A stretch of 32,407 nt of DNA from Bacillota bacterium (lineage in GTDB: Bacteria; Bacillota; SHA-98; UBA4971), in NCBI GenBank assembly GCA_012689375.1, contig JAAZLO010000040.1, positions 1 to 32,407 on the forward strand. The letters are read 5' to 3'. A program made the translations under genes and the position numbers. The notes beneath the pieces were generated by a model. That model worked only from the letters and a program-made list of their open reading frames with translations. It made no database searches and was not told the DNA's origin. How positions within the stretch are numbered: the stretch's first letter is position 1; each line of letters begins with the position of its first letter. This document shows positions 1-32,407 of the stretch, one piece after another.

Positions 1-939
1 GATCTCGAAAACATGGTTATAAGGGCTGTGGGGAATCCAGAAGCCCGTTTTAACGAAGATTCCCTCAGAATGCCAAGGGCGATTCGGCTCGCAGCCGAAC
101 TTAACTTTAATATATCCCGGGATACCCTGGAAGGAATAAAAAATAACTGTTTTACTATCAGCAGGATATCACCTGAACGAATCCGGGACGAACTATCTAA
201 AATGTTATTATCTCCAAGGCCCGGTAGGGCTTTGGAGTATACCTACGATACTCATCTCTTAGACTATATCCTTCCTGAGCTCTCAGATTGTGCAAAAACT
301 CCGGCGTACCATGGGAGCCCCTTTACCGTCCTTAAACATAGTATTGAAGCTTGTGAAAACATAGAACCCAAACTGGGGCTGAGGCTTGCTGCATTGCTTC
401 ATGATATTGGAAAACCTTTAACTATGATATCAGATAATACCGGTAGGCTTCGGTTCCCCAACCATGAAGATGTAGGTGCCGATCTCGCAAGAATTGCCCT
501 GAAGAGGCTTAAATATCCCAAAGATCTGACTTATAAGGTCACCACACTTATAAAATGGCATATGTTCCGATACCAGTCTTCCGCTTCCGATAAAGGGATT
601 CGCAGGTTAATCAGATCATTGGGCATCGATAATATTTATGATCTCGCTAAATTACGCAAGGCAGATAGAATAGCATTAGGCCTTGACCCTGACACCGATA
701 ACAATATGACAGCCTTTCTTAAAAGGGTCAGGATTGTATTGGAACAAGGCCCGATATTTACAGTAAAAAACCTTGCAATAAACGGCTATGATGTTATGGA
801 GCTTTTAGGCATACCTGAAGGCCCTGAAGTAGGTAGGATTCTCAATAAACTCCTTGATATCGTTTTAGAGAAACCTGATATGAATTCCCGGGAAATATTA
901 TTAGATGTAATCCGTCCCATGACAAACCAAAATTGTTAA
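1..939 (+). CDS. cca: CCA-adding enzyme / poly(A) polymerase family, C-terminal part (5' end outside window)
   Basis: Adds or repairs the 3' CCA end of tRNAs in the cytoplasm. The reading frame is open from base 1, where DLEN precedes the first ATG at 13, so the gene is cut by the window edge. The N-terminal nucleotidyltransferase catalytic domain (roughly 130 to 160 residues) is missing. What remains begins with the family's RNA/dimer-binding signature (VIRAVGNPEARFNEDSLRM, then RAIRLAAEL) and continues into an HD domain. The HD signature LLHDIGKP lies near residues 128 to 135 counted from the ATG at 13, followed by NHEDVGADLA. HD-containing class II tRNA nucleotidyltransferases are common in clostridia. 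A poly(A) polymerase role cannot be excluded without the N-terminal half. The usual ML in the MLRAIR motif is MP here (SLRMPRAIR). The stop at 937-939 abuts a hairpin shared with the opposing tRNA gene. Confidence 0.9.
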   Translation, partial: DLENMVIRAVGNPEARFNEDSLRMPRAIRLAAELNFNISRDTLEGIKNNCFTISRISPERIRDELSKMLLSPRPGRALEYTYDTHLLDYILPELSDCAKTPAYHGSPFTVLKHSIEACENIEPKLGLRLAALLHDIGKPLTMISDNTGRLRFPNHEDVGADLARIALKRLKYPKDLTYKVTTLIKWHMFRYQSSASDKGIRRLIRSLGIDNIYDLAKLRKADRIALGLDPDTDNNMTAFLKRVRIVLEQGPIFTVKNLAINGYDVMELLGIPEGPEVGRILNKLLDIVLEKPDMNSREILLDVIRPMTNQNC

Positions 940-961
940 AAAAAAGACTGCATAGCGGTCT
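938..961 (-). terminator. Intrinsic terminator of tRNA-Gln
   Basis: On the minus strand AGACCGC-TAT-GCAGTCT forms a 7-bp stem with one G-T pair and a 3-nt loop, followed directly by eight T. It starts 7 bases after the encoded CCA of the tRNA. It also lies immediately after the stop of the converging CCA-enzyme gene. Confidence 0.85.
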
Positions 962-968
962 AAAAAAT

Positions 969-1043
969 TGGCTGGGGCGGGAGGATTCGAACCTCCGCAT
1001 CCAGGATCCAAAGTCCCGCGCCTTACCGCTTGGCTACGCCCCA
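969..1043 (-). tRNA. tRNA-Gln (anticodon TTG)
   Basis: The reverse complement folds as a complete 75-nt tRNA with an encoded CCA end. The acceptor stem is TGGGGCG/CGCCCCA, the D arm is GCC...GGC, and the anticodon stem CGGGA/TCCTG closes loop CTTTGGA, giving anticodon TTG. The T arm is GGAGG-TTCGAAT-CCTCC, and the discriminator base G is followed by CCA. The T at position 1 pairing with A72 is typical of bacterial tRNA-Gln. It has its own promoter (1082-1110) and terminator (938-961), so it appears to be a single-gene transcription unit. Confidence 0.97.
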
Positions 1044-1081
1044 TTATTTGTTGAATTATAAAGATATCCCTTAGCATCACG

Positions 1082-1110
1082 AGTATAGCAAAGGCCTTCC
1101 GGCTCGTCAA
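1082..1110 (-). promoter_or_regulatory. Sigma-A promoter of tRNA-Gln
   Basis: Minus strand: -35 TTGACG (1110-1105), 17-nt spacer, -10 TATACT (1087-1082). Both hexamers match consensus at 5 of 6 positions. The expected start is about 30 bases upstream of the mature tRNA 5' end at 1043. Confidence 0.85.
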
Positions 1111-1166
1111 GGCTACCTAAAAATCGAAACCGCAGAATGGCTTTAGCCTTTTACATGGCGATTCAC

Positions 1167-1445
1167 TCAATGGGAAACTGCTTCAGAATCCTGCATTTGC
1201 TTCTCAAACTCTCTGATCACCACAGATTGAATTTCACTCCTGGCCTCAGCTGTAATAGGATGGGCAATATCCCTGTAACCTCCGGCCCCTAATCTACGGC
1301 TTGGCATTGAAACAAACAATCCTGAGGGGCCTTCAACTATTTTTAACTCTTTTACCACAAATGAATCACTGAATGTTATAGAAGCTATGCCCCGTGTTTT
1401 CCCATCGCTTCTTACAGGCCTTACCCTTACTTCAGTAATATTCAC
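1167..1445 (-). CDS. spoVG: SpoVG family septation/sporulation regulator
   Basis: A 92-residue SpoVG homologue, a small nucleic-acid-binding regulator that in Bacillus affects asymmetric septation and sporulation timing. The family core is plain: ITEVRVRPV at the N-terminus, IASITFSDSFVV, GLFVSMPSRR, and YRDIAHPITAEAR followed by a C-terminal helix. The frame is open upstream to a GTG at 1460. However, the AAGGTGGTG there is better read as the ribosome binding site for the GTG at 1445, which also aligns with the usual family N-terminus. It is the last gene of the minus-strand run dacF, ispE, nucleotidyltransferase, spoVG, and has its own sigma-H promoter at 1498-1522. Confidence 0.95.
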   Translation of the reverse strand: MNITEVRVRPVRSDGKTRGIASITFSDSFVVKELKIVEGPSGLFVSMPSRRLGAGGYRDIAHPITAEARSEIQSVVIREFEKQMQDSEAVSH

Positions 1446-1497
1446 CTTATACGCCACCACCTTCTATAAAAAATAGGAAAGTGGGTTGCCTGGCTAT

Positions 1498-1522
1498 ATT
1501 CTATATAAGGGAATAAGTTCCT
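1498..1522 (-). promoter_or_regulatory. Sigma-H promoter of spoVG
   Basis: Minus strand: AGGA (1522-1519), exactly 17 nt, then GAAT (1501-1498). This is the same core spacing as the well-known sigma-H promoter of Bacillus subtilis spoVG (AGGA-17-GAAT). It lies about 55 bases upstream of the GTG start. The match is seen directly; sigma-H control is inferred from the homology and the gene's identity. Confidence 0.75.
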
Positions 1523-1580
1523 CCCGCCATTACAAAATATCACCTATCCGAGGGTTCAAGGGCTCTTACTGTTCTTTCCC

Positions 1581-2336
1581 TTAATTATTCAGGATCCGCT
1601 GTACGTATTGGAGATCCTTGGGCTTATCAACATCAAATGCTATTTCCGGATAGTTTGAAATTAGGCCTCTGGCCTTAACTCCTGTAGTGGATTCCAGTCT
1701 GATTTCTAAATCTCTGATAGACAAACGTTTCATAAGAAATTTTATAATCAGCCTTATCCCAAGAACGGATGCCATCATCCACGGTTTTTTTCGGGTGGCT
1801 ATTGCCTGATCCAAAAGCTTACCGCAGGCTTTAAGAGCGGAAGGCTTTGTCAATACGATGTTTCCGCTTGTGACTGTCCCGTCTGATATTCTCAGGTAAG
1901 TACGTTCTATCCCCGGAAACTTCGATTCACAGACTTCTTTTCGGATAACCGGAAAGTGTAATTCTCCTGGGTATGCTTTTGCTTGTGCAAGAAGATCATT
2001 AACTGCCTCACAAGTAAGGAGCGGTATATCCCCTGCTACTATAAGTGCGGGCTTATCAGAATCCAATCGGGCAAGACCCGCATTTAAATTCCCAAGCAAT
2101 TTACCCGGCCCCTCCACAACAACAAGATTAGGTATGGAATGGCAGATGTTTTCCGATACTTCCCGCGGGCATACAAGAATTATCATGTCTATTTCTTTAC
2201 ACGCCCTTAAAACATCCAGAACATAAGAAACCATTGGCTTGCCCCGGATACTAATAAGCGCCTCATATTTTGCATCGTCACATTCAGCCAGCTTCCCATC
2301 ATTAGAAGCGGAGGCCAGCACAACTGCATTTACCAT
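1581..2336 (-). CDS. MobA-like nucleotidyltransferase family protein
   Basis: A 251-residue protein of the GT-A/NTP-transferase fold. Residues 1 to about 50 show the nucleotide-binding entry (NAVVLASASNDGKL, then ISIRGKPMVSYVLD). The metal-binding aspartate sits in ALIVAGDIPLL near residue 103, and the C-terminus ends with FDVDKPKDLQYVQRIL, a hallmark of this fold. The canonical LAGG loop is altered (LASA), so the substrate may differ from MobA's molybdopterin or from sugar-1-phosphates; neither can be assigned. The ATG at 2336 follows GGAGGTACTGTATAT, a good ribosome binding site. It sits between ispE and spoVG, has its own sigma-A-like promoter, and may also be reached from ispE across 109 bases. 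Confidence 0.85.
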   Translation of the reverse strand: MVNAVVLASASNDGKLAECDDAKYEALISIRGKPMVSYVLDVLRACKEIDMIILVCPREVSENICHSIPNLVVVEGPGKLLGNLNAGLARLDSDKPALIVAGDIPLLTCEAVNDLLAQAKAYPGELHFPVIRKEVCESKFPGIERTYLRISDGTVTSGNIVLTKPSALKACGKLLDQAIATRKKPWMMASVLGIRLIIKFLMKRLSIRDLEIRLESTTGVKARGLISNYPEIAFDVDKPKDLQYVQRILNN

Positions 2337-2378
2337 ATATACAGTACCTCCACATAACCGAGGGTACCCTCTTTAAAT

Positions 2379-2406
2379 TTTATACCTTTTTATATTAAGG
2401 TTTCAA
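2379..2406 (-). promoter_or_regulatory. Sigma-A-like promoter of the nucleotidyltransferase gene
   Basis: Minus strand: TTGAAA (2406-2401), 16-nt spacer, TATAAA (2384-2379), each 5 of 6 to consensus. Just downstream, at 2360-2371, is the perfect 12-bp palindrome GAGGGTACCCTC, which would lie in the 5' untranslated region. Confidence 0.6.
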
Positions 2407-2445
2407 TATTAATATCGGATATTAATGTCGCTGCATATTAAAATA

Positions 2446-3405
2446 TCACAAAGCATCATAGTCTGGGACAAAAATTACCCCCTGCGAAACAGCCTGACAA
2501 ATGAGAGCTTTTTCCTTCCGTAGCCTACTCACTGCATCAGATATTTTTTCAGCCTCCGCCCTGCTGTCGGTGATACCAAATACAGTGGGACCGCTGCCTG
2601 ACATACCGATCCGGGTTGCACCGGCTGCAAAAAGAACCTGTTTTGCCTCGGCAATTTCAGGCGCAATCGTTAATGCGGCCGGTTCTAAATGGTTGATAAG
2701 TCTTGAAGGAATACTTTGTATGTTACCTTCTGTAATTGCCCGGGAAATCCTTGAGGTAATATCATTTGTCTCAGCAAAAGGATCATAAACCCCGGTACCC
2801 ATAGTAGACTCATTAAATTTGTTATAAACACAGGCGGTACTTATTTTAACCGGTGGCGTACTAATAACAAACCATAAATTATCAGGTGTCGGCAAAGATT
2901 CCACTTGTTCGCCTTTCCCCCGGATAACCCCTGTCCCGCCTTTAATACAAAACGGGATATCAGCACCAAGGCTTTCACCAACAGACATTAATCCGTCAGG
3001 ACAAAGGTTTGCCCCCCATAAGCGATTAAGTCCGACAAGAAGTGCTGCTGCATCAGCACTTCCCCCGCCTAAACCTGCACCTACCGGGATACCTTTAGTT
3101 ATATTTATTTCTATAGGGGCCCTCACCTGAAGGAGTTTACTTAAAGCAAGGGCTGCACCGGTTGCCAGGTTACTGCGATCCCGTGGAATATCCAGGTTAT
3201 TACATGTAAGCCTAATATCAGTTTCTTTTAATCCGCCCCGGGAATAGTTAGGGGAACCGGTTCTGAGGTATATTTGATCATGAAGATCAACAGACTGAAC
3301 TACTGACTCTATATTATGGAACCCGTCTGGCCGGGCTCCTAAGACCCTGAGAGTCAAGTTTAGTTTTGCCTGCGCTTTTAGAATTATATGTTTCAAGGAT
3401 GCCAT
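2446..3405 (-). CDS. ispE: 4-diphosphocytidyl-2-C-methyl-D-erythritol kinase (IspE)
   Basis: Phosphorylates CDP-methylerythritol with ATP in the MEP pathway to isopentenyl diphosphate; cytoplasmic GHMP kinase. Residues 10-28 (KAQAKLNLTLRVLGARPDG) hold the substrate-binding lysine region. The GHMP ATP loop PVGAGLGGGSADAAAL spans about residues 107-122, the expected catalytic aspartate is D149 (GADIPF), and the C-terminal GMSGSGPTVFG glycine loop is present. At 319 residues it is somewhat longer than the usual 280 to 300, mainly through loops after residue 45 and around 200. The ribosome binding site GGAGG is only 2 nt from the ATG at 3405, so the TTG three codons inside (spacing about 11) is a possible alternative start. 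It follows dacF by 28 bases, suggesting co-transcription. Confidence 0.96.
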   Translation of the reverse strand: MASLKHIILKAQAKLNLTLRVLGARPDGFHNIESVVQSVDLHDQIYLRTGSPNYSRGGLKETDIRLTCNNLDIPRDRSNLATGAALALSKLLQVRAPIEINITKGIPVGAGLGGGSADAAALLVGLNRLWGANLCPDGLMSVGESLGADIPFCIKGGTGVIRGKGEQVESLPTPDNLWFVISTPPVKISTACVYNKFNESTMGTGVYDPFAETNDITSRISRAITEGNIQSIPSRLINHLEPAALTIAPEIAEAKQVLFAAGATRIGMSGSGPTVFGITDSRAEAEKISDAVSRLRKEKALICQAVSQGVIFVPDYDAL

Positions 3406-3433
3406 ATCCTCCGTTATTTCGTATTACGCCATC

Positions 3434-4645
3434 CTAAAGTGAAATTTCATGCTGGGGAACCTCACGCTTAAACAAACCCCGGAAAAAATCCCTAATTCCC
3501 CTTGACAGAACTGTCAAAAAGCCCGCCTTGGGCACATCTTCCCCGGATACTACATTAACCTGCGCAATTTTTTTATCCTCAAGAGAAACTATGACCTCCC
3601 CGATTTTTTCCCCCTTTTTAATCGGGGCCCTACGTTCATCAGGGATAAACTTACTTGTTATGAAGTTTGCCTTACCCTTTTCTACAAGCATTGAATAGTC
3701 TTTATCAACATCTGCAATAACCATTTCCTTGCGTCCATTTGGAATTCTGACAGATCCGATATTTTCGCCCCTGGTTGCAAGGACTACCCTATCAAATTCA
3801 CGGAACCCATAATCAAGTAGCTTTACCACATCATCGAGACGCTCATCATTTGAGGGAAGCGCCATAACTACTGCTATAAGCCGGGTACCATCTCTTTTGG
3901 CTGTAGCAGAAAGGCAAAAACCCGCCTCATTAGTCATACCTGTTTTAAGACCGTCAAGCCCCGGGTATTTAATTACAAGTTCATTTGTGTTTCTAAGGAA
4001 AGATTCCTTATGCTTTGCCCTGGGATGAAGACGTTGGAGCCAATCAGTCCAGGTTGAAGTCCATTCCAGGATTTTTGGATGTTTTGTAATAAGTTCCCTT
4101 GACATAACGGCAATATCCCGGGCCGTACTATAATGATCCGGTGCAGGAAGCCCATCGGAATTTCGGAAATGGGTATTTTCCATACCCAGGGCTTCAGACT
4201 TCTCATTCATTAACCTAACAAAATCTTCTTCAGTACCTGCAATATATTCAGCTAGGGCAAAAGCTGCATCATTAGCTGATACAATAGCAACCGCCTTCAG
4301 CATATCCCCAAAACTCATTTCTTCGCCTTCCATGAGCCAGATCTGGGAGCCTCCGATTTTACTTGCAGCAGTACTTGTGATAACCATATCATCAAGGCTG
4401 ACTTTACCTGCTTCAACGGCATCCATAGCCAAAAGCATGGTCATGATTTTAGTGATACTGGCAGGCGCCAACTGCACATCAGGATCCTTTTCAAATAATA
4501 TCTGTCCTGTATCAGCATCAACAAGTATTGCAGATTTTGTCTTCAGCTCCGGCGCAGCTGCGTGTGATATCTGTGCTGAACTCAGCATCAGCATAGACAT
4601 GATAAGCAGGCACAGCCTAAACCATCTAATTCTCCGGGGATACAT
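3434..4645 (-). CDS. dacF: D-alanyl-D-alanine carboxypeptidase (DacF-like, PBP5 class, S11 family)
   Basis: A low-molecular-weight penicillin-binding protein that trims the terminal D-Ala of peptidoglycan stem peptides outside the membrane. The start is ATG 4645, preceded by GGAAAGGTGGTTG; an upstream in-frame ATG at 4669 has no good ribosome binding site. Residues 1-29 are a signal peptide with basic residues, a long hydrophobic run and a likely cut at SHA/AA. The catalytic triad of motifs is intact: SITK with S63 and K66, SAN at 123-125, and KTG at 234-236. A C-terminal beta domain and an amphipathic tail (RGIRDFFRGLFKRE) fit membrane attachment. In Bacillus the dacF paralogue acts during sporulation. 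The neighbours here (spoVG, veg, SPOCS genes) are consistent with that, but a vegetative DacA role is not excluded. Confidence 0.94.
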   Translation of the reverse strand: MYPRRIRWFRLCLLIMSMLMLSSAQISHAAAPELKTKSAILVDADTGQILFEKDPDVQLAPASITKIMTMLLAMDAVEAGKVSLDDMVITSTAASKIGGSQIWLMEGEEMSFGDMLKAVAIVSANDAAFALAEYIAGTEEDFVRLMNEKSEALGMENTHFRNSDGLPAPDHYSTARDIAVMSRELITKHPKILEWTSTWTDWLQRLHPRAKHKESFLRNTNELVIKYPGLDGLKTGMTNEAGFCLSATAKRDGTRLIAVVMALPSNDERLDDVVKLLDYGFREFDRVVLATRGENIGSVRIPNGRKEMVIADVDKDYSMLVEKGKANFITSKFIPDERRAPIKKGEKIGEVIVSLEDKKIAQVNVVSGEDVPKAGFLTVLSRGIRDFFRGLFKREVPQHEISL

Positions 4646-4996
4646 ACGACAACCACCTTTCCAAAACATTACACTTCCCTTTTAAGCAGCCAAATTCAGG
4701 GCTGCTACTTAGAAGAACGGTCATCATTTAAGGGTGGGGTACATGTTACTTGCCTAAAGAATACCAACCGATCACCTACCGTATTTTACAAAGATTGTAG
4801 GATTTTAGAGATACTTGTTGTTTATTCTGTACGTATATGTTTTTTCCCCCTAATGAAAGGAAATTTTCACGCCTCCCATAATATACCCGAAATGGATTTA
4901 ACTTACACATAATAGAAATCGAAGGTGAATCCCTTTATTTCACAGCAGATAAAGATTATTATAGTATGGATCATCATTAAAAAAGGTGGCTACCCC
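4646..4996. other. Divergent intergenic region between dacF and the MATE gene
   Basis: About 350 bases with no convincing gene. It contains the dacF leader hairpin (4685-4706) and A/T-rich sequence that must hold two divergent promoters, but no pair of hexamers good enough to call was found. A GTG at 4925 opens the MATE frame early but lacks a well-placed ribosome binding site. Confidence 0.6.
4685..4706. repeat. Inverted repeat in the dacF leader
   Basis: AGCAGCC (4685-4691) and GGCTGCT (4700-4706) form a perfect 7-bp stem with an 8-nt loop, about 40 bases upstream of the dacF start. No T-run follows on either strand, so it is not a typical terminator. An operator or a leader RNA hairpin is possible. 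Confidence 0.55.
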
Positions 4997-6403
4997 ATGC
5001 TTAAAAAGATCAATGCACTTTTTAGCGCACAAGACATGACTTTGGGGAAACCCATGTCTACTCTGTTAAGATTCTCCATACCGTTACTCGTCGGTAATTT
5101 TGCACAACAAATGTACAGTACTGTAGATTCCATTATTGTCGGGCATTACGTAGGCGACAAGGCATTATCATCAATTGGCACGACCCTTCCAATTATCAAT
5201 TTACTTCTTGTTCTGCTTATGGCAATTTCCACAGGTGCGGAAATAATGGTAGCACAGTATTACGGAGCCAAGGACAGGAAGTCACTCTCACGTTCAATCG
5301 GTAATGCATTAACTTTGGTTTTCATATCTTCCCTTCTGGTTATGGCTCTTGCCATACCCCAGGTAAAGTTACTTCTTAGGCTTACAAACACACCTGCGGA
5401 AACATTTGATATGGCCCATTCTTATCTTACTACTGTCCTTTGGGGGGCCTTAGGCCTTGCATTCTATAATATAATCTCCGGAATCCTACGCGGACTGGGT
5501 AATTCAATATTTCCGTTATTAACCCTGCTACTAACCTCAGGCCTCAACGTGATATTGGATGTCTGGTTTGTAGCAGGTCTTGGTATGGGGGTAACAGGTG
5601 CAGCTTGGGCAACAATTATTTCAGTGGCTGTCTCTGCAATAATATGTATTATCAAATTGTGCAGAATGGGAGATATAGTGCAAATTAATCTTAGAAATCT
5701 AATCCCATATAAAAAACTGATAGACCAATTGTTACGGTTAGGATTGCCGGCCGGTATCACACAGGCTGTTTTTTCGATGTCCCTAGTATTCGTGCAGGCA
5801 TTAGCTAACAGCATGGGTTACCAAGTGGTAACTTGTACCACTGCAGTTATGAGAATTGATGGCTTTGCAATGATGCCGAACTTCACTTTTGGCATGGCTA
5901 TTGCTACTTTTGTCGGTCAAAATATCGGGGCTGACAGAATGGATCGTGTTAACCGCGGATCAAGGGATATGCTTAAAATAAGTTTAACGACATCCTTCAT
6001 TTTAGTAGCCCTGCTGATTATATTCGGCAAACATCTTATAAGCATGTTCACCACAACGGAAACTATTATCGATCTTGGGGTGAGGCAAATTCGCATATTG
6101 GCGGCAGGCTATATAGCTATGGCTATTACCCAGGTTTACAGCGGTATCATGCGAGGTGCCGGTGATACTATGCCTTCTATGTGGATTTCTATGCTTACAA
6201 CTGTCGTAATACGTGTACCTCTTGCATATCTTTGGGCATGGCTCACAAAAAGTGAAACATACCCGGCAGGATCACCTGATGCATTGTTCTTTGCGCTCCT
6301 TATAAGCTGGGTTATAGGGGCTGCCGCCACATACATCTGGTACCGCCGGGGAATCTGGAAGACTAAATCCCTTATACCGTCCCAAGCATCTCAGGTAGTA
6401 TAG
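4997..6403 (+). CDS. MATE family efflux transporter
   Basis: A 468-residue integral membrane exporter of the multidrug and toxin extrusion family, driven by Na+ or H+ gradients; the substrate is unknown. The start is ATG 4997, 6 nt after AAAAGGTGGC; the frame is open further upstream without a suitable ribosome binding site. The N-terminus reads MTLGKPMSTLLRFSIPLLVGNFAQQMYSTVDSIIVG in segments, the standard MATE first helix and loop. About twelve hydrophobic segments follow in two related halves, the second starting near LLRLGLPAGITQAVFS. GRGxG-like loops such as SGILRGLGNS and SGIMRGAGDT appear at equivalent places in the two halves, as expected for MatE repeats. It converges on the malic enzyme gene with only 12 bases between stops. 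Confidence 0.95.
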   Translation: MLKKINALFSAQDMTLGKPMSTLLRFSIPLLVGNFAQQMYSTVDSIIVGHYVGDKALSSIGTTLPIINLLLVLLMAISTGAEIMVAQYYGAKDRKSLSRSIGNALTLVFISSLLVMALAIPQVKLLLRLTNTPAETFDMAHSYLTTVLWGALGLAFYNIISGILRGLGNSIFPLLTLLLTSGLNVILDVWFVAGLGMGVTGAAWATIISVAVSAIICIIKLCRMGDIVQINLRNLIPYKKLIDQLLRLGLPAGITQAVFSMSLVFVQALANSMGYQVVTCTTAVMRIDGFAMMPNFTFGMAIATFVGQNIGADRMDRVNRGSRDMLKISLTTSFILVALLIIFGKHLISMFTTTETIIDLGVRQIRILAAGYIAMAITQVYSGIMRGAGDTMPSMWISMLTTVVIRVPLAYLWAWLTKSETYPAGSPDALFFALLISWVIGAAATYIWYRRGIWKTKSLIPSQASQVV

Positions 6404-6415
6404 GATGTAATAGTG

Positions 6416-7660
6416 TCACCCCCAGGAATCTTTGGCTTTTTGGACTAATTCGAGTGTGCGGGCCTTTACTTCTTCCGGAGATGCCTTTACTCCGGCAGCA
6501 CCTGTGGATTCAGCAGCCTCTGCAACAGCAACCGCCACTGCGGGGGCAACCCTTTCATCAAAAGGCCCCGGGATTATATATTCACTGCTCAGTTCCTTAT
6601 CATTAATGATATTGCTTATGGCATAAGCTGCAGCCAGCTTCATATCCTCATTAATTTCTTTCGCCCTTGCATCAAGAGCACCCCTGAAAATACCGGGGAA
6701 AGCCAATACGTTATTAATCTGGTTCGGGAAATCAGATCGGCCGGTTGCAACAACTCTTGCCCCCCCTGCTCTTGCTTTATCAGGCATAATTTCAGGGACA
6801 GGGTTCGCCATTGCAAACACCAAAGGATCCTCAGCCATATCTGCAATCATTTCACGGGTAACACATCCCGCTATGGAAAGACCTATAAATACATCAGTTC
6901 CTTTAAGCACATCCGGAAGTTGTCCCGAAAGGTTCCGGTGGTTAGTGATTTCTGCAATTTCATCCTTATAAGGGTTCATACCGTAAGTCCTGCCTTTGAA
7001 TATAGCACCTTTGGAATCACAAAGAACAACATCTTTAACTCCCAACGTCATCAGAAGTTTGGTAACGGCAATCCCTGCAGCACCTGCACCGTTTATTACC
7101 ACACGAATTTCAGATACATCTTTTTCAACTATTTTGAGGGCATTAACCATTGCGGCACATACCACTACTGCGGTCCCATGTTGATCATCGTGGAAGATTG
7201 GAATATTTGATATCTTTTTGAGTTTCGATTCTATTTCAAAACATGCAGGTGCCGAAATATCTTCCAGGTTTATACCACCGAAGGTGGGTTCTAAGCATTT
7301 TACAATCCTGACAATTTCATCGGGATCTTTAGTATTAAGGCATATAGGGAACGCATCCACTCCTGCAAATACTTTAAATAGCACCGCCTTTCCTTCCATT
7401 ACAGGCATACCTGCGTGGGGTCCGATATCTCCCAACCCCAAGACTGCGGTACCGTTTGTAACTACTGCGACCATATTCCCCTTTGATGTATATTCATACA
7501 CTTTTTCGGGATCAACATGGATCTCCTTACAAGGTTCTGCTACACCAGGGGTATAAGCGAGACTTAAATCCTCCTTGTTTCTCAGGGGAGTCTTACTAAT
7601 AACTTCAATTTTACCCCTGTGGGTCCTATGCATTTTTAGCGCTTGTTCTTTCAATGTCAT
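6416..7660 (-). CDS. NAD(P)-dependent malic enzyme (oxaloacetate-decarboxylating malate dehydrogenase)
   Basis: Oxidatively decarboxylates malate to pyruvate, linking the C4 acids to central metabolism. At 414 residues it is the short bacterial type. The start is ATG 7660, 6 nt after GGAGGGG; the longer frame to 7732 has no ribosome binding site. The N-terminal malic domain shows LSLAYTPGVAEPC, the catalytic region KGNMVAVVTNGTAVLGLGD and the metal site NLEDISAPACFEIE. The Rossmann domain follows with VVINGAGAAGIAV, and AMANPVPEI marks the C-terminal active-site wall. Cofactor preference cannot be read with confidence. It has no obvious operon partner: downstream is the convergent MATE gene, upstream the degraded HIT locus. 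Confidence 0.95.
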   Translation of the reverse strand: MTLKEQALKMHRTHRGKIEVISKTPLRNKEDLSLAYTPGVAEPCKEIHVDPEKVYEYTSKGNMVAVVTNGTAVLGLGDIGPHAGMPVMEGKAVLFKVFAGVDAFPICLNTKDPDEIVRIVKCLEPTFGGINLEDISAPACFEIESKLKKISNIPIFHDDQHGTAVVVCAAMVNALKIVEKDVSEIRVVINGAGAAGIAVTKLLMTLGVKDVVLCDSKGAIFKGRTYGMNPYKDEIAEITNHRNLSGQLPDVLKGTDVFIGLSIAGCVTREMIADMAEDPLVFAMANPVPEIMPDKARAGGARVVATGRSDFPNQINNVLAFPGIFRGALDARAKEINEDMKLAAAYAISNIINDKELSSEYIIPGPFDERVAPAVAVAVAEAAESTGAAGVKASPEEVKARTLELVQKAKDSWG

Positions 7661-7756
7661 AAGGGCCCCTCCTTCACTTCTATATATATTGCCCTTAAGT
7701 ATATGACAGTCATGGCCTGGATTCAATTCCATTTTTGTAATTCAACAAAACCCAGC

Positions 7757-8029
7757 TCATGATCCTTCTCCTTCAGCAGTATAAGGGACAAGGCTCTTTT
7801 TTATACGGCCTACACCGCCATGTGGATCAGGTACATCACCGTAATATCGCGGAATCACATGAATATGCAGGTGAAATATGGTATCAAAATAAGTTTCTAC
7901 ATGTCTTTTAGGTACTATAAGGACATGACCTTGATTTACGGGGTAATTATCAAAGAGGGCCAATTCATTTTCGATAAGTATTTAATTCTCCGGAACATTA
8001 CAAAACACACACTCCTGCAGCAGCCTCAC
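7757..8029 (-). pseudogene. Decayed HIT-family hydrolase
   Basis: Reading the minus strand from a GTG at 8029, the frame gives the HIT-family metal-site start CVFCNVPEN, then an in-frame TAA (7984-7982), then ILIENELALFDNYPVNQGHVLIVPKRHVE. It then jumps from ETYFD straight to TIFHLHIHVIPRY, the histidine triad. In intact HIT proteins roughly 45 residues separate those two blocks, so an internal in-frame deletion is visible. A C-terminal tail GDVPDPHGGVGRIKKS follows. With both a stop and a missing helix, it is very unlikely to be functional as an Ap4A/nucleotidyl hydrolase. The downstream frame from TTG 7963 (68 residues) is still open. Confidence 0.85.
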
Positions 8030-8034
8030 CCCTT

Positions 8035-8808
8035 CTAACACTCATCTGCCTCGTTCATTATTTCATTATGATGGGCCACAAAAAGCATCCGCTTGAAGGG
8101 TAGTACATCAAAGGCTGCCAAATGAGTTCTACCTATACCGGTTGCCGCTATCACAAGCCCTTTATCCACTCCTTCCATATGGGCTTGCTCTAAATAGTAT
8201 AATGCCTCAATTTAAACCTCACGTGGCTCTGACTTTATTGGCGGTGCAGGTAGTACTGGTTCCTCCACCATCCTAGGAAAAACCGGCTTTTTTCACTGTA
8301 GTGTATATCCTTCAAGAACTCCCGGTGTCACCGATTTAGAACAACAGTAAAACAACTAATCAAACGCTTCAGAAAAACGTAAATAATCATTAGAATGTTC
8401 ATTTTTAAGGAAACGATAGTTCCATTCAATGCCTGTACTCAAAGCGGACAAAGAAAGATTAGATAAGCCAACAAATATTCCACCTTCATCCCTATAATCA
8501 ATATATGACTTAGGATGAAATGCGCTTATTCACCCGTCATAAAAATGGATATCAATTGCAGAACCTAATTGATTGTAAAGGTAATATATGGCGGGAGGAT
8601 CCGTGATAGACAGACAAAGACCTGTCAAAAGTTGAATAGGAACATTGCGTTTTGTGGCTTCTTTTAATTTTGGGGTGAGCAATTTCGCCCCTGATTCAAT
8701 GACAAATGCTACAATAAACCGCAATCTGTCAGCTTGGGAAATCGCACTTTCCAAGTGAGGGTGCAAAGAATCACCTCGACCTATTATAGCATTTATTACT
8801 ATTTGCAC
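8035..8808 (-). pseudogene. Decayed PLD-nuclease / SF2 helicase fusion gene
   Basis: One continuous minus-strand frame from GTG 8808 encodes pieces of two domains. The first (8808-8359) resembles a PLD/HKD-nuclease domain: DRLRFIVAFVIESGAKLL, then IHFYDG, a TGA (8532-8530), then ISAFHPKSYI and GIFVGLSNLSLSAL. The second (about 8265-8038) is the start of a DEAD/DEAH helicase: IEALYYLEQAHMEGVDKG, a Walker A loop AATGIGRT with Arg instead of Lys, then LPFKRMLFVAHH. In-frame stops lie at 8532 (TGA), 8358 (TAG), 8295 (TGA) and 8214 (TAA), and the helicase ends abruptly at TAG 8037. Most of the helicase is deleted. Intact homologues belong to PLD + helicase proteins, some associated with defence. 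This copy is dead. Confidence 0.85.
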
Positions 8809-8864
8809 CCCATAGCATATCCCATTTAAAAGGCCGGCCGATATTGCACGTATTACATAGAATA

Positions 8865-10187
8865 TCAGTTTTTATTCAAAACAGATGGGGCCATCACAGG
8901 GGTAACCGCAGGGCTCTCAAAAGGGCCTGAAACCAAAGCCTCCCAATAATCAGCTTTATCCTTTATAGAATCGTATGAAAAAAGAACAATTCCGGATGTT
9001 CCGAGTTCTCTTGCAGTTTCAATTTTTTCTATACATCCCATAGGATTATCAAGCATCCGGTAGACTCCGACACCTGCCAAAACCCGCTCACCAGAGAAAG
9101 GTTCGACAGCACTCTCCATATATGTAGTAAATTCGTGAGTATCCGGAGTATATACCATCGGCACGATAAAGTCTACAATATCTTCTTCAATCCATTTTTG
9201 CCAATCCTGCATTTTTCTGTTATACGAATCATTAATATCAGGGAGTACAGCACATGATACTGCTATATGCGGCTTTATTTTCTTAATGTCCGAATAAACT
9301 CTACGCACTGTTTCAGTTACCTGATCGCGCCTAAATTCATCCCATTCGTTATTTATATTCCCCAAAAGGTCTTTTCCGTCCACAGCTTTGTTCCTGAAGG
9401 TTTCCGGGGCCTTCACAATATCAATAGGATCATAGCCTGTAAGATCCTTAAACATTTGTCTTGCAACCTTACTGTAACCATATGTTTTGCCGGGATATCT
9501 AATATAATCAAAATGGACACCGTCTACATCATATTTAGTAATTACGTCCATAAATACCTTACGTACATATTCCTTTACACCTTCTATTGCGGGATCTAAC
9601 ATTATCGAAACGATTTCATTTTTAGCCATCTTGTGGGTATAATCAAAAGTCGAAACTGAATCGGAATCCACCAGGCACCACTCAGGATGTTGGGTCAGCA
9701 CATGATTTTCCTGATATTTTTTACGGCCTAATTCTCCTACGGTAAAAGCATTAATCCAAGCATGCACGTCTATCCCGACCGCGTGTGCCCGCTCTATGCA
9801 AAAGGCCAAGGGATCAAAGTCTTCAGGTACACCCGGCACCTTAGGAATAATATCGCTCTCATAATACGCCTCCCCGCGCCCGTTAACTTGTACCAATAGA
9901 AAGTTAAAATTATTCATTGAGGCCCTATCAATTACTTCTTCAATTGATTCTTTAGATTTCATACTCGTACGTACAACCCATAACCCACGATATTCACTGT
10001 CCATTGCAATTTCCGGTTCCTTATAAGTCCCGCCACAATCTTCTATGGAGTTTTCCATGGGAAGATATATTACCCCCGCTATTATAGATAAAATAATCAG
10101 AATAAAACCTATTTTGTGTTCCGGATTCCGTTTAATAAAAGCTCTAAACGAGCGTATAAAAGGGTTTTCCAATGTATTAATAAACAT
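8865..10187 (-). CDS. Membrane-anchored GHL10-type (DUF187) glycosyl hydrolase-like protein
   Basis: A 440-residue putative carbohydrate-active enzyme related to the YngK/GHL10 family; the substrate is unknown and a cell-wall polymer is only a guess. Residues about 26-45 are a single hydrophobic segment (IGFILIILSIIAGVIYL) after a basic N-terminus, so it is anchored with the catalytic domain outside. The family core begins at RGLWVVRTSM, with FLLVQVNGRGEAYY, the HAWINAF strand, and the conserved DVDGVHFDYIRYPG motif carrying candidate acidic catalytic residues. A later strand reads DFIVPMVY. The start is uncertain: GAGAGG abuts the ATG at 10187 with almost no spacing, so a non-ATG start a few codons inside is possible. 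It is transcribed alone, and its downstream neighbour is the degraded helicase locus. Confidence 0.85.
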   Translation of the reverse strand: MFINTLENPFIRSFRAFIKRNPEHKIGFILIILSIIAGVIYLPMENSIEDCGGTYKEPEIAMDSEYRGLWVVRTSMKSKESIEEVIDRASMNNFNFLLVQVNGRGEAYYESDIIPKVPGVPEDFDPLAFCIERAHAVGIDVHAWINAFTVGELGRKKYQENHVLTQHPEWCLVDSDSVSTFDYTHKMAKNEIVSIMLDPAIEGVKEYVRKVFMDVITKYDVDGVHFDYIRYPGKTYGYSKVARQMFKDLTGYDPIDIVKAPETFRNKAVDGKDLLGNINNEWDEFRRDQVTETVRRVYSDIKKIKPHIAVSCAVLPDINDSYNRKMQDWQKWIEEDIVDFIVPMVYTPDTHEFTTYMESAVEPFSGERVLAGVGVYRMLDNPMGCIEKIETARELGTSGIVLFSYDSIKDKADYWEALVSGPFESPAVTPVMAPSVLNKN

Positions 10188-10380
10188 CCTCTCTTATCGT
10201 GGAAATTTTAATAAATATTGATAAGCCAAAATTCAATGTGAAAAGGGAAATACCTGCTAAGTATTGAACAGCGTAACAGAGATTCACCATGAAATTATAA
10301 TTTTCCGGATCTGCTTGGCATAAATAAGGGGTATCCTCACTATAATGCTAGTATAATCCATACGGGAGAGGATGGACGGC

Positions 10381-10557
10381 ATGACCGCATTATTAAGACT
10401 TCGGAAGGAAGCAGGGATAAGCGCAAAAGAACTTTCAATGCGGACAGGGATCCCCTTTGAATTAGTAGTCAAAGCTGAGCTGGGTATTATAGAACTCCGT
10501 CCACAACAAGCTACTAAGATTATGAGCGCACTCAACCATAAAACATCCCGGAAATAG
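10381..10557 (+). CDS. Small helix-turn-helix (XRE-like) protein
   Basis: A 58-residue protein consisting of little more than one HTH domain: LLRLRKEAGISAKELSMRTGI forms helices 1 and 2, followed by PFELVVKAELGI as recognition helix and turn. The start ATG 10381 is 7 nt after GGGAGAGG; the in-frame ATG at 10372 directly abuts that site and is less likely. It probably binds DNA, but the target is unknown. The next gene, an amidase-domain protein, starts 12 bases after its stop, so the two are probably co-transcribed. TATAAT boxes occur at 10341 and 10352 but lack well-spaced -35 partners. Confidence 0.75.
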   Translation: MTALLRLRKEAGISAKELSMRTGIPFELVVKAELGIIELRPQQATKIMSALNHKTSRK

Positions 10558-10569
10558 AAAGATACCAGA

Positions 10570-11718
10570 ATGTATTTATTATCAGGAAGAAAATTTTTGC
10601 TCAGCCTGCTTACAATTATCAGTGTTTTAGTAGTGCTTAGGGGTATGTCTGATCGGTTAACTAGCGGGACCTCCCTTTTTTCGGAAAGATTCGTAACTAT
10701 CCACCTTAATATGCTTTTATCTGAGCGGGCCCAATCGATTATTCAGGATAATACAGATATATTGGTACCCCATTACGATTTTGATTCTATATATGGAAGA
10801 TGGGCCTTTGAACATGAAACTAGAAGATCTTCATACCTCCGGGCATGGAGTGAAGCCCGAAATATTGATTTAGTTGATACAGAAGTTGAAATTGAAGTCT
10901 ATTCGGTGGAGCCGAAAGAAAATGTTCTTTGGGTTGAACTCGGCGAAAGTATGAAGATCTCATACCGGCACAGAACCCGGCCTGAATCTGATCCTGATTG
11001 GTTTGGTATCGGGGCAGAACATTTTTTAGAGCTCGTGATGAAAGAAAGAACCTGGGCCATAAGAAAAGATTGGTATCTGGATCCTTTAGATGTGGATTTT
11101 GAAACCTGTGTTTCATGCTTCCCTGATATTCCTGTTCAGGCTTCCGGGGGAAACGGGGACGGAAAACACATGTACACCTACAATAGGGAGAATGCCGTGG
11201 CCTATGCCGATAAGTATTGCGGCTTGGCATGGGGATGCGGTAATACCCGTAAGTATAACCCTAAATATAAAGACTTTACAGGGCTCGGCGGGGATTGCAC
11301 AAACTTTATTTCTCAAGTCTTAGGCGATGAAGAAGCTGGTGGATTACCTATGACCTATGCTTGGAGGTACCTTCCACATGGCCCCGGCACAGGAGCAACA
11401 CAGGCATGGGCGCAGGCATCAGGCTTACTCAACTATATGCTTGGATCCGGACGGGCAATATGTATTGCCCGCGGGACTTATACACACCTAGTAACACCTG
11501 ATGAAATGTACTTACAGGGCGCCATAGGTGAATTGAATAAGGGGGATCTTATCGCTTACGAAAAAAAAGGGCGTATCTGTCACTTTGCAGTAGTTGTCGG
11601 TTCAGATTCCGGCTCGTACCTCCTGGTGAATTCCCATACAGCAGATCGATACCATGTCCCATGGGATTTAGGGTGGGATCAAAATACCGTATTCTGGCTC
11701 TTAAAAATTGTCGGCTAG
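10570..11718 (+). CDS. Exported putative amidase-domain (Amidase_6 type) protein
   Basis: A 382-residue protein with an N-terminal hydrophobic signal or anchor (residues 8-25, FLLSLLTIISVLVVLRG) and a middle region of about 150 residues without a recognised domain. From about residue 200 there is a C-terminal papain-like amidase domain. The domain begins with YNRENAVAYADKYC, has the catalytic-type cysteine C243 in GGDCTNFISQ and histidine H338 in CHFAVVVG, and ends with the NSHTADRY block. This family is thought to cleave amide bonds of cell-wall or related polymers outside the cell. It follows the small HTH gene closely. No good ribosome binding site is evident before ATG 10570, suggesting coupling to the upstream gene or a misjudged start. 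Confidence 0.82.
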   Translation: MYLLSGRKFLLSLLTIISVLVVLRGMSDRLTSGTSLFSERFVTIHLNMLLSERAQSIIQDNTDILVPHYDFDSIYGRWAFEHETRRSSYLRAWSEARNIDLVDTEVEIEVYSVEPKENVLWVELGESMKISYRHRTRPESDPDWFGIGAEHFLELVMKERTWAIRKDWYLDPLDVDFETCVSCFPDIPVQASGGNGDGKHMYTYNRENAVAYADKYCGLAWGCGNTRKYNPKYKDFTGLGGDCTNFISQVLGDEEAGGLPMTYAWRYLPHGPGTGATQAWAQASGLLNYMLGSGRAICIARGTYTHLVTPDEMYLQGAIGELNKGDLIAYEKKGRICHFAVVVGSDSGSYLLVNSHTADRYHVPWDLGWDQNTVFWLLKIVG

Positions 11719-11903
11719 CCCACTCTACCTGGCAAATGTACCGAAAACCCCGCTGAGCACCCCTATAACCCGCAGTTTATACAATACTTCAGTACAGAAG
11801 CAGTACTATTATGAAGGATTCAGGATTAATATGAAGAAGAATGTTTTCGTACAAAAACAACATATATCAATTGGTAACACTTTCAGTAAAAGGGGGTTGT
11901 TTT

Positions 11904-12767
11904 ATGGATTCTGTAAGAATTGTGACGGACAGTACAGCTGCCCTACCGAAGAGTTGGCTTAATGCCCACAATGTTGCAGCTGTACCTTTGCTCGTTACCA
12001 TAGAATCAGAAATTTATAAAGAAAGCGTCGAAATTACAAATCGCGATTTTTATGCAAGGCTTAGAAAATTAAAGGAACTTCCCACTACTTCCCAACCATC
12101 ATCAGGTGATTTTCTCACCACTTATAAAAGACTCCTTGAGGAAGGCGCTAAAACCATTATTTCTATACATATCTCCACCGGCATCAGCGGAACTGTTAAT
12201 TCTGCATCTACCGCCTCAGGAATGGTAGAGGACCCTGATGCCGACATAGTTGTTATTGATTCGAAGCAAACAGGGCCTGCCCTCGGCTTTATAGTGAAGG
12301 AAGCTGTGGCACTAGCTGAGGAAGGGAAAAGCAAGGATGAGATCTTAAACCGTATTTACCGGATTATGGATTCTATGAGAACTCTTTTTGTCGTTAATGA
12401 TCTTATGTTCCTACATAAGGGCGGGAGACTGTCAGGCGCCCAAGCAATAATAGGATCTCTTTTACAAATCAAGCCTATCCTTCATTTTATTCGTGAGGAC
12501 GGACGCATTGAAGTATTAGAGCAGGTCAGGACTGAAAGAAAAGCATTGAAACGAATTACCGATCTGATGATAAATGAAGGAGGCGGAGATAGGCTTCCCA
12601 CAAATATTGCTATAGCATATGCAGATAACATCGAAAAAGCAAAGAAAGTGGCGGATTCATTGGAAAAGGAATTCCCTGGAATCGGGGCGGAACCGGTGGA
12701 AATAGGACCTATTATCGGGACCCACGTCGGACCCGGACTAATCGGATTTCAGTTTTATTACGACTAA
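11904..12767 (+). CDS. DegV family fatty-acid-binding protein
   Basis: A 287-residue DegV-fold protein. The family binds a single fatty acid and, in Firmicutes with a FakA kinase partner, presents exogenous fatty acids for phosphorylation; no FakA gene is visible here. The start ATG 11904 follows AAAAGGGGGTTG; the frame runs open to 11841 without a ribosome binding site. Hallmarks are VRIVTDSTAALP at the N-terminus, TSQPSSGDF, SIHISTGISGTVNSA, VIDSKQTGPALGF, FVVNDLMFLHKGGRLSG and the C-terminal IGPIIGTHVGPGLIG. All conserved ligand-pocket blocks are present, so it should be functional. Confidence 0.95.
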   Translation: MDSVRIVTDSTAALPKSWLNAHNVAAVPLLVTIESEIYKESVEITNRDFYARLRKLKELPTTSQPSSGDFLTTYKRLLEEGAKTIISIHISTGISGTVNSASTASGMVEDPDADIVVIDSKQTGPALGFIVKEAVALAEEGKSKDEILNRIYRIMDSMRTLFVVNDLMFLHKGGRLSGAQAIIGSLLQIKPILHFIREDGRIEVLEQVRTERKALKRITDLMINEGGGDRLPTNIAIAYADNIEKAKKVADSLEKEFPGIGAEPVEIGPIIGTHVGPGLIGFQFYYD

Positions 12768-12828
12768 TACCATATCAACCCTTCATGGCTTTTTATTAAT
12801 TTTTTAAAATATTGTAAGTATAAATCAC

Positions 12829-12850
12829 AGGCCGTCCCAAGGGACGGCCT
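12829..12850. terminator. Strong hairpin between convergent degV-family and SASP genes
   Basis: AGGCCGTCCC (12829-12838), AA, GGGACGGCCT (12841-12850): a perfect 10-bp inverted repeat in the convergent intergenic gap. Neither side has a T-run, so its terminator function is plausible from position but not proven. Confidence 0.45.
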
Positions 12851-12883
12851 TAGTCGTATCATGGTTTTCAGGAAGTATACAGG

Positions 12884-13228
12884 CTACAAGGGTTGGAAGG
12901 GCGGGCTATGCCCTGCCTGTCCAGTCCCTTGACTAGTTCCGGTAGGCGCCTGGCTGCTACCTGCATGGGTAAGACCGGATTGAAATCCTGCCCTAACCCC
13001 AGCTTCTGTTTCTTCTATCAGTGATCTTTGGGCCGCCTCTATCATTCTGCGGACCATTTCCCCGCCGACCGCACCACATTGGGCTGAAGGCAGGTTGCCC
13101 CAATAACCCGAATTTATAATATCACCGGGCAAATTAAATTCGTTTGCTATTTCAAATTTAAGCTTATCAAGGGCTGCCATGGCCTGGGGAACAACCGGAC
13201 GATTCCTGCTGCCTGAACGACGTGCCAT
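12884..13228 (-). CDS. Alpha/beta-type small acid-soluble spore protein with a long C-terminal tail
   Basis: DNA-coating spore protein that protects dormant spore DNA. The SASP core is residues 12-75: VPQAMAALDKLKFEIANEF, then the second block CGAVGGEMVRRMIEAAQ. At 114 residues it is much longer than the usual 60 to 75, because of a C-terminal tail of about 38 residues rich in Gly, Ser, Thr, Gln and His (after GVRAGFQSG) with no recognised domain. The germination-protease cleavage region is expected around the EIANEF segment. Start ATG 13228 after GGAGGGGGTGAAG. Expression would be expected in the forespore under sigma-G, but no clear promoter was found. Confidence 0.9.
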   Translation of the reverse strand: MARRSGSRNRPVVPQAMAALDKLKFEIANEFNLPGDIINSGYWGNLPSAQCGAVGGEMVRRMIEAAQRSLIEETEAGVRAGFQSGLTHAGSSQAPTGTSQGTGQAGHSPPFQPL

Positions 13229-13331
13229 TAAACTTCACCCCCTCCACGCTTTCCTGCTAATAGTGTCACACAAATACATAAACGTATGCTGGGAAACCTA
13301 TGGAGGGCTTCCTATATATTTTATTACAATT

Positions 13332-13565
13332 TTAGGGCGGGTTTTTTTTAGCAGCTTCTTCTGCGATGCCTTTTCTGGCAGCTTCTATCATCCTTTTGAC
13401 CATTTGGCCGCCTACAGCACCGCACTGTCTTGAGGATAAGCCTTCCCAATCACCTTTCTCATAAACTTTTTTGGGAAGATTGAGTTCCTTTGCAACCTCA
13501 TATTTAAGAGAATCCAGTAGATGTCCGGTCCGAGCTTTTACAGGTTTTTTCTTCCTGGCCGGCAC
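13332..13565 (-). CDS. Alpha/beta-type small acid-soluble spore protein
   Basis: A 77-residue SASP. After a basic N-terminus (ARKKKPVKAR) comes the core LLDSLKYEVAKELNLP and the second block CGAVGGQMVKRMIEAARKG. The start is GTG 13565, 8 nt after AAGGAGGG. The frame is open a further 50 codons upstream, but that extension overlaps the end of the neighbouring chromate transporter gene and is not SASP-like. It is a paralogue of the SASP at 12884-13228, 103 bases away, probably from tandem duplication. Both carry CGAVGG where many Bacillus SASPs have NGSVGG. Confidence 0.92.
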   Translation of the reverse strand: MPARKKKPVKARTGHLLDSLKYEVAKELNLPKKVYEKGDWEGLSSRQCGAVGGQMVKRMIEAARKGIAEEAAKKNPP

Positions 13566-13651
13566 TGGGCGTTCCCTCCTTATTACGTGTTGCTTTATAT
13601 GTTTCCCAGAGGAGGTTAACCATATGTGATATAAACAGGAAACCAGGTCAG

Positions 13652-14197
13652 CTATGCAGTTGCACCCGATAAAACCCATAAGGCAATTCCAAGAATACCC
13701 GCCAAAAAAATACAAATTATTGGGTGTATCTTCATCTTAAATATCCCAAAAACAATTAACCCGATTATTATTATTGTCTTTAAATCGATAACAGATGCCT
13801 TTGCCGTTGATAAGGCTGCGCTTGCTATCATTGCGGTAACAGCAGCCCTTAATCCTTTTGAGACAGCCTTTATAGACGGTGTATCTTTATATTTTAAAAA
13901 CAAGGAAGCCAAGGAAATGACTATTAAAAACGAGGGTAGAATTACCCCGGTTGTGGCAAAGGCCGCACCTAACGTCCCCGCCATTTTATAGCCGACATAT
14001 GTGGCAGAATTAACTGCGACAGGCCCGGGAGTCACTTCTGCAATAGCGATAATATCTACGAATTCATTCATAGACAGCCATTTATTCGCCTGTATAATCT
14101 CCTTTTCTATCAGGGGGATCATAGCATAGCCTCCGCCAAAAGTAAAAAGGCCGATTTTTGCAAAAGTAAAAAGCAACTTAAATAATATACCTGTCAT
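13652..14197 (-). CDS. chrA: Chromate transporter, half-size CHR protein (second subunit)
   Basis: A 181-residue single-CHR-domain membrane protein. Short CHR proteins come as adjacent pairs that act together to export chromate or related oxyanions; the true substrate here is unknown. The family signature GLFTFGGGYAMIPLIEKE is at residues 16-33, and EVTPGPVAVNSATYVGYK lies in the second block. About five to six hydrophobic segments follow. It begins 14 bases after its partner (14212-14778), so the two are one operon. The start ATG 14197 has only a distant AGGGG upstream, suggesting translational coupling. Confidence 0.9.
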   Translation of the reverse strand: MTGILFKLLFTFAKIGLFTFGGGYAMIPLIEKEIIQANKWLSMNEFVDIIAIAEVTPGPVAVNSATYVGYKMAGTLGAAFATTGVILPSFLIVISLASLFLKYKDTPSIKAVSKGLRAAVTAMIASAALSTAKASVIDLKTIIIIGLIVFGIFKMKIHPIICIFLAGILGIALWVLSGATA

Positions 14198-14211
14198 GAT
14201 TTTGTTAACCC

Positions 14212-14778
14212 CTACTGTTCATTGATCTTATTATTTAATTTTTGAATTTCATCATCTTTAAAAAAGATATAACCTATAACACCTGAACCGATAATTATGA
14301 ATATAGGATGAACATCCAGTATAGCAACGGCGATAAAGGCGGCAACACAAATGGCGGCGCCTTTAAAATCGCGAATTGCAGTTTTACCGATAGTAATTGC
14401 AGCACTTGCCACAAGTGCAACCACTGCAGGCCTGATTCCGGAAAAAATTGCTCCTACCACAGGGGAATTTGCAACTTTCGTAAAAAACATGGCAACAACA
14501 AGGATTACAATAAAAGAGGGTAAAACAGCACCTAACAGAGCCCAGATTGCACCTGAGATCCCGACAAGCCTGTACCCTACAAAAACTGATGTATTAGCAG
14601 CAACAGGCCCGGGGGCTGTTTGAGCCAAAGCAAGTATATCCACAAAATCCTCTTCATCAATCCACCCTTTCCCATCTACTACTTCCTTTTGTATAAGGGG
14701 AACCATGGCATGGCCGCCGCCGAATGTGAAAAGGCCGATTTTAAAAAATGCTATGAAGATTTTAAGTAAAAGATGCAT
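14212..14778 (-). CDS. chrA: Chromate transporter, half-size CHR protein (first subunit)
   Basis: A 188-residue single-CHR-domain membrane protein and the upstream partner of the gene at 13652-14197. It shows FFKIGLFTFGGGHAMVPLIQKE and the APGPVAANTSVFVGYR block, then the remaining hydrophobic helices and a short charged tail (KDDEIQKLNNKINEQ). The start is ATG 14778, 10 nt after GGGGG; a TTG four codons upstream sits too close to that site. The two proteins share the same motifs in the same order, so they are paralogous halves of what is a single long ChrA in other bacteria. Confidence 0.9.
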   Translation of the reverse strand: MHLLLKIFIAFFKIGLFTFGGGHAMVPLIQKEVVDGKGWIDEEDFVDILALAQTAPGPVAANTSVFVGYRLVGISGAIWALLGAVLPSFIVILVVAMFFTKVANSPVVGAIFSGIRPAVVALVASAAITIGKTAIRDFKGAAICVAAFIAVAILDVHPIFIIIGSGVIGYIFFKDDEIQKLNNKINEQ

Positions 14779-15004
14779 ATTATATTTCAATCCCCCTATC
14801 GATTTTAATCACCCTATAACACTTCGATTTTCTTTCTGCAACCTTTGCTAGTATTCCTGCCAAGCATAATTAAGGAGGATTTCGCAATTATTTGTATAAT
14901 AAGTCTTTTCCATGGCATATCAAATGATAACATAAAAGAACCATAAATTCCGGGTGATACACAAACTGTGATATATAAGAAATTTACAAAACGGAGGTAT
15001 CGCA

Positions 15005-15538
15005 ATGCAACTCAAAGGATCCAAGACAGAAGCCAATCTAAAAACTGCATTTGCAGGGGAATCTGAGGCCAGGAACAAATATACATACTTTGCTTCCGTG
15101 GCACGCAAAGAAGGTTACCAACAAATTGCCGCAATATTTGAGGAAACGGCCGAAAACGAAAAAGAACACGCAAAATTATGGGCTAAAGCATTAGGTATGA
15201 TTTCCGACACCCCGGCTAACCTTGAAGAAGCCATCAAGGGGGAGCATTATGAGTGGACCGAAATGTATGAAGAATTTGCCAGAGTCGCACGGGAGGAAGG
15301 GTTTGAAGATCTCGCTATATCCTTTCAGAAGGTAGGCGAAGTTGAAAAAGCTCACGAAGGGAGATATAAGGCACTGTTATCAAGGATTCATGACGGAACG
15401 ACCTTCAGAAGGGATGAATCTATTAAATGGCATTGCCGTAATTGCGGATATGTACATGAGGGGGCTTCCGCACCTGAAGCATGCCCCGCCTGTAAACATC
15501 CGAAATCATTCTTCCAGCCGTTAGCCGAAAACTATTAG
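15005..15538 (+). CDS. rbr: Rubrerythrin
   Basis: A 177-residue non-haem di-iron peroxidase that removes hydrogen peroxide in anaerobes, taking electrons through its own rubredoxin-like centre. Residues 1-135 are the four-helix di-iron domain with the expected glutamate/histidine ligands in [24 protein letters not shown] and [12 protein letters not shown]. The C-terminal domain has the rubredoxin-type cysteine pairs CRNCGY and CPACKHP. The start ATG 15005 is well placed after CGGAGGT. It is transcribed alone and ends in an intrinsic terminator. A short inverted motif ATTAT-4-ATAAT (14887-14900) upstream loosely resembles a PerR-type site, but the match is weak. Confidence 0.97.
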
Positions 15539-15583
15539 TATCCTAAAGAATTCAGGGTAAATATATGGTGAGTTATTTATAAG

Positions 15584-15610
15584 AAGGGGCGTACATAAAA
15601 ACGCCCCTTT
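15584..15610 (+). terminator. Intrinsic terminator of rubrerythrin
   Basis: AAGGGGCGT (15584-15592), 8-nt loop, ACGCCCCTT (15601-15609), then TATCATT. The 9-bp stem is perfect and lies 46 bases after the rubrerythrin stop. It may also serve the convergent zinc-ribbon gene. Confidence 0.8.
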
Positions 15611-15627
15611 ATCATTACCTATATAAT

Positions 15628-15780
15628 TTAGAACCTCTTAATCCGGACTGCCTTCCACCTATTTCCGCAACATTTACATTCCATCCAATAAGTGCAAAGT
15701 TGGCTTTGCCCGCTCGCAGTAATCCCAATAGTGTATTCCCTACCTGATTTCTGCCTGCACTTAGGACATTTTCTAAGCAT
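15628..15780 (-). CDS. Small zinc-ribbon protein (50 residues)
   Basis: A short frame from ATG 15780 to TAA 15628 with a well-placed ribosome binding site AAGGTGGT 5 to 6 nt upstream. The protein has two CXXC knuckles, C5-C8 (CPKC) and C35-C38 (CKCC), about 26 residues apart, with the second followed by GNRWK. That spacing and the ECxxCGNRW ending resemble TFIIS-type zinc ribbons. It could bind nucleic acid or be a phage- or polymerase-related fragment; no function can be assigned. It converges on rubrerythrin and precedes no obvious partner. The good start site and clean motif make a real gene likely, though small size limits certainty. Confidence 0.7.
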   Translation of the reverse strand: MLRKCPKCRQKSGREYTIGITASGQSQLCTYWMECKCCGNRWKAVRIKRF

Positions 15781-15876
15781 TTAAAACCACCTTACTTTCA
15801 GAGTTTGGTCCTCCTGCAACTCCATATTAAACACTATATTATAGTCCTAAGATACTGGAAATGCTCCGAAGGGCTC

Positions 15877-17079
15877 CTAATTCTTCAGAAGCTTATCCTT
15901 GAAGCTTTTACCGTCGAGGTTTGCAGGGACCCCCAAAAGCTCCGCAATCGTTGAGCCGAGATCCGCAAAAGAAGTGCGCGCCCCAAGAAACACATTATGT
16001 TTTATAGGTGAACCGTACAAAAGAACCGGGACGTTTTCCCTGGAATGATCAGTGCCCGGGGTAGTGGGATCACAGCCATGATCTGCAGTTATTATAACAA
16101 CATCCCCGTCTTTCATAATTGCCTCCAAATCCTGTACCATTTTATCGGCTTCTTCCAAAGCACGAGCATACCCCGGGGGATCGTTTCTATGACCATAGAG
16201 CATATCAAAGTCAATAAGATTGGCTATTATTAAGCCTCCCTCATCTTTTTTCATAAACCTGATTACAGATTCCATTGTTCTTCTGCTGTCACCTGTATGA
16301 TCTGATTCGGTTAATCCTGAAAAGGCGAAAATATCTTCTATTTTCCCAATTCCTGTTACACTCATTCCCGCTTTTTTCACAAAATCTAAAAGGGTTTTAC
16401 GCGGGGGTTTTATGGAAAAATCCTTACGCCTTTCAGTCCTCCTGAATCCCCCCTCAACGCCTATAAAGGGACGGGCAATAACCCGGCCCACACCATGTTC
16501 ACCTGTGAGGATGGATCTGGCAATACGGCAAATCCTGTAAAGATCCGGAACAGGGATAATATGTTCATGGGCTGCAACTTGAAATACGCTGTCAGCAGAA
16601 GTATATACTATTGGGTAACCTGTCCTTAGGTGTTCACCACCTAATTCATGAATAATCTCAGTACCTGAAGCGGGCTTATTCCCCAAGGTTTTTAGGGAGA
16701 TTGCTTTTTCAAACCAATTAATTATCTCCGGGGGGAAACCTTTTGGATAAACGGGAAAGGGCTTGTCTAAAATAACCCCTGCAATTTCCCAATGACCTGT
16801 AGTTGTATCCTTCCCTGGAGATTTTGGGATCATCTTACCGTAAGCCGACAGTGGTACAGATACAGGCTTCACCCCTAGGATAGGCTCACCAAATGCAGTT
16901 GCAAGATTACCCAAGCCTAACCAGGTCAAATACGGCATCTTGAGACCCCCTACCGCTTTTGCCACATTACGCAGGGTATCACTGCCTATATCCCCATAAA
17001 GATAGGCATCAGGCGCCTCACCAATTCCTACACTGTCAAAAATAAGAAGGATAACCCGCTTAACATTACTGTGTATCAT
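15877..17079 (-). CDS. deoB: Phosphopentomutase
   Basis: Interconverts ribose-1-phosphate (or deoxyribose-1-phosphate) and the 5-phosphate during nucleoside salvage; cytoplasmic, manganese-dependent, alkaline-phosphatase superfamily. At 400 residues it has the full family length. The N-terminal metal site is in ILLIFDSVGIGEAPDA, the phosphorylated threonine region reads GKDTTTGHWE, and the second metal site reads ITADHGCDPTTPGTDHSRE. The inserted cap domain lies between. The start ATG 17079 follows GAGG at about 11 nt. It lies 16 bases after the AlkA-type glycosylase gene and is probably transcribed with it. Confidence 0.96.
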   Translation of the reverse strand: MIHSNVKRVILLIFDSVGIGEAPDAYLYGDIGSDTLRNVAKAVGGLKMPYLTWLGLGNLATAFGEPILGVKPVSVPLSAYGKMIPKSPGKDTTTGHWEIAGVILDKPFPVYPKGFPPEIINWFEKAISLKTLGNKPASGTEIIHELGGEHLRTGYPIVYTSADSVFQVAAHEHIIPVPDLYRICRIARSILTGEHGVGRVIARPFIGVEGGFRRTERRKDFSIKPPRKTLLDFVKKAGMSVTGIGKIEDIFAFSGLTESDHTGDSRRTMESVIRFMKKDEGGLIIANLIDFDMLYGHRNDPPGYARALEEADKMVQDLEAIMKDGDVVIITADHGCDPTTPGTDHSRENVPVLLYGSPIKHNVFLGARTSFADLGSTIAELLGVPANLDGKSFKDKLLKN

Positions 17080-17095
17080 AAATAAATTGCCTCAT

Positions 17096-17707
17096 TTAAT
17101 CAGAATTCACTTTACCGGCAATTGCCCATAAATAAAGACTTGCAGTTGTTCCATAGGGACTGTATCTTCGCCTGTATTTTTCAAACAGTACATGGCTGAT
17201 CTTTTTATGACCGTACAGCCTTTGCATCCCACGACGGATGGCGAGATCCCCAAAGCTTAATATGTCAGGGCGTTGCATGCAAAATATCATAACCATTTCC
17301 GCTGTCCAGGTACCGACCCCTTTTAAGGTGGAAAGCCTGGCAATGACCTCATCATCATTCTTCAAAAACAAGGAGTCAATATCGAATTCACCGCTCAGCA
17401 CCTTATCAGCAAAGTCTTTTATATATTCTGCTTTTTTAAACGTAATACCATTTGCCTGTAGGTCTTCGACAGTCACCGCTTTAACGGAAGAAGGCGTTAT
17501 ATCTCCAAGGGTATTACACATTCTCTGCCAGACAGTTCTTTGTGCTGCTGTTGAAATTTGCTGTCCGACAATATGGCGCACGACAGAGGAAAACAGATCA
17601 CTGTCCGTTCTTCTTTTAACCGGACCAATCTTATCAATCGCCGCCCCCAACTGTTTATCTCTTTCTTTTAAATGTGTTATTTCCTCTTCCCCATATTGGA
17701 TAAACAT
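17096..17707 (-). CDS. DNA-3-methyladenine glycosylase II (AlkA-type, HhH-GPD)
   Basis: A 203-residue base-excision repair glycosylase that removes alkylated purines. The helix-hairpin-helix LKGVGTWTA is at about residues 128-136. The catalytic aspartate D154 follows in FGDLAIRRGMQRLYG, and the upstream DNA-contact block is SSVVRHIVGQQIST. It lacks the extra N-terminal beta domain of E. coli AlkA, like many Firmicute versions. The chosen start is ATG 17707, preceded by GGTGATTTT; an ATG at 17734 has no ribosome binding site. The adjacent downstream gene is deoB. No iron-sulfur cluster cysteines are seen at the C-terminus. Confidence 0.93.
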   Translation of the reverse strand: MFIQYGEEEITHLKERDKQLGAAIDKIGPVKRRTDSDLFSSVVRHIVGQQISTAAQRTVWQRMCNTLGDITPSSVKAVTVEDLQANGITFKKAEYIKDFADKVLSGEFDIDSLFLKNDDEVIARLSTLKGVGTWTAEMVMIFCMQRPDILSFGDLAIRRGMQRLYGHKKISHVLFEKYRRRYSPYGTTASLYLWAIAGKVNSD

Positions 17708-17779
17708 AAAATCACCATCCGGTATCTTTAGCATAACACGAACTATGACAATTTTCTTTATTTGCCTGTAAGATCATTT

Positions 17780-17820
17780 AAATGCAGCAAGAGAAATGAA
17801 AAATAACCCTCGCTGCATTT
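17780..17820 (-). terminator. Long hairpin after the SPOCS-LysM gene
   Basis: The minus strand has AAATGCAGCGAG (17820-17809) and CTTGCTGCATTT (17791-17780), a 12-bp stem with one G-T pair and a 17-nt loop. It lies between the SPOCS-LysM stop (17852) and the glycosylase start (17707). No long T-run follows, so the terminator call is moderate. Confidence 0.55.
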
Positions 17821-17851
17821 AATTGATAAGTACCTGACAATTATTTTTATG

Positions 17852-19444
17852 CTAGGGAATTACTAATGTATCACCTACCTCTATCCTGTTAGGATCCTGA
17901 ATATTGTTTGCCCTAACTATGACGTCTACAGATGTATTATATTTTTGTGCTATTTGAAACAAAGTATCACCAATCTGTACTACATATACCCTACCGCCTG
18001 AATCTGATGGTACCGCAGCCTCTGGATATGATTCTCCCGATCCCCCGGAGCGAATATCAACTACGGTGGGGACAGTATCAACCCTTGTCACCATCCCCCA
18101 GCCCCGTAAGGTCACCCTGACATTTGTAATCCTGGGTTGTATGGGAACTGCCACGACCTTAATTACGGTTACCTCCGCTGCTCCATAAAAAACAGGAGCT
18201 GCACCGGGTATACGTAATGTTACTGAAAACGGGACTGTTTTAATATAAGAGAATACCTTCTGACTGGGAAGTTCCGAAAAGAGTATAGTTATTCTCAAAG
18301 ACCCCTGTACCACAATTACACCGTCAAGCACTAAAGTTTTTATAATTCTAGCCTGGGCAAAGGATTGTATTATCCTGCCGATATTTGGGTAATTACCAGG
18401 AATAACGACCTGTACGGTTATTGTAGAATCATCATGTATTTGGCCTATAATTTCTTCGACGAGGAAGTCCCGGGTTATAGGTACAAACGGCGGCGGAAGA
18501 GCCCCTATATCGGTTACCAAAGGAAGCCCCTTTTCCACCGTAACCACTACTGACACTTTAACTACTGCTCTCACCCGCAATGTGCGGGGGTTCACGATTA
18601 CAGTATCTACTGTCTCAACCTGCACGCTTGCAAATGCAAACATGCCTTGTTCCACACCGGGCAGATCCACAATTACACTAAAGGGAATCGTCCCGTCTAC
18701 TGAAAAGACAGGCTGCGCGGGGCTTAATCCTACATAAAGACTACGTGAAGACACAATTCCATCAACTACTGCCTTGCCCCTCAACACTTTGGTTCTGGTT
18801 ACAGATGCTGTTGCTCCGGTCCTTATGATGGAGGCTGCACCTGATTTGTCAGACTGTATTGCAATTGTCCCGACGGCAATTGTCTGGGCATCCCCTTGCA
18901 ATACCCGGCGCTCAACAGTAACGAGCTTTTGTTTGACTACAGGTGTCACCGGCACGGTGAGTGTAGGTATAATAATAGTTTTTGGGACTTTACTGATTAT
19001 CGGAAGGACTTTTTCCCTCAAGACTTTTACTCTGACTGTAACCAACACATGAACCTGGACTGTCCTGGGATTAATAAGTTTAGATGTAACGTATACACTT
19101 GTTATTGCTACTTCAGGTGTCATTCCCGGGAAAATCCCATGGACATTAACACTCCCAAACAATGGTAGCTTCCCTTCGAAAAAATGGACAGGTTGTGATG
19201 GTGCGGTAGAAACATATGTTATATCTACCCCTACTTTTCCTTGAATTATAACAGTCCCAGACACAACTGAAACCCGGTTGATAACAGCATGGGCCTGAGT
19301 ATCCAAAATTGAAGCTATATCTGGCTTCGGAGGCGGCACGGTGAGCTGACCTCCGGCAACTATATTTGCACTTACATCAGCAACAATAACTTCCACCTTT
19401 ACTTTTTTGTGGTGAACACCGGAAATAGCCAAACCCCCTGACAT
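17852..19444 (-). CDS. SPOCS-domain protein, three SPOCS repeats plus C-terminal LysM (SipL-like architecture)
   Basis: A 530-residue protein of about three SPOCS repeats (residues about 12-155, 170-315 and 325-465) and a LysM domain (about 485-530, VYVVQIGDTLFQIAQKYN, ending VGDTLVIP). A short Ser/Gly linker (DIRSGGSGESYPEA) joins them. No signal peptide is seen. SPOCS + LysM is the layout of C. difficile SipL, which acts in the mother cell and binds the SpoIVA coat base through its LysM. A similar role here is inferred. The first repeat keeps QPVHFFEGKLPL, the characteristic block of the family. The start ATG 19444 follows GGGGGAGGAAGGGAA. It is separated from the other SPOCS genes by the divergent tlpA cassette. 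A -10-like CATATCAT lies at 19483-19490. Confidence 0.88.
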   Translation of the reverse strand: MSGGLAISGVHHKKVKVEVIVADVSANIVAGGQLTVPPPKPDIASILDTQAHAVINRVSVVSGTVIIQGKVGVDITYVSTAPSQPVHFFEGKLPLFGSVNVHGIFPGMTPEVAITSVYVTSKLINPRTVQVHVLVTVRVKVLREKVLPIISKVPKTIIIPTLTVPVTPVVKQKLVTVERRVLQGDAQTIAVGTIAIQSDKSGAASIIRTGATASVTRTKVLRGKAVVDGIVSSRSLYVGLSPAQPVFSVDGTIPFSVIVDLPGVEQGMFAFASVQVETVDTVIVNPRTLRVRAVVKVSVVVTVEKGLPLVTDIGALPPPFVPITRDFLVEEIIGQIHDDSTITVQVVIPGNYPNIGRIIQSFAQARIIKTLVLDGVIVVQGSLRITILFSELPSQKVFSYIKTVPFSVTLRIPGAAPVFYGAAEVTVIKVVAVPIQPRITNVRVTLRGWGMVTRVDTVPTVVDIRSGGSGESYPEAAVPSDSGGRVYVVQIGDTLFQIAQKYNTSVDVIVRANNIQDPNRIEVGDTLVIP

Positions 19445-19572
19445 TTCCCTTCCTCCCCCTTTGGTAACACATCTACCAGGATATGATATGCATAACCCGG
19501 TAAGTACGTCACTTAAAGTTCCGGGAACTATTTTAACCGGATGCCGTATTATCTCTTGGGAGAGGATATTCT

Positions 19573-20166
19573 ATGTTGATATCATGTAACTTGAGGAAAC
19601 CCAAACTAAAAACCAAATACGTACCGCTCATAACTATCCTGGTAATGATAGGCCTCCTGTCTGTATTTGCTTGGCCCGCACAAGAATGTTTTGCGAAGGG
19701 GCCCGGGGATCTTATAGATAAGCAGGCGCCTCCTTTTATCGTAACGGATCTTAATAAAACACGCATAGATCTTAACGACGCTGGTAAAGTATTTCTTATA
19801 GACTTTTGGGCCACGTGGTGCGCCCCGTGCAGAGAAACAACTTCGGTAATGACATCCCTTCATAACATGTATTCAGATCAGGGTCTTGTTGTTCTTGGGA
19901 TTGCAGTAAATGACAATGAAAGTAATGTCAGAAAATATGTCAGCGAGCATGGAATCGTGTATCCTGTAATAGCACGTCAGTCAAGGGATGATACACCGCT
20001 CATTAAAATCATACAAGATTATGGGGTACAAGCTATACCCACACTTGTGCTCATTGATAAATCCGGTGTGGTAAGACATGTTTCAATCGGTGTAAGCCCT
20101 GATAGGGCAAAATTCCAGGAAGGACTGGGAAATCTTATCGTCGGACTCCTTAAAGAGGGACAGTAA
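19573..20166 (+). CDS. TlpA-like membrane-anchored thioredoxin-family protein
   Basis: A 197-residue thiol-disulfide protein acting outside the membrane. Residues about 15-40 are a signal or anchor segment (VPLITILVMIGLLSVFAWPA, then ECFAKG). The TlpA/ResA fold follows with DFWATWCAPCRE, active-site cysteines C83 and C86, the cis-Pro block QAIPTLVLIDKSG, and the VVLGIAVND strand. The start ATG 19573 is 7 nt after GGGAGAGG. It is the first gene of a three-gene cassette, overlapping the next start by one base (TAATG), with a polyferredoxin third. That arrangement suggests membrane electron transfer to or from exported thiols; the partner substrate is unknown. Confidence 0.92.
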   Translation: MLISCNLRKPKLKTKYVPLITILVMIGLLSVFAWPAQECFAKGPGDLIDKQAPPFIVTDLNKTRIDLNDAGKVFLIDFWATWCAPCRETTSVMTSLHNMYSDQGLVVLGIAVNDNESNVRKYVSEHGIVYPVIARQSRDDTPLIKIIQDYGVQAIPTLVLIDKSGVVRHVSIGVSPDRAKFQEGLGNLIVGLLKEGQ

Positions 20167-20312
20167 TGGGACGCAAACTATCCGGGAGAATTAATCACAT
20201 ACTGCTGGTACTTGGAACAGCCTCTATAATTATTGGTATATCAAGGAGGGAATTCGGCACTATCCTGCTTAATGCTTTAATATTATGTACGTCATGTATT
20301 GGGCTTAGGTAG
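20166..20312 (+). CDS. Small CXXC membrane protein (CD1871A-like family)
   Basis: A 48-residue protein whose ATG (20166-20168) overlaps the tlpA stop by one base. It has a basic N-terminus (GRKLSGR), a hydrophobic helix (ILLVLGTASIIIGI), then a second short hydrophobic stretch ending in CTSCIGL, a CXXC motif near the C-terminus. This size, shape and CXXC position match the clostridial small protein family found between TlpA-like and 4Fe-4S genes. The function is unknown; it may relay electrons or hold a metal between its neighbours. The start is fixed by translational coupling rather than a strong ribosome binding site. Confidence 0.82.
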   Translation: MGRKLSGRINHILLVLGTASIIIGISRREFGTILLNALILCTSCIGLR

Positions 20313-20325
20313 ATTGTAGGCTTAA

Positions 20326-21162
20326 ATGAAAAAGCATGGTCGAAGGCTCGCAATTAATAGACATCCGCTAATCAGCGGTATCCTGCGAAAAGTAAATAAG
20401 AGATTAGTGACTCAGCTTATATCCTTGGCCTTCACCAATTCTTATATCTTATCTTTTTTTAAATTTTGCCCTGCGCCCGTCCTTAATTGCCATGCATGCC
20501 CACTTGCAATAATGGCTTGCCCTATCGGATCCGTTCAACATTTCATCGGGCAAAGAAGATTTCCCTTCATCTTAGTAGGATTCCTCACAATTATAGGAAC
20601 CCTTATAGGGCGAATGACCTGCGGGTGGGCATGCCCCTTCGGATTTCTTCAAGATATACTGTTTAAAATCAGATCGGGCAAAAGAAAGCTCAGGATAAAA
20701 ACAATAAACAGCGCCTGGAAGATAGTTTCTTATCCCGTTTTTATTGGACTCGTCCTTACCGGTGCATTTGTCACCGGGGAACCCCTATTTTGTAAGCTAT
20801 GCCCGGCGGGCGGCCTTGAAGCCGGGGTGCCTCTTGCAATTATAAACCCATCGATTCGGGCTATGGTAGGAACCTTATTTGTTGTAAAGATTGCCATAGT
20901 ATTGGTTTTTATAATCGCAGCAATTCTTATAAAAAGGCCTTTTTGCAGGTTTGTGTGTCCCCTTGGAGCTGCCTATTCCCTATTTAATAAAGTCAGTTAT
21001 ATACGTCTCGAGGTAGATAACGATTTATGTAATGAATGCGGGGCCTGCCGAAAGGTTTGCCCTATGGATATTAATGTATATCTTGATCCAAATTCAAAGG
21101 ATTGCATAAAATGTCTAGAATGTAGTTTTTGCCCCGCTATTAAAGTTGTATATGGCAAATAG
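20326..21162 (+). CDS. NapH-like membrane 4Fe-4S polyferredoxin
   Basis: A 278-residue membrane iron-sulfur protein. Several transmembrane helices (for example FPFILVGFLTIIGTLIG, VFIGLVLTGAFV and KIAIVLVFIIAAIL) are interspersed with cysteine clusters: CPAPVLNCHACPL, then ACPIG, the CGWACPFG and CRFVCPLG motifs typical of NapH/RdxA proteins, and CKLCPAGG. The C-terminal ferredoxin domain has CNECGACRKVCP and CIKCLECSFCP, enough for two 4Fe-4S clusters. It likely moves electrons across or along the membrane to the TlpA-like thioredoxin encoded two genes upstream. It starts 13 bases after the CXXC gene and ends just before a bidirectional terminator. Confidence 0.92.
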   Translation: MKKHGRRLAINRHPLISGILRKVNKRLVTQLISLAFTNSYILSFFKFCPAPVLNCHACPLAIMACPIGSVQHFIGQRRFPFILVGFLTIIGTLIGRMTCGWACPFGFLQDILFKIRSGKRKLRIKTINSAWKIVSYPVFIGLVLTGAFVTGEPLFCKLCPAGGLEAGVPLAIINPSIRAMVGTLFVVKIAIVLVFIIAAILIKRPFCRFVCPLGAAYSLFNKVSYIRLEVDNDLCNECGACRKVCPMDINVYLDPNSKDCIKCLECSFCPAIKVVYGK

Positions 21163-21165
21163 CAC

Positions 21166-21198
21166 AGCGGCCCCGTATTTAACATAGGCAGGGCCGCT
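21166..21198. terminator. Bidirectional terminator between the redox cassette and a SPOCS gene
   Basis: AGCGGCCC (21166-21173) and GGGCCGCT (21191-21198), a perfect 8-bp stem with a 17-nt loop and a short T-run on the plus side (TTTCCC). It lies 4 bases after the polyferredoxin stop and 36 bases before the stop of the convergent SPOCS gene. Confidence 0.7.
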
Positions 21199-21233
21199 TT
21201 CCCATACTGATAGAAACAGATTGTCAATTTTAA

Positions 21234-22649
21234 TTATGGATCCCGGTACCCCTGGGGAACTATCACATCAATAACAACATGTTTTTGTACCGTTTTAGTT
21301 ACTTTTACGAATACCTCAATAATAGCATCAACCAGGAGATCCCTTGTACCAACCTCAGGATGGTGAGTCACCCCGACCGGCAACATCTGGACAGTGACAA
21401 ACTCCACCCTTGGCCTTAAAAGGATATTCATACCGGGATAAGCCCCGGGTAAGTCCACAAATGTCGTAAAGGGAATTTCAATATGGGCATGGTGGACAGG
21501 CTGATCATGCTCAGCTGCGACATACACTATTTGTAAGATCAATATACCTTCTATAACAATTTTATTGTGAAGTGCTTCAGATCGCGTTATATCCACAACT
21601 GAACTGACGACCTGTAGAATCTTTTGGGCACATGGCTTTTCCCTGGGTATCTTCACTTCTCTCCGGATATTAATCTGGTGAGATTTTTCATTTACCACAT
21701 CTTCTATGGCTACAAGCTGTCTTACGGCATTGATTGGGATTCTGTCTGATTTTACGTCTGTTACAACACGGATTTGTTGTATCTCGGTGACTTTTACAAA
21801 GATACATAGAATTAATTCCTGCAAAACCATATGACGATCTACAATAGACACTTTTACAAACTCTATACTGGGAAATATCTCAGCTATTAACCCGGGCACT
21901 GCCCCCGGTATTCTGATCTTTGCAAGAAAGTTAACTTCTAAATGCATATGATGAACAGGTTGATCAGGCAACGCGGCTACATACATGATCTGTGTTTTAA
22001 CTTTGCCTTGTATGATTACAAGATCCGGAATAATTCGTATTTCATCTGTTATAATTTCGGTGCTGACAACACTTAATATTTTTTCGGCAGGCGGTTTACC
22101 AGCCGGCACAGGCAACATGTTGCTTAATATAACCTGACCTGTATTCTCTCCTCTGACACGTTCAACCCGGAAAAGTTGTTTATTGACTTTAACAGGAACG
22201 CTTTTAAACATAACATCAGTGATTACATCAAGTTGAACCAGCCTGATTACTTTTACAAAAAATTCTATGATAATTTCTATTTCTACTTTTCTCGGGGATT
22301 TTATCACAATATCTGAAAATTTTACCCGGGGCCTGAGAATAACTGTCATACCGGGTTGCGTTCCGGGTACATCGGCGAATTGCAGGAAGCTTATAACATG
22401 ATCCATATGGTGAACAGGCTGATCCGGCAATGCAGCCACATATATAGTCTGGACAGTTGCAGTACCTTCAATTACTACCTTATTAGGCAGCGGTGTGCCT
22501 GTTGCTGACACTGTTATATTGGCTATGCTTAATATCTTCTCAACGTCAGGTTTCCCTGCGGGAACTGATTGAAGGCTTCTAATTGTAGCTGTGGTTACAG
22601 TCTCACCGACAACTTCGAAAAGCTTAAGTCGTTCCCTCCTCAGAACCAT
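21234..22649 (-). CDS. SPOCS-domain protein, three repeats, no LysM
   Basis: A 471-residue protein of three tandem SPOCS repeats (about 8-150, 155-310 and 315-471). Each carries a near-identical block: YVAALPDQPVHHMDHVISF in repeat 1, YVAALPDQPVHHMHLEVNF in repeat 2, YVAAEHDQPVHHAHIEIPF in repeat 3, followed by the (V/I)PG and G(M/L) turn. Repeats 1 and 2 share nine residues without change, so the duplication looks recent or constrained. No signal peptide, membrane helix or LysM is present. It would be a soluble structural protein, inferred to be part of the spore envelope. The start ATG 22649 follows GGGAGGGGAATAGAAG. It lies 81 bases after the SPOCS-LysM gene 22731-24332 and probably shares its transcript. 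Confidence 0.86.
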   Translation of the reverse strand: MVLRRERLKLFEVVGETVTTATIRSLQSVPAGKPDVEKILSIANITVSATGTPLPNKVVIEGTATVQTIYVAALPDQPVHHMDHVISFLQFADVPGTQPGMTVILRPRVKFSDIVIKSPRKVEIEIIIEFFVKVIRLVQLDVITDVMFKSVPVKVNKQLFRVERVRGENTGQVILSNMLPVPAGKPPAEKILSVVSTEIITDEIRIIPDLVIIQGKVKTQIMYVAALPDQPVHHMHLEVNFLAKIRIPGAVPGLIAEIFPSIEFVKVSIVDRHMVLQELILCIFVKVTEIQQIRVVTDVKSDRIPINAVRQLVAIEDVVNEKSHQINIRREVKIPREKPCAQKILQVVSSVVDITRSEALHNKIVIEGILILQIVYVAAEHDQPVHHAHIEIPFTTFVDLPGAYPGMNILLRPRVEFVTVQMLPVGVTHHPEVGTRDLLVDAIIEVFVKVTKTVQKHVVIDVIVPQGYRDP

Positions 22650-22730
22650 CTTCTATTCCCCTCCCTTTCAAACCAAGATCCCAAACTCAACACTAAATTT
22701 CAGGCTTAATTCCCCTGGGTGGGCCTACTA

Positions 22731-24332
22731 TCATCCTTTAGGAGCGGGGCATGCAGGAATTTGGATTACTTGACCTACCTGAAGGTTCTCTGGGTTTATA
22801 TCAGGGTTTGCCTGAATAATTGCCTCGACTGTCGTATTATATTTCCTGGCCAACGCCCAAAGGGTATCACCTGGTTGAATCGTCACCATGACAATGGTAG
22901 GCTGCGGGCACGGCCCTTCCGGGGGAACTGAAACAACAACTACATTGACAACTACATTTAGTTGCACAGGCTCAGTAACTTTTGCAAATACACCGACAAG
23001 GACTTTGACAGTAAAATGCCTGTCTTCAACAAGTTCAAAATCCACATGTTCCACAACTACACGGGTTTCCGCAGTGAATCCTTCATATGTGCCTGGTATT
23101 TCCACAAAAAGTGTGAACTTTACCCTGTTTGACATATGATGTACAGGCTGATCACCTTCAGGTGTTTGTGCAACATATAAAGTCTGGAGTTCAATAACAC
23201 CTTCGATAATTACCTTGCCGTCAATAATTCTCCAGGAAGTTTCCTTCACTGAAGTATCAATGCGAAGGATACGTTCAATATTAGGTTTTTCCTTAGGCAC
23301 CTTGAGTACTTCTTTAATAATTGTTTGGGCTATATCTTCTCCTATAACATCTTCAACCCGAAGCAAGCGCTTTTCTACATCAAGAACTTGAATTTTAGAA
23401 GTAACATCCGTTACAATTTCTAATTGCCGGACAACAGTCACTTTAGCAACAATTTTCAAAACCACATCTACCGTAACTGTACGGAAATCAAGTTCTGTAA
23501 AACTGACAGCCTCAAATATTATTCTGGCTTGGGCAACCATCCCGGCTGTCGCCCCCGGAACCTCCACAACCTGAGAAAACCTCAATTGAGTTGAGAAGAA
23601 ATGAACCGGTAGTTTTGCACCTGAAGGAGTAGGAGCATGGGGTACAGCTGCATAAAGAACATCAACGTCTATCAGCCCTTCGACAATCACTTGCCCATCA
23701 AGGACCTCAATATCTGTCAGACGCGGCTTTGCCTCAACACTTATAACAGAATCAATATCAGGCTTTTCAAACGGCACTGTGAGCCTACCGGTTACTAAAG
23801 CCTGTGCATGAGCGTCTCCGATTACATCCTCAACCTTCAGAAGCTCCCTGGCAACCTGCAGATCTTTGGGTCCGGTTACCTCAGTTACTACCTCTAATTG
23901 TTCAGTGACAGTAACCTTAACCCTGGCGGAAATCACAACGCGTACATCAATAGTCCTGATATCAACTAAATCGAAGGCGACATCATGTATGTCCACTTGT
24001 ACCCAGGCGTTCATTAAAGGCTCGGTTCCCGGCACTTCAGCAATAAGTTCGAATGAAACATCTTCCTCGAATACCTGAACCGGCTGTGCCCCTGTTGCCT
24101 CACGTGCTACATAAAGGACTCTTATTTTAGCTGTCCCTTCAATCAGAATCTTGTTTTTTATGAGTTGGAAGGATGTGGTCAGCACAATGACATCCACACT
24201 GATAATCTTTTCAGCGGTAGGGAGGGCATCTTTTATTTTAATGACTTCCCGCAGGACTTTCCGCGCCGTGGTTTCGCCAATGACCTGTTCGACTTTTAGG
24301 AGTTCCTCTTTGAGTTCGATACCCACAGCCAT
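22731..24332 (-). CDS. SPOCS-domain protein, three repeats plus C-terminal LysM (SipL-like architecture)
   Basis: A 533-residue protein with three SPOCS repeats (about 5-155, 160-315 and 320-470) and a LysM domain (about 484-527, VTIQPGDTLWALARKYN, ending VGQVIQIP). Repeat heads read LKVEQVIGE, LKVEDVIGD and LRVEDVIGE, a very regular register; the third repeat holds GDQPVHHMSNRVKF. Of the two SPOCS-LysM proteins in the window this is the more regular and the better candidate for the SipL orthologue, but this is inference. The start ATG 24332 is 6 to 7 nt after AAAGGAGG; the frame is open nine codons further upstream without reason to use them. A -10-like CATATAGT lies at 24396-24389. Confidence 0.9.
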   Translation of the reverse strand: MAVGIELKEELLKVEQVIGETTARKVLREVIKIKDALPTAEKIISVDVIVLTTSFQLIKNKILIEGTAKIRVLYVAREATGAQPVQVFEEDVSFELIAEVPGTEPLMNAWVQVDIHDVAFDLVDIRTIDVRVVISARVKVTVTEQLEVVTEVTGPKDLQVARELLKVEDVIGDAHAQALVTGRLTVPFEKPDIDSVISVEAKPRLTDIEVLDGQVIVEGLIDVDVLYAAVPHAPTPSGAKLPVHFFSTQLRFSQVVEVPGATAGMVAQARIIFEAVSFTELDFRTVTVDVVLKIVAKVTVVRQLEIVTDVTSKIQVLDVEKRLLRVEDVIGEDIAQTIIKEVLKVPKEKPNIERILRIDTSVKETSWRIIDGKVIIEGVIELQTLYVAQTPEGDQPVHHMSNRVKFTLFVEIPGTYEGFTAETRVVVEHVDFELVEDRHFTVKVLVGVFAKVTEPVQLNVVVNVVVVSVPPEGPCPQPTIVMVTIQPGDTLWALARKYNTTVEAIIQANPDINPENLQVGQVIQIPACPAPKG

Positions 24333-24496
24333 CTTTTTTCCTCCTTTCCAATTACACACACGGAGCCGTACACTCCTTTTTCATTTCTACTATATGCGGG
24401 TACCTCAATGAAATGTGCATATATTTCTAAATACAGGGGTACACCTTACGCATATTGAAAATGGTAAGTTGAAGAGAAACTCCGCATATATCCTTG

Positions 24497-25864
24497 CTAC
24501 CTGACGGAAGGAATCCGTCCGCCTCCGTTCCGTATCACCTTAAAACTCACCCTGACCCTGGACCAGACCTTTGGATCCGTTTCCTCCAGATCTGCAATGG
24601 CAATACCCGCTAATTTATATTTTAATGCCAGCTCTGCATGGGACTTGATACTTTCTGCATCTTCAAAATACACAATATGACTCATACGGGACGATCTATA
24701 TTTGAAGGCTTTTGATTCTCCACCGTCAACCTGCGAAATCACAGGGTTGGAAACACCTGTTATCTCAATAATTTCCCCGTATTTTTTTCGGGCGGGGGGT
24801 AAATCAGCGTTTACTGAAAATTCAACACCAAACCCGGGTACAACAATTACTAATTTCCAAAAATCCACTGTTCGTGTAAGATTATTTAATATAGTTTTTA
24901 TGCAACTACCGGATATAATAGGACCCGGAGATTGAAATTCCGACGGATCTTTATAGGCTTTAAGAAAGATCATATGCATAATGGATGTAATCCCCCTTAG
25001 GTCCCGGAGACGGCTCCTTCGGTTTTTCCTATTGCAAGGTATAACCTTATTGTATAAAGACATTTCAATCCCTGATAATAACCCTCTCTTTTTCGCAATG
25101 GTTGTGGTTTTGCGAAAAAAGGACTGGAACATGTATATATCTTTTTCATGAAGACTGTTTATCGAAAAGATTAAGCCCTTCATTCGCTTCCGGGCGGCCA
25201 GGGCGGCAAGATTTGAAAAATTCCGTATTACCCTGGAATAGGCTTTACTGTCCGGGAGAACATCTGTAAGATCCTCAGCACTAATCACAGGCCATAGATC
25301 TACACCTGTCACCGACGCCAAAGAAACCATTTTTTCGTTAAGTTCACCCTGGATATTTCCATCGGCATTAAGTTGGAACCACCGAGGAGCAATTGCAGTT
25401 ACAGATGGCAGTATACGTTCATAGGGTATTTCAAAATCCCCGGAAGATCCACAGGAACAAAACGCGATAAGGCGTAATACCGGGATTGTTAAACTGTCAC
25501 CCTCCCTTACTTTGTTAATATCAATACGATTCGCGGTTATAAGTAATTCCTGGGGGACGTTATATTTCCGGGCAATACTTTGGAGGGTTTCGCCGTCTGC
25601 CACTGTATGATCGAGCTTCATCCGTTCAAGCCCGGATCTAAGAAGGGCAAAGACTTCCTTACCGCAGATGCCATCAACCCTTAACCTATGTGCTTTCTGA
25701 AAATCGAATACAGCACCTTTTGTAACAGTACCGTAGAACCCGTCACATTCCCCTTCATAGTAACGGAGGGCAGATAAATGCCGTTGAAGTATAGTTACAT
25801 CCCGGCCTTTCATACCAGGCCTTAAAATCCTTTTCCAAAACATCTTCCCCTGAAACAGTGCCAT
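24497..25864 (-). CDS. Peptidoglycan-binding + LysM + GH18-fold protein, SleL/YaaH-like, probably catalytically dead
   Basis: A 455-residue protein. A PG_binding_1 domain (about 15-75, GMKGRDVTILQRHLSAL, then DGFYGTVTKGAVFDFQ) is followed by a LysM (about 85-130, HTVADGETLQSIARKYN) and a GH18-like barrel (about 135-455). The C-terminal barrel end is family-typical: HIVYFEDAESIKSHAELALKY then LAGIAIADL. The GH18 active-site strand, normally ending DxxDxDxE, reads MKGLIFSINSLHEKD here, so the catalytic Asp/Asp/Glu set is not recognisable. Relatives such as SleL degrade spore cortex; this one may instead bind cortex or coat. The start is ATG 25864 (GGAGG 11 nt upstream); TTG 25870 is an alternative. 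A perfect sigma-E-type -10 precedes it. Confidence 0.85.
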   Translation of the reverse strand: MALFQGKMFWKRILRPGMKGRDVTILQRHLSALRYYEGECDGFYGTVTKGAVFDFQKAHRLRVDGICGKEVFALLRSGLERMKLDHTVADGETLQSIARKYNVPQELLITANRIDINKVREGDSLTIPVLRLIAFCSCGSSGDFEIPYERILPSVTAIAPRWFQLNADGNIQGELNEKMVSLASVTGVDLWPVISAEDLTDVLPDSKAYSRVIRNFSNLAALAARKRMKGLIFSINSLHEKDIYMFQSFFRKTTTIAKKRGLLSGIEMSLYNKVIPCNRKNRRSRLRDLRGITSIMHMIFLKAYKDPSEFQSPGPIISGSCIKTILNNLTRTVDFWKLVIVVPGFGVEFSVNADLPPARKKYGEIIEITGVSNPVISQVDGGESKAFKYRSSRMSHIVYFEDAESIKSHAELALKYKLAGIAIADLEETDPKVWSRVRVSFKVIRNGGGRIPSVR

Positions 25865-25921
25865 GGGCAAAACGCCCTCCAAAAATTTAAGTGGACAGTA
25901 GCCACCTTAACTTGCAAACTT

Positions 25922-25951
25922 ATTGTATGTCAGGGGCGATCTCCTTGTGAC
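25922..25951 (-). promoter_or_regulatory. Candidate sigma-E promoter of the PG-binding/LysM/GH18-like gene
   Basis: Minus strand: CATACAAT (25929-25922) is a perfect match to the sigma-E -10 consensus, with GTCACAA (25951-25945) about 15 nt upstream as a partial -35. It lies 58 bases upstream of the start, in the gap after the neighbouring gene. Mother-cell expression would suit a coat or cortex protein. Confidence 0.5.
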
Positions 25952-25961
25952 GTACTAATCA

Positions 25962-26570
25962 TCATGGAATATGGAGGCCGGAGAAAAACCTGATAATTCT
26001 CTTAATGAGATCTGTTGCGACTAAAATAAATTGATTTATTCTGGTATCTTTTTGTTTATATGTAACAGGCTCTGCCCTTTTTCCTATGCTGATACCAGTT
26101 ATGACCTGGAGAACCCGCTTTTCTAGGACAACCCCTTCCAATAGAATTGAGGCTTCTAGGACAATTCCGTTACCCGATTCATCCGGGAAAACCTCAATGT
26201 TCTCAATATAAAACTTTGCCTCTATACGCATAGAATCGGTGATTTCAGGGATCTCCATAAACACCCTAGCTTTATGATTTTTAGACACAGCCTGTATCTT
26301 TTCCCCGGATGACAAATAAACCCATACTGAGAGTTCAAAAGATGCAAGGGCGGAACGGTCAAATATTTGCCATGATAGGGATACCGGATCAACAGTGACC
26401 CCAAGTGGGTACTTGAAAATGAAATCCTTAACTTCACAGGGCACGTTTATAGATTTTCTGCACCATATATTGGTGACAATGCATTCGGCTTGGAGACTTT
26501 CACTTTCTGTTGTAAGGTAACCTGGCACCGCCGTTGCCTCCGCCCAACTTATGTAGTAAGGATCCGGCAC
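25962..26570 (-). CDS. Divergent single SPOCS-like protein
   Basis: A 202-residue protein without a clear database-style signature. Its middle and end follow the SPOCS pattern: VFMEIPEITDSMRIEAKFYIENIEVF, then the IVLEASILLEGVVLEKRVLQVITGI strand, matching the EIPG...G...V pattern and the closing strands of the family. The N-terminal 50 residues contain the only two cysteines (AECIVTNIWC) besides one in VPCEVKDF. The C-terminus ends in a basic, hydrophobic, amphipathic segment (ILVATDLIKRIIRFFSGL) that could touch a membrane. The start is GTG 26570 with AAGGA upstream. It sits between two SPOCS-cluster genes on the same strand, 97 bases before the GH18-like start. The assignment rests on weak similarity plus context. 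Confidence 0.65.
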   Translation of the reverse strand: MPDPYYISWAEATAVPGYLTTESESLQAECIVTNIWCRKSINVPCEVKDFIFKYPLGVTVDPVSLSWQIFDRSALASFELSVWVYLSSGEKIQAVSKNHKARVFMEIPEITDSMRIEAKFYIENIEVFPDESGNGIVLEASILLEGVVLEKRVLQVITGISIGKRAEPVTYKQKDTRINQFILVATDLIKRIIRFFSGLHIP

Positions 26571-26641
26571 ATTGAATCCTTATTCGTAGGAGTATTTTCA
26601 TATTCTCCGGCAAACTTATATACAAAATAGAAAGTCCAATG

Positions 26642-26684
26642 AAAGGGAAAAGATTGCCCGGGGACTGCCGGATAAGATCCCCGG
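26642..26684 (-). terminator. Probable terminator after the membrane-anchored SPOCS gene
   Basis: Minus strand: CCGGGGA (26684-26678), 13-nt loop, TCCCCGG (26664-26658), then GCAATCTTTTCCC. The stem is perfect over 7 bp and is followed by a moderate T-rich stretch. The flanking GC-rich sequence (26685-26715) contains further overlapping repeats of CCGGGGA and a small CCGCC/GGCGG hairpin. Confidence 0.5.
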
Positions 26685-26748
26685 CGTCCCCGGAGGATGC
26701 CGCCTTTATCAGGCGGGTAAATGTAAGACCGAAATTTCCGTAAGCCTA

Positions 26749-28614
26749 TCAGTCCTCAATCGAAACACACGGATCCGCAGGGACTATCGGAATTTGAACA
26801 TGTTCCGTTACAACTGTTTCTATAAAGACTATTACCTTTTCCGTAAGTTCACCTGTGGCAGGATCGAATTCCCACACAATATTTTCGACAAACGAACGAT
26901 CCTGCTGATCCATTCCTTCCTCCACAGGGCACCCAGGGTTTATCGGCGGTATTTCTATCATTTCACTGAAAGGGATATCCTCGGCAATATGATGTACGAG
27001 ATCGTCCGTGCCTACAAAGAATATTTGCTTATGAACGACTCCCTGGACTATAACTTTACCATTCTTGACTATTGATGTTATTTCACTGATTTGGGCATCA
27101 ATATCTACGATTTTAATGGCGGGCAGGACCCTTGTCTCCTCAACCAGCTTTTGGGCACATCCGAACCCTATAATACGATCACTTTTAATGAGAGTCCCAG
27201 ATTCACATACCCTTACCGGGACTCCACACGTCTCTGTAACCCCGACACATAAAACGAGGATGATTTTTTGTGTCAATATGCCGGTGGCGGAATCAAATTC
27301 GAATACAAGATTGTCAACAAATGAATGATCCTGTGAGTCCATCCCCTCGCGTGCACACGGTACTACTAGAAGATCACTGAATGGGATATCCTCTGATAAG
27401 TGGTGGACAAGATCATCTGTGCCTACGTAAAATATTTGTTTGTGGACGATCCCTTGAACCAAGACTTTTCCATCTTTAACTATGTGCTTTATCTGCGATA
27501 TCCGGGGTACTATTTCAATTACCTTGATTGCAGGAATAACTTTAGTTTCTTCTATGAACTTTTGCTTTACATTTTCACCGACCACAACCTTCGTCTTAAT
27601 CAAAGTACCCTCAGGACAGACTGCCGCTGAAAACTGCTCAGTCTCCGTTACTTTTACACATAGTTTAAGTATAATCTTTTGTGTTAGGGTACCGCTGTCC
27701 GGATCAAATTCAAATACATTATTTTCAATTACAGAAAAGTCCTGATGGTTCATGCCTTCCCTTACTGGACAGGTAGGATTCACCGGATCCACATCAACCA
27801 GTTCACTAAAATCTATATCTTCTGCAAGATGATGCTCTAATTCATCGGTACCGATATAGAATATCTGCTTGTGGACAGTGCCCTGGATAATAACTTTACT
27901 ATCTTTTACTATGGACCGAATATTGGTGAGAACAGGGGTGATCTCTACTATTTTAATACCTGGAATAGTAATCGTTTCTTCTAAAAGAACCTGCTTTGAA
28001 CCGTGGCCTATAACCTTTTCCACCTTAAGACATGCCGTTTGAACCTGACTATACCTCTCCATATTTAGCATATGCAAGCCTCCTTCCCCAAGCCTGGATT
28101 GTTTTTCTATCAAACAATTAAGAAAAATAGGTCGTGCCCGCCCCGGGGTCCTCCCCTCATCCCTTTCTTCATTCTGCACCGGCAGGGATGGACCGGGGTT
28201 ATTTTGGGTTATTATTATATATCCCTCGTTATTTTGGGAGTTTGTGGCGTCTCCGCCGGGGGAACCTATAGTACTGTCTGGACAAGATGTAGGATCATCA
28301 AAGGGAGGTTCGGTATCTTCTGCCATACGTGTAGCATTTCCAATGCCCCATGAACTGGCAGTACATAACGTAAGATTTCTTTTAACCAAAGTAACGCCAG
28401 GATTAACTAGTTCCGGATCAGGGGTAATCATAAAAATAGAATTATCACACCTGTCCGGTTCCCTTCGATTGCCATGTTTAATATCACGGGATTTGTAAGC
28501 CCCGGACAAGATTTTCCTTCCGTGTTTGTTATACCTTATTATAAAAAAACCCAGGAGGAAAAGGGCAACAGCAAGCATTATTACGTGAAATTGCCATAGC
28601 CCTGTGAACAACAT
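26749..28614 (-). CDS. Membrane-anchored SPOCS-domain protein with three repeats and an internal start
   Basis: A 621-residue protein from ATG 28614, preceded by AAGGGAGG at about 10 nt. Residues about 10-27 are a transmembrane helix (HVIMLAVALFLLGFFII), followed by a basic stretch and a long, polar, low-complexity linker (to about 180) rich in Asp, Asn, Gly and Pro. Three SPOCS repeats follow (about 195-330, 335-475 and 480-620). Each carries HKQIF(Y/F)(I/V)GTD, then HH(L/I)(A/S)EDI and the loop EGM(N/D)xQDxS. A perfect AAGGAGG with 7-nt spacing precedes an in-frame ATG at 28071 just before the first repeat, so a soluble 440-residue form may also be made. It follows the four-repeat gene by about 80 bases. 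Confidence 0.85.
   Translation of the reverse strand: MLFTGLWQFHVIMLAVALFLLGFFIIRYNKHGRKILSGAYKSRDIKHGNRREPDRCDNSIFMITPDPELVNPGVTLVKRNLTLCTASSWGIGNATRMAEDTEPPFDDPTSCPDSTIGSPGGDATNSQNNEGYIIITQNNPGPSLPVQNEERDEGRTPGRARPIFLNCLIEKQSRLGEGGLHMLNMERYSQVQTACLKVEKVIGHGSKQVLLEETITIPGIKIVEITPVLTNIRSIVKDSKVIIQGTVHKQIFYIGTDELEHHLAEDIDFSELVDVDPVNPTCPVREGMNHQDFSVIENNVFEFDPDSGTLTQKIILKLCVKVTETEQFSAAVCPEGTLIKTKVVVGENVKQKFIEETKVIPAIKVIEIVPRISQIKHIVKDGKVLVQGIVHKQIFYVGTDDLVHHLSEDIPFSDLLVVPCAREGMDSQDHSFVDNLVFEFDSATGILTQKIILVLCVGVTETCGVPVRVCESGTLIKSDRIIGFGCAQKLVEETRVLPAIKIVDIDAQISEITSIVKNGKVIVQGVVHKQIFFVGTDDLVHHIAEDIPFSEMIEIPPINPGCPVEEGMDQQDRSFVENIVWEFDPATGELTEKVIVFIETVVTEHVQIPIVPADPCVSIED
28069..28085 (-). promoter_or_regulatory. 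Internal ribosome binding site and in-frame start within the anchored SPOCS gene
   Basis: Minus strand: AAGGAGG (28085-28079), 7-nt spacer, ATG (28071-28069). It is the best Shine-Dalgarno in the SPOCS cluster and falls exactly at the border between the linker and the first SPOCS repeat. Confidence 0.65.
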
Positions 28615-28694
28615 AATGTCCAATCCTCCCTTACGATGTTCTTCTCTATATCCTATTGAAATTCACCTAAAAATGTGATGAGCCGGGGCTCCCG

Positions 28695-30668
28695 CTAAGT
28701 TTTAAATGTAGCGTCGGTTACCACTGATACAGGTATAGGACCGACTGTTCCATTTACAACAACTACCAGAGGAACCGTCTCTTTAGTAACTGTATCTACA
28801 TTAGGCCCGGTGAGATCAGTAACAACATCGAGTTCTACAAGATCGGGGGTATCGTCATCTACTACATCTGCAAGGACTTTCGTTTTAGTCTGGAAAATAC
28901 CGGGTCCTGTTACATTTACCACTACCCGGACAACCCTTTCTTCAGCTGATGCAACTGTAACAATAATGATTATTAACTGCTGGATTTTGGTTCCCTGGCA
29001 GATAAGGTTTTGGACAAGGCTTTCCACCGCTGCATCCACTGTAATTTCTGCATTTTCTGTAATCCCCGGGACATCCACAACACCACTGAACGGAACTGTC
29101 TCTTCAATACGTCGGACTATATCACCTGGACCCACCACAAAGACATCTTTTCTAAGCGTCCCTTCGACAATCACCTGCTCACCAATGATTTCCCATACTA
29201 TATTTTCAATTGAAGACTCCACTGATTTAATTTTATTGGCCGTAAACGGCAGGCAAACTGAGTTTTCTATGAGAAGTTGTTTTCGGGCTTCCACACCTTC
29301 ACCGATGCGGATCCTCTCGAATTCTACGGTAACAGGAAGTACAGATATAATTATCCCCTCCGCACAAACCTGGGCAGTGCCTTCCCCGATCACCTGTCTG
29401 ACTTTAAACAGGGAGCCTTCAGGGTTTTCCTCAACTCCGATATCGACAGTTGTTGTAATTATGACTTCAATATCAGCGAGATCTTTCTCTGTAATTTCAG
29501 TTCCGGTTTGCGAGGGATCGAATACAACAGGTAAAGCCTGAGCATTGACAATAACATTGAGCCCAGGCTGAATCCCTGGGATGGGTATAAAGGTGTTAAA
29601 GGGAATAGCAAAGGATTCTAAGACTTCTACATCGTCTTCATTAATGTAATAAACATCCTTTATGAAAGAACCTTGTATTATGACTTTATCTGCAATTGTT
29701 CTTCCTGTAACGTTTTGAACAACAAGATCTATGTCTTTAATTTTAATTGCAGGTTGCGCTAAAGTGACAGTGATTTCCTCCATAATCTGAGTTGAATCTA
29801 TCGCTATAATCTCTTCAGTTTCAATTATTAGGTCTGCCCCCGGTACCGGGATTATTTCAACTGTCTGGGTAACCTTTGCAAATATATCAAGGACTATTTC
29901 CTGAAAAACTGAAGCACCTGTAGGTTCCAAACTGAAAGTAATGTCTGCCACAGTCGCATGTACTTGAACGTTCATTCCAGGTTCCGCACCGGGAATATCT
30001 ATCATTAATGCAAAAGGTATGGCAACAGCCTGATGACGGCCGACCTGATTAAAGTCGATAAAGAAGATTTGTTTTAGAATGTTCCCTTGGATAACGACTT
30101 TATCTTCTTTTACAGAAGCCAGTGTAATCTCGGGATTCGCTCGGATTTCGGTGACTTTCACAGCAGGCACTATCAAAGTCACATTACCTGATTCGAGGAT
30201 TTGACCTGTATCCTCCCCTACCACCTGTTCCATTAGTACCGGAGGTTCAGTGGAACCTTCGGAGAGCCTTACTTGTACAAATTGAGTAACTTTTACGTCC
30301 ACGTCAATAATTATCTTTTGTGTTATTTGAGTACCATCAGGGCTTAACACTGCTATAACGTTAAATATAGTTGGTCGTGCATCTACCACTACTTCAGGGC
30401 CTGGTATAACCCCGGGGATTTCAACCAGGGCTGCAAAACGCGCACGCTCCGGGAAATGATGGACAATATTATCCTCCCCTACAAAAAATACTTGTTTTTG
30501 AACGATCCCTTGGACTATTACTTTATCCGGAATCACATGTGTCGCCACACTGTCAATATGGGCCTGAATTTCCTTTATCTTAATTGCCGGGATAGGCAAT
30601 GTAATGGTTATCTCGGAACAGGCCCTATGGGTTATATCGGAACAACACCTCAAAGATGCATATGCCAT
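28695..30668 (-). CDS. SPOCS-domain protein with four repeats
   Basis: A 657-residue protein, the longest of the cluster, with four SPOCS repeats (about 15-155, 160-310, 315-455 and 465-620) and a short C-terminal tail. Repeat openings share the pattern ITLPIPAIKIKEIQAHI and VTLAQPAIKIKDIDLVV. Middles share the DKVIVQGIVQKQVFFVGEDNIVHHF type block. The IVQKQVFFVG wording links it to the anchored three-repeat protein rather than to the DQPVHHM group. There is no signal peptide, LysM or membrane helix; three cysteines occur at the very N-terminus (CCSDITHRAC). The start ATG 30668 follows AAGGGGGTAAG, and a hairpin sits just upstream. It begins the main SPOCS run; a spore-coat structural role is inferred from the family. 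Confidence 0.86.
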   Translation of the reverse strand: MAYASLRCCSDITHRACSEITITLPIPAIKIKEIQAHIDSVATHVIPDKVIVQGIVQKQVFFVGEDNIVHHFPERARFAALVEIPGVIPGPEVVVDARPTIFNVIAVLSPDGTQITQKIIIDVDVKVTQFVQVRLSEGSTEPPVLMEQVVGEDTGQILESGNVTLIVPAVKVTEIRANPEITLASVKEDKVVIQGNILKQIFFIDFNQVGRHQAVAIPFALMIDIPGAEPGMNVQVHATVADITFSLEPTGASVFQEIVLDIFAKVTQTVEIIPVPGADLIIETEEIIAIDSTQIMEEITVTLAQPAIKIKDIDLVVQNVTGRTIADKVIIQGSFIKDVYYINEDDVEVLESFAIPFNTFIPIPGIQPGLNVIVNAQALPVVFDPSQTGTEITEKDLADIEVIITTTVDIGVEENPEGSLFKVRQVIGEGTAQVCAEGIIISVLPVTVEFERIRIGEGVEARKQLLIENSVCLPFTANKIKSVESSIENIVWEIIGEQVIVEGTLRKDVFVVGPGDIVRRIEETVPFSGVVDVPGITENAEITVDAAVESLVQNLICQGTKIQQLIIIIVTVASAEERVVRVVVNVTGPGIFQTKTKVLADVVDDDTPDLVELDVVTDLTGPNVDTVTKETVPLVVVVNGTVGPIPVSVVTDATFKT

Positions 30669-30681
30669 AAACTTACCCCCT

Positions 30682-30709
30682 TGATTACCATAGATTTAGA
30701 AGGTAATCA
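30682..30709. repeat. Inverted repeat in the leader of the four-repeat SPOCS gene
   Basis: TGATTACC (30682-30689) and GGTAATCA (30702-30709) form a perfect 8-bp stem with a 12-nt loop, immediately upstream of the ribosome binding site of the gene at 28695-30668. It could be an operator or a leader RNA hairpin affecting translation. Confidence 0.55.
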
Positions 30710-30800
30710 TGAAACCTTACACTATCCTATGAGCAAGTACCTGTTTTTGCCCATGAAAAATTAATCGGAATACGAAGAACCCGGCCCCAGGGGTGCCTCC

Positions 30801-30842
30801 ATGAAAAAAGAAAATCCCCCTGTCCTTATGGGACAGAGGGAT
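30801..30842 (-). terminator. Intrinsic terminator of the CAP-domain gene
   Basis: Minus strand: ATCCCTCTGTCCC-ATAA-GGACAGGGGGAT, a stem of about 11 bp with one mismatch, followed by TTTCTTTTTTCAT. It lies 65 bases beyond the CAP gene stop. Confidence 0.8.
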
Positions 30843-30906
30843 ATATTCTATAGTTGCCCGCACAGGCTTACTTTGCACGCCTTCGGACTAAATCCTTTTC
30901 AAAGGC

Positions 30907-31677
30907 CTACCATGTACCAATAAACAGTTGGGTATACATGTTACCGTACCCGCCCCCGGCAGCAATTCCCACACCGACTTTGTCATATGACGGGTTAAGA
31001 ATATTCTGGCGATGCCCGGCACTGTTCATGAGAGCTGAGTGTGCCTGGTCTACGGTTCCTGCTCCCGCCAAATTTTCCCCCGCGATCCGATAATTAATTC
31101 CTGCCGAGGTCATCATTTTAAAAGGATCTCCGTAAACCGGGGATGTATGGCTGAAATAATTGTTTGTAATCATATCCTGGCTTTTTTTGCGCGCCAAATC
31201 AACTAGTCTCAGATCAACTGTAAGAGGCGGAAGCCCTGCCTTTGATCTTTCTTGATTAATAAGGTTCACCATCCTTTGTTCATTTACGGTTAATCCTGGA
31301 GAAGGAGTAGGCTCCGGCTGAGGTGTGGGCCTGGGTGAAGGCTGGGGAACCGGTGTCGGACTCGGCCTAGAGGGCGTGTACGACCCGTTACTGCTATAAT
31401 AGTACCAGGTGTTACCTGAATTGTAATAGTATGTCCCGTTCGCCGAATTCGAATACAATGTTCCATTATAATAATATGTAGATTTGCCTGACGGATTATT
31501 GTTGTAATAGTAGATCGTTCCCGGGCTGTTTGAATAAAAGCTGTTGTTATAATATTGGGAACTGTTATTCCCTGGGCTTGAATAGTAGATTGTAGCTGCA
31601 AAAGATTTAGCAGGCATAACCAGGGCTATCCCAAGCACAGCCCCGATTAACAATGCCATGATAATCCGTTTGTTCAC
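30907..31677 (-). CDS. Secreted CAP-domain (SCP/YkwD-like) protein with a Tyr/Asn-rich repeat region
   Basis: A 256-residue exported protein. Residues 1-28 are a signal peptide (MNKRIIMALLIGAVLGIALV, likely cut after SFA). Residues about 30-100 are a tyrosine-, asparagine- and serine-rich repeat with recurring YYYN/LYSNS/TIYYYN units. Residues about 103-128 are a proline linker, then the CAP domain (about 130-256) with LINQERSKAGLPPL, SHTSPVYGDPF, IAGENLAGAG and AGHRQNILNPSYDKVGVGIA, including the usual His/Glu/His cavity residues. Spore-former CAP proteins of the YkwD type are often coat-associated or extracellular; function is unproven. The start is GTG 31677, 8 nt after GGGAGG. It lies between veg and the SPOCS genes with its own terminator. 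Confidence 0.92.
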   Translation of the reverse strand: MNKRIIMALLIGAVLGIALVMPAKSFAATIYYSSPGNNSSQYYNNSFYSNSPGTIYYYNNNPSGKSTYYYNGTLYSNSANGTYYYNSGNTWYYYSSNGSYTPSRPSPTPVPQPSPRPTPQPEPTPSPGLTVNEQRMVNLINQERSKAGLPPLTVDLRLVDLARKKSQDMITNNYFSHTSPVYGDPFKMMTSAGINYRIAGENLAGAGTVDQAHSALMNSAGHRQNILNPSYDKVGVGIAAGGGYGNMYTQLFIGTW

Positions 31678-31810
31678 GTATGACCCTCCCTTTGGATCTC
31701 TTTACTTTTAATGTTAAAGGGATCAGTAGGGAATTTCAATAGGTAAAATCATCCAGTAAGATGTTCAGCAACATAGGAAGCAGGCTTGTATATAATATGC
31801 CCCTATGTAC

Positions 31811-31848
31811 ACAAAAACGGGCAAAACCGTACATTCAGCTTTACCCGT
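31811..31848 (-). terminator. Intrinsic terminator of veg
   Basis: Minus strand: ACGGGTAAA (31848-31840) pairs with TTTTGCCCGT through a 9 to 10-bp stem containing one or two G-T pairs, loop of about 13 nt, followed by TTTTGTGT. It lies 27 bases after the veg stop. Confidence 0.75.
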
Positions 31849-31875
31849 CACCTAAATTAAAGACTTATTGCGCTT

Positions 31876-32151
31876 CTAGCCCGCGCAGCCAATTCTCTTT
31901 TCTTCATTCCTATGACGAACAGATAATTTTACCGTTTCAGTTAGTACATCAGCATAGGTATAGGAGACCCTTTTTACCAATCCGGGTTTATCGGATAACT
32001 TTACTACAAATACTTTCGGGTAAGTGTTTTCGAGAATTCCCTCAGTTTCGAAGACTCTCCTGCGTCCCTGATTTGCCCTGACCATAACTTTTTTACCGAC
32101 AAATGGCTCCAGATCCCGTTTAATAATTTCAAGGACATTTCTGTCTGCCAT
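31876..32151 (-). CDS. veg: Veg family protein
   Basis: A 91-residue Veg homologue, a small cytoplasmic protein that in Bacillus subtilis is abundantly made and linked to biofilm gene control. The family core is intact: IIKRDLEPFVGKKVMVRANQGRRRVFETEGIL, then YPKVFVVKL and the VSYTYADVLTETVKL strand. The start ATG 32151 is 6 nt after GGAAGGTGAT. It is transcribed alone from a near-consensus promoter (32186-32214) into its own terminator. The location upstream of SPOCS genes and ispE fits clostridial gene order. Confidence 0.96.
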   Translation of the reverse strand: MADRNVLEIIKRDLEPFVGKKVMVRANQGRRRVFETEGILENTYPKVFVVKLSDKPGLVKRVSYTYADVLTETVKLSVRHRNEEKRIGCAG

Positions 32152-32185
32152 CTTATCACCTTCCTTGGCGGACCATACCTAGATA

Positions 32186-32214
32186 ATTTTAGCACGCCGT
32201 TGGTGATATGTCAA
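32186..32214 (-). promoter_or_regulatory. Near-consensus sigma-A promoter of veg
   Basis: Minus strand: perfect TTGACA (32214-32209), 17-nt spacer, TAAAAT (32191-32186, 5 of 6). An A/T-rich stretch (AATTATAATTTTTC) just upstream could act as an UP element. This is the strongest promoter in the window and fits the known very strong veg promoter of Bacillus. Confidence 0.9.
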
Positions 32215-32327
32215 GAAAAATTATAATTATAACAACATGTCCGTACCATGTCAATAGCATTTCTTTAAAACTTTTTCCTGAGTGCAGATTGCAACTTTAA
32301 TTGCCCAACATTTATTTCCAGTTATGC

Positions 32328-32407
32328 TTATGCGACCATCTCGTTAGCTGTTCTATAGCCGTGAATTTTACGGGGATAATTGTTTATCCAATCCTCTATC
32401 CTTTGGA
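32328..32407 (-). CDS. IS30-family transposase, C-terminal end (cut by window edge)
   Basis: The frame open at the window end gives the last 25 residues QRIEDWINNYPRK-IHGYRTANEMVA and a TAA at 32330-32328. The NN-PRK...GY-T-NE pattern is the characteristic C-terminal end of IS30-family DDE transposases. Downstream on the same strand, 32282-32310 carries GCAATTAAAGTTGCAATCTGC, which looks like the outer end of such an element, but the opposite end is outside the window, so the inverted repeat cannot be checked. The element therefore inserted about 70 bases upstream of the veg promoter. Confidence 0.6.
   Translation of the reverse strand, partial: QRIEDWINNYPRKIHGYRTANEMVA

Follow-up and report, generated by a model that had tools for sequence, protein, structure and literature searches.

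The window, i.e., the whole stretch of 32,407 nucleotides analysed here, carries a run of SPOCS (DUF3794) genes interrupted by a gene whose product resembles the spore enzymes SleL/YaaH and is referred to below as the pseudo-GH18. The features on which the analysis rests are the following:

17852..19444, minus strand: gene with three SPOCS domains and a LysM domain (Pfam)
21234..22649, minus strand: gene with three SPOCS domains (Pfam)
22731..24332, minus strand: sipL-type gene adjoining the pseudo-GH18 gene, three SPOCS domains and a C-terminal LysM, 533 aa (Pfam SipL E 1e-54, LysM E 2.9e-16)
24497..25864, minus strand: SipL-linked pseudo-GH18 gene, 455 aa, ATG at 25864, stop at 24497
24527..25480, minus strand: predicted GH18-fold TIM barrel, residues 129-446 (AlphaFold2 model, VIA-align, Foldseek against SleL)
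25157..25180, minus strand: beta-4 strand (K229-N236) where DxxDxDxE would stand; S234 takes the place of the catalytic Asp, N236 that of the proton-donor Glu (alignments)
25481..25609, minus strand: LysM domain, residues 86-128 (Pfam PF01476, E 2.4e-9)
25640..25807, minus strand: PG_binding_1 domain, residues 20-75 (Pfam PF01471, E 1.6e-14)
25922..25929, minus strand: mother-cell-sigma-like -10 element CATACAAT at -65, near-constant in place in the window's family
25944..25950, minus strand: conserved upstream half-site TCACAAG, 14 bp from the -10 element, GT[AC]AC core in the family
25962..26570, minus strand: 202-aa upstream neighbour, between the pseudo-GH18 gene and a gene with three SPOCS domains, at most weakly SPOCS-like
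26749..28623, minus strand: gene with three SPOCS domains (Pfam)
28695..30668, minus strand: gene with four SPOCS domains (Pfam)

A sequence-only reading of this DNA had placed the gene inside a SPOCS cluster, and indeed 16 SPOCS domains are encoded by five genes of the window within about 13 kb (17852-30668). By Pfam, no SPOCS domain is found in the pseudo-GH18 itself. The 202-aa neighbour is modelled as six long beta strands followed by a C-terminal helix, is 46-49% identical within the genus and about 25-36% identical in the sister genus, and has no fold match in the PDB at an E value of 0.001 or better; its identity as a SPOCS protein is unproven (Pfam SipL E 0.06; hhalign probability 21%, although the E value is 0.001). 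A YkwD-type CAP gene (30907-31677) lies beside the cluster.

The pseudo-GH18 is 55-57% identical to its same-genus orthologues. The Glyco_hydro_18 model of Pfam recognises the window protein weakly and below threshold (E 8e-4, 19.6 bits, the cut-off being 29.6). Two other identities were considered and rejected. The TIGR02869 model of the cortex-lytic enzyme SleB aligns with the N-terminal PG-binding part only and gives 46 bits, which does not reach its whole-protein cut-off of 236.5, and the NCBIfam model of SafA/ExsA-type coat proteins gives an E value of 0.086 and 12.8 bits at a cut-off of 67.85. The pseudo-GH18 has no hydrophobic N-terminus, and none is expected of mother-cell coat proteins.

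AlphaFold2, supplied with alignment A2, in which ten relatives accompany the window protein, produced a best model with a mean pLDDT of 77 and a pTM of 0.78, the mean pLDDT of the other four models being 52-61. The top solved match to the modelled barrel is SleL (4s3j_B; VIA-align Z 31.6 over 314 residues, rmsd 3.1), and a second SleL structure, 4s3k, scores nearly the same (Z 31.5 by VIA-align, E 7.4e-26 by Foldseek); many chitinases match at Z of about 29-31. SleL/YaaH 4s3k is also the first phmmer match of the window protein among solved structures, and one orthologue (L047) matches PF00704 at 8.2e-21. Judged by this model, the window protein is a member of the GH18 fold family with a complete barrel. 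It had been proposed that PG-binding and LysM domains and the C-terminal end of a GH18 barrel are kept; all of these are present, and the last part of the statement was too modest, as the whole barrel is predicted to be there.

The fold appears to have been kept while the catalytic apparatus was lost. Residues 231-242 of the window protein read LIFSINSLHEKD, and in the phmmer alignment of the catalytic strand the window has GLIFSINS where SleL/YaaH 4s3k has DIHFDFEF. The assignment of S234 and N236 to the catalytic positions also follows from the alignment with a canonical GH18 paralogue encoded in the same genome (G000:C131, GVNIDLEN). The superposition on SleL that had been suggested from sequence was carried out through fold scores and aligned sequence, and it points to a SleL fold with S234 and N236 at the catalytic positions. 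The changes extend beyond the catalytic strand: the beta-6 Met, found in 29/29 control proteins, is K302 in the window, the beta-6 Asp (26/29 controls) is K305, and the beta-8 Trp (29/29 controls) is A424, while the beta-6 Tyr is retained as Tyr304. The D-x-E-type match of the window protein, ADLE at 424, lies in beta-8, away from the catalytic strand. By DxxDxDxE, the beta-6 M-x-Y-D and the beta-8 Trp together, the aligned residues place the window protein outside the active GH18/SleL enzymes.

Within the window's class (15 proteins including that of the window), where the GH18 relation is secure, the donor position is occupied by G in four, S in three, T in two, D in two and N, E, C and A in one protein each. 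Because the residue varies so freely, the donor position appears to be unconstrained in this class, and its drift is well seen in one genus member (L038, 1-1218), in which the donor residue is Glu (LSVE) and the Asp is replaced by Ser, its relatives having Gly or Asn as donor residue. At the same time, other residues, W162, Y244, W336, R390 and R393 among them, are invariant within the class and not in the controls, which suggests that the barrel may have acquired a new surface.

Whether the loss is a property of the window protein or of its relatives as a group was judged from a wider sample. The window protein searched singly against genome contigs gave no match, and a profile of alignment A1 gave 14 loci, 13 of them in Firmicutes/Bacillota MAGs and one a weak Hyphomicrobiales match. 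Relatives were sought in 149 related genomes and 398 genomes of the phylum, and all counts rest on the matches listed. The linked set comprises 41 proteins: 31 encoded directly upstream of sipL (including the window), eight separated from it by a gap of 2.2-2.7 kb and two encoded among SPOCS genes. The 29 controls, which are not a random sample, are the genome's own paralogue, eight proteins encountered together with relatives and 20 high-ranking matches from the phylum, and for 18 of the 29 the source genome contains a linked copy as well. A protein was called unlinked if its gene lay in none of the sipL/SPOCS loci fetched; in the case of 18 of the 20 phylum controls the listed sipL of the genome is on a different contig, and for the other two (G178, G202) its place is not listed.

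Both catalytic residues are aligned in 0/41 linked and 29/29 unlinked GH18 proteins, or 30/30 with L105, assigned by its D-x-E motif. The earlier statements that the GH18 signature is unrecognisable and the donor Glu lost thus hold for the window protein and extend to the linked group, in which the loss of the pair, as aligned, is more than chance. An alignment-free search for a GxxxDxE-type motif agrees with this (29/29 controls, 1/41 linked). The single linked match, L168, and its relative L101 are ambiguous, with LDLE displaced by about five residues, and this segment may be the catalytic strand. The looser D-x-E pattern occurs in 12/41 linked proteins and, as we read it, elsewhere in the chain save in these two. 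In six linked copies only the Glu of the pair is present, and in nine only the Asp. One further protein (L049 from G027), with H and G at the aligned positions, also lacks the pair; it was counted in neither group, its neighbour not being visible on a contig of 3,150 bases.

Among 11 linked members tested with Pfam (the window, L044, L047, L051, L052, L080, L093, L097, L100, L141 and L165), PG_binding_1 exceeds the cut-off in all 11, LysM in eight and PF00704 in two. How remote members relate to GH18, and where their catalytic columns lie, is judged from a family profile (A3), several rows of which are themselves remote members, and from alignment. In three sister-genus copies (L039 9721-11322, L043 8134-9705, L040 8519-10306) one loop of the barrel is extended by long insertions of low complexity, rich in Asn-Ala or in Arg/Glu/Gly.

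The recurring genomic place of these genes is next to sipL. In 30 loci and the window the family member immediately precedes sipL in the same orientation, with a gap of -141 to +481 bp; in eight further loci it is 2.2-2.7 kb upstream on the same strand with NTP_transferase and epimerase genes in between, and in two loci of family f2 (L047 and L048; genomes G013 and G015) it lies among SPOCS genes, sipL being on another contig. Linked members cover 16 families (f1, f2, f3, f18, f27, f56, f59, f63, f73, f82, f90, f97, f105, f107, f129, f140), and the same-strand place upstream of sipL is kept in 15 families. In the loci examined there is no full-length copy downstream of sipL (L139 is partial and L084 encodes a different protein), and no intact-site GH18-like gene was detected next to sipL in the stretches fetched, some of them cut off by the end of a contig. 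The different protein, encoded just downstream of sipL (L084 5867-6727, G141), has PG_binding_1, LysM and CAP domains. Two distant genomes have a Lon-type protease gene immediately before a shortened pseudo-GH18 gene and sipL (L051 7740-9704, L053 4918-6888). The suggestion that the gene belongs functionally with its SPOCS neighbours therefore finds strong support at the level of gene order, since in many families the gene recurs ahead of sipL on the strand of the latter.

These numbers depend on how the loci were chosen. Some fetched stretches were picked for a known relative, and 20 were regions around SPOCS genes, some with a relative known nearby. Among the 398 phylum genomes, at least 200 have a sipL-type match at 1e-40. 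Another sample of 80 sipL loci was taken in E-value order among the matches listed, one per genome, outside the window's class and omitting genomes already fetched; in 9/80 a co-oriented family member precedes sipL, an undercount, as genomes known to hold the gene are omitted. A spurious sipL match (L104) was excluded from the sipL count, and an 89-aa gene fragment at a contig end (L050 in G002) was not counted. Altogether, of 111 sipL loci inspected outside that class, 26 have a family member and 85, some of them ended by contig ends, have none. Because so many loci are without such a neighbour, the SipL system does not universally include a pseudo-GH18.

The genes of this family diverge rapidly and under constraint. 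Pairwise NG86 estimates of dN/dS are 0.13-0.24 for the whole gene (8 pairs; the lowest value, window-G004, comes with a near-saturated dS of 2.35), 0.17-0.28 for the barrel (8 pairs) and 0.08-0.19 for the N-terminal 130 residues (7 pairs, window-G004 being not computable), and 0.04-0.06 for the adjacent SipL gene (5 pairs). By these estimates the pseudo-GH18 evolves several times faster than SipL, yet it is clearly constrained. In a tree of the barrel (71 rows, 311 columns, catalytic columns removed) the 29 controls all fall to the same side of a single branch with support of 100/99, and the linked label requires two changes on the tree versus a mean of 22.9 when shuffled. The label stays in one piece in 32% of bootstrap trees, and several linked rows are very long-branched. 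One old origin of the linked family is likely on this evidence, and loss of Asp and Glu in different orders in different lineages would fit the tree; the inner branching order is unsure because of the long branches. Repeated recent capture of an active paralogue from within the same genome was considered and is unsupported, as the 29 controls group together, apart from the linked copies.

The surroundings of the gene would fit expression in sporulation. The genome encodes SpoIVA and sigma-E, both above model cut-offs. Across 10 aligned genomes of the window's family, the -10 element is CATACAAT exactly in nine and CATAAAAT in the tenth, at -62 to -65 from the start and with the GT[AC]AC box 14 bp before it, in an otherwise variable region. 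The arrangement resembles the consensus of sigma-E/sigma-K promoters, so that the family appears to share a mother-cell-sigma-like promoter. Evidence from the single genome was set aside as weak, and it is the 10-genome alignment that supports the element: in the window alone CATACAHT occurs four times versus 4.13 expected, which is the chance level, and the two-box promoter score is matched by 15/200 shuffles. A promoter scan of 12 genomes outside the family gave nothing convincing.

Taken together, these data make it probable that the protein is a SipL-linked pseudo-SleL which binds cortex peptidoglycan and ties the cortex to the SPOCS coat layer, the role of a tether being deduced from its domains and from related systems. 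The pseudo-GH18 would be a dead relative of SleL/YaaH within the SipL (SPOCS) coat-morphogenesis module, presumably made in the mother cell during sporulation. Its PG_binding_1 and LysM domains may hold cortex peptidoglycan, or precursors of it, and SipL, and the altered face of the barrel may serve as a protein- or glycan-binding surface. The SPOCS layer would then be fastened to the cortex by the pseudo-GH18, much in the manner of SafA in Bacillus subtilis, and the cortex would not be cut by the pseudo-GH18 at germination. We infer attachment to cortex and coat from PG_binding_1 and LysM and from the biology of SafA, YaaH and SipL; a LysM domain alone cannot separate peptidoglycan binding from protein binding.

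It is less likely, though conceivable, that the dead barrel acts as a cortex lectin or regulator, which binds N-acetylglucosamine/muramic-lactam glycans and either shields the cortex from active SleL/SleB or delivers it to them. Dead GH18 proteins with retained sugar binding have been described, YKL-39 (4ay1) and CHI3L1 being matches by fold, and the active-type paralogue G000:C131 is encoded in the same genome. However, the replacement of the pocket-floor Trp of all controls by A424 and of the beta-6 Met and Asp by Lys means that a chitin-like sugar pocket has probably been lost in the window's family, and the linkage that recurs is to sipL. The loss of the motif would be misleading if the protein were still a hydrolase that employs other residues or cuts a different linkage. 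Relatives of f56 keep the Glu, the Asp is aligned in relatives of f63 (3/7), f73, f105, f18, f129 and f97, and, as far as sequence alignment and fold scores can tell, an acid from another segment of the chain might conceivably fill the pocket; since six linked copies keep the Glu and nine the Asp, some of these relatives may have residual or altered activity. For the window protein such a possibility is very remote, considering that within one class eight different residues (N, G, S, T, A, C, D, E) occupy the donor position, that the pocket residues of beta-6 and beta-8 are lost too and that the genus member with a Glu (L038) has Ser for the Asp. The view of the protein as a pseudoenzyme rather than a lysin, reached before from a single sequence, thus gains from the absence of the pair across the orthologous group, the free donor position and the signs of purifying selection.

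The linkage to sipL might also reflect shared mother-cell expression only, the protein having an unrelated coat role, e.g., with a spore-surface polysaccharide made by sugar genes of the cluster. Such genes do occur: in 8/8 loci of the sister genus and f3 NTP_transferase and epimerase genes are beside the pseudo-GH18 gene with a glycosyltransferase gene on its other side, and epimerase and glycosyltransferase genes are found in 2/2 f2 loci. In these clusters (L039-L048) the epimerase is GDP-mannose-dehydratase-like, and a spore-surface polysaccharide is suggested. Homologues of the three sugar genes were, however, not found in the window or in five loci of its genus (L035-L038, L050), the distant L051-L053 have at most an epimerase-like match of 30% identity, and the same-strand place upstream of sipL persists across 15 families, so that we regard this explanation as improbable. 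Least credible of all is that a nonfunctional SleL copy is decaying in a MAG. Between the window and G004 the pseudo-GH18 is 56.8% identical and its sipL-type neighbour 91.7%, and it has indeed diverged much faster, but the listed orthologues of the genus and sister genus have no internal stop, the dN/dS of 0.13-0.24 is low, the promoter-like element is conserved in the family and the class has invariant residues of its own, such as the five named above.

The finding is larger than the sequence-only reading allowed, in that it concerns a family of SipL-linked dead GH18-like proteins. It is tempting, although distinctly more tentative than the role of a tether, to regard this as an ancient undescribed family of dead SleL-like proteins that is encoded with sipL, serves some of the spore-forming Bacillota as their lineage-specific coat-cortex staple, a counterpart to SafA of Bacillus and to SpoVQ of C. 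difficile, and, once tied to SipL, lost its active site by different routes (the Asp gone and the Glu kept, or the reverse). No description of a SipL-linked dead GH18 pairing was found in the open-licence literature searched. In these lineages a gene for a PG-binding/LysM/GH18-like protein beside sipL should not be annotated as a cortex lytic enzyme unless its active site has been checked.

Direct coordination of coat and cortex was argued to be perhaps universal, with regulators that differ: SafA and SsdC are named for Bacilli and SpoVQ, which ties SipL/SpoIVA to the cortex, for Peptostreptococcaceae (PMC8265636). For other lineages, a dead GH18 protein that is linked to sipL and has wall-binding domains can be put forward as a specific candidate. 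The closest likeness is to SleL/YaaH (4s3j, 4s3k), which has the same GH18 barrel (Z 31.6) and N-terminal wall-binding LysM. The YaaH of B. subtilis also counts among the coat proteins, and the encasement by YaaH-GFP depends on SpoVID and SafA; binding to the cortex or its precursors was speculated by the authors to aid encasement (PMC6282716). Unlike SleL/YaaH, which has two LysM domains, the pseudo-GH18 has one LysM and PG_binding_1, is encoded beside sipL and is without the catalytic Asp and Glu, the beta-6 Asp and the beta-8 Trp. SafA, the inner-coat hub of B. subtilis, is at most a functional analogue, similar in its N-terminal LysM, which is described as binding SpoVID and later the cortex (PMC6436350), in its belonging to the SpoVID module and in its proposed part in joining coat and cortex (PMC6436350, PMC6282716), but no sequence relation beyond LysM was seen, and the pseudo-GH18 carries a GH18 barrel. 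SpoVQ of C. difficile is likewise a lineage-restricted partner of SipL/SpoIVA that links coat and cortex, and its description as a bitopic membrane protein, with no mention of a GH18 or LysM domain (PMC8265636), sets it apart. Animal dead GH18 proteins (CHI3L1/YKL-40, YKL-39) share the fold and the replacement of the catalytic Glu (PMC1945033), and YKL-39, going by the title of 4ay1, keeps chitooligosaccharide binding, whereas the pseudo-GH18 has several groove residues changed and belongs to a bacterial spore gene cluster. SipL of C. difficile combines three SPOCS domains with a SpoIVA-binding LysM (PMC6436350), exactly the architecture encoded by the gene adjacent to the pseudo-GH18, and compared with these three domains the five-gene cluster of the window has 16.
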